Below, in pieces: positions 1 to 64,000 of a DNA stretch of 64,000 nt (the stretch's first letter is position 1; every line of letters begins with the position of its first letter). The position numbers and the translations under genes were made by a program. The notes beneath the pieces are model-generated. The model saw only the letters and a list, made by a program, of their open reading frames with translations. It was not told the DNA's origin and made no database searches. The DNA comes from Thauera carbonicopians (GTDB lineage Bacteria; Pseudomonadota; Gammaproteobacteria; Burkholderiales; Rhodocyclaceae): NCBI RefSeq assembly GCF_025699485.1, contig NZ_JANUXN010000007.1:84495-148494 (forward strand), given 5' to 3'.

Positions 1-69
<69 letters not shown>

Positions 70-99
70 AACGAAGTAGAGTAGTTTTGCAGCACCGTA

Positions 100-175
100 G
101 TCCCCATCGTCTAGAGGCCTAGGACACCGCCCTTTCACGGCGATAACCGGGGTTCGAATCCCCGTGGGGACGCCA
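100..175 (+). tRNA. tRNA-Glu (anticodon TTC)
   Basis: A complete cloverleaf with acceptor strands GTCCCCA and TGGGGAC, an anticodon loop CTTTCAC (TTC, glutamate), a T arm with GGTTCGAATCC, discriminator G and an encoded CCA. It closely follows the usual proteobacterial tRNA-Glu. The outermost anticodon-stem pair looks like C-A instead of C-G. It lies 30 bases after tRNA-Ala and is probably in the same transcript. Confidence 0.96.
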
Positions 176-242
176 TACAAGGCGTTTCAGCCCGAGTGGC
201 TGGAAGGCAGGGCCGGCAGGAATGCCGGTTTCAGGTCAGTGC

Positions 243-319
243 GGAGTGGTAGTTCAGTCGGTTAGAATACCGGCCTGTCACGCCGGGGGTCGCGGGTTCG
301 AGTCCCGTCCACTCCGCCA
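243..319 (+). tRNA. tRNA-Asp (anticodon GTC)
   Basis: A complete cloverleaf with acceptor GGAGTGG/CCACTCC, anticodon stem CCGGC/GCCGG around CTGTCAC (GTC, aspartate), a GGTTCGAGTCC T arm, discriminator G and an encoded CCA. It is the last tRNA of the cluster and is followed 13 bases later by a strong terminator hairpin. Confidence 0.96.
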
Positions 320-331
320 TCTCATGTCGTC

Positions 332-367
332 AAAAAAAGGCTGCACAGCGTGTGCAGCCTTTTTTTG
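332..367. terminator. Bidirectional intrinsic terminator after the tRNA cluster
   Basis: A perfect ten-base stem AGGCTGCACA/TGTGCAGCCT with a three-base loop is preceded by a run of A and followed by a run of T. The symmetry lets it end the tRNA transcript on the plus strand and the GGDEF/EAL gene, whose stop lies about 110 bases away, on the minus strand. Confidence 0.9.
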
Positions 368-477
368 TGCCCATTGCACGCCGTTCCGGCGCAACGACGC
401 TGCAAAGAAGAAAGCACTGCTGCGCGATCGGCCGGACCCGGTGTCCTGGTGACGCCTTTGCCTCGCGTGCCTGGCCG

Positions 478-3400
478 TCATGCCCGGCAGACGGGAAGCT
501 GCACCCCATTGCGCAGCATGGCTTCGAATTCGTCCGCTGGCACTGGCTTGCTGATGTAATAGCCCTGGATCTCGTCGCACCGGTGCTCGCGCAGCAGCCG
601 GCAGTGTTCCGCAGTCTCGACGCCCTCCGCGATCACCTTGAACCTGAGATTATGGGCCAGCATTATCACGGCGCGCACGATGGCGTCGTCGGCGGGTTCG
701 GTGAGCATGTTGCGTACGAAGGACTGATCGATCTTCAGCGTATCCACCGGGAAGTGCTTCAGGTAGCTGAGGCTGGAGTAACCGGTGCCGAAGTCGTCGA
801 TGGACAGCTTCACGCCGGCATCCTTCAATCGGCCGAAGGTTGTGGTCACCTTGTCGACGTCCTGGGCGATCAGGCTCTCGGTCAGTTCCAGTTCGAGCAA
901 GCCCGGTGCGAGCCCGGTCTCGCCGAGAATACCGAGCGTCCATTCGGCCACGTCATGTTGCAGGATCTGGCGCGCGGAGATGTTCACCGCCACCGTGGTG
1001 GCCGGCAGGCCTGCGGCGGACCACGCCTTGGCCTGCAGGCAGGCCGTTCGCAGTACCCAGTCGCTGATCGGCATGATCAGGCCCGAATCCTCGGCGACCG
1101 GAATGAAGCGGCTGGGCGGCACCATGCCGAACTCGGGATGCTGCCAGCGCAGCAGTGCCTCGCAGCCGATGATCGTGCCGTTCGCCAGGCTCAGCTTTGG
1201 CTGATAGACCAGTTGCAACTGGCCGGCGGCCGCGGCGCCGCGCAGCGAAGTCTCGAGCTTGACGCGCTGCTGGGTTTCCTCCCTCATTTCGTGCGTGAAT
1301 CCCTGGTACATGTTGCGCCCCAGATTTTTCGCGCGGTACATGGCGATGTCGGAACTGCTGATCAGCGCCTCGGCCGTTGTGCCGTCGTGCGGAAACATGC
1401 TCAGGCCGACGCTGCCGGAAAGGTGGATTTCACGGCCCTGCACGACGAGCGGCTGCCGCAGCTTCTCGGTGATGGCTCGTGCCACGGCGTCGGCGTCGGC
1501 AGGCGTATGCAGGTCGGTCAGCAGGATCAGGAATTCGTCGCCGCCGTGGCGGGCGACGGTATCGCCTTTGCGCACCAGCGTCGCGAGCTGTTGTCCGGCC
1601 GCCTTGAGTACGGCGTCGCCGAAAGGATGGCCGTAGGCGTCGTTGACGACCTTGAAACGGTCGAGATCCAGGAGCAGCAGCGCGAGCGGCCGGCCCGTGC
1701 GGCCGGCATGCGCGATGGCCTGCTCCAGGTGGTCCTGGAGCAGGTTGCGGTTCGGCAGGTCGGTGAGCTCGTCGTGCGTGGCCAGGTAGCGCAGGCGCTG
1801 CTCGGCCTTCTTGCGCTCGGTGATGTCCTGGATCGCGCCCACCATGCACACGCCACGGCCCGCGGCATTGCGCAGTACGTAGCCGCGGTCGAACACGTCC
1901 GCGTAGCTGCCGTCCTTGCGGCGGAAGCGGAATTCATCGGTCCATGTATCGCCGCTGCCGGTGATGACGGAGCGGATGCGGGCGCTCACTCGATCGTGGT
2001 CGTCGGGATGAATCCGGGACGTCCACGACATGATCGCGGGTTCGATCTCCTCCGCGTCGTAGCCGAACTGGCGCTGGAAGTTCTCGTTCCACCAGATCGT
2101 GTCGCTTTCGAGATCCCAGTTCCACACCACGTCTCCGGTGGCGCGTGCGACAGCATGGAATCGTGCGAGGCTGTCCCGCACCGCCCGCTCGGCCCGCTTG
2201 CGCTCCGAAATGTCGGTACCGACGCCGACGAAACCCCGGGCACCATCGTGCTCGAAGCGCAGGCCGGTGAACAGGCAGGGAACCCGTTGCCCGTTCGGCA
2301 GCCGGTAGCTTGCCTCGAAATGGGCTTCTCCCTTGTCGAAGATCTCGGCGATCCTGTCCTTGACCAGCGCTCTTTCGTCTTCGGGAAAGAAATCCAGGGG
2401 ATCGATACCCGCCAGGTCGTCGGCCGTGGCGCCGGTGATCAGTTCGAGGTTGCGATTCCAGCGCTGCAGCCGTGCGTTCTCGTCGCAGTGATAGAAGACG
2501 CCGGGCAGGCTGTTGAGCACGGCATCGGCATAATCGCGCTCCTGCTGCAGCCGCCGCTCGGCCATCTTGCGTGCCGAGACGTCGTTGATGATCAGCGTAC
2601 GTATCGCCTGACCATCCTGATTCAGGGCGATGATGCGCAACTCTGCATCGAATGCACCGCGGGCGCCGAGAAAGCGGAACAGGCCGGTGCCCGTGGTGGC
2701 CAGGATCGCCGCCCAGTCGGCGGGGCCGTCGGGAGAAGACAGCACTTCCAGGATGGCGCGTCCGAGCACCTGCCTCCGTTCCAGGCCAAAAAGGTTCTCG
2801 GCTGCAGTGTTCCATTCGATGATGGCGAGGCCGTCGTCGAGACTGAAGATCGTCGTGTTCGTGGAGTCGAATATCGCGCCTTTCAATGCCAGCGAGGCCA
2901 TCTGCTGCTCCTGGGCCTGCAGCAGCTTGGCGGTGTTCGCTGCGAGCTTGCCTTCCCGGTCCCGGATGGCCGCGGCCATGCGGTTGAGCGCTTCTTCCAG
3001 CAGTTGCGTTTCCCGGAAGCCCCCGGAGGCCGGGGTGATGCTCGGAGTGTTCTCCACATCGCTGCGGCCGATGGCGGTCACGCTGCGTTCCAGTGCGGTC
3101 AGTGGCTGTCCGAAGCGGCGTGCCAGGCGCACCGAGATCAGCACGAGGCCCAGCACCATCGCGAGCCCCATGCCGCTCACCTGATACAACTGGCGGCGCA
3201 GCGGGGCTTCGATCAGCGATGCTTCGCGCGATGCAATCACCATCCAGGACGAGCCGCCCTTGAGCTCGAAGCGGTGTGCGGCGGCCCAGCGGCGCTCCTC
3301 GCCCGCCTGGATTTTCCCCGTGAAGGAATGGGCGGCGGATGCAATCAGCGGCGCCAGTTCTTCCGGCACTGGCAAGGGTACGCGGCCCACCTGTGGGCCG

Positions 3401-4176
3401 CCCACCAGACGCGGCGCATCCCCCAACTCGACGATCTGGAGGCGGGCGTCGTATTCCTCGGCGATACCGGCCAGGAAGCGATTCAGCGCGGGGATATCGA
3501 AATCCGCATCCAGCACGCCGAGCAGCCTGCCGTCGTTGTCCCTGAGTGCTTTGACATAGCTGAAACCCCAGAGGGGGGCGGTGTCTGCTTCTTCGAAATG
3601 GATGATCCATCTGTACGACGCAATCCATCCGCCATCGGCCGGAGCCGTCAGGCCCGCGAGATAGAACGGGCGGGTTCGTGCATCGTAATCGTTGCTGGGA
3701 CGTTCCTCGTGCAGGGAGAAGCCGCTCTCGGTCAGCCTGAAGTTGCGCGTGAACCTGTCGTCGGGGCGCGTGCCCGGAAAGAGCCAGAGCAGGATTTCGT
3801 CGGTACTGGTGCGCTCCAGGGTGCCGTATTCGCCGGCCGCGGGCAGGACGATGCCGAGATAGCTCAATTCGGGCCGCTGTTCGAATGCGGACAAGGAGCT
3901 TTCCAGGGCCGGGCGCAAGCCGGCACCGGTCGTTCCGGACACGTACAAGGCGCGCGCAGCCGAATCCACCGTCATTTCCGCCGCGGCGGCAAGAAGCCGC
4001 AGGCGCTCGATCGCCCGGTCGAGCGATTCATCGATCTTCTGCTGCGCCGCTTCTTCGGTGCTGGCGGCGCCTTGCCAGACCAGGATGGCAAGCAGGGCGA
4101 AGCCGAGCGCCAAGACCAGGCCGACGATGTCGAGCAGCAGCGCTCTTGCGAAGGATCGGTTCTGTCTGGCCATCAC
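478..4176 (-). CDS. Membrane sensor with PAS repeats, GGDEF and EAL domains (c-di-GMP turnover)
   Basis: A 1232-residue predicted inner-membrane sensor that makes and/or degrades cyclic di-GMP. A membrane segment at about residues 13-33 and another near 330-350 bracket a periplasmic Cache-like sensor. A HAMP-like linker, about three PAS/PAC units (roughly 420-800), a GGDEF domain and an EAL domain follow. The cyclase motif is intact (HGGDEF at 877-882). The phosphodiesterase motif is also intact (EAL at 1006-1008, then DDFGTGYSSL and AEGVET), so both activities are possible. The start could be either of the two adjacent Met codons. It stands alone, convergent with the tRNA cluster. The signal sensed cannot be told from sequence. 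Confidence 0.93.
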   Translation of the reverse strand: MMARQNRSFARALLLDIVGLVLALGFALLAILVWQGAASTEEAAQQKIDESLDRAIERLRLLAAAAEMTVDSAARALYVSGTTGAGLRPALESSLSAFEQRPELSYLGIVLPAAGEYGTLERTSTDEILLWLFPGTRPDDRFTRNFRLTESGFSLHEERPSNDYDARTRPFYLAGLTAPADGGWIASYRWIIHFEEADTAPLWGFSYVKALRDNDGRLLGVLDADFDIPALNRFLAGIAEEYDARLQIVELGDAPRLVGGPQVGRVPLPVPEELAPLIASAAHSFTGKIQAGEERRWAAAHRFELKGGSSWMVIASREASLIEAPLRRQLYQVSGMGLAMVLGLVLISVRLARRFGQPLTALERSVTAIGRSDVENTPSITPASGGFRETQLLEEALNRMAAAIRDREGKLAANTAKLLQAQEQQMASLALKGAIFDSTNTTIFSLDDGLAIIEWNTAAENLFGLERRQVLGRAILEVLSSPDGPADWAAILATTGTGLFRFLGARGAFDAELRIIALNQDGQAIRTLIINDVSARKMAERRLQQERDYADAVLNSLPGVFYHCDENARLQRWNRNLELITGATADDLAGIDPLDFFPEDERALVKDRIAEIFDKGEAHFEASYRLPNGQRVPCLFTGLRFEHDGARGFVGVGTDISERKRAERAVRDSLARFHAVARATGDVVWNWDLESDTIWWNENFQRQFGYDAEEIEPAIMSWTSRIHPDDHDRVSARIRSVITGSGDTWTDEFRFRRKDGSYADVFDRGYVLRNAAGRGVCMVGAIQDITERKKAEQRLRYLATHDELTDLPNRNLLQDHLEQAIAHAGRTGRPLALLLLDLDRFKVVNDAYGHPFGDAVLKAAGQQLATLVRKGDTVARHGGDEFLILLTDLHTPADADAVARAITEKLRQPLVVQGREIHLSGSVGLSMFPHDGTTAEALISSSDIAMYRAKNLGRNMYQGFTHEMREETQQRVKLETSLRGAAAAGQLQLVYQPKLSLANGTIIGCEALLRWQHPEFGMVPPSRFIPVAEDSGLIMPISDWVLRTACLQAKAWSAAGLPATTVAVNISARQILQHDVAEWTLGILGETGLAPGLLELELTESLIAQDVDKVTTTFGRLKDAGVKLSIDDFGTGYSSLSYLKHFPVDTLKIDQSFVRNMLTEPADDAIVRAVIMLAHNLRFKVIAEGVETAEHCRLLREHRCDEIQGYYISKPVPADEFEAMLRNGVQLPVCRA

Positions 4177-4335
4177 GAGGCTGGGCGTGCATATGCCTTA
4201 TGGAATGAGGATCTGCGGTATCGGTGAGATCCAGGCTGCATGTGCAGTGTAACGGACGCGGCGGCAATACGGTGTGCATGAGCGCATTGCGACAGGGCAG
4301 GCTGGTGCCGGTGCGATTTATCCGCTAGAGTCGTT

Positions 4336-4357
4336 ATCCATACGCCGCGGTATGGAT
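4336..4357. promoter_or_regulatory. Operator-like inverted repeat upstream of the hydroxybutyryl-CoA dehydrogenase gene
   Basis: A perfect eight-base inverted repeat ATCCATAC/GTATGGAT is separated by GCCGCG and lies 54 bases before the start at 4412. Its size and position fit the binding site of a dimeric repressor, for example a TetR-type regulator of fatty-acid or polyhydroxybutyrate genes. That is inference from symmetry only, and no T tract follows that would make it a terminator. Confidence 0.35.
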
Positions 4358-4411
4358 TCGTTCCCCGGCGGCGGCTGCATGAATCGAAGTCCTGACTGGA
4401 GAATGAAAACG

Positions 4412-5263
4412 ATGAGTATCGGCAAGATCGGTGTGGTGGGCGCCGGAACGATGGGCAACGGCATTGCTCAGGCCTGCGCGGTCTCGGGCCTGGACGTGGT
4501 GATGATGGATATCGGCGAAGCGCAGGTGCGGCGCGGTCTGGCGACGGTCGTTTCGAGCCTCGACCGTCTGATCAAGAAGGACAAGCTGAGCGCCGGGCAG
4601 AAGGATGCGGCGATGGCGCGCATCGCCACGGCGACCTCGGTGGATGCGCTCGGAGACTGCGATCTGGTCATCGAGGCGGCGACCGAGAACCTGCAACTGA
4701 AACTCGACCTCTTCGCCAGGCTCGATGCCGCCATGCGGCCCGATGCCATCCTGGCGAGCAATACCTCGTCGATCTCGATCACCAAGCTGGCGGCGGCGAC
4801 TCGGCGGCCGAGCCAGGTGATCGGCATGCATTTCTTCAATCCGGTGCCGATGATGGCGCTGGTCGAACTGATCAGCGGCCTGCAGACCAGTTCTGAAACC
4901 TATGACAAGGTCGAGGCCTTCGCCGGAGTCCTGGGCAAGACGCCGGTCAAGGTGCGCAACAGCCCGGGCTTCGTCGTCAATCGCATGCTGTGCCCGATGA
5001 TCAACGAAGCAATCTTCGCGCTCGGCGAAGGCCTGGCGACGGCAGCCGAGATCGACGAGGCGATGAAGCTGGGCTGCAACCATCCGATCGGCCCGCTGGC
5101 GCTGTGCGACCTGATCGGCCTCGACGTGGAGCTGGCGGTGATGCAGGTGCTGTTCGAAGGTTTCAAGGACCCGAAGTATCGCCCGGCGCCGCTGCTGGTG
5201 GAAATGGTGGAGGCCGGCTACCTGGGCCGCAAGAGCGGCAAGGGCTTCTTCGACTATTCCTGA
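4412..5263 (+). CDS. 3-hydroxybutyryl-CoA dehydrogenase
   Basis: A 283-residue cytoplasmic NAD(P)-dependent enzyme that interconverts acetoacetyl-CoA and 3-hydroxybutyryl-CoA, in short-chain beta-oxidation or butanoate/PHB metabolism. The Rossmann fingerprint GAGTMGNG is at residues 10-17, and the catalytic histidine is H140 in MHFFNPVP. The C-terminal part carries the usual SPGFVVNR and [12 protein letters not shown] signatures. I chose ATG 4412 because GGAG at 4398-4401 lies ten bases upstream; the ATG at 4403 is too close to it. The length matches the stand-alone family (about 282-284 residues), not the FadB fusion. It is transcribed alone, convergent with rho. Confidence 0.93.
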
Positions 5264-5311
5264 TCGGGCCGGTGTGGCGCCGGCGTCACAAGGGCGCCAC
5301 GATCGCCGTGC

Positions 5312-5345
5312 AGAAAAGCGAACGCCACCCGAGGGGTGGCGTTCG
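5312..5345 (-). terminator. Intrinsic terminator of the trxA-rho unit
   Basis: A twelve-base stem CGAACGCCACCC/GGGTGGCGTTCG with loop GAG. Read on the minus strand it is followed by CTTTTCTG, so the T tract serves the rho gene ending at 5372. There is no T tract on the plus side for the convergent dehydrogenase gene. Confidence 0.75.
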
Positions 5346-5371
5346 TGCCTGGTGGGGCGGGAGAGTGCCGA

Positions 5372-6806
<1,435 letters not shown>

Positions 6807-6823
<17 letters not shown>

Positions 6824-7133
6824 TGAAGGCGGTCAGTTGAGATTTGGAAAGGGCGCCCACTTTGGTCGCCTCGATGTTGCCGTTCTTGAACAGCATCAGC
6901 GTCGGAATGCCGCGGATGCCGTACTTGGCGGGGGTGTCCTGGTTTTCGTCGATGTTGAGCTTGGCGACCTTGAGCTTGCCGGCATAGTCCTTGGCGACGT
7001 CATCGAGGATCGGCGCGATCATCTTGCACGGACCGCACCATTCGGCCCAGTAATCGACCAGAACGGGGGTCTGGGACTGAAGCACTTCGGAGTCGAAGTT
7101 GCCGTCGGTCACATAGTGGATATGCTCGCTCAT
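6807..7133 (-). CDS. trxA: Thioredoxin
   Basis: A 108-residue cytoplasmic disulfide reductase of full family length. The active site WCGPC is present (C33 and C36), and the conserved cis-proline region reads [14 protein letters not shown]. It reduces target disulfides with electrons from thioredoxin reductase. It lies directly upstream of rho and overlaps its proposed TTG start, matching the trxA-rho order found in enterobacteria. Its own promoter should lie in the 280-base spacer shared with the divergent ferredoxin gene. Confidence 0.97.
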
Positions 7134-7415
7134 GATTCCTCACATCAGGGTGGCGGGTATGGACGAGGCAGAGGCGCCTCGTGGGGGTGCTGCGGGTATG
7201 GAGGGGTCAGGGCAGGCAGAGTCGCCCGGCCTGGAGAGAAGCAGAGAGCCTTCTCTCGAAGAATTTCGGCGAAACTTATGCTATGACGCGGCGCGCGTCA
7301 AGAGAATCGATGTGCCGAAAACGATGTTTCGCGCGCGAAGCGTGGTGAAAACGCAAACGGCTGCACTATATTGTCGTCTGCAGGGGCCCGAGCCCCGATC
7401 TGGTTGGAGAGAACG

Positions 7416-7739
7416 ATGGCTTACGTAGTGACCGAATCCTGTATCCGTTGCAAATACACCGACTGCGTCGATGTCTGCCCGGTGGACTGCTTCCGTGAAG
7501 GCCCCAACTTCCTCGTCATCGATCCCGAGGAGTGCATCGACTGCACACTGTGCGTGGCCGAATGCCCGGTGGAGGCGATCTACGCCGAGGACGACGTGCC
7601 GGCGGACCAGCAGCAGTTCATCGCGCTGAATGCCGAGCTTTCGAAGCAGTGGAAGCCGATCGTCGAGCGCAAGGATTCCTTGCCGGATGCCGAGGAGTGG
7701 GCGCAGGTCAAGGGCAAGCTGGGCGAACTGAAGCGCTGA
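7416..7739 (+). CDS. fdxA: Seven-iron ferredoxin (FdxA type)
   Basis: A 107-residue electron carrier. The N-terminal half holds two clusters of cysteines: C9 with [11 protein letters not shown] for the 3Fe-4S side, and [12 protein letters not shown] for the 4Fe-4S side. The C-terminal tail, about residues 60-107, is typical of the FdxA family. ATG 7416 follows GGAGAG at about nine bases. A candidate minus-ten hexamer TATATT lies at 7367-7372, about 45 bases before the start, but its minus-35 match is poor. The partner redox enzymes are not encoded nearby. Confidence 0.93.
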
Positions 7740-7835
7740 TTCGCCGCAGTGGCAGGCGGCCGGGTGCCTTCCCGGTCATCGGCCGATGCTCTAAGATGGC
7801 GCATCGATGACGCGAATGATCCTCAGGGAGACGAG

Positions 7836-8285
7836 ATGCTGGTTAGCGAAATTCTCGCGATCAAGGGCAAGGTGCTGTTCACCATTGCGCCGAACAAGAG
7901 TGTCGCTGAAGCGGTGGACATCATGGACGAGCAGGACGTCGGCTCGCTCGTGGTCTTCTCGCGTGGCCAGATGGTCGGCATGCTGACCTTCCGCGAAGTC
8001 CTGCAGGGGGTCCGGCGCGGCGCGGCGGACTGGCAGTCGCTCGCCGTCGAGGACGTCATGATCGCCGATCCGCAGACCGCGTCGCCGAACATGGAGATGG
8101 ACGAACTGCGGCGCATGATGGTCGAGCATCACCAGCGTTATCTGCCGGTGATGGATGGGCATACCTTGCTCGGCGTCGTCAGCTTCCACGACGTCGCCAA
8201 GGCGGTGCTCGAGGAACAGAGCTTCGAGAACCGGATGTTGAAGAACTACATCCGCAATTGGCCTTCACAGGAAGAGGAGGGCTGA
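7836..8285 (+). CDS. CBS-domain protein
   Basis: A 149-residue protein made of two CBS motifs (about residues 8-60 and 75-130) and little else. Such pairs form a Bateman module that binds adenine nucleotides and usually regulates a partner. The second motif reads VEDVMI, then HHQRYLPVMDG and GVVSFHDVAKAV. ATG 7836 has CAGGGAG six to twelve bases upstream. It lies about 100 bases after the ferredoxin gene. No attached catalytic domain or adjacent partner identifies its target. Confidence 0.85.
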   Translation: MLVSEILAIKGKVLFTIAPNKSVAEAVDIMDEQDVGSLVVFSRGQMVGMLTFREVLQGVRRGAADWQSLAVEDVMIADPQTASPNMEMDELRRMMVEHHQRYLPVMDGHTLLGVVSFHDVAKAVLEEQSFENRMLKNYIRNWPSQEEEG

Positions 8286-8461
8286 AACAGGCGAGGGGCT
8301 GAAAGGCCCAGAGCGGCGGCGGCCTCGTGTCGCCGCCCCTCCTGTGCGTGCCGTGCGAGGCACGCAGCATCCACGCTCCGCGACACATAACAGGAGCGGG
8401 ATGGCAGTTGGAATGGAAGGCGGGGCCACGGGCTCCCGCCCGATGCCTTGGGAGGGCGGCA

Positions 8462-8490
8462 GGTCGAACCTGGTTCGACCCGCTTTTTTC
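8462..8490 (+). terminator. Terminator-like hairpin just upstream of fadD
   Basis: A perfect eight-base stem GGTCGAAC/GTTCGACC with a three-base loop is followed by CGCTTTTTTC. It can end the CBS-protein transcript. It lies only about 20 bases before the acyl-CoA ligase start, so it could instead form in the leader of that gene and act as an attenuator or operator. Confidence 0.6.
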
Positions 8491-8510
8491 CAACAAAAGG
8501 AGGAGATACC

Positions 8511-10178
8511 GTGGACAAGATCTGGCTGAAAAGCTACCCCGTCGGCGTGCCTGCCGAAATCGACATCAACGAGTTCCGCTCGCTGGTCGATCTCTTCGAG
8601 CAGGGTGTGCGCCGCTTCGCGTCGCGCACGGCCTACATCTGCATGGGCAAGGGCATCACCTACGCCGAGCTCGATCACCTGTCGGCACAGTTTGCCGGCT
8701 ACCTGCAGGGGGAACTGAAGCTGCCTGCCGGTGCCCGCGTGGCACTGATGATGCCCAATCTGCTGCAGTATCCCGTCGCCCTGTTCGGCACCCTGCGCGC
8801 GGGTTATACCGTCGTCAACGTCAATCCGCTGTACACCGCGCGGGAACTCGAACACCAGTTGCAGGACGCGGGCGCGGACGCCATCGTCATCGTCGAGAAT
8901 TTCGCCCATACGCTCGAGCAGGTGCGCGCGAAGGTAGCGGTGAAGCACGTGGTGGTCACCAGCCTCGGGGAGATGCTGGGCTTCCCGAAGTCGATGCTGG
9001 TCGATTTCGTCGTCCGCCGGGTGAAGAAGATGGTTCCGCCCTGGCGCCTCGACGGCGCGGTGCGCTTCAGCGATGCCCTGGCGAAAGGCGGGCGCCATCG
9101 CCTGCAGACAGTGGAACTGGGACATGAAGACATCGCCTTCCTCCAGTACACCGGGGGGACGACCGGCAAGGCCAAGGGCGCGATCCTGACCCACGGCAAC
9201 ATCGTCGCCAACCTTCAGCAGGCCCACGCCTGGATCGGCCCCTTCGTGAAGGAGGGCGAGGAAGTGATCATCACTGCGCTGCCGCTGTATCACATCTTCT
9301 CGCTGACGGCGAATTGCCTGACCTTCTTCAAGATCGGCGCAGTCAACGTGCTGATCACCAATCCGCGCGACATCCCCGGTTTCGTCAAGGAACTGGGCAA
9401 GCACAGGTTCACCGTCATCACCGGGGTCAATACCTTGTTCAACGCCTTGTTGAACAACCCCGATTTCGCCAGGCTCGACTTCTCGAACCTGCGTGTTTCC
9501 CTCGGGGGCGGCATGGCCGTGCAGCAGGTCGTTGCCGAAAAGTGGCGCAAGGTGACCGGGATTCCGCTGGTCGAGGCCTATGGCCTGACCGAAACCTCGC
9601 CTGCGGTCACGATCAATCCGCTCGATCTGCCCGAGTTCAACCATGCCATCGGCCTGCCCGTGCCTTCGACCGAAATCAGCATCCGCGACGATGCCGACAT
9701 CGAGCAGCCGGTCGGTCAGCGCGGCGAGCTGTGCGTGCGCGGGCCGCAGGTGATGCGAGGCTACTGGCAGCTTCCCGAGGAGACCGCGCGCGCTTTCACG
9801 CCGGATGGCTTCCTGCGCACCGGCGACATCGCGGTGATCGACGACAAGGGCTTTATCTCGATCGTCGATCGCAAGAAGGACATGATCCTGGTATCGGGTT
9901 TCAACGTCTATCCGAACGAAGTCGAGGACGTCGTCGCCAGCCATCCGGGAGTGATGGAAGTGGCTGCGGTCGGGGTTCCTGACGAACGCAGCGGCGAGAC
10001 GGTCAAGGTCTTCGTCGTGCGCAAGGATCCGAACCTGACCGAAAAGGAACTGATCGCCTACTGCCAGCAGAACCTGACCGGCTACAAGGTGCCTCACCGG
10101 ATCGAGTTCCGCGACGAACTGCCCAAGAGCAACGTCGGCAAGATCCTGCGCCGGGAGCTGCGCGACGGGAACGCGTGA
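8511..10178 (+). CDS. fadD: Long-chain fatty-acid-CoA ligase
   Basis: A 555-residue AMP-forming enzyme that activates fatty acids to acyl-CoA for beta-oxidation or lipid use; the family is about 560 residues. The P-loop [11 protein letters not shown] is at residues 213-223. The adenylate-binding segments [10 protein letters not shown] and [12 protein letters not shown] follow, with a C-terminal lysine region near [12 protein letters not shown]. The GTG start at 8511 is preceded by an excellent AAGGAGGAGAT ribosome site. A terminator-like hairpin lies immediately upstream. Chain-length preference is inferred from the family. Confidence 0.93.
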
Positions 10179-10308
10179 CGTGCAAGCCCTGCGGTTCGGT
10201 ACGGCCAGTTCGGCAGATCGAGACCGATGGCGTTTTTTTGCTCATAAAGCGCTTGTATTGGTGGCGCATTCGTGGTTTCATTCGAAGCGCAATTCATTTC
10301 GAGCCATC

Positions 10309-10386
10309 ATGCGTTCCGTTTCCCGTTTCTTCTCCGTCGTGGTCGTAGCCGTACGCGTAGTAAGCGTAGGCATGCGCGCGTCGTAA
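10309..10386 (+). CDS. Valine-rich leader peptide of the ilvBN attenuator
   Basis: A 25-codon open frame beginning ATG CGT TCC and ending TAA, with nine valine codons, eight of them clustered (SVVVVAVRVVSVG), and no leucine or isoleucine. It ends 31 bases before a strong terminator hairpin and 118 bases before ilvB. This is the architecture of the enterobacterial ivbL leader, which also has a valine-rich core. Expected role: ribosomes stall on the valine codons when charged tRNA-Val is scarce, preventing the terminator and letting ilvBN be read. A weak promoter candidate (TTGTAT, 17 bases, TTTCAT) ends about 28 bases before the ATG. The ribosome site is poor. The call rests on codon content and position. 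Confidence 0.82.
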   Translation: MRSVSRFFSVVVVAVRVVSVGMRAS

Positions 10387-10417
10387 CGGGACAGAACACT
10401 CGAACTGCAGGATTCCA

Positions 10418-10454
10418 AACCCCCGTCGGCGCGCAAGCCCGGCGGGGGTTTTTG
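10418..10454 (+). terminator. Attenuator terminator upstream of ilvB
   Basis: A twelve-base stem AACCCCCGTCGG/CCGGCGGGGGTT (one G-T pair) is followed by a T run, and lies between the valine leader peptide and ilvB. It is too strong to be incidental in front of a biosynthetic operon and fits an attenuator. A short stretch within the leader, TGCGCGC near 10373, could pair with GCGCGCA at 10429-10435 as an antiterminator; this pairing is only suggestive. Confidence 0.8.
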
Positions 10455-10504
10455 CATTCTGGAACCTCGCCGGTGATGTCGCTGAAACCAAGAAGGAGAA
10501 CATC

Positions 10505-12169
10505 ATGACTCAACTCACCGGCGCGCAACTGATCGTGCGCCTGCTCGAACGCCAGGGCGTGCAGACCATCGCCGGCCTGCCCGGCGGCGCCATCCTGCCG
10601 GTCTATGACGCCTTGTCGGCCAGCAGCATCCACCATGTTTTGGCACGCCACGAACAGGGTGCGGGCTTCATGGCCCAGGGCATGTCGCGCGTGTCCGGCG
10701 TGCCGCAGGTGTGCATCGCCTCCAGCGGCCCCGGCGCGACCAACCTCGTCACCGCGATTGCCGATGCCTGCCTGGACTCGATCCCGATGGTGGTCATCAC
10801 CGGCCAGGTGCCGCAATCGATGATCGGCACGGATGCCTTCCAGGAAGTCGACATCTACGGCATCACGGTGCCGATCACCAAACACAACTTCCTCGTCCGC
10901 TCCGCCGAGGAACTGCTCGAAGTCGTGCCCGACGCCTTCCGCATCGCCATGTCCGGCCGGCCCGGCCCGGTGCTGATCGACGTGCCGAAGGACGTGCAGA
11001 ACCAGCTCGTCGAAGTGCAGGAGCTGCCGCCGCCGGCCGTCGCCGACCTGCCGCCGCAACTCGACATGACGGCGGTCGAGGACGCCGCGCGGATGATCAA
11101 CGAGGCCGTGCGTCCGGTGCTTTATCTGGGTGGCGGCGTGATCCATTCCGGCGCGTCGCCGCTGGCCGTGCAACTGGCGGAGCAGGGCGGGCTGCCGACG
11201 ACGATGACGCTGATGGCGCTCGGCGCGATGCCGGTCGATCACCCGCTGTCGGTCGGCATGCTCGGCATGCACGGCGCCCGCTACACCAACTTCGTGCTCG
11301 AGGAGGCGGACCTGCTGATCTGTGTCGGCGCCCGCTTCGACGACCGCGCGATCGGCCGCGCGGCGCAGTTCTGCCCGAACGCGAAGATCGTGCATATCGA
11401 CGTCGACCGTTCGGAGCTGCACAAGATCAAGAACGCCCACGTCGCCATCCATGCCGACGTCACCGAAGCGCTCGAAGCCCTGCTGCCGCGCGTCAAGGCA
11501 GCGCTGCGCACGGACTGGCTGGCCCAGGTCGCGGACTTGAAGCAGCGCTTTCCGATGCAGTTCCCCGACATCGACGATCCGCGCAGCCACTACGGCCTGA
11601 TCAGGGCGGTGGCCGATGCCCTCGACGACGAGGCGGTGATCGCCACCGATGTCGGCCAGCACCAGATGTGGGTCGCCCAGGCCTACCCCTTCCGCCGTCC
11701 GCGCCAGTGGCTGACCTCGGGTGGGCTGGGGACGATGGGCTTCGGCCTGCCGACGGCGATGGGCGCGGCGCTGGCCGAACCCGAGCGCACGGTGGTGTGC
11801 TTCACCGGTGACGGCAGCTTCAAGATGAACATCCAGGAACTCGCCACGCTGGCCGAGGAGGGGCTCAACCTGAAGATCGTGCTGATGAACAACAACGCGC
11901 TCGGCCTGGTGTACCAGCAGCAGGCGCTGTTCTACGGCAAGCGCCAGTTCGCCTCCCGTTACCGGGTCGAGCCGGATTTCGTCAAGATCGCCGAAGGCTT
12001 CGGCGTGCCGGCCCTCGATCTCGACCAGGCGGACGATCCGCGCGCGGCGCTGGCCAAGGCGCTCAGCGAACCCGGGCCGTGCCTGATCCACGCGACGATC
12101 GATCGCGAACAATTCGTCTATCCCATGGTGCCGCCGGGTGCCGCCAACACCGAAATGATCGGAGGCTGA
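10505..12169 (+). CDS. ilvB: Acetolactate synthase, large subunit
   Basis: A 554-residue thiamine-diphosphate enzyme making acetolactate or acetohydroxybutyrate, the first common step to valine, leucine and isoleucine. The N-terminal GLPGGAILPVYDAL contributes to the active site with the catalytic glutamate in RHEQGAGFMAQG. The thiamine-diphosphate motif is GDGSFKMNIQELATLAEEGLNLKIV in pieces near residues 437-461. It is paired with a short small subunit whose ATG overlaps this stop, as in the IlvBN isozyme. The valine leader and attenuator upstream imply control by valyl-tRNA. Start: GAAGGAGAACATC places a good ribosome site before ATG 10505. Confidence 0.95.
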   Translation: MTQLTGAQLIVRLLERQGVQTIAGLPGGAILPVYDALSASSIHHVLARHEQGAGFMAQGMSRVSGVPQVCIASSGPGATNLVTAIADACLDSIPMVVITGQVPQSMIGTDAFQEVDIYGITVPITKHNFLVRSAEELLEVVPDAFRIAMSGRPGPVLIDVPKDVQNQLVEVQELPPPAVADLPPQLDMTAVEDAARMINEAVRPVLYLGGGVIHSGASPLAVQLAEQGGLPTTMTLMALGAMPVDHPLSVGMLGMHGARYTNFVLEEADLLICVGARFDDRAIGRAAQFCPNAKIVHIDVDRSELHKIKNAHVAIHADVTEALEALLPRVKAALRTDWLAQVADLKQRFPMQFPDIDDPRSHYGLIRAVADALDDEAVIATDVGQHQMWVAQAYPFRRPRQWLTSGGLGTMGFGLPTAMGAALAEPERTVVCFTGDGSFKMNIQELATLAEEGLNLKIVLMNNNALGLVYQQQALFYGKRQFASRYRVEPDFVKIAEGFGVPALDLDQADDPRAALAKALSEPGPCLIHATIDREQFVYPMVPPGAANTEMIGG

Positions 12170-12171
12170 TG

Positions 12172-12489
12172 ATGATCGAACAGGTTGCCGACCCGCTGCC
12201 GCAAGCCAATACTTTTGCCAAGGTCGTCCTCGAGCTGGATGTGAACAACCATCCAGGCGTGATGAGCCACATCTGCAATCTCTTCGCGCGCCGCGCCTTC
12301 AATGTCGAAGGCATCCTGTGCATGCCGGTGTCCGACGGCAAGCGCTCGCGCATCTGGCTGCTGGTGTTCGACGATCACCGGCTGGAGCAGATGGTGCGCC
12401 AGGTCGAGAAGCTGGAGGACGTGCTCAACGTTCGCCGCCATGGCGCCGAGCACGAGGTGTTCGAGCGGCTGGAAGGCTTCTTCCACTGA
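12172..12489 (+). CDS. ilvN: Acetolactate synthase, small regulatory subunit
   Basis: A 105-residue ACT-domain protein that activates the catalytic subunit and mediates feedback inhibition by valine. The ACT signature VVLELDVNNHPGVMSHICNLF is recognisable at residues 18-38 (split across that stretch), with the second half GKRSRIWLLVFDD. It lacks the C-terminal domain of the longer IlvH type (about 163 residues) and so resembles IlvN. Two adjacent in-frame ATG codons exist (12169 and 12172). GGAGG at 12161-12165 favours the second; the first overlaps the ilvB stop. Confidence 0.92.
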   Translation: MIEQVADPLPQANTFAKVVLELDVNNHPGVMSHICNLFARRAFNVEGILCMPVSDGKRSRIWLLVFDDHRLEQMVRQVEKLEDVLNVRRHGAEHEVFERLEGFFH

Positions 12490-12522
12490 TTTCCGCGTGC
12501 CCGCAGGGGCACGGCGGCCGGC

Positions 12523-12572
12523 GGGGATGGGGTGCGTGCTAGACTCGCGTCCCATCCCCTTTTCGTTTTTTT
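12523..12572 (+). terminator. Intrinsic terminator after ilvBN
   Basis: A perfect nine-base stem GGGGATGGG/CCCATCCCC can be extended inward by five more pairs, and is followed by TTTTCGTTTTTTT. It ends the ilvBN transcript 22 bases before the aroC start, so aroC should be transcribed separately or by readthrough. Confidence 0.85.
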
Positions 12573-12594
12573 GTGCTGATCAGGCAGGAAGTTC

Positions 12595-13725
12595 ATGTCC
12601 GGAAACACGCTCGGTACCCTCTTCACCGTCACCTCCTTCGGCGAATCCCACGGCCCGGCGATCGGCTGTGTCGTCGATGGCTGCCCGCCGGGACTGGCAC
12701 TGAGCGCGGCCGACATCCAGGCCGAACTCGATCGCCGCAAGCCCGGAACCTCGCGGCACGTGACCCAGCGTCGTGAGCCGGACGAAGTCGAGATCCTGTC
12801 GGGCGTGTTCGAAGGCCTTACCACCGGTACGCCGATCGGCCTGCTGATCCGCAACCAGGACCAGCGCTCGCGCGACTACGGCAACATCGCCGACACCTTC
12901 CGTCCCGGCCATGCCGACTATCCCTACTGGCAGAAATACGGCATCCGCGACTACCGCGGCGGCGGCCGCTCGTCGGCGCGTGAAACCGCGGTGCGCGTCG
13001 CTGCCGGCGCGATCGCGAAGAAATGGCTGAAGGAACGCCACGGCATCGTCATCCGTGCCTGCATGACCGCGCTCGGCCCGATCGACATTCCGTTCGTGAG
13101 CTGGGACGAAGTCGAGCGCAACCCCTTCTTCGTGCCCAATGCCGGCATCGTGCCGCAGCTCGAAGCCTACATGGACGAGTTGCGCAAGTCGGGCGACTCG
13201 ATCGGCGCGCGCATCGACGTGGTTGCCAGCGGTGTGCCGGTGGGTTGGGGCGAACCGGTCTATGACCGGCTGGATGCCGACATTGCCTACGCGATGATGA
13301 GCATCAACGCGGTCAAGGGCGTCGAGATCGGCGCCGGTTTCGCTTCCGTCGCCCAGCGCGGCACCGAGCACGGCGACGAGATGACGCCGCAGGGCTTCCT
13401 GTCGAACAACGCCGGCGGCGTGCTGGGCGGCATTTCCAGCGGGCAGGACATCATCGCCAGCATCGCGATCAAGCCGACTTCCAGCATCCGTCTCGACCGC
13501 TGCTCGATCGACCGCCGCGGCGAGCCGGTGACCGTCAATACCCATGGCCGGCACGACCCCTGCGTCGGCATCCGCGCGACGCCGATCGCCGAGGCCATGC
13601 TGGCGCTGGTGCTGATCGACCACGCACTGCGCCATCGCGCCCAGTGCGCGGACGTGACGACGGCGACGCCGAAGATCGCCGCGCTGGCGCCCGGAGGGCA
13701 GCAGCGCCTGCCGTCGCCGCGCTGA
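12595..13725 (+). CDS. aroC: Chorismate synthase
   Basis: A 376-residue FMN-dependent enzyme converting 5-enolpyruvylshikimate 3-phosphate to chorismate, the last step of the shikimate pathway. The start [20 protein letters not shown] and the motifs [14 protein letters not shown] and [11 protein letters not shown] are diagnostic, as is GISSGQDI near residue 280. The start is preceded by a GCAGGAAG ribosome site. The other late shikimate enzyme, AroA, is encoded about 43 kb away in the gyrA supraoperon. Confidence 0.97.
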
Positions 13726-13955
13726 GATCGGGCTGGCCGGAGCGAAAAAACCTGCTTGCAGGGGCCGCCGGGTAGCTGTCGTCTCGGTTGTCGGTGTTCT
13801 TCGAATGATCGCGTGAACGGTCGACTGGTGGCCCGGGCCATAGCCGGGGACGCCGGGCCGCGAACACGGCCATGTTGCCTCCCCCGAACGCTGTCTTCTC
13901 GGCCCGGCACCCCCGGGCTGAAGCCGCTCAAGTAAAGTATTTGCGGCGGTTCAGG

Positions 13956-15134
13956 ATGCGCAAGACGGTATCTTCCATGTTTCCCTACTGGCGCCTGTCG
14001 GCCTATTACTTCTTCTATTTCGGTTTTGTCGGCGCCTTCTCGCCGTATTTCGCGCTCTACCTGCAGTCGATCTCCCTGAGTGCGGCGCAGATCGGCTTGC
14101 TGATGTCGATGATGCAGTTGATGCGCATCGTCGCGCCCTACATGTGGAGCTGGCTTGCCGAGCACTTCGGCAAGCGGGTGGCGATCCTGCGGCTGTCCGC
14201 GCTGATGACCCTGGCCGGTTTCACAGGTTTCTTCATGACCACCGAGTTCGGCGGCCTGTTCGCGGCGATGGCGCTGATGGCCTTCTTCTGGAGTGCGGCG
14301 CTGCCGCTGATCGAAGGGCTGACCTTCTCTCATCTGGGGGAGGAAGGGCACCGCTACGGCAGCGTGCGGGTATGGGGTTCGGTCAGTTTCATCGTCGCAG
14401 TGCTGGTGCTCGGCCAGGCGCTGGACCACGTCGCCATCGACTCGGTGCTGTGGGTCACCGCCGCCATCCTCGCCGGCGTGCTGCTGTGTTCCTTCTTCGT
14501 CCCAGACGCGGCGCCGGCGCAGGCGGGGCGTGCGGCGGCGAACCTGAGCGAGGTGCTGCGGCGGCGCGAGGTGAGGGCGCTGCTGGGCGCCTGCTTCCTG
14601 ATGTCGGCCGCCCATGGCGCGTTCTACGTCTTCTATTCGATCTACCTGGTCGCTGCGGGCTACGACAAGGCGCTGGTCGGCTGGATGTGGACACTCGGCG
14701 TGGTGGCTGAGATCATCGTCTTCATGCTGATGCCGCGCATCACGCGGCGCTTCGGCCTGCGCAGCATCCTGGTGTTCTCCTTCGCCTGCGCGGTGCTCCG
14801 CTTCGCGCTGATCGGCTGGGGCGCAGCCAGCCTGCCGGTGCTGCTGTTCGCCCAGGTGCTGCACGGCGTGACTTTCGGCGCTTATCATGCGGCCGCGATC
14901 GCAATGGTGAACCGATGGTTCACCGGCCGACTCCAATCGCGTGGACAGGCGCTGTACGGCAGCATTTCCTTCGGCGCCGGCGGCATGCTGGGCGCCTTGC
15001 TCAGTGGTTACACTTGGGACGCTCCGGGGCCGGAATGGACTTTCACCTTCGGCTCCGTGTTCGCGCTGCTGGGACTCGTCTGGCTGGTGCGCGGCTGGCC
15101 CGCATCCGCGCAGGACGAGGTGCGGAATCCTTGA
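13956..15134 (+). CDS. MFS transporter (HcaT/MFS_1-like)
   Basis: A roughly 392-residue integral membrane protein with about twelve hydrophobic segments in the major-facilitator pattern. It opens with SAYYFFYFGFVGAFSPYFAL, a start typical of the PhpT/HcaT-like branch. The substrate cannot be told. Start codons at 13956 and 13977 (MFPYW) are both possible, and neither has a strong ribosome site. It ends 15 bases before the M48 peptidase gene, with no clear functional link to aroC upstream. The 230 bases between aroC and this gene show no gene. Confidence 0.8.
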   Translation: MRKTVSSMFPYWRLSAYYFFYFGFVGAFSPYFALYLQSISLSAAQIGLLMSMMQLMRIVAPYMWSWLAEHFGKRVAILRLSALMTLAGFTGFFMTTEFGGLFAAMALMAFFWSAALPLIEGLTFSHLGEEGHRYGSVRVWGSVSFIVAVLVLGQALDHVAIDSVLWVTAAILAGVLLCSFFVPDAAPAQAGRAAANLSEVLRRREVRALLGACFLMSAAHGAFYVFYSIYLVAAGYDKALVGWMWTLGVVAEIIVFMLMPRITRRFGLRSILVFSFACAVLRFALIGWGAASLPVLLFAQVLHGVTFGAYHAAAIAMVNRWFTGRLQSRGQALYGSISFGAGGMLGALLSGYTWDAPGPEWTFTFGSVFALLGLVWLVRGWPASAQDEVRNP

Positions 15135-15149
15135 ATCGGGGGGAAAGAC

Positions 15150-15965
15150 ATGAAGCTCATTTACGGAAGCCTGCTGCCGGCCGTGCTGGCAGCGACGATC
15201 ACGGTCGCCTGCCAGACGGTGCAGACCACGCAGGGCGGCGCGGTCGGGGTGCAGCGTTCACAGATGATGATGGTGTCGGCGCAGGAGGTCGAGCAGGCCT
15301 CGAGCAAGCAGTACCAGGAGATGATGAACGAGGCGCGCAGCAAGAACGCGCTGAACCGCGATGCCGCTACGGTGCAGCGCGTGCGGCGCATCGTCGGCCG
15401 GCTGACGCCGCATACCGGCGTGTTCCGCAAGGATGCGCCGGCCTGGCACTGGGAGGTCAATGTCCTGTCCTCCGACGAGCTCAACGCCTGGTGCATGGCG
15501 GGCGGCAAGATGGCGATCTACACTGGATTGATCGATCGGCTGAAGCTCAGTGACGACGAGATCGCTGCGGTGATGGGCCACGAGATTGCCCATGCCCTGC
15601 GTGAACATGCCCGCGAGCGCATCTCGAAATCGATGGCGACCGGCATCGGTCTGTCGGTGGCGGGCGCGGTGCTCGGCGTGGGGCAGGTGGGCCAGGACCT
15701 GATGGGCAAGGTGGCGCAGGTCACCTTCGAGCTGCCGAATTCGCGCGAGCACGAAACCGAGGCCGATCGCATGGGCGTGGAGCTGGCTGCGCGTGCAGGC
15801 TACGATCCGCGCGCCGCGGTCACGCTGTGGGACAAGATGGCTTCGCAGTCGGCCGGTTCGCCGCCGCAGTGGCTGTCCACCCACCCGTCGCACAGCACGC
15901 GCCAGCGCGACCTGAGCGAATACGCGGCGCGGGTCATGCCCTTGTACCAGGCGGCGCGGCGCTGA
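15150..15965 (+). CDS. M48-family metallopeptidase, probable lipoprotein
   Basis: A 271-residue zinc endopeptidase. The motif HEIAH is at residues 144-148, and the downstream EHETEAD segment supplies the third zinc ligand. The N-terminus is a signal peptide ending ITVAC at C21. The residue at minus three is threonine rather than leucine, so lipidation is likely but not certain. The family (LoiP/YcaL/BepA relatives) acts in the periplasm on outer-membrane protein quality control. The domain order is signal, peptidase, and a short tail with no TPR repeats. A GGGGGAAAG ribosome site precedes the ATG. Confidence 0.88.
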   Translation: MKLIYGSLLPAVLAATITVACQTVQTTQGGAVGVQRSQMMMVSAQEVEQASSKQYQEMMNEARSKNALNRDAATVQRVRRIVGRLTPHTGVFRKDAPAWHWEVNVLSSDELNAWCMAGGKMAIYTGLIDRLKLSDDEIAAVMGHEIAHALREHARERISKSMATGIGLSVAGAVLGVGQVGQDLMGKVAQVTFELPNSREHETEADRMGVELAARAGYDPRAAVTLWDKMASQSAGSPPQWLSTHPSHSTRQRDLSEYAARVMPLYQAARR

Positions 15966-16045
15966 GGGTTCGTGGGCGAGGGCGGCTATGGCCTGCGCCG
16001 GCCGCTTTGTGAAATAATCAATCTCTTTTGTACGGAATACACGGG

Positions 16046-17455
16046 ATGGCAGCGCAAACCCTGTACGAAAAGCTCTGGTCCAGCCACGTCGTCCATGAAG
16101 AGGCCGACGGCACGGCCCTGATCTACATCGATCGCCACCTGGTGCACGAAGTCACCAGTCCGCAGGCTTTCGAAGGACTGAAGCTGGCCGGGCGCAAGCC
16201 GTGGCGGATCAGCTCGATCGTCGCCACCGCCGACCACAACACGCCGACCGATCACTGGGAGCAGGGCATCCTCGACCCGGTGTCGCGCCAGCAGGTCGAG
16301 ACCCTGGATGCCAACATCCGCGAAGTGGGCTCGCTGGCCTACTTCCCGTTCAAGGACGAGCGCCAGGGCATCGTGCACGTCATCGGCCCGGAGAACGGCG
16401 CCACGCTGCCGGGCATGACCGTCGTCTGCGGCGACTCCCACACCTCGACGCACGGCGCCTTCGCCTGTCTGGCGCACGGCATCGGCACCTCCGAAGTCGA
16501 GCACGTGATGGCGACGCAGTGCCTGCTGCAGAAGAAGTCCAAGACCATGCTGATCAGGGTCGATGGGCAACTCGGCCAGGGCGTCACCGCCAAGGACGTC
16601 GTGCTCGCGATCATCGGCAAAATCGGCACGGCCGGCGGTACCGGCTACGCGATGGAGTTCGGCGGCAGCGCGATCCGTTCGCTGTCGATGGAAGGCCGCA
16701 TGACGATCTGCAACATGGCGATCGAAGCGGGCGCGCGAGCCGGCATGGTCGGCGTCGATGAAACCACCATCGAATACCTCGAGGATCGCCCGTTCTCGCC
16801 CAAGGGCGAGGCCTGGGAGCAGGCGGCAGCCTACTGGCGCACGCTGAAGAGCGACGAAGGCGCGCAGTTCGACAAGGTCGTCGAACTGAAGGCCGAGGAC
16901 ATCCTGCCGCAGGTCACCTGGGGCACCTCGCCGGAAATGGTCACCACGGTCGATGGCCGCGTGCCCGATCCGGCCGCGGTGGCCGATCCGGTACGCCGCG
17001 AGGGCATCGAGCGGGCGCTGAAGTACATGGGGCTGGAGCCGAACACGCCGATCACCGAGATCGCCGTCGACCAGGTCTTCATCGGCTCATGCACCAATTC
17101 GCGCATCGAGGATCTGCGCGAAGCGGCTGCGGTGGCCAAGGGCCGGCGCAAGGCGGACAGCGTCAAGCGCGTGCTGGTGGTGCCGGGCTCCGGGCTGGTC
17201 AAGCGCCAGGCCGAAGAGGAAGGCCTGCACGAGATCTTCGTCGCCGCCGGCTTCGAATGGCGCGAGCCGGGCTGTTCGATGTGTCTGGCGATGAACGCCG
17301 ACCGGCTGGAGCCGGGCGAACGCTGCGCCTCGACTTCGAACCGCAACTTCGAAGGCAGGCAGGGCGCCGGCGGCCGCACGCATCTCGTCAGTCCGGCGAT
17401 GGCCGCGGCCGCCGCGGTGACCGGCCACTTCACCGACGTGCGCCAGCTCGGCTGA
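16046..17455 (+). CDS. leuC: 3-isopropylmalate dehydratase, large subunit
   Basis: A 469-residue aconitase-family subunit that isomerises 2- to 3-isopropylmalate in leucine synthesis. The iron-sulfur ligands appear in FIGSCTNSR and GCSMCLAMN, and the substrate segments in [12 protein letters not shown] and VTAKD. Start [11 protein letters not shown] at ATG 16046 is chosen because it matches the family beginning; an earlier in-frame codon at 16028 adds six unlikely residues. It starts the run leuC, entericidin-like, leuD, leuB, asd. Confidence 0.96.
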
Positions 17456-17481
17456 GCCGCGCGTTCGCCAGGAGTGTCGCG

Positions 17482-17610
17482 ATGAGAGGAGCAGCAATGG
17501 TCCTCGCCGCCGTGCTCGCCGGGCTGTCGCTCGGCGCCTGCAACACCGTGCATGGCATTGGCAAGGATATCGAAAAGGGTGGCGAAGCCATTCAGAGGGC
17601 AGTGAAATAA
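17482..17610 (+). CDS. Entericidin A/B-type small lipoprotein
   Basis: A 42-residue protein with a signal peptide and a perfect lipobox LGAC (C20), followed by a short amphipathic tail [18 protein letters not shown] that matches the entericidin pattern. Entericidins are tiny membrane lipoproteins; in E. coli EcnB is linked to stationary-phase lysis and EcnA is its antidote. A GGAG site at 17471-17474 precedes the ATG. The stop overlaps the leuD start (TAATG), so it is translationally coupled to leuD. Why such a gene sits between the two dehydratase subunits is not known. Confidence 0.85.
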
Positions 17611-18248
17611 TGAATCCGTTTACCAAGCTCGACGGCCTGGTCGCACCGCTCGACCGCGCCAACGTCGACACCGACGCCATCATCCCCAAGCAGTTCCTGA
17701 AATCGATCAAGCGCAGCGGCTTCGGCCCCAATGCCTTCGACGAATGGCGCTATCTCGACGTCGGCCAGCCGGGCCAGGACAACAGCAAGCGTCCGCTGAA
17801 CCCGGACTTCGTGCTCAACCAGCCGCGCTACCAGGGCGCACAGGTTTTGCTGACGCGTGACAACTTCGGCTGTGGCAGCTCGCGCGAGCATGCGCCCTGG
17901 GCACTAGAAGACTACGGCTTCCGTGTGCTGATCGGGCCGAGCTTTGCCGACATCTTCTTCAACAACAGCTTCAAGAACGGCCTGCTGCCGATCAAGCTGG
18001 ATGCGGCTGAAGTCGACGAACTCTTCCGCCAGTGCGAGGCGAACGAAGGCTACCGCCTGGTCGTCGACCTGGCGGCGCAGACCATTACCCGCCCGGACGG
18101 CAGGACGATCGGCTTCGACATCGATCCCTTCCGCAAGGAATGCCTGCTCAACGGCTGGGACGACATCGGCCTGACCCTGCGCCATGCCGACAAGATCAAG
18201 GCGTACGAAGAGCGCCGGCGCGCCGAGCACCCCTATTACTTTGCCTGA
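17610..18248 (+). CDS. leuD: 3-isopropylmalate dehydratase, small subunit
   Basis: A 212-residue partner of LeuC that completes the active site. The family signatures [21 protein letters not shown], in two adjoining stretches at residues 9-29, and [16 protein letters not shown] at 88-103 are present. The length is normal. The ATG overlaps the stop of the entericidin-like gene, and leuB follows after a 36-base gap. Confidence 0.97.
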
Positions 18249-18284
18249 GCCGCTGCGGCGCGGGCCAACAGGAGAAAAGACGGA

Positions 18285-19349
18285 ATGAAGATTTGCGTGC
18301 TGCCGGGCGACGGCATCGGTCCGGAAATCATGGCGGAGGCCGTGCGTGTGCTGAACGCGCTCGATCTCGGGCTGGAAATGGAAGAAGCATTGCTCGGCGG
18401 CTGCGCCGTGGATGCGACCGGCACGCCCTATCCGGAAGCCACGCAGAGGCTCGCGCGCGAAGCCGATGCGGTGCTGCTCGGTGCCGTCGGCGGCCCGCAG
18501 TGGGACAACCTGCCGCGCGAGCAGCGCCCGGAACGCGGCCTGCTCGGCATCCGCAAGGATCTGAACCTGTTTGCCAACCTGCGCCCGGCGATCCTGTATC
18601 CCGAACTGGCCAACGCCTCCTCGCTGAAGCCGGAAGTGGTTGCCGGCCTCGACATCCTGATCGTGCGCGAACTGACCGGCGACATCTACTTCGGCCAGCC
18701 GCGCGGCATCGAGACTCGCGAAGTGGACGGCACGCAGCAGCGCGTGGGCTGGAACACGATGATCTACGCCGAATACGAAATCCGCCGCATCCTCAAGGTG
18801 GCCTTCGAGGCGGCGCAGAAGCGCGGCAAGAAGCTGTGCTCGGTCGACAAGATGAACGTGCTCGAATGCACCCAGCTGTGGCGCGACATCGCCGAGGAAG
18901 TGGCCAAGGACTACCCGGACGTCGAACTGAGCCACATGCTGGTCGACAACGCCGCGATGCAGCTGGTGCGTGCGCCCAAGCAGTTCGACGTCATGGTCAC
19001 CGGCAACATGTTCGGCGACATCCTGTCGGACGAAGCCTCGATGCTGACCGGCTCCATCGGCATGCTGCCGTCGGCATCGCTCGACGCCAACAACAAGGGC
19101 CTGTACGAGCCTTCGCACGGCTCGGCACCGGACATCGCCGGCAAGGGCGTCGCCAACCCGCTCGCCACCATCCTGTCGGCGGCGATGATGCTGCGCTACA
19201 CCTTCAATCAGGAAGAGGCCGCGCAGCGCATCGAGAACGCGGTCAAGAAGGTGCTCGCGCAAGGCTTGCGTACCGGCGACATCTACGAGCCGGGCACGCG
19301 CAAGGTCGGCACCCGCGAGATGGGCGACGCGGTGCTCGCAGCCCTGTAA
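18285..19349 (+). CDS. leuB: 3-isopropylmalate dehydrogenase
   Basis: A 354-residue NAD-dependent oxidative decarboxylase, giving 2-ketoisocaproate precursor in leucine synthesis. The start [16 protein letters not shown], the arginine-rich substrate loop, the catalytic region SVDKMNVLE and the metal-binding signature [14 protein letters not shown] are intact, as is the NAD loop [15 protein letters not shown]. An AGGAG site precedes the ATG. It follows leuD in the same unit. Confidence 0.97.
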
Positions 19350-19403
19350 GCTGTCGGGTCCGAACGGATTCTTCGAAAAACGTTTTTGCTGAGAGTGATG
19401 AAC

Positions 19404-20537
19404 ATGAATCGAGTCGGTCTGGTTGGCTGGCGTGGCATGGTCGGTTCCGTGCTGATGCAGCGCATGGTCGAAGAAGGCGACTTCGCCTTCATCGAGCCGG
19501 TGTATTTCTCCACTTCCAACGCCGGCGGCAAGGCGCCGTCCTTCGGCGGCAAGGAAGCCTCCGCGCCCTTGCAGGACGCGACGGACATCGACGCGCTGAA
19601 GAGCTGCGACATCGTCGTGACCTGCCAGGGCGGCGACTACACCAAGGAAGTCTTCCCCAAGCTGCGCGCCACCGGCTGGAACGGCCACTGGATCGACGCC
19701 GCGTCCGCGCTGCGCATGAACGACGACGCCGTGATCATCCTCGACCCGGTCAACCGCGACGTCATCGATGCCGCGCTGGGCAAGGGCGGCCGCAACTGGA
19801 TCGGCGGCAACTGCACCGTGTCGCTGATGCTGATGGGCCTCGGCGGCCTGTTCCGGCACGGCCTGGTCGAGTGGATCTCGGCGATGACCTACCAGGCGGC
19901 CTCGGGCGCCGGCGCGCAGAACATGCGCGAACTGATCAGCCAGATGGGCACGATCCACGACTCGGTCAAGGACCTGCTCGCCGATCCGGCCTCGGCCATC
20001 CTCGAGATCGACCGCAAGGTCGCCGAGACCATGCGTTCGGACGGCTTCCCGAAGAAGAACTTCCGCAACACGCCGCTGGCCGGCAGCCTGATCCCGTGGA
20101 TCGACGTGCCGGTCGAGCACGGCCAGAGCAAGGAAGAGTGGAAGGGCGGTGCCGAATGCAACAAGATCCTCGGCAATCCGGCGTTCCGCACCCCGGGCTC
20201 GATCCCGATCGACGGCCTGTGCGTGCGCATCGGCGCGATGCGCTGCCATTCGCAGGCGCTGACCATCAAGCTGAAGAAGGACGTGCCGCTCGACGAGATC
20301 AGCGACATCATCGCCGGCGCCAACCAGTGGGTGAAGGTCGTGCCCAACGAGCGTGAGATCACCGAGCGCGAACTGACGCCGACCGCCGTCACCGGCACGC
20401 TGTCGGTGCCGGTCGGCCGTCTGCACAAGATGGCGATGGGGTCGGACTATCTCGGTGCCTTCACGGTCGGCGATCAGTTGCTGTGGGGCGCGGCCGAGCC
20501 GCTGCGCCGCATGCTGCGCATCCTGGTCGAGCGCTGA
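19404..20537 (+). CDS. asd: Aspartate-semialdehyde dehydrogenase
   Basis: A 377-residue NADPH-dependent enzyme converting aspartyl phosphate to the semialdehyde for lysine, threonine, methionine and cell-wall diaminopimelate. The nucleotide motif is [14 protein letters not shown], the active cysteine lies in [10 protein letters not shown] and the catalytic histidine region is [16 protein letters not shown] 19404 has GAGAG eight bases upstream; an in-frame ATG at 19398 is an alternative. It sits between leuB and fimV, as in many beta- and gammaproteobacteria. Confidence 0.95.
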
Positions 20538-20574
20538 TCGAGCGTCAAGAATCGGCATTCCGTGCCGTAATCAG

Positions 20575-20602
20575 AGGGGGCTGCGGCCCCCTTTGCTTTT
20601 TC
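20575..20602 (+). terminator. Intrinsic terminator after asd
   Basis: A seven-base GC-rich stem AGGGGGC/GCCCCCT with loop TGCG is followed by TTGCTTTTTCC. It separates the leu-asd unit from fimV, which starts about 150 bases later. Confidence 0.8.
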
Positions 20603-20748
20603 CGGGGGCTGCGTTCGCGGTACTAATTCACACCGAGCATCCGTGAATTGATATGGATTGCTGCGGCTCATTGGGGAAGATGCTAGATTTCTAGCCCAAA
20701 CCACGACGCTTTTCGACAGGAAAGCTCGGCTTTCGGGGGAAACGCAGT

Positions 20749-23700
20749 TTGAAGACCATGATGAAAACCTCGCTCAAGGCATCCCTGATTGCGCTGGCCA
20801 TCGCTTCGATTCCGCTCGGCTCACAGGCCGCGGGCCTCGGGCAGATCAACGTCTTCAGCGGCCTGGGCCAGCCACTGCGTGCGGAGATCCAGGTCAATGC
20901 CACCGCGCAGGAACTACAGTCGCTGACGGCCAGAATCGCATCGCCCGAAGCTTTCCAGCGGGCGAGCATCGCGTATTCGGCTGCTGCCGCGGCGATTCGG
21001 GTCAGCGTCGATGCGCGCTCATCCCGTCCCGTCGTCCGCCTGTCCAGCGACCGGCCGATCAACGATCCCTTCGTCGACCTGCTGGTCGAGCTCGATTGGG
21101 CCAACGGCCGTGTCGCGCGGGAATACACTTTCCTGCTCGATCCGGTCGATCTCACTGCGCCCCAGCCGCTGGCGGCGGCCGTCGATAGGCCGGCCGCGCC
21201 CGCCGCAAGCAGCCAGGCGCCGGCACGGTCGGCGCCGCCACCTGCTGCGCGGGTTCCCGCCGACGCCTATACGGTCCGCCGCGGCGATACCCTGAACCGG
21301 ATCGCAACCGCCAATGCACAGCCGGGCGTGACGCTCGACCAGATGCTGGTCGCCTTGTACCGCGCCAACCGCAATGCCTTCGATGGCGGCAACATCAACC
21401 GCCTGCGTGCCGGTGAAGTGCTTGCCATTCCCGCTGCCGATGCAGCCCGCAGCATCGCGCCTGCCGAGGCCCGACGCGAGATCCGGGTCCATTCCGCCGA
21501 TTTCGATGCCTACCGCCGCGGCCTGGCAGCCGCTGCGGCCCGCCGCGCACCGGCACAGCAGGCCGAGGCTGGGCAGGAAAGCGCGGGCAGGATCGTGCCG
21601 CGTGTCGAGGAGCCGCAGGCGCCCGCAGACAGCGGCGACCAGTTGAGGGTTTCCCGTAGCCAGCCGGCGGAAGGCTCCGCCGATGCAAACAGCCGCCTGC
21701 AGGCGCTCGAGGAAGAACTGGCCGCACGCGAGCGGGCGCTGGAGGAGGCCAATGCCAGGCTGGCGCAGCTCGAAGCGAGCATCAACGACATGAAGAAGCT
21801 GCTCGAGCTGCGCAGCGCGCCGCTCGCCCAATTGCAGCAGGAAGCGGAAGGCGTGCCGCCGGCAGCCGAACCGCCGTTGTCGCCGGTTGCCGGTGAAGCC
21901 GCGGCCGAGCCGCTGTTGTCGGCAGCCGCGGTGGACACGCCAGCCGTGACCGAGGCGCCAGCGGCTGCATCGGATGCGCTTGCCCCCGCAGACGAGGCAG
22001 GCCGGACCGAGCCTGCCCAGCGTGCGGAGGCGCCGACCGAAGCCGCCGGTGCGGAAGCCGCCGCGCCGGAACCCACCGAAGTGGCCGAGGCGGCTGCGGT
22101 GAAGGACGCGCCGCCTGCGGTTGCCGAGGAAGCCGCCGCGCCGCCGCCGAAGCGGCCAGTGCGCAGGGCTCCGCCGCCACCGCCTCCACCCGAGCCGAGT
22201 TTCATGGAGTCGATGATGGAAGATCCTTCCGTCATTGCGGGCGGCGGCGGCATCCTGGCCTTGCTGCTCGGCTATGCCGGTCTCAAGCTGCGGAATCGGC
22301 GCAAGGCGGCCACCGCCGCTCCTGCACCGGAAGCCCTGAGCGAGCTGGCGCCGGGCGGACAGAGCGTGTTCGCCGCGACGGGCGGGCAGAGTGTCGATAC
22401 CGCTGCCAGCAGCATCATGCAGACCGATTTCAGCCAGACCGGGCTGTCGGCGATCGACGCCGACGAAGGGGTCGATCCGGTTGCGGAAGCCGATGTCTAC
22501 ATGGCGTATGGCCGCGACGCGCAGGCGGAGGAGATTCTGCAGGATGCGCTGAAGGCTGATCCGGCGCGTACCGCGATCCACCTCAAACTGCTGGAAATCT
22601 ATGCCCAGCGCAAGGATCCGCGCCAGTTCGAGACCGTCGCCTCCGAACTGTTCGCACAGTCCGGCGGTCAGGGCAACGACTGGGAGAAGGCAGCGGCGAT
22701 GGGCCGCAAGCTGGATGCAGACAACCCCCTTTATGCCGAAAAGCCGAGCGAGAACGAAGTCCCGACCGAGATGCCGCTGGGCGTCGCGGCAGGCGCGGCG
22801 GCAACTGCTGCGGTAGCGAGCGCAGCCGCGCCGGCTGCAGCCGAGGCGCCGGCGGACAATTCCAGCGTCGAAGTCGCGCCCGCAGCGGCGCCGGCGCGGG
22901 CTTCCGTACCGGCGTCCGAGCCGGCCTCGCTGGCCGATCTCGATTTCACCAGCTCCCTGCCCATGGGGCCGAGCCAGTCGCAGATGCGCGACACCTGGAT
23001 GGTGCCGGGCGAACTGAGCCAGCTCGGCGGTGACAAGGAAAGTGACGGAGAAGGGGCCGATGCCGTGCAGCCTCCGGCTGCAATCGATGCCGCTGCGGAA
23101 GCGGCTGCTCCGGAAGCCGGAATCGACGGAACGCTCGACGCCGGGGTGATCGATTTCGAACTCGACCTGGGCGACGAGACGCCGGCAGCGGCGGTCGCAA
23201 CGCAGGCGGCCGAGGATGCGGGCCTTGCTTTCGATCTCGAGATCGACGAGCCGGACAGCGCCGATGGGGTGGCAGAGTCCGAAGCGAGTGCAGCCGAAGA
23301 GAGCCCGCAAGCGGCGGCAACTGCGGATGTGGGCCTGGCGTCCGCGCTCGATTTCGAACTGCCCGACCTCGATCTGACGCCCGCCGAGCCTCAGCCCGGG
23401 GCCAACAACGATGTACCGACGCCGGTCGTCGACATCGAACAGACCAGCTTCGACAGCAGCTTGCTGGATTTCGATTTCGACATCGATACACCGGTCCCGC
23501 CTCCGGCAGCCGGCGCCGCGAGCCTCGACCTGACCTCGATCGATCTCGATCTGGACAACTTCGACACCTCACCGGCCGAGGATGGGACGACCGTTCCGAT
23601 CTCGATCGAAGCGACCCAGCTCGGCCAGTCACAGGTGGATTTCGCTGCGGCCGACATGCTCGACGCCGATCTCGCTGCATCCGGCGACGAAGTGGAAACC

Positions 23701-23835
23701 AAGCTCGAACTGGCGCGCGCCTATGACGACATGGGTGACAAGGAAGGTGCGCTCGAACTGCTGGACGAAGTGCTGCGCGAAGGCTCCGAAGCGCAGCAGG
23801 CGGCAGCGCGCGAGATGATTGCACGCCTTTCCTGA
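20749..23835 (+). CDS. fimV: FimV/HubP-family peptidoglycan-binding polar protein
   Basis: A 1028-residue inner-membrane protein of the FimV family, which marks cell poles and supports type IV pilus assembly. In order: a signal peptide ending at about residue 27, the FimV N-terminal domain beginning GLGQINVFSGLGQPLRAEI, a LysM domain (about 174-228, YTVRRGDTLNRIA), a coiled coil near 320-350, long Ala/Glu/Pro-rich linkers, a proline run, one membrane helix near 495-513, a cytoplasmic TPR-like part, and the conserved C-terminal domain at about 980-1028. The TTG start at 20749 has GGGGGA eight bases upstream; the later ATGs at 20758 and 20761 lack a well-placed site. The acidic repetitive cytoplasmic region is typical. 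Confidence 0.93.
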   Translation: MKTMMKTSLKASLIALAIASIPLGSQAAGLGQINVFSGLGQPLRAEIQVNATAQELQSLTARIASPEAFQRASIAYSAAAAAIRVSVDARSSRPVVRLSSDRPINDPFVDLLVELDWANGRVAREYTFLLDPVDLTAPQPLAAAVDRPAAPAASSQAPARSAPPPAARVPADAYTVRRGDTLNRIATANAQPGVTLDQMLVALYRANRNAFDGGNINRLRAGEVLAIPAADAARSIAPAEARREIRVHSADFDAYRRGLAAAAARRAPAQQAEAGQESAGRIVPRVEEPQAPADSGDQLRVSRSQPAEGSADANSRLQALEEELAARERALEEANARLAQLEASINDMKKLLELRSAPLAQLQQEAEGVPPAAEPPLSPVAGEAAAEPLLSAAAVDTPAVTEAPAAASDALAPADEAGRTEPAQRAEAPTEAAGAEAAAPEPTEVAEAAAVKDAPPAVAEEAAAPPPKRPVRRAPPPPPPPEPSFMESMMEDPSVIAGGGGILALLLGYAGLKLRNRRKAATAAPAPEALSELAPGGQSVFAATGGQSVDTAASSIMQTDFSQTGLSAIDADEGVDPVAEADVYMAYGRDAQAEEILQDALKADPARTAIHLKLLEIYAQRKDPRQFETVASELFAQSGGQGNDWEKAAAMGRKLDADNPLYAEKPSENEVPTEMPLGVAAGAAATAAVASAAAPAAAEAPADNSSVEVAPAAAPARASVPASEPASLADLDFTSSLPMGPSQSQMRDTWMVPGELSQLGGDKESDGEGADAVQPPAAIDAAAEAAAPEAGIDGTLDAGVIDFELDLGDETPAAAVATQAAEDAGLAFDLEIDEPDSADGVAESEASAAEESPQAAATADVGLASALDFELPDLDLTPAEPQPGANNDVPTPVVDIEQTSFDSSLLDFDFDIDTPVPPPAAGAASLDLTSIDLDLDNFDTSPAEDGTTVPISIEATQLGQSQVDFAAADMLDADLAASGDEVETKLELARAYDDMGDKEGALELLDEVLREGSEAQQAAAREMIARLS

Positions 23836-23848
23836 GTCTGGACCCGCA

Positions 23849-23891
23849 CATGCCGCCGCAGAGCCGAGGCCCTGCGGCGGCATGTCTTTTT
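23849..23891 (+). terminator. Intrinsic terminator after fimV
   Basis: A perfect thirteen-base stem CATGCCGCCGCAG/CTGCGGCGGCATG with a ten-base loop is followed by TCTTTTTG. It isolates fimV from the iron cassette that ends convergently at 23948. Confidence 0.88.
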
Positions 23892-23947
23892 GTGTGCCCA
23901 GCTTCTGTCTGACATGCCGCAATATGCTTGGCTACTTCATACTTCGC

Positions 23948-25189
23948 TCAGGAGATCGAATTGGATGCGTATTTGCGATCTGCCAGAAGTACAAAACCGA
24001 ATCTGGGCTGCGAGCGGATCAGCAGGCAGACCAACAGTGCCAGAGCAGCAAACATTCCGAGCATCCCCGGGTATCCATGGTGATCGATCAACAAGCCCGC
24101 CAATGCGGCGGCGACGACGCGGCCGAGCGTGAAAATGCTGGACTGCAGGCCATAGTCGGCCGCGTGTCGTCCGCTGCGGGCGAACTCCATCATCAAGGCA
24201 AAGGCCAGCGAGGAGGCCACTCCCATCGCAATGGCGAGCAGCGCGGCAGCGGCAAGCAAGAAGGCTCCCGACGTCTGTGAAGCCGCGAAGGCCAGTAGCG
24301 CAACTGCCAGGGCATTGACCGCTGCAGACCAGGGCAAGGCAGCTGCCAGCCATTTGCGTGGCAGAAATCCGGCTGCCAGACTGGTCAGCGCCCCGAGAGC
24401 GCTGCCGCCGATGCCGGCGATCCACGCCACGTCGGCCGCCGGAAAGCCATGGTCGAGCAAAAGAGGCTTCAGATAAATCCAGGCCGCAGCCACGGGGGGA
24501 TAGTAGGCGATCAACAGGATGGCCCACATCTTGGCGTCCGTTTGTCTGAAAAAACCGCTCCAGCCAGCGAATGGGCTCATTCGTTCAAGAGCCGGGGCGC
24601 CATGGTCTTCATCGACGAACCCGAGCAACGCGAGCGCGAAGACGAGGCAGCCTGCCAACAGGAAAAAAGGGGCGGACCAGCCGAGTGCCTGCTCCATCAG
24701 CAGCATCACGCCACCGCCGACGATCGCTCCAGCAAAGGTGACCGCCGAACGTATGCTGCCGGCAAGCGGCCGCTCGGCGGGCGGAAACAACTGGATTGCC
24801 AGTGCATTGACCGGTATGTCGGCCCAAGTGGAAAACAGGGATGCGCTCAGCGTCAACGCGAACAGGGCAATCTTGCTGGAATCGACATTCAGCGCTGCCA
24901 GCGCCAAGAGCGATATGAGGTAGCCTCCACCCGTCAGCCATGCCCAGCGGACGTGCGGGCGCCGTTTGGGACGCCAGTTCTGCACCGGCAAGGCCAGAAA
25001 AAGCTTGAACACGGCCGGCAGGCCGGCCAATTGGAAGACGCCGATTTCCGCGCCTGACCAACCATGCTGGCGCATGACCAGTGGCAGGCCGATCCACAAA
25101 TAGATGCCGGGTGCCGTCAGCGCGAAATTGATCAGGCCGAACAGCGCATGACGCATGACGGGGCGAGACACGGTCAGTTCGCCTCGCAT
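23948..25189 (-). CDS. MFS transporter, probably for a siderophore (RhtX/FptX-like)
   Basis: A 413-residue protein with about twelve membrane segments. Its opening (FGLINFALTAPGIYLWIGLPLVMR in adjoining parts) and its place beside a TonB-dependent receptor match inner-membrane permeases that import ferric siderophores, such as RhtX and FptX. The specific substrate is unknown, and export cannot be excluded. ATG 25189 overlaps the methyltransferase stop by 16 bases; a GTG at 25171 with GAGG upstream is an alternative start just after that stop. It is the last gene of the minus-strand cassette. Confidence 0.78.
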   Translation of the reverse strand: MRGELTVSRPVMRHALFGLINFALTAPGIYLWIGLPLVMRQHGWSGAEIGVFQLAGLPAVFKLFLALPVQNWRPKRRPHVRWAWLTGGGYLISLLALAALNVDSSKIALFALTLSASLFSTWADIPVNALAIQLFPPAERPLAGSIRSAVTFAGAIVGGGVMLLMEQALGWSAPFFLLAGCLVFALALLGFVDEDHGAPALERMSPFAGWSGFFRQTDAKMWAILLIAYYPPVAAAWIYLKPLLLDHGFPAADVAWIAGIGGSALGALTSLAAGFLPRKWLAAALPWSAAVNALAVALLAFAASQTSGAFLLAAAALLAIAMGVASSLAFALMMEFARSGRHAADYGLQSSIFTLGRVVAAALAGLLIDHHGYPGMLGMFAALALLVCLLIRSQPRFGFVLLADRKYASNSIS

Positions 25190-25881
25190 CGGGAGGCGCC
25201 GGTAGACGAATCGTGCGTTGCCGGCTTCATCGGCCGGGTTGTCGCCAAGATGACGTTGAAGAGCTTGTCGACGATTTCGCCCGTCTCTGTTGTGCTGGTT
25301 TCAGCGATCTGCCGGACGTCCTGGACAAGAAAACCTGAATCTTCCAGCAGCGCCCTTACGTCCTGCGCGTGGTAAAGCTTGAACCCCAACTGGGCGAAGG
25401 GCATCTTTTCGGTGAATGTACGGTCAGCAAAGGCAATGCAAAGCAGTCCTCCCGGTTTGAGAACGCGTTCGAGTTCGACCAAGTGTCCGGCCGGGTCGTC
25501 CCAGAAGTAAATTGTGTGCACCGTCAGTGCCTTGTCGAAGCATTGCGCTTCGAACGGGATGGCGCTGGAGTCGCCCAAAAGGAACTCGACACGCCCACTT
25601 TCGATGAGATCTGCATGGAGTGTTCGCGCTTGCATCACCATGTCGCTCGACCAGTCGATGCCGGTATAGAAGACGTTTTCCAGATCTCCGACGATTTCGC
25701 CGGCGAATGCTCCATTACCGGGTCCGGTTTCCAAGACGCAATCTCCAGGCCTGATGTGCATGAGCTCGATGCACTTTCGATTGAGCGTGCCATGGATCTC
25801 GTTCATCTTCTGTGCCATCTCAAGGGCCTGCCCGCCGCTGGGGCAGCGCAATTGCGCCGCAGTGTCCTGCAGTGATTCCAT
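25174..25881 (-). CDS. Class I SAM-dependent methyltransferase in an iron-uptake cassette
   Basis: A 235-residue Rossmann-fold methyltransferase. Motif I is VLETGPGNGAFAGEI, the acidic ribose-binding region is YTGIDWSSDM, motif II-like FDKALTVHTIYFW follows, and the post-motif LKPGGLLCIAF is clear. It resembles UbiE-type small-molecule methyltransferases and carries no sign of a nucleic-acid target domain. ATG 25881 is chosen over the TTG at 25887 because AAGGAG lies six bases upstream. It sits between the receptor (54 bases) and the permease (overlapping), so it probably acts on the imported metallophore or a related small molecule. That role is inference. Confidence 0.85.
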   Translation of the reverse strand: MESLQDTAAQLRCPSGGQALEMAQKMNEIHGTLNRKCIELMHIRPGDCVLETGPGNGAFAGEIVGDLENVFYTGIDWSSDMVMQARTLHADLIESGRVEFLLGDSSAIPFEAQCFDKALTVHTIYFWDDPAGHLVELERVLKPGGLLCIAFADRTFTEKMPFAQLGFKLYHAQDVRALLEDSGFLVQDVRQIAETSTTETGEIVDKLFNVILATTRPMKPATHDSSTGASRCEAN

Positions 25882-25940
25882 TTCCAACTCCTTGTTTCGG
25901 CATTCGCCGTGCTGCCGTGAGCGCCGCTGAAAAATGATGC

Positions 25941-27929
25941 CTACATGCGCCAGGTCACCCGCAGGCCAAGCTCGCGGGGAGGGCTGTAGATGGTGGTGGT
26001 GCCGTTGAGAAATCCGATGGTGTCGTACTTCTTGTCCCCGGCGTTGCGAACATAGGCGGACAGCTCGGTGCGGCCGTAGGTGTAGCCTGCCATCAGGTCG
26101 ATGACGCCGTATCCGGCACGGCCATACATGTTCGCGGCATCGAGATAGATTCTGCTGGCACCGTTGATGTGGGCCTGGACGTACCAGCCTCGTGTGGCGT
26201 CGTAGCGCACCCCGAGATGTCCGGTGACATCCGGTGCGAGCGGGTTGTGCTTGCCCTTGTAGTCGTTGGCGCCGTCCCGGTACTCACGGAAGCGGGTACG
26301 GTTCAGCCCGAGGGCGGCCTGGATCTGCCAGCCGGAGCCAAGCAGGTACTGAAGCTCCGCATCGATGCCTGCAGGGCGTGCCGATGCGGCATTGGTAAGA
26401 AACATCTGGCCAGGCAGTCCGATCTGCTGGACCTGCATGTCGCTCACGTTCATGAGGTAGGCTGAAACACTGTAGCGAAGCCGCCGGTTCAGCAGCCGTC
26501 CCTTGGCGCCGAGTTCGAAAGAGCGTACTCGTTCTGGCTGATAACGCCGGTAGGCCTCGGGCGCAAAGGCATTGAAGCCGCCTGCGCGAAAGCCTTCGGC
26601 GATGCTGGCATAGACCTGTCCGTCCTCGTGCCATTGGTATTGCAGGGCGAGCTTGGGAGAGAAACGGCTCCATGCACGTGATTGCTCGCGGCCGCCCTCC
26701 AGGGAGAAGCGCACTTCGTCGCGCTCGAAACGGCCGCCCGCCGTGACCGTCCACCGCTCCTTCAACGGGACGGTCCAGTGAGTGAACAACGCAGCCGAGT
26801 TGCCTTTCTGCGTGGCGGAGGTCGTGGTCGAACCCAGCGGGATCTTCTGCCCGAAGCTCAGATCATGGTCATCGCGGTCTGCGTAGAATCCAGCCAGCCA
26901 TTGCGCCTGGCCAAGCCGGCCTTCGAGACGAAACTCCTGCGACAAGGTTCGGAAATGGTGGTTGCGCCCCACCTGCAGCATGTCCACCGGCATATAGTCG
27001 ATGTCCTGCAGGATGCGGTCGATGAATTCATTGTTGGCCGAGATCGAGCGCAGGCGCAGGTCGGGCGCCAGTTCGTGCGATACGTCGAGCGACACGGTGC
27101 GTGCCGTCGATTCATTCCAACTGTCGGTTCCGGATCGAACCGTCGTCCGCGGCGCGGTGACCGATCCCCATAGCGAGCCTGCGTCGCGGTATTCCCGCCG
27201 GGCATAGCGGAGGGTGGCATCGGTTCGCTCGCTGGGCGTCCAGCGCAACGCCAGGCGGCCATTGCGGCGCTCGCGATCGTCCTCCTTGCCCCCATTGAAG
27301 GTGTTATCGATGAAGCCGTCCTGCGCGAAGAACTCGCCGGCGACGCCGATGTAGAGGGTGTCCTTCACCAACGCGCGGCTCGCATCGAAGCGCAGCGCGC
27401 GTTTTTCCCGACTTCCGATCTCGGCGGAAACGACGGCATGAGGATCGTTGCCCGGCTTGCGCGTGACGATGTTGACCACACCGGCCTCGGCATTGCGCCC
27501 GTACAGCGTGGACTGCGGCCCGCGCAGCACCTCTACGCGTTCGATGCCCAGCAGGTTGTCGTCGAAACCCTGGCCTCGCAAGGTCGGAACACCATCGACC
27601 ACCAGCGCGACCGAGGACGAAAACCCCATGATGTTGGCCGTCAAGCCACGCATCACAGGTGGCTGCAGGCCGGACTGCCCCGATGCCTGGAAGGTGAAAC
27701 CGGGCGTCATCCGCGCCACGCCTTCGAGACTGTCGATGCCGGCCGCCTCCAGATCCTCGCCCTCGAATGCCGAAACGCTGGCAGGGACACTTTCAAGCGA
27801 CTGGGCTCGCTTGTCGACGGTGACCGTGACGGTGGGCAGTTCGACCATATCCTGGGCGCAAGTCGATGAACTGCCGAGCCACAGCACCAGTACCGCGGCC
27901 GTCACTCGATGCAATGCGAGTGATTCCAT
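25941..27929 (-). CDS. TonB-dependent siderophore receptor (FyuA-like)
   Basis: A 662-residue outer-membrane receptor. A signal peptide ends around residue 25 and is followed by a TonB-box-like ELPTVTVTVDKR. The plug domain (about 40-160) holds GIERVEVLRGPQSTLYGRNA and GVVNIVTRKP. A 22-strand barrel ends in the aromatic-containing LGLRVTWRM. Overall layout and segments such as IAEGFRAGGFNAFAP recall FyuA/yersiniabactin-type receptors. A GGAGG ribosome site is six bases from the ATG. It is transcribed away from the divergent AraC-type regulator with a Fur-box-like sequence between them, so iron repression is expected. The ligand is unknown. Confidence 0.93.
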   Translation of the reverse strand: MESLALHRVTAAVLVLWLGSSSTCAQDMVELPTVTVTVDKRAQSLESVPASVSAFEGEDLEAAGIDSLEGVARMTPGFTFQASGQSGLQPPVMRGLTANIMGFSSSVALVVDGVPTLRGQGFDDNLLGIERVEVLRGPQSTLYGRNAEAGVVNIVTRKPGNDPHAVVSAEIGSREKRALRFDASRALVKDTLYIGVAGEFFAQDGFIDNTFNGGKEDDRERRNGRLALRWTPSERTDATLRYARREYRDAGSLWGSVTAPRTTVRSGTDSWNESTARTVSLDVSHELAPDLRLRSISANNEFIDRILQDIDYMPVDMLQVGRNHHFRTLSQEFRLEGRLGQAQWLAGFYADRDDHDLSFGQKIPLGSTTTSATQKGNSAALFTHWTVPLKERWTVTAGGRFERDEVRFSLEGGREQSRAWSRFSPKLALQYQWHEDGQVYASIAEGFRAGGFNAFAPEAYRRYQPERVRSFELGAKGRLLNRRLRYSVSAYLMNVSDMQVQQIGLPGQMFLTNAASARPAGIDAELQYLLGSGWQIQAALGLNRTRFREYRDGANDYKGKHNPLAPDVTGHLGVRYDATRGWYVQAHINGASRIYLDAANMYGRAGYGVIDLMAGYTYGRTELSAYVRNAGDKKYDTIGFLNGTTTIYSPPRELGLRVTWRM

Positions 27930-27981
27930 TGTTTCCCTCCAAAAGTTCTACATCTACATTTGGGAAATCCTATCTTCAATT

Positions 27982-28000
27982 GAAAATGATTCTCATATAG
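27982..28000. promoter_or_regulatory. Fur-box-like operator between the receptor and the AraC-type regulator
   Basis: The core ATGATTCTCAT matches nine of the eleven central bases of the Fur consensus ATGATAATCAT, with GAAA on the left flank. It overlaps a plausible plus-strand minus-ten TAGAAT at 27998-28003 and lies about 55 bases before the receptor start. Repression of both directions by iron-loaded Fur is the expected effect. Confidence 0.78.
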
Positions 28001-28058
28001 AATTATCTGGATTCGGGAGCAATACGTATGCAGGACGGAGGGAAGAGGAGCGCTCGTG

Positions 28059-28988
28059 ATGGCAGCTCGACCAGATGCCACTGACCAGGGCTTGGGCGCT
28101 GGTGGTACGAAAGGCCGATCGATGCCTCGATTCATCGAGGAATGCCGCATCGAACGCCTGCCACTGGATGACGGGCTGACCCTGGTGCGCTCGTTTTGTT
28201 GTCCTGCCAAGGATCTGACCGAGAAAACCGATCAGACTGATGCTCGCCCGACGCTGGTCATCACCTTCGGGCTTGCCGGAGAGTCCGTTTACGTGGAGCG
28301 TGGGGGTACGCGTCTGCGTTTTCGTCAAGGCCGTACGACGCTTTCGGTCTTTGCCTCCTGCCAAGGCGAGCGCCAATTTGCCGCCAACACCCCGGTACGC
28401 CAATTACGGCTGGCCGTCGGTGAAACCGCGCTGCGGCGCTACCTGGGCACACCCGACGCACTACTGCCTCAACGTATGGGGGTGTGCGCACTGGGTGAGC
28501 GCGCCATCTCCCCGTGGTGTCTGCCGCTCGTGCGTTCCTTGGCCGACCCGGGGGCCGTTTCGCACCTGGATGCGCATATTGCCGCGCTCAGTCTGGTTGG
28601 CGAACACCTCCGCGTCCTGGGGCCGCTGGCCGGAAGCCCTTCGTCTTCGGCGCGATGGACTCCAACCGATATGGAGAAGCTCAGGCAGGCGCACGACCTG
28701 ATGTACAGCCAAATGGATCGTGCGCTGACCATTCCCTATCTGTGCATCTCGGTGGGAGTCAACGAATTCAAGCTCAAGCGGGGATTCCGCGAAATCTATG
28801 GCACGACACCGTATCAGGCGCTACTGGACATGCGAATGCAACGTGCGAGGCAGCTATTGGAAGCGGGTTCGCAAGTCGCCCAGGCTGCTTATGCCGTGGG
28901 GTATGCCCACCCGGCCAATTTCAGCACGGCGTTTGAGCGGTATTTCGGTTTTCGGCCGAAATTCTTTTGCACCCGCCGCAGAAATTAG
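28059..28988 (+). CDS. AraC-family transcriptional regulator (PchR/YbtA-like)
   Basis: A 309-residue regulator. The C-terminal 100 residues form the AraC double helix-turn-helix: LTIPYLCISVGVNEFKLKRG, then GTTPYQALLDMRMQRARQLL, and finally AYAVGYAHPANFSTAFERYFGFRP. The N-terminal 200 residues should sense the ligand. Regulators of this type next to a siderophore receptor (PchR, YbtA) activate it when ferri-siderophore enters. ATG 28059 has GAGGAG eight bases upstream; a GTG at 28056 is a close alternative. It is divergent from the receptor and downstream of the Fur box. Confidence 0.9.
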   Translation: MAARPDATDQGLGAGGTKGRSMPRFIEECRIERLPLDDGLTLVRSFCCPAKDLTEKTDQTDARPTLVITFGLAGESVYVERGGTRLRFRQGRTTLSVFASCQGERQFAANTPVRQLRLAVGETALRRYLGTPDALLPQRMGVCALGERAISPWCLPLVRSLADPGAVSHLDAHIAALSLVGEHLRVLGPLAGSPSSSARWTPTDMEKLRQAHDLMYSQMDRALTIPYLCISVGVNEFKLKRGFREIYGTTPYQALLDMRMQRARQLLEAGSQVAQAAYAVGYAHPANFSTAFERYFGFRPKFFCTRRRN

Positions 28989-29331
28989 GGCAGATCAGAC
29001 GAAATCCATGCTGCCCGGGGAACGCAGGGCCGACGAGGCTGGAGGCCTGCGAGGAAGGGCCGCGTGTCGCTCGGATGTGCAATGCATTGGAAGTCCGCTC
29101 AGGCTGAGCGCGAAACGGAAGGGCGGGGTGGGGCCAAGCCCGAAGTCTTGCGTGATGAAACGCGGACGGCGCGGCAGGAAACTGGAGGCCTGAGGCGGGT
29201 GGAGCCGTTTGGGCCGGTGCTCGCTTCTAATTGCCGCAGGAAGCGCCTGCAGGCAAAATGCGCCCCAGGCTGATGCGCCCTAGGCACATTGCTTACTCTT
29301 CGCCCCCGCCGGGGGCTTCTTCATTGCAGGC
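28989..29331. other. Non-coding spacer between the regulator and the EcfT-like gene
   Basis: No coding frame with a ribosome site or recognisable protein is seen in these 343 bases. Near the end there is an imperfect direct repeat of ATGCGCCCCAGG (about 29257-29286). A GC-rich hairpin GCCCCC/GGGGGC at 29302-29316 is followed by the weakly T-rich TTCTTCATT, which might terminate the regulator transcript. I looked for a cobalamin or FMN riboswitch because of the EcfT-like gene and did not recognise one. Confidence 0.5.
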
Positions 29332-29955
29332 ATGCATTCAGGACTTCTGCTGTCGTTGTGGTTCGCCGGCGTGGCGTCGGTGCAGTTTCTCGCCCCCGGA
29401 GTGCTGGCCTGGGTGGTCGCCGCCAGCCTGGCGCTCGCGCTCGGCTTCGCCCGTGACAGGGCGCTGCGCCTGCTGCGCCGGGTACGGGTGCTGATGTTCG
29501 CCATCGTGCTGCTGTTCGGCTGGTTCACGCCGGGCGAAGCGATGTTCGCCTCCTGGCCGCGGCTTTCGCCCAGCCGCGAGGGGATGATGCTAGCCCTGGT
29601 CCATGGCGGGCGCCTGATCGCGGTGGTGTGCGCCGTGGCGCTGCTGCTCGAACGCCTGCCGGTCGAGCGCCTGGTCGGCGGGCTCTACTGCCTGAGCCGC
29701 CCCTTTTCCGTGATCGGCCTGCGTGCCGGCGATCTGGCCCTGCGGCTGATGCTGGTGCTGCGCTTCGTCGAGGCTTCGCCGCGCGGCAGCGCGACGCACT
29801 GGAAGGACTGGCTGCGCGACGCTGGTGACGATGGCGAGCTGCAGCCGGTCAGGCTCGTCCGCGAACGCCTGGGACCGCTGGATGTCGCCATTGCCGCAGC
29901 ACTGGGGCTGCTGGGGCTGGCGGCGTTGTCGTGGGGACTGCCATGGGCCGCATAG
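29332..29955 (+). CDS. CbiQ/EcfT-family energy-coupling-factor membrane protein
   Basis: A 207-residue membrane protein with about five hydrophobic segments and a central cytoplasmic stretch holding a RLVGGLYCLSRP-type coupling region. The pattern fits the T component of ECF vitamin/metal transporters. The ATPase and substrate-binding components are not encoded next to it, so its substrate is unknown. It overlaps truA by 13 bases, which implies translational coupling to truA. The family match is moderate and the sequence is divergent from well-studied EcfT. Confidence 0.7.
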   Translation: MHSGLLLSLWFAGVASVQFLAPGVLAWVVAASLALALGFARDRALRLLRRVRVLMFAIVLLFGWFTPGEAMFASWPRLSPSREGMMLALVHGGRLIAVVCAVALLLERLPVERLVGGLYCLSRPFSVIGLRAGDLALRLMLVLRFVEASPRGSATHWKDWLRDAGDDGELQPVRLVRERLGPLDVAIAAALGLLGLAALSWGLPWAA

Positions 29956-30740
29956 CGCTCGGTATCGAATATGCCGGCGATGCCTTCTGCGGCTGGCAGA
30001 GCCAGGCGCACGGCCGCACGGTGCAGGATGTGCTGGAGCGGGCTCTGGCGGAAATCGCCGCCGCGCCGGTGCGCCTGCATTGCGCCGGGCGCACCGATAC
30101 CGGCGTCCATGCCAGCGCCCAGGTCGCCCATTTCGACACCGCGGCCCTGCGGCCGATGACGGCCTGGGTGCGCGGCGTCAATGCCTTGCTGCCGCCTGCA
30201 GTCGTCGTGCGCTGGGCGGTGGCGGTGAACGAGGATTTCCACGCCCGCTTTCTCGCTTATGAGCGGCAGTATCGCTACATCCTGCACAACAGCCCGACCC
30301 GTCCGGCGATGCTGGCCGGGCGCGTCGGTTGGTTCCATGCGCCGCTGGACGAACTGAAGATGGCCGAGGCTGCCGAATGCCTGGTCGGCACGCACGACTT
30401 TTCCTCTTTCCGCGCCGCTGGCTGCCAGTCGAAGACGCCGGTGCGCGTCATGCGTGAAGTCCGCGTCGTCCGCCAGGGCGAGTACCTGCTGTTCGATTTC
30501 CGCGCCAATGGCTTCCTGCATCACATGATCCGCAACCTGGTCGGCGCGCTGGTCTATGTCGGCAAGGGGCGCTACCCGCCAGAGTGGCTGCGCGCCCAGC
30601 TCGATGCACGCGACCGCAGTGGCGCCGCACCGATGTTCTCGGCGGACGGCCTGTATCTGTGCGGTGTGGCCTATCCGCCGCGCTGGCCGCTGCCCGGCGA
30701 TGGGCGTATCATCGCGCTGCCTCAGCTCCCCCTCATCTGA
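29943..30740 (+). CDS. truA: tRNA pseudouridine(38-40) synthase
   Basis: A 265-residue enzyme making pseudouridine at positions 38-40 in tRNA anticodon arms. The catalytic aspartate is D52 in CAGRTDTGVHA. The family segments ERQYRYIL, GTHDFSSFRAAGCQ and FRANGFLHHMIRN are in order. ATG 29943 lies inside the end of the EcfT-like gene. It starts the run truA-trpF-trpB-trpA-accD-folC, with trpF beginning immediately after its stop. Confidence 0.96.
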   Translation: MGRIALGIEYAGDAFCGWQSQAHGRTVQDVLERALAEIAAAPVRLHCAGRTDTGVHASAQVAHFDTAALRPMTAWVRGVNALLPPAVVVRWAVAVNEDFHARFLAYERQYRYILHNSPTRPAMLAGRVGWFHAPLDELKMAEAAECLVGTHDFSSFRAAGCQSKTPVRVMREVRVVRQGEYLLFDFRANGFLHHMIRNLVGALVYVGKGRYPPEWLRAQLDARDRSGAAPMFSADGLYLCGVAYPPRWPLPGDGRIIALPQLPLI

Positions 30741-31364
30741 ATGCCTCGTACCCGAATCAAGATCTGCGGCCTGACGCGTCCGCAGGATGTGCGTGCCGCC
30801 GTCGAACTCGGCGCCGATGCGATCGGTTTCGTCTTCTATCCGCCCAGCCCGCGCGCGCTGAGCATCGATCAGGCTGCCGAGCTCGCGGCCTTGCTGCCGC
30901 CTTTCGTCACTGGCGTCGGCCTGTTCGTGAACCCTTCGGGCGACGATGTTCGCGCCGTGCTCGACAAGGTTCCGCTGCAACTGCTGCAGTTCCACGGCGA
31001 CGAGCGCGAGGCCGATTGCGCCGCCCATGGCCGGCCTTGGATTAAGGCTGCGAGGATGCGGCCGGGGGTCGATCTGGTAGAATTCTCGGCTTCGTATCCG
31101 CGCGCCAGCGGGATTCTCGTCGACGCATTCGTCGAGGGCTATGGCGGCGGGGGGAAAACTTTCGACTGGTCGCTGATTCCTGAGGGCTTCGGGCGGCCGC
31201 TCGTGCTTTCCGGCGGGCTCGACGCGGACAACGTCGCCGAAGCGGTGCGGCGCCTCCGGCCGTGGGCGGTCGACGTCTCGAGCGGAGTCGAAAGCGGCAA
31301 GGGAATCAAGGATGCGGCCCGGATCGCCGCATTCATCGATGGAGTTCGACAAGCAGATGGCTGA
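30741..31364 (+). CDS. trpF: Phosphoribosylanthranilate isomerase
   Basis: A 207-residue TIM-barrel enzyme, the third step of tryptophan synthesis from anthranilate. The catalytic cysteine is in KICGLT near the start, the general acid aspartate in ILVDAF, and the phosphate loop is [10 protein letters not shown] followed by [14 protein letters not shown]. The ATG follows the truA stop with no gap, and its end overlaps the trpB start. The anthranilate-making genes are not in the window. Confidence 0.96.
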
Positions 31365-32565
31365 CATGCCTTACCAGTTTCCCGACGCAAGCGGGCATTT
31401 CGGCCCTCACGGCGGCATCTTCGTCGCCGAGACCCTGATGCCGGCGCTGGCCGAGCTGCGCGAGGCCTATGCCGCGAGCCAGGCCGACCCCACCTTCATG
31501 GCCGAGTTCGAATACGAGCTCAAGCACTACGTCGGCCGTCCCAGCCCGATCTACCACGCCAAGCGCTGGTCGGAGACGCTCGGCGGCGCGCAGATCTACC
31601 TGAAGCGCGAAGATCTCAACCACACCGGCGCGCACAAGGTCAATAACTGCATCGGCCAGGCGCTGCTGGCCCGCCGCATGGGCAAGCCGCGGGTGATCGC
31701 CGAAACCGGCGCGGGGCAGCATGGCGTCGCCACCGCGACCATCGCCGCGCGCTACGGCCTGAAGTGCGTGGTGTATATGGGCTCCGAGGACGTCAAGCGC
31801 CAGGCCGCCAACGTCTATCGCATGAAGCTGCTCGGCGCCACCGTGGTGCCGGTCGAGTCCGGCTCGAAGACGCTGAAGGATGCGCTGAACGAAGCGATGC
31901 GCGACTGGGTCACCAATGTCGCCGACACCTTCTACATCATCGGCACCGTGGCCGGGCCGCATCCCTATCCGCTGCTGGTGCGCGACTTCCAGACCGTGAT
32001 CGGCAAGGAATGCCTGGTGCAGATGCCGGAGATGGCCGGGCGCCAGCCCGACTACGTGATCGCCTGCGTCGGTGGCGGCTCCAACGCGATCGGCATCTTC
32101 CACCCCTACATCGGTGCCGAAGGCGTCCGCCTGGTCGGCGTCGAGGCGGCGGGTGACGGCCTGGAAACCGGCCGCCACGCGGCGCCGCTGACCACCGATG
32201 CGCCCGTCGGCGTGCTGCACGGCAACCGTACCTACCTGATGCAGGACGAGGACGGCCAGATCATCGAGACGCATTCGATTTCCGCCGGCCTGGACTACCC
32301 CGGCGTCGGCCCCGAGCACGCCTGGCTGAAGGATTCGAAGCGCGCCGAGTACGTCGCCGCGACCGATGCCGAAGCGCTGCAGGCCTTCCACGACCTGTGC
32401 CGCTACGAAGGCATCATCCCGGCGCTGGAGTCCTCGCACGCGCTGGCCCATGCGGCCAAACTGGCGCCGACGCTGCCGCGCGACAAGATCCTGCTGGTCA
32501 ATCTGTCGGGCCGCGGCGACAAGGACATGCACACCGTCGCCGAACGTTCCGGCATCCAGTTCTGA
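31357..32565 (+). CDS. trpB: Tryptophan synthase, beta subunit
   Basis: A 402-residue PLP enzyme condensing indole with serine. The PLP lysine is K94 in [10 protein letters not shown]. The phosphate loop GGGSNAIG and the catalytic glutamate region are present. ATG 31357 overlaps the end of trpF and has GGAG twelve bases upstream; ATGs at 31339 and 31366 are also in frame, so the first few residues are uncertain. It forms a channelling complex with TrpA, encoded 47 bases downstream. Confidence 0.96.
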
Positions 32566-32612
32566 ACCTCCCCCGGGCCGCCTTGCGGCCCGCTGCGTGA
32601 TCGAGACGTGAC

Positions 32613-33437
32613 ATGTCAAGAATCCAGACCGTTTTCCAGCATTTGCAGGCCGAAGGCCGCAAGGCGCTGATTCCTTTCGTCACCGCCGGCTTTCCCGAGC
32701 CCGCGCTGACCCTGCCCCTGATGCGTGCGCTGGTCGAAGGCGGCGCCGACATCGTCGAGCTGGGCGTGCCCTTCTCCGATCCGATGGCCGACGGCCCCAC
32801 CATCCAGCGTGCTTCGGAACGCGCGCTGGAGCAGGGCATGAGCCTGCGCAAGGTGCTCGACACCGTCCGCGCCTTCCGCGCCGGGAACGCCGAGACGCCG
32901 GTGGTGCTGATGGGCTACGCCAACCCGATCGAAGCCATGGGCGTCGAAAACTTCGTCGCCGCGGCCAGCGAAGCGGGCGTGGATGGCGTGCTGGTGGTCG
33001 ATTATCCGCCCGAGGAATGCACCGGCTTCACCCGCGCGGCCAAGGCCGCCGGCCTGGATCCGATCTTCCTGCTGGCGCCGACCTCGACCGAGCAGCGTTT
33101 TGCCGACGTCGCCGCGGCGGGCAGCGGCTACATCTACTACGTCTCGCTGAAAGGCGTGACCGGCAGCGGCAAGCTCGACATCGACGAGGTCGCGCGCCGC
33201 ATTCCGCAGATCCGCGCCGCGGTCGGCATGCCGGTCGGCGTCGGCTTCGGCATCCGCGATGCCGAGAGTGCCCGGCGCATCGGCGCCGTTGCCGACGCGG
33301 TCGTCATCGGCAGCCGGATCATCGAGGAAATCGAGCAGGCCCCGGCAGGCGAAGCCGTCGCACGCGTGCACGCCTTCATGCGCGGCATCCGCGAAGCGCT
33401 CGATGCCATCGAGCCGGCAACAGGAGTGAAATCATGA
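32613..33437 (+). CDS. trpA: Tryptophan synthase, alpha subunit
   Basis: A 274-residue TIM-barrel enzyme cleaving indole-3-glycerol phosphate. The catalytic glutamate lies in [20 protein letters not shown], and the aspartate in the loop following [19 protein letters not shown]. The flexible loop GVTGSGKLD and phosphate site [11 protein letters not shown] are present. Its stop overlaps the accD start (ATGA). Confidence 0.97.
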
Positions 33438-34312
33438 GTTGGTTGGAAAAGCTGCTGCCGCCGAAGATCAAGCGCAGCGACAGCGCAGGGCGCGGCAAGT
33501 CGACGATTCCGGAAGGACTGTGGAGCAAGTGCAGCGCATGCGAAGCCGTGCTCTATCGCTCCGACCTCGACAGCAACCAGGGCGTATGCCCGAAGTGCGG
33601 GCACCACAACCGGCTGCGCGCGCGCCAGCGTCTCGACATGCTGCTCGACATCGAAGGTCGCGTCGAGATCGGTGCCGAAGTGCGGCCGGTCGATGCGCTG
33701 AAGTTCAAGGACTCGCGCAAGTATCCCGAGCGCCTGTCGGCAGCGGGATCGGAGACCGGCGAGGCCGATGCGATGGTCGTGATGCAGGGGCTGATCGGCG
33801 GCGTGCCGGTGGTGGTGGCCTGTTTCGAGTTCGAGTTCCTCGGCGGCTCGATGGGTTCGGTGGTCGGCGAACGCTTCGTTCGCGGCGCCAAGGCCGCCTA
33901 TGAGCAGCGCCTGCCTTTCATCTGCATCACCGCCTCGGGCGGCGCGCGCATGCAGGAAGGCCTGTTCTCGCTGATGCAGATGTCCAAGACCACGGCGGCG
34001 ATCACGCGCCTGGCCGAGCGCAGGCTGCCTTTCGTCACCGTGCTGACCGATCCGACCATGGGCGGCGTGTCGGCGAGCTTCGCCTTCATGGGCGACGTCG
34101 TCATCGCCGAGCCGGGCGCGCTGATCGGCTTTGCCGGCCCGCGCGTGATCGAGCAGACGGTGCGCGAGAAGCTGCCGGAAGGCTTCCAGCGCGCCGAGTT
34201 CCTGCTGGAGAAGGGCGCCATCGACCTGATCGTCGATCGCCGCGAGATGCGGCAGGAGCTGGCGCGCCTGCTCTGCCTGTTGCTGCGCCAGCCCGCCGCC
34301 TCGGCTGCCTGA
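33434..34312 (+). CDS. accD: Acetyl-CoA carboxylase, carboxyltransferase subunit beta
   Basis: A 292-residue subunit that with AccA transfers the carboxyl group from biotin to acetyl-CoA, the first committed step of fatty-acid synthesis. The N-terminal zinc ribbon has CSAC and CPKC pairs. The crotonase-like core shows [12 protein letters not shown] and [14 protein letters not shown]. It overlaps trpA by four bases and folC by one base, so the three are probably translated together. Confidence 0.97.
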
Positions 34313-35628
34313 TGGTTTCTTCGTCCACTGCCGTTTCGCCGCGCACGCTGGCCGGCTGGCTGCAACTGCTCGAGCAGCGCCATGCGCAGGCCATCCAGCT
34401 CGGCCTGGAGCGTGTCGCGCAGGTGCGTGCCGCGCTCGGAGCCGATCCCGATGCGCTGGTGATCACGGTGGGCGGCACCAACGGCAAGGGATCGTGCTGC
34501 GCGATGCTGGAGGCCATCCTGCTGGCGGAAGGTTACCGCGTCGGCTGCTATACCTCGCCGCATCTGCTGCGCTACAACGAACGTGTCCGCGTCGATGGCA
34601 AGGACGTCGCCGACGAGGCCCTGGTCGAGGCTTTCGACGCGGTCGAAGCCGCCCGCGGCGATACGCCGCTGACTTATTTCGAGCATGGCACGCTGGCCGC
34701 CTGGGAAGTGTTCCGCAGGCAGGCGCCGGACGTCGTCATCCTCGAAGTCGGCCTGGGCGGCCGGCTGGACGCGGTGAATGTGTTCGACGCCGACTGCGCG
34801 CTGGTGACCGGCATCGCGCTCGACCACATGGATTACCTCGGCGACACCCGGGAAGCGATCGGCTTCGAGAAGGCCGGCATCTTCCGTGCCGGCCGGCCCG
34901 CCGTGTGCGGCGATCCGCAGCCGCCGGCCAGCCTGCTCGAGCATGCCGAGGCGATCGGCGCACAGTTGTGGATCAGCGGCCGCGATTTCGGCTTCGGCGG
35001 CGACCGCCAGCAGTGGGGCTACTGGCGCTACCAGGCTCCGCCTGCACGGGGCGCGCTGGTCAAGCGCGGCGGCCTTGCCTATCCGGCGCTGCGTGGCGCC
35101 AATCAGCTGCTCAACGCCGCTGCGGTGATGACGGTGCTCGACGCCGTGCGCGACCGCATGCCGGTATCGATGCAGGCCATTCGCCAGGGCCTGATGCTGG
35201 TCGAGGTGCCGGGCCGCTTCCAGGTCCTGCCCGGCCGTCCGGCGGTGGTGCTGGACGTCGCCCACAACCCGCAGGCGGCCGGCGTGCTGGCCGAGAACCT
35301 GGGGAGCATGGGTTTCCATGCGGAAACCTGGGCGGTGCTCGGCATGCTCGGCGACAAGGACGTCGAAGGCGTCGTGGCGCGGCTCAAGGGCCGGATCGAC
35401 CACTGGCTGCTTGCCGATCTGCCCGGCCCGCGCGGCCTCAAGGCCGAGGAGCTGGCGCTGCGCCTGCACATGGCGGGCGTCGAAGCCGGCATCCGCTGCT
35501 TTCCTTCGCCGAAAGATGCCTATGCTGCGGCGCAGCAGGAGGCGGGGGAGGGTGATAGAATCGCAGTCTTCGGCTCCTTCCTGACCGTTGCCGAAGTGCT
35601 CGACGCGGTGAAAGCGGGCAGACACTGA
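34312..35628 (+). CDS. folC: Bifunctional folylpolyglutamate/dihydrofolate synthase
   Basis: A 438-residue ATP-dependent Mur-ligase-family enzyme that adds glutamate to folates. The P-loop GGTNGKGS is near residues 54-61, and the family motifs SPHLLRYNERVRVDG, ILEVGLGGRLDAVN and LDVAHNPQAA follow. The start overlaps the accD stop (TGATG). In this neighbourhood folC is followed by the SPOR protein and cvpA, as here. Confidence 0.96.
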   Translation: MVSSSTAVSPRTLAGWLQLLEQRHAQAIQLGLERVAQVRAALGADPDALVITVGGTNGKGSCCAMLEAILLAEGYRVGCYTSPHLLRYNERVRVDGKDVADEALVEAFDAVEAARGDTPLTYFEHGTLAAWEVFRRQAPDVVILEVGLGGRLDAVNVFDADCALVTGIALDHMDYLGDTREAIGFEKAGIFRAGRPAVCGDPQPPASLLEHAEAIGAQLWISGRDFGFGGDRQQWGYWRYQAPPARGALVKRGGLAYPALRGANQLLNAAAVMTVLDAVRDRMPVSMQAIRQGLMLVEVPGRFQVLPGRPAVVLDVAHNPQAAGVLAENLGSMGFHAETWAVLGMLGDKDVEGVVARLKGRIDHWLLADLPGPRGLKAEELALRLHMAGVEAGIRCFPSPKDAYAAAQQEAGEGDRIAVFGSFLTVAEVLDAVKAGRH

Positions 35629-35640
35629 CGAGATCGTTTC

Positions 35641-36360
35641 GTGAGCGACGCAGAAAACCTCGACATCAAGAAACGCGCCCGGCGCCGGCTGGTGGGTGCG
35701 ATCGCACTTGCACTGCTGGCGGCGATCATCCTGCCGATGATGATGGAGCAGGAGCCGCATCCGGTCAGCGGCGACATCCAGATCACGATTCCGGACCGCG
35801 ACGCACCTGCCGGCCAGGTCCGCCCGAATGCGGCTGCGGAAGATCCGTCGCCCGCGGCTGCAGCCACGCCCGCGCCGGAGGAACAGGCTCCGCCGTCCCC
35901 GCCGCCGGTCGTCGAAGCGCCGTCGCCTGCGCCGGCGAAACCCGAAAGCAGGGCAGAGGCGCCGGCCACCGGAGTGCCGGCCACCGGATCGCCGGCCGCC
36001 CCGGCCACGAAGCCCGCGGCACCGAAGCCCGAAACGCCCAAGCCTGCACCGGCACGGCCCGCTGCCGATGAAGCGGCCGAAGCCGCGCGCGCGCGCGCCG
36101 CGATCGAAGGCCGTGAAGTGCCGAAGGCCCAGGCGCCGAAAGGCGAAACCTTCATCCTGCAGATCGGTGCCTTCGGCGATGCCGCCAGGGCCTCGCGCAT
36201 TGCTGCCGATCTCAAGAAGCAGGGTTTCGCCGCCTATACCGAGAAGGCAGGCAACGTCACCCGCGTGCGCGTCGGCCCCATCACCGGCAGGAGCGCCGCC
36301 GACAAGACGGCCGAGCAACTGCGGGCGCTGGGCTTCAGTACCGTGATCACGCCGCGCTGA
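35641..36360 (+). CDS. SPOR-domain cell-division protein (DedD-like)
   Basis: A 239-residue bitopic inner-membrane protein. A short basic cytoplasmic tail, one membrane helix (about residues 19-36), a Pro/Ala-rich periplasmic linker and a C-terminal SPOR domain (about 160-239, FILQIGAFGDAARASRIAADL in parts) are visible. SPOR domains bind denuded peptidoglycan at the division site. The start is GTG at 35641. It corresponds by position to dedD between folC and cvpA. Confidence 0.9.
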   Translation: MSDAENLDIKKRARRRLVGAIALALLAAIILPMMMEQEPHPVSGDIQITIPDRDAPAGQVRPNAAAEDPSPAAAATPAPEEQAPPSPPPVVEAPSPAPAKPESRAEAPATGVPATGSPAAPATKPAAPKPETPKPAPARPAADEAAEAARARAAIEGREVPKAQAPKGETFILQIGAFGDAARASRIAADLKKQGFAAYTEKAGNVTRVRVGPITGRSAADKTAEQLRALGFSTVITPR

Positions 36361-36370
36361 CGGTTTCCGC

Positions 36371-36862
36371 ATGACGGTATTCGACTACGTGTTCCTCGGC
36401 ATCCTGGCCTTGTCCGCGGCAGTGGGCATGTGGCGCGGCCTGGTCAGCGAGGTCATGGCCGTGCTGGCCTGGGTGCTCGCGCTTTTCGCCGCCTGGCGCT
36501 ATAACGAACAGGCGGCCCAGGTCTTCGCCGGACTCATCGCCGAACCCTTGTGGCGGCAGGTGGCCGGCGGCGCGCTGGTCGTCGTCGGAGTGCTGGTCCT
36601 GACCGCGCTCGTCCGCTACCTGCTGCGCGAGCTGCTGCGTGCTGCGGGCCTGGGCGCGACCGATCGCTTCTTCGGCGCGCTGTTCGGCATCGCGCGCGGC
36701 CTGCTGGTGGCGCTGGTGGTCGTGCTGATCGGTGGCCTCGCCGGCCTGTCCCGCGAACCCTGGTGGACGCAGGCTTTGTTCTCGCCACCCTTGGAAACGG
36801 CGGTTCTTGCCGCCAAACCCTGGCTGCCCGACGTGGTGGCCGACAAGATTCGATTCAGATAG
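36371..36862 (+). CDS. cvpA: CvpA-family membrane protein
   Basis: A 163-residue protein with four predicted membrane segments and the family start VFDYVFLGILALSAAVGMWRG (split around residues 3-23). CvpA was first linked to colicin V production; its molecular role is unclear. It lies immediately before purF, the conserved enterobacterial arrangement, and ends 11 bases before it. Confidence 0.93.
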   Translation: MTVFDYVFLGILALSAAVGMWRGLVSEVMAVLAWVLALFAAWRYNEQAAQVFAGLIAEPLWRQVAGGALVVVGVLVLTALVRYLLRELLRAAGLGATDRFFGALFGIARGLLVALVVVLIGGLAGLSREPWWTQALFSPPLETAVLAAKPWLPDVVADKIRFR

Positions 36863-36873
36863 GCGAAATCCTC

Positions 36874-38409
36874 ATGTGCGGAATTCTCGGGGTCGTCGCG
36901 ACCTCTCCGGTCAACCAGCTTCTGTACGATGGCCTCCAGGTGCTGCAGCACCGCGGACAGGATGCGGCAGGCATCGCCACCGCCGAAGGCGGGCGCTTCC
37001 ACATGCACAAGGGCTCGGGCCTGGTGCGCGACGTGTTCCGTACGCGCAACATGCGCAACCTCGAAGGCAACTGGGGCATCGGCCACGTCCGTTATCCGAC
37101 TGCGGGCTCGGCCTACAACGCCTCGGAGGCGCAGCCCTTCTACGTTAATTCGCCCTTCGGCCTGCTGCTGGCGCACAACGGCAACCTGACGAATTCCGAC
37201 GCGCTCAAGCGCGAGATCTTCCTGTCCGACCTGCGCCACATCAACACCAGCAGCGATTCCGAAGTGCTGCTGAACGTGCTGGCGCACGAGCTGCAGGCGG
37301 CCTGTAACGGCCTGAAGCTCGACGAGGAGGCGGTGTTCCGTGCCGTCGCCGGCGTCCATCGCCGCTGCCGCGGCGCCTATGGCGTGGTGGTGATGATCGC
37401 CGGCTACGGCCTGCTCGCCTTCCGCGACCCCTACGGCATCCGTCCGCTGGTCATCGGCCGCAACGAGGCCGAGGCCGGCACCGAATGGCTGGTGGCGTCC
37501 GAGTCGGTGGCGCTCGACGTGCTCGGCTTCAAGCTGCTGCGCGACGTCGCGCCGGGCGAGGCGGTGCTGATCGACACCGATGGCAACTTCCACAGCCGCC
37601 AGTGCGCCGAGCAGACCGTGCAGGCGCCGTGCATGTTCGAATTCGTCTATCTCGCGCGGCCCGATTCGATCATCGACGGCGTGTCGGTGTACGAGTCGCG
37701 CATGAAGATGGGCGAATACCTCGCCGACAAGATGAAGCGCACGATGCCGCACGTCGAGATCGACGTCGTGATCCCGATCCCGGACTCCAGCCGGCCGTCG
37801 GCGCTGCAGATGGCCGAGCGCCTGGGCTTGCCGTTCCGCGAAGGCTTCGTCAAGAATCGCTACATCGGCCGGACCTTCATCATGCCGGGCCAGGCGACGC
37901 GCAAGAAGTCGGTGCGCCAGAAGCTGAACACCATCCACCAGGAGTTCAGGGGCAAGAGCGTGCTGCTGGTCGACGACTCCATCGTGCGCGGCACGACCAG
38001 CAAGGAGATCGTCAACATGGCGCGGGAAGCCGGCGCGCGGAAGGTTTATCTCGCCTCGGCGGCGCCGCCGGTACGCCATGCCAACGTCTATGGCATCGAC
38101 ATGCCGACGCGCGGCGAACTGATCGCATCGGATCGCACCGAAGAGGAAATCTGCCGCGAAATCGGCGCCGACGGTCTGATCTACCAGGATCTGGACGATC
38201 TGAAGGCGTCGGTGCGGGCGTTGAATCCCGCGCTCAGTTTTTTCGAGACGTCCTGCTTCGACGGCTGCTACGTGACCGGTGACATCACCGCCGAATACCT
38301 GAACGGCGTCGAGAGCCAGCGCGGCGAGGGCAAGCCTTCCAAGGGCGACTTCCACGACGACGAGGGCGGCCAGCTCGACCTCAATCTCGCTTCCGGCTCC
38401 GACAACTGA
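36874..38409 (+). CDS. purF: Amidophosphoribosyltransferase
   Basis: A 511-residue enzyme making phosphoribosylamine from PRPP and glutamine, the first step of purine synthesis. The N-terminal nucleophile cysteine is C2 (MCGILG), followed by a class II glutaminase domain. The PRPP-binding signature VLLVDDSIVRGTTS is near residues 363-376. The length is normal. It is co-oriented with cvpA and followed 15 bases later by metZ. Confidence 0.97.
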   Translation: MCGILGVVATSPVNQLLYDGLQVLQHRGQDAAGIATAEGGRFHMHKGSGLVRDVFRTRNMRNLEGNWGIGHVRYPTAGSAYNASEAQPFYVNSPFGLLLAHNGNLTNSDALKREIFLSDLRHINTSSDSEVLLNVLAHELQAACNGLKLDEEAVFRAVAGVHRRCRGAYGVVVMIAGYGLLAFRDPYGIRPLVIGRNEAEAGTEWLVASESVALDVLGFKLLRDVAPGEAVLIDTDGNFHSRQCAEQTVQAPCMFEFVYLARPDSIIDGVSVYESRMKMGEYLADKMKRTMPHVEIDVVIPIPDSSRPSALQMAERLGLPFREGFVKNRYIGRTFIMPGQATRKKSVRQKLNTIHQEFRGKSVLLVDDSIVRGTTSKEIVNMAREAGARKVYLASAAPPVRHANVYGIDMPTRGELIASDRTEEEICREIGADGLIYQDLDDLKASVRALNPALSFFETSCFDGCYVTGDITAEYLNGVESQRGEGKPSKGDFHDDEGGQLDLNLASGSDN

Positions 38410-38424
38410 ACCGATATAACTGCA

Positions 38425-39609
38425 ATGACGCTCCCTGAAGACCTTCCCCTTCATCCGGATACGCTGGCGATCCGCTCCGGCATCGAACGCAGCCAGTTCG
38501 GCGAACACGGCGAAGCGATGTACCTGACCTCGAGCTTCGTGTTCGAGAATGCGGCGCAGGCGGCGGCGCGTTTCTCCGGCGAGGAGGAAGGCAACGTCTA
38601 CGCCCGCTTCTCGAACCCGACCGTCACCGCGATGCAGACGCGGCTTGCCGCGCTCGAAGGCGCCGAAGCCTGCGTGGCGACGGCGTCCGGCATGTCGGCG
38701 ATCCTGTCGCTGGTCATGGCGACCTTGCAGGCCGGTGATCACATCGTTGCCTCCAACGGCCTGTTCGGCGCCACCCAGCAGTTGTTCGGCGGCATCCTGT
38801 CGAAGTTCGGCATCGAAACCACTTTCGTACCGGCGACCGACCTCGATGCCTACCGCAAGGCAGTGACGCCGCGCACCCGGCTGTTCTTCATCGAGACGCC
38901 GTCCAATCCGCTGACCGAAGTGGTCGACATCGCCGCGGTGGCGGAGATCGCCCACCAAGCCGGCGCATTGCTGGCGGTGGACAACTGCTTCTGCACGCCG
39001 GCGCTGCAGCGTCCGCTGGAACTCGGCGCGGACGTGGTCGTGCATTCGGCGACCAAGTACCTGGACGGCCAGGGCCGCGTGCTGGGCGGCGCAGTGGCGG
39101 GCAGGAAGGCGATCACCGAAGAGGTGTTCCGCTTCCTGCGCACGGCCGGGCCGACGCTGTCGCCGTTCAATGCCTGGGTGATCTTCAAGGGCATGGAGAC
39201 CCTGCGCATCCGCATGGAAGCGCAGTCGGCCGCGGCGCTGGAACTGGCCCGCTGGCTCGAGACCCAGCCCGGCGTGGCCCGCGTCTATTACCCCGGCCTG
39301 CCGTCGCACCCGCAGCACGAGTTGGCGATGCGCCAGCAGAAATCGGGCGGCGCCATCGTCAGCTTCGACGTCAGGGGCGGGCGCGAGGCGGCATGGAGAG
39401 TGGTCGATTCGACGCGCCTGATGTCGATCACCGCCAACCTCGGCGATACCAAGACGACGATCACCCATCCGGCGACGACCACGCACGGCCGCATCACAGC
39501 GGAAGCGCGCGCCGCGGCCGGCATCGGCGACGGCCTGTTGCGCGTCGCGGTGGGGCTGGAGGCCGTCGAGGACCTGAAGGCGGATCTCGCCCGCGGGCTG
39601 CAAGCCTGA
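38425..39609 (+). CDS. metZ: O-succinylhomoserine sulfhydrylase
   Basis: A 394-residue PLP enzyme of the Cys/Met metabolism family, making homocysteine directly from O-succinylhomoserine and sulfide. The PLP lysine is K211 in HSATKYLDGQGR. The motifs NVYARFSNPT and FFIETPSNPLTEVVD are present. Position after purF and the GQGRVLGG segment favour MetZ over cystathionine gamma-synthase, though family members are hard to separate by eye. Confidence 0.92.
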   Translation: MTLPEDLPLHPDTLAIRSGIERSQFGEHGEAMYLTSSFVFENAAQAAARFSGEEEGNVYARFSNPTVTAMQTRLAALEGAEACVATASGMSAILSLVMATLQAGDHIVASNGLFGATQQLFGGILSKFGIETTFVPATDLDAYRKAVTPRTRLFFIETPSNPLTEVVDIAAVAEIAHQAGALLAVDNCFCTPALQRPLELGADVVVHSATKYLDGQGRVLGGAVAGRKAITEEVFRFLRTAGPTLSPFNAWVIFKGMETLRIRMEAQSAAALELARWLETQPGVARVYYPGLPSHPQHELAMRQQKSGGAIVSFDVRGGREAAWRVVDSTRLMSITANLGDTKTTITHPATTTHGRITAEARAAAGIGDGLLRVAVGLEAVEDLKADLARGLQA

Positions 39610-39696
39610 GCCGGGTGGCGCCCCATGCGGTGGCGTCGTGCGGGTGGCGCTGAGCAGCGGGCGCCTGACGGCCGGGACGTGACGGGCAACTGACAG

Positions 39697-39726
39697 GAAC
39701 GGGGCGAATGCCCCGTTCGCCGTTTT
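39697..39726 (+). terminator. Intrinsic terminator after metZ
   Basis: A nine-base stem GAACGGGGC/GCCCCGTTC with loop GAAT is followed by GCCGTTTTC. It lies between the convergent metZ and lpxH genes. Confidence 0.65.
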
Positions 39727-39776
39727 CGGCCCCGGAATCCGGGCCGACGCAGCGGAACTAGCGCAGCAGCATCTGC

Positions 39777-40541
39777 TCAGTCCGGCGTGCCGGCTTCAGT
39801 GGTGAACCGCCGGCCGTCGAAGGCGAGCCAGCGTGCTTCGCCGTGCCAGTCGGCAAGCACCCAGCGGATGCGCTGCCGGCCATCGACGACATGGACATGG
39901 CGTGCGGGACGATGGGTGTGGCCGTGCACCAGCACTGCGTCCGCAGTCGTGCGGAACAGGGCGGCGACCGCGTCGGCATTGACGTCCATGATCTCCATGG
40001 CTTTCGTCTGTTTGGCGGCCTCGCTCTTCCGGCGCAGGCTTTCGATGAAGGCCTTGCGCGCGGCCAGCGGCTGGGCGAGGAAGTCGCGCTGCCACGCGGG
40101 GTCGTGGACCTGGCGGCGATAGGCCTGATAGGCGAGATCATCGGTGCATAGCACGTCGCCGTGGCTCAGCAGCAGGGCGGGTGCGTCGACGGCCCGGTCG
40201 AAGCGGAGCAGGCAGGGATCGGGCAGCAGCGTGAGGCCGGCGGCCCGGGCGAAACCTTCGCCGGCCAGCAGGTCGCGATTGCCGCGGATGAAGAATACCG
40301 CGACACCCGCGTCCGACACGGCCCGGAGGGCGGCGCACATCCGTTGATTGAAACCGTCGTCGAGATCGTCGTCGCCCGCCCAGTATTCGAACAGGTCACC
40401 GAGGATGAACAGGCTGGCGGCCTCGAGTGCCGGCCCCTGCAGGAACTCGATGAAGGCTGCGGCAGTGTCGGGCGCGTCCTCGGCCAGGTGCAGGTCCGAA
40501 ATGAACAATGCCGGCAGCCCCGCATGGAAGGCTGCCGGCAT
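39777..40541 (-). CDS. lpxH: UDP-2,3-diacylglucosamine diphosphatase
   Basis: A 254-residue metallophosphoesterase removing UMP from UDP-diacylglucosamine in lipid A synthesis. Metal ligands are recognisable in FISDLHL, GDLFEYW, RGNRD, LSHGD and VHGHTHRP, the LpxH order. I chose ATG 40541 because FISDLHL then follows within about ten residues, as in the family. A TTG at 40592 would add 17 residues and overlap the ppiB stop. It follows ppiB on the minus strand. Confidence 0.92.
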   Translation of the reverse strand: MPAAFHAGLPALFISDLHLAEDAPDTAAAFIEFLQGPALEAASLFILGDLFEYWAGDDDLDDGFNQRMCAALRAVSDAGVAVFFIRGNRDLLAGEGFARAAGLTLLPDPCLLRFDRAVDAPALLLSHGDVLCTDDLAYQAYRRQVHDPAWQRDFLAQPLAARKAFIESLRRKSEAAKQTKAMEIMDVNADAVAALFRTTADAVLVHGHTHRPARHVHVVDGRQRIRWVLADWHGEARWLAFDGRRFTTEAGTPD

Positions 40542-40584
40542 GCGGGCCAGCGAGTCCCCGGGGACCCGCTGATCGGCCTGGCTG

Positions 40585-41079
40585 TCAGACAACTTCGGCG
40601 CGCTCGATGATCACGTCTTCCTTCGGCACGTCCTGGTGGAAACCGCTGGAGCCGGTCTTGACCTTGCGGATCGCGTCGACCACGTCCATGCCGTCGCTGA
40701 CCTTGCCGAACACGCAGTAGCCCCAGCCCTGCAGGTCGGGCGAGCGGAAGTTCAGGAAGTCGTTGTCGGCGACGTTGATGAAGAACTGGGCGGTGGCCGA
40801 GTGCGGCGCCTGGGTGCGGGCCATGGCGATGGTGCCGCGCTCGTTCTTGAGGCCGTTGTCGGCTTCGTTCTTGATCTGCTCGCCGGTCGGCTTCTGGTCC
40901 ATGCCCGGGGTGAAGCCGCCGCCCTGGATCATGAAGCCGTCGATGACGCGGTGGAAGATGGTGTTGTCGTAGTGGCCGGCCTCGACGTAGGCGATGAAGT
41001 TGGCCACGGTCTGCGGCGCCTTATCGGCGTCGAGTTCGAGGGTGATGACGCCGTGGTTGGTGTGCAGCTTGACTGCCAT
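40585..41079 (-). CDS. ppiB: Cytoplasmic cyclophilin-type peptidyl-prolyl isomerase
   Basis: A 164-residue prolyl isomerase without a signal peptide. The active-site signatures [15 protein letters not shown] and [14 protein letters not shown] are intact. It helps rate-limiting proline turns during folding. It lies just upstream of lpxH and downstream of a second, exported cyclophilin of about 60% visible similarity, so the pair looks like an old tandem duplication. Confidence 0.96.
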
Positions 41080-41121
41080 GTGCTGTTCTCCTGGGGAAAG
41101 CTGTTGGGGATGCGGGCTCGC

Positions 41122-41715
41122 TTACTTGCCCACTTTCTTCGGCGCTGCGTTCTCGAGCACGCTGGCGTTCTCGATGACGACCGCCTCGACCGGCACGTTC
41201 TGGTGGAAACCGCGGTTGGCGGTCTGCACCTTGGCGATCTTGTCGACCACGTCCATGCCCTTGACGACCTTGCCGAACACCGCGTAGCCCCAGCCGTCGC
41301 GCGAGGGATAGTCGAGGAAGGTGTTGGGCACCAGGTTGATGAAGAACTGCGCGCTGGCCGAATGCGGATCGGCGGTGCGGGCCATCGCCAGCGTGCCGCG
41401 TTCGTTCTTGAGGCCGTTCCTGGCTTCGTTCTCGATCGGCGCGCGGGTGCTCTTCTGCTTCATGTCGGCATCGAAGCCGCCGCCCTGGACCATGAAGCCG
41501 TCGATGACGCGGTGGAACACGGTGCCGTCGTAGAAGCCGTCCTTGACGTACTGGACGAAGTTTTCGGCGGACTTGGGCGCCTTGTCGGCGAAGACTTCGA
41601 CGACGATTGCACCCTGGCTGGTCTTGAGTTCGACCATCGGGTTGGCGGCGAGGGCGCCGAGGCTGGTCAGGGCGGTCGATGCCAGCGCGGCAAAGGCGAT
41701 CAGCTGCTTTTTCAT
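41122..41715 (-). CDS. ppiA: Periplasmic cyclophilin-type peptidyl-prolyl isomerase
   Basis: A 197-residue prolyl isomerase with a signal peptide ([18 protein letters not shown], cleavage after about residue 23) and the same catalytic signatures as its neighbour ([29 protein letters not shown]). It should act in the periplasm. ATG 41715 is chosen because the hydrophobic signal begins there; a longer frame to 41862 has no ribosome site. It is divergent from cysS. Confidence 0.94.
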
Positions 41716-41932
41716 GGAATCTCCGGTGCGCGGCCATGGGGCCGGATGGGCGGCGGACGTCGTGGCGGCCGGGAAAATGGCAGGCATTGCGGCCGTGGTA
41801 TATTTGCGGCCTTCGACTGCCGGCCCGGCGCCTGGGTGACGCGGGATTCTAGCAACAAGCACCCCCCCTCACAATTGCGCCGCCGGCGAACCGGTTTTCA
41901 ACCGATCCTCCCCACCGTTTTTCCATTCGCCG

Positions 41933-43318
41933 ATGCTTTCCATCTACAACACCCTGACGCGCAGCAAGGAAGTCTTCACCCCGATCGAGCCCGGCAAGGT
42001 CCGCATGTACGTGTGCGGCATGACGGTGTATGACTTCTGTCACCTCGGCCATGCGCGCGTGATGGTGGTGTTCGACATGGTGGCGCGCTGGCTGCGGGCC
42101 AGCGGGCTGGATGTGAACTACGTGCGCAACATCACCGACATCGACGACAAGATCATCCGCCGCGCGCAGGAGAACGGCGAGTCGATCCGCCAGTTGACCG
42201 ACCGCTTCATTACCGCGATGCACGAGGACGCCGATGCCCTCGGCGTGCTGCGCCCGGACCACGAGCCGCGCGCCACCGACTACGTCGTCCAGATGCAGAG
42301 CCTGATCTCGCGCCTCGAGCAGAAAGGCCTGGCCTACGTCGCCGCCAACCGCGACGTCTGCTACGCGGTGCGCAAGTTCGACGGCTACGGCAAGCTGTCG
42401 GGCAAGTCGCTCGACGAGCTGCGTGCCGGCGAGCGGGTGGATGTCGCCCAGGACAAGAACGATCCGCTCGACTTCGTGCTGTGGAAGCATGCGAAGGTCG
42501 AGGAACCGGGCGAGGTGAAGTGGGATTCGCCCTGGGGTGCCGGCCGTCCGGGCTGGCACATCGAATGCTCGGCGATGAGCTCCGAACTGCTCGGCGACCA
42601 TTTCGACATCCACGGTGGCGGCATGGACCTGCAGTTCCCGCACCACGAGAACGAGATCGCCCAGTCCGAAGGCGCGCACGGCCACGCCTTCGTCAATTAC
42701 TGGATGCACAACGGCTTCGTGCGTGTCGATGACGAGAAGATGTCGAAGTCGCTCGGCAACTTCTTCACCATCCGCGAGGTGCTGCAGAAGTACGACGCCG
42801 AAGTGGTGCGCTTCTTCATCCTGCGCGCCCACTACCGCAGCGCGCTGAACTACTCGGATGCGCATCTCGAGGATGCGCGCAGTGCGCTGACGCGGCTCTA
42901 CACGGCCTTGAAGAACGTGCCGGCCGAAGGCGAGGGCGAAGTCGATTGGAACGAAGCTCATGCGAGGCGCTTCCGCGCGGCGATGGACGACGACTTCAAC
43001 ACGGCCGAAGCGATGGCGGTACTGTTCGAACTGGCCAACGAGGTCAATCGCAGCGTATCGCCGGGGCTGGCGCGGCAGCTGAAGGCACTGGGTGCGGTGC
43101 TCGGCCTGCTGCAGCGCGATCCGGTGGCTTTCCTGCAGGCGGGAGCACCGGATGCCGGCGGGCTGGATGCGGCGGCGATCGAAGCGCGCATTGCCGCGCG
43201 TGCGGCGGCCAAGAAGAACAAGGACTACGCCGAAGCCGACCGCATCCGTGCCGAACTGGCCGAAGCGGGCATCGTGCTGGAGGACGGTGCCGGCGGCACG
43301 ACCTGGCGTCGCGCCTGA
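41933..43318 (+). CDS. cysS: Cysteinyl-tRNA synthetase
   Basis: A 461-residue class I synthetase charging tRNA-Cys. The HIGH-type motif is CHLGHARV near residue 36, the KMSKS loop is EKMSKSLGN near 268-276, and the zinc site ECSAMS and [10 protein letters not shown] are present. The C-terminal DALR domain is complete. It is alone on the plus strand between two minus-strand units. Confidence 0.97.
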
Positions 43319-43358
43319 GCGGGGTACTGTCGGGGCGGAGCAGCCCCGATGACGAAAG

Positions 43359-43394
43359 AATGGCCTGCCATCCGGAAGATGGCAGGCCATTTTC
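43359..43394. terminator. Intrinsic terminator between cysS and dnaJ
   Basis: A perfect thirteen-base stem AATGGCCTGCCAT/ATGGCAGGCCATT with a seven-base loop is followed by TTC on the plus strand and by CTTTC on the minus strand. It probably ends cysS and may also serve the convergent dnaJ. Confidence 0.8.
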
Positions 43395-43467
43395 ATGCCT
43401 GAACGGGCGCCGCCGGAAGAGTCGTGCGGGCGGATGGGCCGACAAGGCCCATCGTCGCGGCTGCCGC

Positions 43468-44583
<1,116 letters not shown>

Positions 44584-44613
44584 GGTGCTTCGCTCAGTCT
44601 GGTCTCAAGCAAA

Positions 44614-44657
44614 GGCCGAGCCGGCGCCGGAGCAGGGCTCCGGCGGGGCTCGGCCGC
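44614..44657 (-). repeat. Strong imperfect hairpin in the dnaK-dnaJ spacer
   Basis: The 96-base dnaK-dnaJ spacer contains a near-palindrome with arms GGCCGAGCC and GGCTCGGCC outside and GCCGGAG/CTCCGGC inside, separated by a small mismatch. No T tract follows it on the minus strand, so it is not a standard terminator. It may set the ratio of DnaK to DnaJ by partial termination or by protecting an mRNA end. Confidence 0.6.
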
Positions 44658-44679
44658 GAAGGATTCGCCAGAATGACGA

Positions 44680-46602
<1,923 letters not shown>

Positions 46603-46726
46603 GAAAGTTCCTTTGTGTCTGAATGAGGTGATGGAGCGGCGTCGCCGTCCGGTCTGGTTCGAATATGGGGTGGCGCGGCAGAGTTTCAAGCCGCCGCGCG
46701 CAGATTGCCCGCGGGGGCGGCTGCTC

Positions 46727-47293
46727 TTACTGTCCTTTCGCCTTGGCGACCATCACCAGCGCCGGACGGATGACGCGTTCGTTGAGCAGGTAGCCCTTCT
46801 GCAGCACGGTGACGACGGTGTTGGGTTCGGCATCCGCTTCGACGGTGCTGATCGCTTGATGCTTGTTCGGATCGAACTTCTGGCCGAGCGGATTTTCTTC
46901 CGTCAGGTTGGCGCTTTCGAAGGCGGCGACGAGCTGCTTGAGCGTCAGTTCGACGCCTTCGCGCAGGTTTTCGAGGGTCTGGTTCTCCACCGCGAGTGCG
47001 GCTTCGAGGCTGTCCTTGACCGGCAGCATCGCGCCGGCGAACTTTTCGGCTGCGAACTTGCCGGCCTTGACGATGTCCTCCTGCGCGCGGCGTCGGACGT
47101 TCTCGGTCTCGGCTTTGGCGCGCAGCCAGGCGTCGTGGTGCTCGGCGGCCTTCAGTTCGGCCTGGCGCAGGCTTTCCTCCAGGCTGGGCATGGTGTCCGG
47201 CTTATTTTCTGCGGTGTCCGGCGCGGCCGCTGCGGGAGCGCTCGGCTGTTCGGTTTCCGGTATGGCATTCGGATTCTGGCTCGGGTCCTGCAT
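46727..47293 (-). CDS. grpE: Nucleotide exchange factor GrpE
   Basis: A 188-residue dimeric exchange factor for DnaK. A disordered acidic N-terminus leads into a coiled coil (about 40-90, [18 protein letters not shown]) and a C-terminal beta domain with NPNKHQAI-like [10 protein letters not shown] and [19 protein letters not shown]. Start at 47293 is set by GGGAGC upstream; the longer frame to 47443 lacks one. It is the first gene of the heat-shock unit. Confidence 0.96.
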
Positions 47294-47331
47294 GGGTTCT
47301 TGCTCCCTGTTGATGGCTGTTCCTGGCCGGC

Positions 47332-47359
47332 ATGTTGGGGCGGGCGATTCGATTTCAAG
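47332..47359 (-). promoter_or_regulatory. Sigma-32 (RpoH)-type heat-shock promoter of grpE-dnaK-dnaJ
   Basis: On the minus strand CTTGAA (47359-47354) is separated by thirteen bases from CCCCAACAT (47340-47332), close to the sigma-32 pattern CTTGAA, 13-15 bases, CCCCAT. The bases before it (TTTCCT) also fit the upstream part of the consensus. It lies 39 bases before the grpE start, the right distance for transcription of the chaperone unit. Confidence 0.8.
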
Positions 47360-47567
47360 AGGAAACCTTTGGTGAAGAAGCAGCCATTGCGGCAGGCTGC
47401 GCGCTGGCGCACAATAGCCCGTCCGGACTGGTTCTCGTTCCAAGTTGAAGGCGGTCGGTTCGACGGGCCTTCACCATTCCGGAATTCCACGTGATACCCG
47501 GCGTTTGCCTGTGTCATTGTTACAGTTGAGTCCCTTCCTGCTCGCCAGGAAACCATAGGAGATATCG

Positions 47568-48014
47568 ATGAAACTGAAGAAAGTTGCCGCCTGCGTTCTG
47601 CTGTCCGCTGCCGTCGCGCCGGCCTGGGCCGCCTGCGAGGCCACCATCGAAGGCAACGACATGATGCAGTTCAACACCAAGGAAATCGTGGTCGACAAGA
47701 GCTGCAAGGAATTCACCGTCACGCTGAAGCACGTCGGCAAGCTGGCCAAGGCTGCCATGGGCCACAACTGGGTGCTGGCGAAGGACGCCGACGTCAAGGA
47801 TCTGGCTGCCGACAGCGCCAAGGCCGGTCCGGCCAAGGACTACCTCGTCGATGGCGATGCCCGCATCGTTGCCCACACCAAGTTGCTTGGCGGTGGCGAA
47901 ACCGATTCGGTCACGTTCGACGTTTCCAAGCTCGCCGCCGGCGAGAAGTACACCTATTTCTGCTCCTTCCCGGGCCACTGGGCAGTGATGAAGGGCGAAC
48001 TGAAGCTCAACTGA
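47568..48014 (+). CDS. Azurin
   Basis: A 148-residue periplasmic blue-copper electron carrier. A signal peptide ends at AWA (about residue 21) and the mature protein starts [15 protein letters not shown], giving about 127 residues as in known azurins. The copper ligands are visible as His in GHNW, and Cys, His and Met in [12 protein letters not shown]. The structural disulfide cysteines are also present. TAGGAGATATCG gives a good ribosome site. It may feed nitrite reductase or a terminal oxidase, neither of which is in the window. Confidence 0.96.
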
Positions 48015-48307
48015 TCGCCCATTTGGCCACTGGAGCCTGAAGGGGCTCCGGTGGCTGCGCAGGAAGAGGGGGAGTGGGTAACGCTCCTCCTTGTTGGCTC
48101 TGCAATGCATGTGACGGATATATTTGTCATGTGCGCAGCTGTATGGATGACTACGGCTGCATGACCTTCCGGTGCGTGTTCTTCGCGCCTCTGCTCGTTG
48201 TGCTCCTGACGGAAGTGTGCTTCCTTTGGGCTCGTCTGCGGCTGTAGGGCAGGGGCTCGTGGTAGCATTGACCGTTTTGATTCACGCGGCTTTCGCCGCC
48301 TTCGAGC

Positions 48308-50961
<2,654 letters not shown>

Positions 50962-50962
<1 letters not shown>

Positions 50963-52059
50963 TGAGCCGGGTGTGGAACTTCAGCGCCGGCCCGGCCGTG
51001 CTGCCCGAGGAAGTGCTGCGCCAGGCCGCCGAGGAGATGCTCGACTGGCAGGGTTCGGGCATGGGCGTGATGGAGATGAGCCATCGCGGCAAGGAGTTCA
51101 CCTCGATCGCCGTGCAGGCCGAGGCCGATCTGCGTGAACTGCTGGCCGTGCCGGCCAACTATCGCATCCTGTTCATGCAGGGCGGGGCGATCGCGGCGAA
51201 TGCGATCATCCCGATGAACCTGATCGGCGACAAGCGGGTCGCCGACTACGTCGTCACCGGCTCCTGGTCGCAGAAATCGCAGAAGGAGGCGCGCAAGTAC
51301 GCCGAGGTGAACATCGCCGCCACTTCCGAAGCGAGCGGCTTCACCACCGTGCCGCCGATGGCGGATTGGAAGCTGTCGGTCGATCCGGCCTACCTCTTCA
51401 CCTGCACCAACGAAACCATCGGCGGCGTCGAATATCCCTTCGAGCCCGATCTGGCCCGGATCGGTCGTGGCGAAGTGCCGGTCGTCGCCGACATGTCCTC
51501 GCACATCCTGTCGCGCGCCATCGACGTGTCGAAATACGGCCTGATCTTCGGCGGCGCGCAGAAGAACATCGGCCCGGCCGGCCTGACCATCGTCATCGTG
51601 CGCGAGGACCTGCTCGGCCGCGCGATGCCGCACTGCCCGGCCGCTTTCGATTTCAGGACCGTGGCCGAGAACGCCTCGATGTACAACACGCCGCCGACCT
51701 ACGGCATCTACATCGCCGGCCTGGTGTTCCAGTGGATCAAGCGCCAGGGCGGCGTGGCTGCGCTGGAGGCGCAGAACGTCGCCAAGGCGAAGCTGTTGTA
51801 CGACTTCCTCGACGGCAGCGATTTTTATGAGAATCGCGTCGATCCGGCCTGCCGTTCGCGCATGAACGTGCCTTTCTTCCTGAAGGACGAATCGCTCAAC
51901 GACGCTTTCCTGGCCGAGTCGAAGGCCGCGGGCCTGATGCAGTTGAAGGGCCACAAGTCGGTCGGCGGCATGCGCGCGTCGATCTACAACGCGATGCCGC
52001 TGGCCGGGGTGCAGGCGCTGGTGGACTTCATGCGCGATTTTGCCGCGCGCAAGGCTTGA
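50962..52059 (+). CDS. serC: Phosphoserine aminotransferase
   Basis: A 365-residue PLP enzyme in serine and pyridoxine synthesis. The PLP lysine is K201 in [12 protein letters not shown]. The start [14 protein letters not shown] and the C-terminal [10 protein letters not shown] are diagnostic. The ATG overlaps the gyrA stop by one base. It is followed at 16 bases by pheA. Confidence 0.97.
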
Positions 52060-52074
52060 ACCGAAGGACCGAGC

Positions 52075-53145
52075 ATGAGCGACGAACTGCTGAAGCTGCG
52101 CAACGAAATCGACCGCCTCGACGAGGAAATCCTCGCCCGCCTGTCCGAGCGTGCGCGCTGCGCGCAGCGCGTGGGCGAAGTGAAGCAGGGCAATGCCCCG
52201 TTCTATCGCCCCGAGCGCGAAGCCCAGGTGCTGCGCCGCCTGGCCGAACTGAACCCCGGACCGCTGCCGGCGGACGCGGTGAAGACGATCTTCCGCGAGA
52301 TCATGTCGGCCTGCCTGGGGCTGGAGCATCCGCAGCGCGTCGCCTATCTCGGCCCGGCCGGCACTTTTTCCGAGAGCGCCAGCCGCAAGCAGTTCGGTTC
52401 CGCGCCGGGTTTCATGCCGATGGCGACGATCGAGGACGTGTTCCGCGCGGTCGAAGCCGGCAACGTCGATTACGGCGTCGTGCCGGTCGAGAATTCGACC
52501 GAGGGCGCGGTCAATATCACGCTCGACCTGCTGCTGGCGAGCCCGGTCAAGGTCTGCGGCGAAGTCAGGCTGCGCATCCATCAGCAACTGATGTCGCGTG
52601 CCGACGGCATCGGCGCCGCCAAGCGCCTGTATTCGCATGCGCAGTCGCTGGCGCAATGCCACGAGTGGCTCAACCGCAACCTGCCTCACCTGCCGCGCAT
52701 CCCGGTGGCGAGCAACGCCGAGGCGGCGCGGCTGGCGGCGGAGGATGCCGAGTCCTGCGCGATCGCGGGCGAGGCGGCGGCCAAGCTGTACGGCCTGAAC
52801 ATCCTCGCGCCCAACATCGAGGACGATCCCAACAACACCACGCGCTTCCTCGTCATTGCCAATCACGACGCGGGGCCTTCGGGCAGCGACCGCACCTCGC
52901 TGGTGTTCTCGGCGCCGAACCGTCCGGGGGCGATCCATGCCTTGCTGGAACCGCTCGCGCGCCACGGTGTGGACATGACCAAGCTGCAGTCGCGCCCGGC
53001 ACAGTCAGGCTTGTGGGAATACGTGTTCTACGCCGACATCAACGGCCACCGCGAAGATGCCGAGGTCGCCGCCGCGCTCGCCGAGCTGGCCGATCGCGCC
53101 GCTTTCCTGAAGGTGCTCGGCTCCTACCCGATCGCCGCGATCTGA
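52075..53145 (+). CDS. pheA: Bifunctional chorismate mutase/prephenate dehydratase
   Basis: A 356-residue P-protein for phenylalanine synthesis. An AroQ chorismate mutase (about 1-90, LRNEIDRLDEEILARL) comes first. A prephenate dehydratase (about 95-275, YLGPAGTFSESAS and VVPVENSTEGAVN) follows. A C-terminal ACT domain (SLVFSAPNRPGAIHALLEPL in part) gives feedback control. Start ATG 52075 has GGACCGAG upstream. The gene lies in the order serC-pheA-hisC-tyrA. Confidence 0.97.
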   Translation: MSDELLKLRNEIDRLDEEILARLSERARCAQRVGEVKQGNAPFYRPEREAQVLRRLAELNPGPLPADAVKTIFREIMSACLGLEHPQRVAYLGPAGTFSESASRKQFGSAPGFMPMATIEDVFRAVEAGNVDYGVVPVENSTEGAVNITLDLLLASPVKVCGEVRLRIHQQLMSRADGIGAAKRLYSHAQSLAQCHEWLNRNLPHLPRIPVASNAEAARLAAEDAESCAIAGEAAAKLYGLNILAPNIEDDPNNTTRFLVIANHDAGPSGSDRTSLVFSAPNRPGAIHALLEPLARHGVDMTKLQSRPAQSGLWEYVFYADINGHREDAEVAAALAELADRAAFLKVLGSYPIAAI

Positions 53146-53205
53146 CACCCTGAATCCGCCCCGAGCATTCGACGAACGAGGCCACGTGCCATCAAGGAGA
53201 CAGCC

Positions 53206-54303
53206 ATGAGCGTAGCAAGCCGTGCCCCGGACCATATCCGCGCCATCATGCCCTACCAGCCGGGCAAGCCGATCTCCGAGCTGGCGCGGGAGATGGGTCT
53301 TGCCGAATCGAGCATCGTCAAGCTCGCATCGAACGAGAATCCGCTGGGGATGAGCACGCGTGCCCGCGATGCCGCGCGCATGGCGTTGACCGATCTGGCG
53401 CGCTATCCGGACGGCGGCGCCTTTGCATTGAAGGCGGCGCTGTGCCGCAAGCTCGGCGTGCAGCCCGAGCAACTGGTGATCGGCAACGGTTCCAACGACG
53501 TCCTCGAGATCGCCACCCAGGCTTTCCTTCGCCCCGGCTGTTCGGCGGTGTATGCCCAGCATGCCTTTGCCGTCTATCCGCTGGCGACGCAGGCACGCGG
53601 TGCGCGCGGCGTCGAAGTACCGGCGAGGAACTTCGGCCACGACCTGGATGCGATGGCGGCGGCGATCTCGCCCGATACCCGCATCGTCTTCATCGCCAAC
53701 CCGAACAATCCGACCGGCACTTTCCTGTCGGGCAGGGACATCGAGGCTTTCCTGCACAAAGTGCCGCAGGACGTGCTGGTGGTGCTCGACGAGGCCTATA
53801 CCGAATACCTGGCGCCGGCGCAGCGCTACGATGCCATCGCCTGGATCGAGCGCTTTCCCAACCTGCTGGTGTCGCGCACCTTCTCCAAGGCCTACGGCCT
53901 GGCCGGTCTGCGGGTGGGCTACGGCGTCGCGCATGCCGAAGTGGCGGACCTGATGAACCGGGTGCGCCAGCCCTTCAACGTTTCCAGCGTCGCGCTGGCG
54001 GCAGCCGGAGCGGCGCTGGACGACGAGGAGTTCATCGAGCAGTCGGCCGAGCTGAACCGGCGCGGCATGCAGCAACTCACCGACGCCTTCGTCGCGCTGG
54101 GGCTGGAGTGGATTCCGTCGGCCGGCAACTTCGTCACCTTCAAGGTCGGCGACGCCGCCGGGGTCAATCATGCACTGCTGCAGCAGGGCGTGATCGTGCG
54201 CCCGATCGCCGGCTACGGCATGCCGCACTGGCTGCGGGTGTCGATCGGGCTGCCGGAAGAGAACGCCCGCTTCATCGCCGCGCTGAAGCGGGCGCTGGCC
54301 TGA
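53206..54303 (+). CDS. hisC: Histidinol-phosphate aminotransferase
   Basis: A 365-residue PLP aminotransferase. The PLP lysine is K228 in SRTFSKAYGLAG, and the family segments KLASNENPLG, NPNNPTGTF and LDEAYTEY are present. In this operon context the HisH-b type enzyme can serve both histidine and aromatic amino-acid synthesis. AAGGAGAC precedes the ATG. Its stop overlaps the tyrA start. Confidence 0.94.
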   Translation: MSVASRAPDHIRAIMPYQPGKPISELAREMGLAESSIVKLASNENPLGMSTRARDAARMALTDLARYPDGGAFALKAALCRKLGVQPEQLVIGNGSNDVLEIATQAFLRPGCSAVYAQHAFAVYPLATQARGARGVEVPARNFGHDLDAMAAAISPDTRIVFIANPNNPTGTFLSGRDIEAFLHKVPQDVLVVLDEAYTEYLAPAQRYDAIAWIERFPNLLVSRTFSKAYGLAGLRVGYGVAHAEVADLMNRVRQPFNVSSVALAAAGAALDDEEFIEQSAELNRRGMQQLTDAFVALGLEWIPSAGNFVTFKVGDAAGVNHALLQQGVIVRPIAGYGMPHWLRVSIGLPEENARFIAALKRALA

Positions 54304-55208
54304 TGGAAGGCCGCGAGACCTCGCCGCTGATCGGCAAGCTCGTCATCTGCGGTGTCGGCCTGATCGGCGGCTCGTTCGCGCTCGGCCTGCGGCGTGCGGG
54401 GGCGGTCGGCCGCATCGTCGGCATCGGCCGGCGGCGCGAGCCGCTGGAGCGTGCGCTGGAGCTGGGCGTCATCGACGAAATCGCCGATGACTGGGCCACG
54501 GCGCTCGCCGGTGCCGACATGGTGCTGCTGGCTGCGCCGGTGGGGCAGATGGATACCATCATGGCGGCGATGGCGCCGCACCTGGACGCCGGGACGGTTG
54601 TCACCGATGCCGGCAGCACCAAGCGCGACGTGATCGAAGCCATCCAGCGCCACCTCGGTGCGCAGCTGCTGCAGATCGTGCCGGCACACCCGATCGCGGG
54701 CGCGGAAAAGAGCGGCGTGGATGCTGCCTTCGCCGATCTCTACGTCAAGCGCAAGGTCGTGCTGACACCGTTGCCCGACAGCCGGGCCGATGCGGTCGAG
54801 CTCGTGCGGGCGGCCTGGCAGGCCTGCGGTGCCAGCGTGGTCGACATGACGCCGCAGGACCACGACAGCGTGTTCGCCGCCGTCAGCCACCTGCCGCATC
54901 TGCTCGCCTTCGGCCTGGTGGACGACCTGGCACGGCGCGACAACGCGCAACTGCTGTTTTCGCATGCGGCCAGCGGTTTCCGCGATTTCACCCGCATCGC
55001 CGGCAGCCACCCGGAAATGTGGCGCGACATCTGCGTCGCCAACAGAGTGGCGCTACTGACTGAACTGGATGCCTATCTCGGCGAACTGGCCAGCCTGCGG
55101 CAGATGCTCGCGGCGGGCGATGGCGATGCGCTCGAAGCCGTCTTCGAGCGCGCCCGGCGTGCCCGCAACGCCTGGGCCGAAGGCCTGCCGGTGCAGACGG
55201 CGGAATGA
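54303..55208 (+). CDS. tyrA: Prephenate/arogenate dehydrogenase
   Basis: A 301-residue NAD(P)-dependent enzyme for tyrosine synthesis. The dinucleotide motif GVGLIG is at residues 17-22. The substrate site appears in VPAHPIAGAEKSGVDAA and SHLPHLLAFGLVDD. It has no chorismate-mutase fusion. The ATG overlaps the hisC stop (TGATG). Preference for prephenate or arogenate and for NAD or NADP cannot be told by eye. Confidence 0.95.
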   Translation: MEGRETSPLIGKLVICGVGLIGGSFALGLRRAGAVGRIVGIGRRREPLERALELGVIDEIADDWATALAGADMVLLAAPVGQMDTIMAAMAPHLDAGTVVTDAGSTKRDVIEAIQRHLGAQLLQIVPAHPIAGAEKSGVDAAFADLYVKRKVVLTPLPDSRADAVELVRAAWQACGASVVDMTPQDHDSVFAAVSHLPHLLAFGLVDDLARRDNAQLLFSHAASGFRDFTRIAGSHPEMWRDICVANRVALLTELDAYLGELASLRQMLAAGDGDALEAVFERARRARNAWAEGLPVQTAE

Positions 55209-55237
55209 TCGGGCGGCTGTGTCCCCACTTCCGGCCT

Positions 55238-55324
55238 GGATGGGTAGAGCGCAGCGAAACCCATCAATGGCTAAAACGGAGTCGTCATCGAGGCGATGGG
55301 TTTCGCCGGCGGCTCTACCCATCC
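55238..55324. repeat. Nested palindromic repeat (REP/MITE-like) between tyrA and aroA-cmk
   Basis: Two roughly 28-30-base arms in inverted orientation, 55238-55265 and 55295-55324, each begin GGATGGGTAGAGC on their own strand and end CGAAACCCATC. Each arm is itself a small palindrome (GATGGGT...ACCCATC). The 29 bases between them are unique. The motif GGATGGGTAGAGCGC resembles short dispersed repeats seen in betaproteobacterial intergenic regions. Only one copy is in this window. Confidence 0.75.
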
Positions 55325-55379
55325 TACCCGGCTTTTCGAAAGCAGCCTGTTCAAGGGCTGCGTCAATAAGAGACGAAAC

Positions 55380-57332
55380 ATGGAATTCCTCGACCTGTCC
55401 CCGATGCTGGGCGCGAGCGGCAGCGTGCGCCTGCCCGGCTCCAAGAGCATCTCCAACCGCGTGCTGCTGCTCGCCGCGCTGGCCGAAGGCCGTACCCAGA
55501 TCCGCGACCTGCTGTCGTCCGACGACGTCGAACGCATGCTGGAGGCGCTGCAGGCGCTCGGCGTGCGCTGGCAGCGCAAGGGCGACACGCTCGACTACGT
55601 CGTCGATGGTATCGGTGGGCCGTTTCCGGTCAAGGCCGCGGAGCTTTTCCTCGGCAATGCCGGTACCGCCTTCCGGCCGCTGACCGCGGCGCTGGCGCTG
55701 TCCGGCGGCGAATACCGGCTGTCGGGCGTGCCACGGATGCACGAGCGTCCGATCGGCGACCTGGTCGAGGCGCTGCGCCAGCTCGGTGCCGACATCAGCT
55801 GCACGGCGAACGAAGGCTATCCGCCGCTGCACATCAAGCCGGCGTCGATCAGTCCGGGCGGCGTGGTCAGCGTGCGGGGCGACGTCTCCAGTCAGTTCCT
55901 CACCGCGCTGCTGATGGCCTTGCCGCTGACCGGGGTGCAGACCACGGTCGAAGTCGTCGGCGAGTTGATCTCCAAGCCCTACATCGCGATCACGCTCGAT
56001 CTGATGGCGCGCTTCGGCGTCGAGGTCGAGCAGCAGGGCTGGGAGCGCTTCATCGTGCCGGGCGGGGCCCGCTATCGCAGCCCGGGCGCGGTGTTCGTCG
56101 AAGGCGATGCCTCGTCGGCTTCGTACTTCCTCGCCGCCGGCGCGATCGGCGGCGGGCCGGTCAGGGTCGAAGGCGTCGGCCGCAGCAGCATCCAGGGCGA
56201 CGTCCGCTTCAGCGAGGCGCTGGCGCAGCTCGGCGCGCGGATCACGATGGGCGACAACTGGATCGAGGCTTCGGCGCCCGAGTCCGGCGTGCTGAAGGCT
56301 TTCGATCTCGATCTGAACCACATCCCGGATGCGGCGATGACGCTGGCGGTCGCCGCGCTGTTCGCCGACGGTCCGTGCCGGCTGCGCAACATCGCCAGCT
56401 GGCGGGTCAAGGAAACCGACCGCATCGCGGCGATGGCGATCGAATTGCGCAAGGTCGGCGCCGAAATCGAGGAGGGCGCGGACTACCTGCGTGTGACGCC
56501 GCCTACGCGCCTGCTGCCGGCGGCGATCGACACTTACGACGACCACCGCATGGCGATGTGCTTCTCGCTGGTGAGCCTGGGCGGCTGCCGCGTGCGGATC
56601 AACGATCCGAAATGCGTCAACAAGACTTTCCCCGGCTATTTCGATGCTTTCGGCGGGGTGACGCGGCCGGTGCCGGTGATCGCGATCGACGGTCCGTCGG
56701 CATCGGGCAAGGGCACGGTGGCCGAGCGCGTCGCCGCCGCGCTCGGCTGGAAGGTGCTCGACAGCGGTTCGCTGTACCGCATCGTCGCGCTGGCGGCGAT
56801 GCGCGCCGGCGTCGCGCTCGACGACGAAGCGGGCGTCGCGGCGATCGCCGCCCGCCTGCCGGCGCGCTTCGAGGATGGCAGGGTGCTGCTCGGCGGCGAC
56901 GACATCAGCACCGACATCCGCAGCGAAGCCTGCTCGGTGGGCGCCTCGAAGGTCGCGGTGCTGCCGGCGGTGCGCGAAGCCTTGCTCGGCCGTCAGCGCG
57001 ATTATCGCGTGGCGCCCGGGCTGGTCGGCGACGGCCGCGACATGGGCTCGGTGATATTCCCGGATGCGCAGCTCAAGGTCTTCCTGACCGCGACGGCCGA
57101 GGCGCGTGCCGAGCGCCGTTATAAGCAGTTGATCGAAAAGGGTTTGCCTGCTAACATGCAAAGTCTTCTGGACGACCTTCGGGAACGTGACGCGCGCGAT
57201 GCGGCACGGCCCGTTGCGCCGCTCGTGAAGTTGCCGGATGCGGTGCTGCTCGATACGACCGAACTGGACGTCGAGGGTGCCGTGGCTTTCGTGCTCGATC
57301 TCGTGCGGGATCGGGGGCTGGCCGCCGGTTGA
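55380..57332 (+). CDS. aroA: AroA-Cmk fusion: EPSP synthase joined to cytidylate kinase
   Basis: A 650-residue bifunctional protein. Residues 1 to about 428 are 3-phosphoshikimate 1-carboxyvinyltransferase, making the chorismate precursor. They carry [10 protein letters not shown] (K22), [11 protein letters not shown] and [12 protein letters not shown]. Residues from about 431 are a complete cytidylate kinase with P-loop GPSASGKG at 438-445, plus [12 protein letters not shown] and [10 protein letters not shown]. There is no stop or frameshift between them and no ribosome site before V431. Separate aroA and cmk neighbours are the usual arrangement; fused forms are known in some proteobacteria. 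Start ATG 55380 gives MEFLDLSP. Confidence 0.95.
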
Positions 57333-57340
57333 TGTGCCGC

Positions 57341-57371
57341 GCGCAGGGGCGTGAGCCCAGGCGCTTTTTTT
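57341..57371 (+). terminator. Terminator-like hairpin between aroA-cmk and rpsA
   Basis: Arms GCGCAGGGGC and GCCCAGGCGC pair with a two-base internal mismatch and are followed by TTTTTTTCTT. It can stop or reduce transcription from the amino-acid genes into rpsA, which would then rely on its own promoter. Confidence 0.65.
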
Positions 57372-57420
57372 CTTAATCTCACTTTTTTGCCGTCGCACGG
57401 CGGTCCCGGATTTATCCCTC

Positions 57421-59124
57421 ATGTCCAACGCCACCCCCGCCTTCGAAGAAAGCTTTGCCGCTCTTTTCGAGGAAAGCCTTGCCCTGCAGGAAATGCGCAC
57501 CGGTGAGGTCATCACCGCCGAAGTCGTGCGCATCGATCAGAACTTCGTCGTCGTCAACGCCGGCCTGAAGTCCGAAAGCTATGTTCCCGTCGACGAGTTC
57601 CGCAACGACCGCGGCGAACTCGAAGTCAACGTCGGCGATTTCATCCACGTTGCCATCGACGCGCTGGAAGACGGCTTCGGCGAAACCCGCCTGTCGCGCG
57701 AGAAGGCCAAGCGCATCGCCGCCTGGAACGACCTCGAAAAGGCCCTCAACGAAGGCTCGCTGGTCAAGGGCGTCATCACCGGCCGCGTCAAGGGTGGCCT
57801 GACCGTCATGACCAACAGCATCCGCGCCTTCCTGCCGGGCTCGCTGGTCGACATGCGTCCGGTCAAGGACACCACGCCGTACGAAGGCAAAGAATACGAA
57901 TTCAAGGTCATCAAGCTCGACCGCAAGCGCAACAACGTCGTCGTCTCGCGCCGTGCCGTGCTGGAAGAGTCGATGGGCGAAGAGCGCGAAAAGCTGCTCG
58001 CCAACCTCAAGGAAGGCACCGTCATCAAGGGTATCGTCAAGAACATCACCGACTACGGTGCGTTCGTCGACCTGGGCGGCATCGATGGCCTGCTGCACAT
58101 CACCGACCTGGCCTGGCGCCGCGTCCGTCACCCGAGCGAAGTGCTCAACGTCGGTGACGAGATCGAAGCCAAGGTGCTCAAGTTCGACCAGGAGAAGAAC
58201 CGCGTCTCGCTGGGCCTGAAGCAGCTGGGCGAAGATCCGTGGGTCGGCATCTCGCGCCGCTACCCACAAGGCACCCGCCTGTTCGGCAAGGTCACCAACA
58301 TCACCGACTACGGCGCCTTCGTCGAAGTCGAGCAGGGCATCGAAGGCCTGGTGCACGTGTCCGAAATGGACTGGACCAACAAGAACATCCACCCGACCAA
58401 GGTCGTCCAGCTGGGCGACGAAGTCGAAGTGATGATCCTCGAGATCGACGAAGACCGCCGCCGCATCTCGCTGGGCATGAAGCAGTGCATGTCCAACCCG
58501 TGGGACGATTTCGCCATCAACCACAAGAAGGGCGACAAGGTCCGCGGCCAGATCAAGTCGATCACCGACTTCGGCGTCTTCATCGGCCTGGAAGGCGGCA
58601 TCGACGGCCTGGTGCACCTGTCCGACCTGTCGTGGAGCGAGCAGGGCGACGAAGCCGTGCGCCGCTTCAAGAAGGGCGACGAAGTCGAAGCCGTGGTGCT
58701 GGCGATCGACGTCGAGCGCGAGCGCATCTCGCTGGGCATCAAGCAGCTCGAAGGCGACCCCTACACCAACTTCATCGCCACCCACGAGAAGAACACCCTC
58801 GTGCGCGGCACCGTGAAGTCGGTCGATGCGCGTGGCGCCGTGATCTCGCTGGGTGACGACGTCGAAGCCTACCTGCGTGCTTCCGAAGCCGCTGCCCACC
58901 GCGTCGATGACCTGACGACGATGCTGAAGGAAGGCGACGAAGTCGAGGCGATGGTGATCAACGTCGATCGCAAGACCCGTTCGATCAACCTGTCGATTCG
59001 CGCCAAGGATCAGGCCGAGCAGAACGAAGCCATGAACAAGCTGGCTTCCGACAGCTCCGCCGCGTCCGGTACGACCAACCTGGGTGCGCTGCTGAAGGCC
59101 AAGCTGAACGAGCAGAAGCAGTAA
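57421..59124 (+). CDS. rpsA: 30S ribosomal protein S1
   Basis: A 567-residue RNA-binding ribosomal protein that helps mRNA enter the 30S subunit. Six S1 repeats are visible; the repeated [18 protein letters not shown] and [18 protein letters not shown] mark the middle ones. It is full length. ATG 57421 has no strong Shine-Dalgarno site, as is common for rpsA. It follows cmk in a conserved order and precedes ihfB by 11 bases. Confidence 0.97.
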
Positions 59125-59135
59125 GCAAGCCGATC

Positions 59136-59420
59136 ATGACCAAATCGGAGCTGATCGCCCAGCTTGCGGAGCGTTTTCCGCAACTGGTCGCAAAGGATGC
59201 CGATTACGCGGTCAAGATGATCCTCGATGCGATGACCGACGCGCTTGCGCGCGGCGATCGCATCGAGATCCGCGGGTTTGGCAGTTTCGCGCTGAACTAT
59301 CGTCCGCCTCGCGTCGGACGCAACCCCAAGTCGGGCGAGAAGGTGCACGTGCCGGAAAAGTACGTGCCGCATTTCAAGGCCGGCAAGGAATTGCGCGAAC
59401 GCGTGGACCTCGCAGGCTGA
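59136..59420 (+). CDS. ihfB: Integration host factor, beta subunit
   Basis: A 94-residue DNA-bending protein that pairs with IHF-alpha. The HU/IHF fold is complete: [15 protein letters not shown], then [18 protein letters not shown] and the beta-arm proline region [20 protein letters not shown]. It follows rpsA, as in most beta- and gammaproteobacteria, and is closed by a terminator at 59527. Confidence 0.97.
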
Positions 59421-59526
59421 GCAGCCGGGCCGGGTTCGGCTGGCGAGTTCAGCCACCAACGGGCGATCGACCGCGCGGCGATCGGATGCAAGCCGGGCTT
59501 GCGAGTGGCAACAGATGCAGTACTGG

Positions 59527-59559
59527 AAGGCGGCCCGATGGCCGCCTTTCTTCTTTTTT
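59527..59559 (+). terminator. Intrinsic terminator after ihfB
   Basis: A perfect eight-base stem AAGGCGGC/GCCGCCTT with loop CCGATG is followed by TTCTTCTTTTTT. It ends the rpsA-ihfB transcript 27 bases before the lapA start. Confidence 0.88.
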
Positions 59560-59585
59560 GCTGCGTGCTCGGTGATAATGGCGCC

Positions 59586-59900
59586 ATGCGCGCAATCATG
59601 TGGTTCATCCGTCTCCTGCTGTTCATCCTGCTGTTCGGGTTCGCGATCAAGAACGATCATCTGGCGACCCTGAACTTCTTCTTTGGCGGGCAATGGCAGC
59701 TTCCCCTGGTGTTCGTCATCCTCGTCAGCTTCGCTGCCGGTGCCTTGCTCGGGGTCACGGCGACTTTCGCTTCGCTGCTGCGCCAGCGCCGCGAGATATC
59801 TCAATTGCGCCGCCAGCTGGAGCGGGAGCGCGCCGAGCGTGAACGGACGGCCAATGCCACCGAGCCGGCGGCCGAGATCCAGATGCCCAGCCTTTCCTGA
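59586..59900 (+). CDS. lapA: LapA-domain membrane protein
   Basis: A 104-residue inner-membrane protein with two hydrophobic segments (about residues 3-20 and 38-60), followed by a charged coiled-coil region RQRREISQLRRQLERERAER in part. It pairs with LapB in control of lipopolysaccharide synthesis in E. coli. ATG 59586 is chosen for the MRAIMWFIRLLLF start; the frame is open upstream to 59499, across the terminator, which argues against a longer protein. Confidence 0.85.
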   Translation: MRAIMWFIRLLLFILLFGFAIKNDHLATLNFFFGGQWQLPLVFVILVSFAAGALLGVTATFASLLRQRREISQLRRQLERERAERERTANATEPAAEIQMPSLS

Positions 59901-59915
59901 GCGTTTCGCCGTCCC

Positions 59916-61091
59916 ATGGAAATCGAACTCTGGTGGCTGCTGGCCCTTCCGCTGTTCTTCGCGCTGGGCTGGCTCGCTGCCCGCATCGACATTCGCCAGG
60001 TGGTGCAGGAGTCGCGGGCATTGCCGCGCTCCTATCTGTCCGGCCTGAATTTCCTGCTCAACGAGCAGCCCGACAAGGCGATCGACTCCTTCGTCGAAGC
60101 CGTGCGCATCGATCCGCAGACGATCGAATTGCATTTCGCCCTCGGTAGCCTGTTCCGGCGCCGCGGCGAGACCGACCGGGCGATCCGCATCCATCAATTG
60201 CTGGTCGATCGCGAGGACATCACCGAAGAGCAGCGTCTGCAGGCGCTCGGCGAACTCGGCCAGGATTTCCTCAAGGCCGGCCTGCTCGACCGTGCAGAAG
60301 AGGTGTTCGTCCGCCTGCGCGGTACGCGCGCCGACGCGCTGGCGCTGCGCTACCTGCTGGAGATCTATCAGCAGGAGAAGGACTGGGCGAAGGCGATCGA
60401 GGTGGCCGACGCGCTGCCGGGCCACGAAAGCCTGATGTGGCGGACCGAAGTGGCGAACTTCCACTGTGAACTGGCGTCGGCGGCGTTGGCGAACTCGAAG
60501 CCGGACGAGGCCGAGCGCCACGTCGAGGCGGCGCTGGCGGTCAATCCGCGCTGCGTGCGCGCGAGCCTGATCCGTGGCGACATCTGTGCCGCACAGGGCA
60601 GGGACGAGGACGCGCTCGCCGCGTGGAAACGAATCGAGAACCAGGATCCGGTCTATCTCGCTCTGGCCGCCGAGCGCATCATGGACGCCTATGGCCGCCT
60701 CGGGCGGCTGGAAGAAGGCCATCAGCTGTTGCGTGCCTGGCTCGACAGCCATGCCTCGCTCGATCTGCTCGACGAGCTTTTCCATTGGGAAATGGACAAG
60801 CAGGGCCCGCAGGCGGCCTACGATCTGGTGCGCGAGGAACTGCGCCGCAACCCCACGCTGCTGGGCCTGGACAAGCTGCTCGAAGCCGCGCTGCTGACGG
60901 TGCCGAGCGAGCAGCGCGGCGACGTCGAACTGATCAAGCAACTGATCCACGGCCATACGCGCAAGGTTGCCCGCTATCGCTGCGACGCCTGCGGCTTCAA
61001 GGCCCGCCAGTTCCATTGGCGTTGTCCGGCCTGCGGCGGCTGGGAGACTTATCCGCCGCGGCGAACCGAAGAATTCGATTTGACGCCCTGA
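59916..61091 (+). CDS. lapB: Lipopolysaccharide assembly protein B (YciM)
   Basis: A 391-residue inner-membrane protein that couples LPS synthesis to LpxC proteolysis in E. coli. One N-terminal membrane helix (about residues 4-20) anchors it. About eight to nine TPR repeats (45-330) follow. A C-terminal rubredoxin-like metal site has CDACGF and CPACGGW. The gene order ihfB-lapA-lapB is conserved. It starts 15 bases after lapA. Confidence 0.95.
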   Translation: MEIELWWLLALPLFFALGWLAARIDIRQVVQESRALPRSYLSGLNFLLNEQPDKAIDSFVEAVRIDPQTIELHFALGSLFRRRGETDRAIRIHQLLVDREDITEEQRLQALGELGQDFLKAGLLDRAEEVFVRLRGTRADALALRYLLEIYQQEKDWAKAIEVADALPGHESLMWRTEVANFHCELASAALANSKPDEAERHVEAALAVNPRCVRASLIRGDICAAQGRDEDALAAWKRIENQDPVYLALAAERIMDAYGRLGRLEEGHQLLRAWLDSHASLDLLDELFHWEMDKQGPQAAYDLVREELRRNPTLLGLDKLLEAALLTVPSEQRGDVELIKQLIHGHTRKVARYRCDACGFKARQFHWRCPACGGWETYPPRRTEEFDLTP

Positions 61092-61134
61092 GCGACCTGA
61101 AGCAGCCACCTGCCTCATTCCGAGACCCCGATAC

Positions 61135-62025
61135 ATGGAATTCAAGACGCTGGAAGATTATGTCGGCCACACCCCGCTGGTGAGGCTGAAACGCATCAAT
61201 GCCGGCCGCAACAACGTCATCCTGGCCAAGCTCGAAGGCAACAACCCGGCCGGTTCGGTCAAGGACCGGCCGGCATTGTCGATGGTGATGCATGCCGAGG
61301 CGCGCGGCGAGATCAAGCCCGGCGACACCCTGATCGAAGCGACCAGCGGCAACACCGGCATCGCCCTGGCGATGGCCGCGGCGATGCGCGGCTACCGCAT
61401 GATCCTGGTGATGCCGGAGAACCAGAGCGTGGAACGGCGCCAGACGATGCGCGCCTTCGGTGCCGAACTGGTGCTGACGCCGACTTCCGGCGGCATGGAG
61501 ATGGCGCGCGACATCGCCGACAAGATGCGCGACGAAGGCAAGGGCATCATCCTCGACCAGTTCGCCAATCCGGACAATCCGCTGGCCCACTACGAAGGCA
61601 CCGGTCCGGAGATCTGGGAGCAGACGGGCGGCCGCGTGACCCATTTCGTCAGCTCGATGGGCACCACCGGCACCATCATGGGGACTTCGCGCTTCCTCAA
61701 GGAAAAGAACCCCGAGGTCCAGATCGTCGGCTGCGAACCGGAAGAGGGTTCGCAGATTCCGGGCATCCGCAAGTGGCCGGAAGCCTATCTGCCGAAGATC
61801 TTCGAGCGCCCGCGGGTCGATCGCGTCGAACGCGTCAGCCAGGCCGAGGCGGAGGAAATGACCCGCCGGCTGGCGCGCGAGGAAGGCATCTTCGCCGGCA
61901 TCTCGTCGGGCGGCTCGATGCACGTCGCGCTGCGGCTGGCCGCCGAGCTCGAGAATGCGGTGATCGTGTCCATCGTCTGCGACCGTGGCGACCGCTATCT
62001 GTCGACGGGTGTGTTCCCGGCCTGA
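61135..62025 (+). CDS. cysM: Cysteine synthase B
   Basis: A 296-residue PLP enzyme making cysteine from O-acetylserine and sulfide or thiosulfate. The PLP lysine is K43 in NPAGSVKDRPA, and the phosphate loop EATSGNTGIALA follows. The segments NQSVERRQTMRAFGAEL and DQFANPDNPLAHYEGTGPEI (split) fit CysM rather than CysK. It starts 43 bases after lapB and ends 16 bases before the large membrane-linked protein gene. Confidence 0.95.
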   Translation: MEFKTLEDYVGHTPLVRLKRINAGRNNVILAKLEGNNPAGSVKDRPALSMVMHAEARGEIKPGDTLIEATSGNTGIALAMAAAMRGYRMILVMPENQSVERRQTMRAFGAELVLTPTSGGMEMARDIADKMRDEGKGIILDQFANPDNPLAHYEGTGPEIWEQTGGRVTHFVSSMGTTGTIMGTSRFLKEKNPEVQIVGCEPEEGSQIPGIRKWPEAYLPKIFERPRVDRVERVSQAEAEEMTRRLAREEGIFAGISSGGSMHVALRLAAELENAVIVSIVCDRGDRYLSTGVFPA

Positions 62026-62041
62026 GGGCGCACCGCCGGGC

Positions 62042-64000
62042 ATGGCGGCCAGGATCGCCGCCCGTTGCTGCTGGCTGGTTCTGCTGGCGCTGGCCTGGGT
62101 ACTGCCGGTACAGGGCATCGAACGCATCCGGCTGTCGATCGGCGACATTCGCGCCCCCGGCCTGTCCGTGCAGGGGGTGGAGCTGCAGTTCGCTGCCGGC
62201 AGCAAGGGGCCCGAGCTGCGTATCGCCCACCTGGCGCTGGGCGAGCGGGCGTGGCGTGGACTGCATCTCTCCTGTCCCGAAGCCGATGCCGCATTTCCGG
62301 AGATTCGCTGCAGAAGGGGCGAGATCCGCGTCGGCGCCAAGCGCCTGCCGCTGCGCATCGATTTCCGCTTCGACCCGCTGACATCCGCTTTCGACGCCGC
62401 ACTGCGGCTATCGTCGGGCTCGACCGTGGATATCCGCCATGACGGCGGCAATCTCGTCGAGGTAGTGCTGACGCGCTTCGAGATAGGAGAACTGAGTGGA
62501 GACCTGGCCGGCTTCGCTGCGCAGGTTTCGCCGGCGCTTGCGGCGGAGTTGGCGCAGTACGCAGCCAAAGGGACGGTTGATGCCAGGCTGGCGTGGCGGC
62601 AGGCCGGCGATGCCGGTCCGCATGAAAAGCTGCAACTTCAGGCGCGACTGAGCGGCGGCAGTTTCTCCAGCCCGGATGGCCTGCAGGCGGCCGAAGGCCT
62701 GGCGCTGTCGCTCGATCTCACGGCCCGGGCGCTGGCTGCAGGCTGGGACTGGCAGGGCCGGCTGGCATGGGAGGGCGGCGAAGCCTACCTGCATCCGCTC
62801 TACCTGCGGTCGGGGCCGGTGCTGCAGGCGGAAGGCCGGCTGAACGACGACGAGCTCGTGCTGCGCATGGCGACGCTGAAACTCGAAGGCGTCGATCAGT
62901 TCGCCCTGACCGCCCGCATCGCGCGCGAACCACCGAGCCTGCAGGATCTCACACTGTCGCTGGCCGGCGGCGATCTGGCGATTCTCGGTCCGCACTGGAT
63001 CACGCCGGCGCTGGTTCCGGCGCTGGCGGATCGCCTGCGTTTTGCCGGCCATGTCGGCGCCGGCGCCGAGATCAGGGACGGGCAACTCCTCTCCCTGGAT
63101 CTGGTCTTCGACGGCGCCGGCGTCAGCCTCGCCGGCGTGGATGAAGGCGGCGAGGTGCGCGGACGCGGGCTGGCCTTCGGGCCGCTGTCCGGCCATCTGC
63201 CCTGGTCGGCGACTGCGCCAACACGCGCCAGCTTGCAGGTTCAGGGCGGGTATTGGGAAGCCCTGTCGCTCGGCGCCTTCGATGTGGATGCGCTGCTCGA
63301 TGGCGGGCAGATCGCTTTCGGGCAGATCCGCATTCCCTTGCTGGATGGTGCCCTGGTGCTGGACGGTCTTGCGCTCGAACACGGCGCGGAGGGCTGGCGC
63401 GGGCAGGGCGGCGTGGTCGTCGAGCCGCTGTCGATGGCCTTGCTGACCGAGGCGCTCGGCTGGCCGTCGATGTCCGGCATTCTGTCGGCGTCCATGCCGG
63501 GCATGCGCGTCAGCACCGGCGAGATCTCGCTGGATGGCGCGCTGGTGGTTTCGGTGTTCGACGGCTATCTGCAGGCGACCGGCCTGCGCGTCAGCGAGCC
63601 TTTCGGCGTCGCCTCCAATCTGCGCGCCGACATCGAGGCGCGCCATCTGGATCTGGCCCAGCTCACCGACACCTTCAGCTTCGGCAGCATCAGCGGCTAT
63701 GTGGATGCCGACGTGAAAGGGCTGGAGCTGGCCGGCTGGCGGCCAGTGGCGTTCGATCTGCGGCTTGCCAGCAGCCCGGGGAGCTATCGCCGGCGCATCA
63801 GCCAGCGGGCGGTGCAGAACATCGGCGCGCTGGGCGGCGGCGGGGCGATCGCGGCTCTGCAGCGCGGCGTGCTGAGCGTGTTCGACACTTTCGGCTATCG
63901 CGAACTCGGTTTCCATTGCGTGCTGGTCAATGGCATCTGCGAAATGAACGGCATCGCCGGCCGCGGGCGGCCGGACGGCGGCTTTCCCATCGTCCGCGGC
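62042..64000 (+). CDS. YdbH/AsmA-like envelope protein, 3' end beyond the window
   Basis: At least 653 codons are open to the last base, so the C-terminus is missing. The N-terminus is a signal or membrane anchor (WLVLLALAWVLP). The rest alternates beta-rich repeats with segments such as LRADIEARHLDLAQL, SISGYVDADVKGLELAGWRP and GGGGAIAALQRG. The pattern resembles YdbH and other AsmA-like proteins thought to carry phospholipids between membranes. That family call is by eye and moderate. ATG 62042 is the first Met; no strong ribosome site precedes it. A 502-residue antisense frame here is a shadow. Confidence 0.65.
   Translation, partial: MAARIAARCCWLVLLALAWVLPVQGIERIRLSIGDIRAPGLSVQGVELQFAAGSKGPELRIAHLALGERAWRGLHLSCPEADAAFPEIRCRRGEIRVGAKRLPLRIDFRFDPLTSAFDAALRLSSGSTVDIRHDGGNLVEVVLTRFEIGELSGDLAGFAAQVSPALAAELAQYAAKGTVDARLAWRQAGDAGPHEKLQLQARLSGGSFSSPDGLQAAEGLALSLDLTARALAAGWDWQGRLAWEGGEAYLHPLYLRSGPVLQAEGRLNDDELVLRMATLKLEGVDQFALTARIAREPPSLQDLTLSLAGGDLAILGPHWITPALVPALADRLRFAGHVGAGAEIRDGQLLSLDLVFDGAGVSLAGVDEGGEVRGRGLAFGPLSGHLPWSATAPTRASLQVQGGYWEALSLGAFDVDALLDGGQIAFGQIRIPLLDGALVLDGLALEHGAEGWRGQGGVVVEPLSMALLTEALGWPSMSGILSASMPGMRVSTGEISLDGALVVSVFDGYLQATGLRVSEPFGVASNLRADIEARHLDLAQLTDTFSFGSISGYVDADVKGLELAGWRPVAFDLRLASSPGSYRRRISQRAVQNIGALGGGGAIAALQRGVLSVFDTFGYRELGFHCVLVNGICEMNGIAGRGRPDGGFPIVRG

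Follow-up and report, generated by a model that had tools for sequence, protein, structure and literature searches.

A probable valine-reading transcription attenuator, related to enteric ivbL, ahead of ilvBN in a betaproteobacterium

Our results suggest that the region just ahead of ilvBN in the window (the whole 64-kb stretch of DNA that we analysed; all features below lie on its forward strand) is a ribosome-mediated transcription attenuator homologous to enteric ivbL. We put the probability of this reading at roughly 0.92. The bacterium probably tunes its valine-making operon through a ribosome that reads a valine-rich leader. Three parts of such an attenuator can be found: an open reading frame with a run of valine codons ahead of a biosynthetic gene, an intrinsic terminator and a predicted antiterminator that shares the 5' arm of the terminator.

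The leader peptide, MRSVSRFFSVVVVAVRVVSVGMRAS, is encoded at 10309–10386 by 25 codons and a TAA stop codon. It contains nine valines, no leucine and no isoleucine, exactly as a preliminary description of this DNA had claimed. Eight of the valine codons (GTC GTG GTC GTA, GTA, GTA GTA, GTA) make up the putative control-codon core at 10336–10368. The same description called the valine codons mixed. Several different codons are indeed used, but the wording hides that five of the nine are GTA, the rarest valine codon here. Such a cluster is hardly expected by chance. We simulated 20 Markov-1 sequences of 64 kb and read both strands for open reading frames of 14–60 codons; none of the frames had eight or more valines within 14 residues, and a single one had seven. 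In the real window the leader is the only frame with at least seven valines per 14 residues.

Downstream of the leader lie a ribosome binding site (AAGGAG, 10493–10498), ilvB (10505–12169), which encodes the large subunit of an AHAS I-type acetolactate synthase with Pfam TPP enzyme domains, and ilvN (12172–12489, with 12169 as an alternative start), which encodes the small subunit. Both genes pass curated models of the E. coli AHAS I type: IlvB scores 1029.7 bits against NF006016 (cut-off 870) and IlvN 168.2 bits against NF006036 (cut-off 128). The nearest named relatives of ilvB are found in a Tepidiphilus MAG (76%) and in Accumulibacter regalis (72%), which agrees with a betaproteobacterial source. 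The other AHAS gene of this genome (C22) has no such leader upstream. On contig C8 of the same genome (G000), two distantly ilvB-like gene copies with identical match scores lie about 8 kb apart (34132–35772 and 42335–43975). Upstream of the leader, an alignment of 24 same-genus regions contains a conserved CTTGT block, followed about 17 bases on by a TTC-TG-TT--A block. From this alignment we tentatively propose a promoter-like pair at 10253–10281 (TTGTAT, 17 bases, TTTCAT); a sigma-70 promoter scan of the window listed none ahead of the leader.

The leader is not a peculiarity of one genome. We searched 150 related genomes for IlvB (E 1e-150 or better) and found a match in 58, namely in 57 genomes of the same family, counting that of the window, and in G121, which belongs to another family and whose protein is 48% identical. 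All 57 same-family ilvB loci have a counterpart of the leader, an open reading frame of 22–51 codons with a terminator behind it. The preliminary description had named the loss of the valine cluster or of the terminator in close relatives as evidence against an attenuator; a leader and a terminator are present at all 57 loci. Valine outnumbers leucine in 55 of the leaders, ties with it in one (L061) and falls behind it in one (L042), and 49 leaders contain Val-Arg-Val. Across all 57, valine makes up 27.6% of residues, leucine 6.6% and isoleucine 1.9%, compared to 9.5%, 9.6% and 4.7% in eight long open reading frames of the window, six of which were identified by family search. Hence, valine alone among the three branched-chain residues is enriched in the leaders of the family. 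The earlier suggestion that the signal is valine alone is therefore borne out by family composition, but leucine and isoleucine are both completely absent, as in the window, from just 10 of the 57 leaders (leucine from 12). In G121 (L064, contig 27) an isoleucine-rich frame, MRPFIAATTIIIIRTVIKRHGARCC..., lies 222–126 bases upstream of the AHAS gene that is 48% like this ilvB, with a strong terminator between the two; it may represent an isoleucine attenuator from a different family of the order.

The terminator, AAACCCCCGUCGG / CCGGCGGGGGUUU, lies at 10417–10453 (−28.5 kcal/mol), beginning 30 bases past the leader stop codon and ending ahead of ilvB. A hairpin between leader and ilvB had been reported before, and it is there. 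A simple promoter and terminator scan of the window listed no terminator at this leader, presumably because its stem continues into the run of U residues. The 5' segment of the predicted antiterminator, GCGCGUCG-UA-ACGGG, spans 10376–10390 and includes the leader stop codon (10384–10386). In the predicted fold 10376–10383 and 10386–10390 pair with 10422–10434. By predicted folds and pair counts this latter segment, CCCGUCGGCGCGC, is both the 3' side of the antiterminator and part of the 5' arm of the terminator; the two predicted pairings are shown to be mutually exclusive.

For comparative folding we aligned 45 of the 57 leaders (alignment A1), leaving aside 12 divergent ones (L047, L049, L050, L052, L053, L055, L057, L058, L059, L061, L062 and L063). 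If the 3' arm of the terminator is removed, the mean pair probability of the antiterminator is 0.5–0.8. If the valine core is treated as covered by a ribosome, the antiterminator forms (averaged pair probabilities 0.51–0.84), and if the region of the stop codon is treated as covered, the terminator forms (core pairs 0.95–1.00). Terminator pairing is conserved in 98.5% of alignment cells, with double changes in 3 of 12 pairs, and antiterminator pairing in 88.5%. Both are well above slid controls; sliding the antiterminator partners drops pairing to 24–48%. Covariation in the antiterminator is weak. Counted jointly with a small hairpin that lies within the leader frame, it has double changes in 3 of 18 pairs, which 68 of 500 shuffles reach, and further pair types do not exceed shuffles either (205 of 500). 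Double-changed cells number 8 against a shuffle mean of 3.2, and these cells as well as the covariation score beat all 500 shuffles. In single-sequence duplex tests many loci (e.g., L035, L042, L047 and L050) do no better than shuffled controls. The small hairpin (UACGC-GUAGUAA-GCGUA, 10352–10368), found by RNAalifold and pair counts, has 96.9% of cells paired over five pairs, one of which is changed on both sides, and is a possible pause hairpin. The 147-nt RNA from leader to terminator folds better than 200 of 200 shuffles (z −3.56), while the 225-nt stretch named in the preliminary description has a z of −2.38, with 3 of 200 shuffles equally good.

These folds suggest a familiar sequence of events. 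Transcription would begin shortly upstream of 10309, with a ribosome following RNA polymerase and translating the leader. Under a shortage of charged tRNA-Val, the ribosome would wait on the valine codons at 10336–10359 and leave 10376–10390 free to pair with the emerging 10422–10434, so that no terminator forms and ilvBN is expressed. With ample valine, a ribosome at the stop codon (10384–10386) would mask 10376–10390 and the terminator at 10417–10453 would form. Judging from this geometry, a ribosome on any of the first seven core valine codons (10336–10359) should leave the antiterminator segment free, and one on the last (10366–10368) may cover part of it. Translation, stalling and termination in the cell are steps that we infer. 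We sought a classical 1:2 hairpin or another segment that would sequester 10376–10390 without translation, but no clear one was found in the folds. The prediction for a leader that is not translated is therefore readthrough. For E. coli, a higher ribosome occupancy of leader stop codons, that of ivbL among them, is reported to raise termination, for ivbL in rich medium (PMC5373646).

Is the leader related to ivbL or only similar to it? We built a covariance model from the 45 aligned same-family leaders only and then searched elsewhere. The model finds E. coli K-12 ivbL with 53.5 bits (E 1.9e-13) and matches all eight enteric loci (46.9–58.8 bits). It also scores 56.8 bits in the Tepidiphilus MAG, 39.3 bits in Accumulibacter regalis and 39.8 bits in a MAG labelled Opitutaceae. 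Of ten further AHAS I-type loci, which belong to the class but to other families, seven score between 39.0 and 50.6 bits and three score 28.2, 26.0 and 10.0; leaders are readable on inspection at L153 and L155. At 70 control AHAS loci the model does not exceed 26.9 bits, and several of these weaker matches, just upstream of AHAS in gammaproteobacteria, may be other branched-chain leaders. Among the 150 relatives, searched with strict filters, it reaches at least 41.6 bits in 56 of the 57 genomes of the family in which this ilvB occurs, 45 of which had contributed to the model, and 28.8 bits in the last (L061). Of the 12 leaders left out of A1, 11 are still matched at that level. In the 92 genomes without this ilvB, all scores were below 30 bits or there was no match, and none was listed for G121. 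Secondary matches in the relatives (up to 34.8 bits), inspected at nine places, follow ordinary genes and have no valine-rich leader. The AHAS I-type genes, together with a family-only RNA model that matches E. coli ivbL, argue that the leader is a homologue of ivbL, not a parallel. Against the Pfam family PF08049 (IlvB_leader, cut-off 25 bits) the window peptide has no match, the leaders of G039 and G041 score 17.2 and 15.9 bits, below cut-off, and two other leaders tested have no match.

One could also argue that the valine-rich frame is fortuitous, or belongs to a conserved RNA that is never translated, and that the terminator just ends a transcript of the upstream fadD-like gene or a small RNA. 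An acyl-CoA ligase gene does end on the same strand at 10178, just 3 of the 57 same-family loci have an SD-like motif ahead of the leader, and the core nucleotides are strongly conserved among the aligned leaders, third positions included. Nevertheless, we consider this explanation very improbable, for the following reasons. First, valine is kept while third bases vary, with GTA in this family and GTG or GTC in enterics. Second, whole codons are gained or lost, as a 3-base gap in 33 of the 45 aligned rows (columns 37–39) shows. Third, the element tracks ilvB among the 150 genomes, and the other terminator matches of the model are those after ordinary genes. We prefer a translated leader, whose initiation may be independent of an SD motif.

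The choice of valine codons points in the same direction. GTA accounts for 283 of the 445 valine codons (64%) in the 57 leaders. It is far rarer elsewhere: 12 of 310 in the eight long open reading frames of the window, 5 of 210 if only the six identified genes among them are counted, 2–4% in neighbouring genes and, across 29 relatives, 4 of 1365 in ilvB itself. In every one of these 29 genomes the GTA fraction of the leader exceeds that of the comparison genes. Four core valine positions are GTA in 44, 42, 40 and 43 of the 45 aligned relatives. Other four-fold codons of the leaders rarely end in A (43 of 860, or 5%; the highest is alanine with 25 of 211), and leucine codons are free of such a bias (CTA 2 of 106). 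The A-ending bias is specific to valine. GTA codons are decoded by the UAC tRNA species. Our survey of the genome returned 49 tRNA matches, with the anticodon decoded for part of them; among the tRNA loci examined, the tRNA-Val genes are one with anticodon UAC, one with GAC and two with CAC. The two CAC genes form a tandem pair on contig C11 (L171), so GTG has its own tRNA. Presumably the sensitivity of the attenuator depends on these GTA codons and on their decoding by the product of the one tRNA-Val(UAC) gene found.

Alternatively, GTA codons could serve the structure of the RNA and not decoding. Two of the core GTA codons help to form the small hairpin, and when the 5' part is covered the antiterminator has a probability of 0.80 with the native codons against 0.64–0.75 with synonyms. 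Without a ribosome the figures are 0.68 against 0.53–0.69. Furthermore, the two GTA codons of the hairpin loop show the same degree of conservation as the others (42 and 40 of 45), and in several divergent relatives GTC and GTA occur side by side. Since replacing GTA with synonyms in silico changes predicted antiterminator and terminator formation little, decoding seems the likelier cause of the bias and a structural role unlikely, though it deserves some weight.

The same in silico result bears on the idea that the core is a ligand-binding RNA (a riboswitch) or a protein site, with the peptide incidental. This idea draws on the conservation of GUACGCGUAGUA and of the small hairpin, and on other ilvB leaders that were, according to the account of these motifs, initially taken for riboswitch candidates (PMC10272879). 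Yet enterics keep the valine run and not the core nucleotides. At gathering cut-offs Rfam finds three tRNAs in the whole window and nothing else, and a permissive search of 10170–10560 gives eight local matches, all far under the cut-offs. We give this idea hardly any credence and retain the ribosome-read attenuator.

How did E. coli and the family of the window come to share this element? We computed three IlvB trees (89, 55 and 35 rows) and one of IlvB and IlvN together (37 rows). In all four, the enteric AHAS I sequences form a group with G035, G039 and G041 of the window's family. This group has an SH-aLRT of 97 in the quick tree and bootstrap/SH-aLRT values of 99/95, 100/98 and 100/99 in the other three, and it is nested inside the family (99; 100/98, 97/93 and 98/93). 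AU tests of the alternative, in which the family is held together, give p values of 0.169, 0.0786 and 0.0261, of which only the last (IlvB and IlvN) is below 0.05. The three tests used different sets of rows that were chosen after the first tree had been seen, and they should hence be read as support for the nesting and not as proof. Among the 57 leaders, only those of G039 and G041, two of the three nearest lineages, end in NAP before the stop codon; both end in GGNAP and E. coli ivbL in GNAP. A tentative scenario, to which we give a little less than an even chance, is that E. coli ilvBN and the ivbL attenuator in front of it originated within the Rhodocyclaceae-like family of the window and were transferred as a single unit. 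The valine run would have been kept and its codons re-tuned from GTA to GTG and GTC, with the leucine codon CTA present on the enteric side; the sensor in the source family would be a single tRNA-Val(UAC) that reads GTA. If this is true, then nature has performed a synonymous-swap experiment that marks the tRNA sensed by each host. The MAG labelled Opitutaceae (L075, contig JANQKI010000191.1) has an AHAS I-type ilvB (63%) with a valine-rich leader and a terminator, which is either a transfer or a binning error. A phylogeny of AHAS from 70 species (PMC5727371), as outlined there, gives betaproteobacteria a single AHAS and treats AHAS I as essentially gammaproteobacterial, with an origin by duplication within the gammaproteobacteria. 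Our data contradict the model in this form.

The proposed mechanism is a known one, an attenuator of the ivbL kind, and the members in a betaproteobacterial lineage are new, valine-only in this genome and with a rare-codon signature. What our analysis adds to the preliminary description is the antiterminator, the homology with ivbL, the GTA bias and the phylogeny. In our literature search we recognised no earlier description of this leader in betaproteobacteria, but an earlier prediction may exist. With these members, a textbook type of attenuator reaches far outside the enterics and is seen as a portable module that accompanies the AHAS I genes.

The closest known system is ivbL-ilvBN of E. 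coli and other enterics. The two have in common the AHAS I genes downstream, a tandem valine run broken by arginine, a leader stop codon inside the antiterminator and a near-identical GATTCCAAA-ACCCC...GGGGTTTTT stretch. They differ in that the window leader has no leucine, and hence none of the leucine control codons that enteric leaders have besides valine, whereas the E. coli leader has three, two of them CTA. The earlier contrast with an ivbL "also rich in leucine" is overstated because E. coli IvbL has nine valines and three leucines. Enteric leaders use CTA for leucine and GTG or GTC for valine where the window leader has GTA, and the E. coli leader shows no counterpart of the small conserved hairpin of the valine core (10352–10368).

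Other systems are more distant. The ilvB, ilvB-OMG and ilvB-II motifs also place an upstream frame rich in branched-chain residues before ilvB, but as described they occur in Corynebacterium, Leptospira and various phyla and contain mixed residues including threonine (PMC10272879); no Rfam model is above cut-off at our leader, which sets it apart from them. The ilvBNC attenuator of C. glutamicum equally controls an ilvB operon through a leader peptide, in a different phylum and a different operon, ilvBNC (PMC11857589). The leu leader draws its control codons from rare synonyms as well, although for leucine and not for valine. The study of that leader holds that rare codons are not a general rule and favours selective charging of isoacceptors (PMC1183508). 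A valine-specific GTA bias beside ilvB genes that are nearly free of GTA offers a clean test of how control codons are chosen, by rare-codon slowing or by selective isoacceptor charging.
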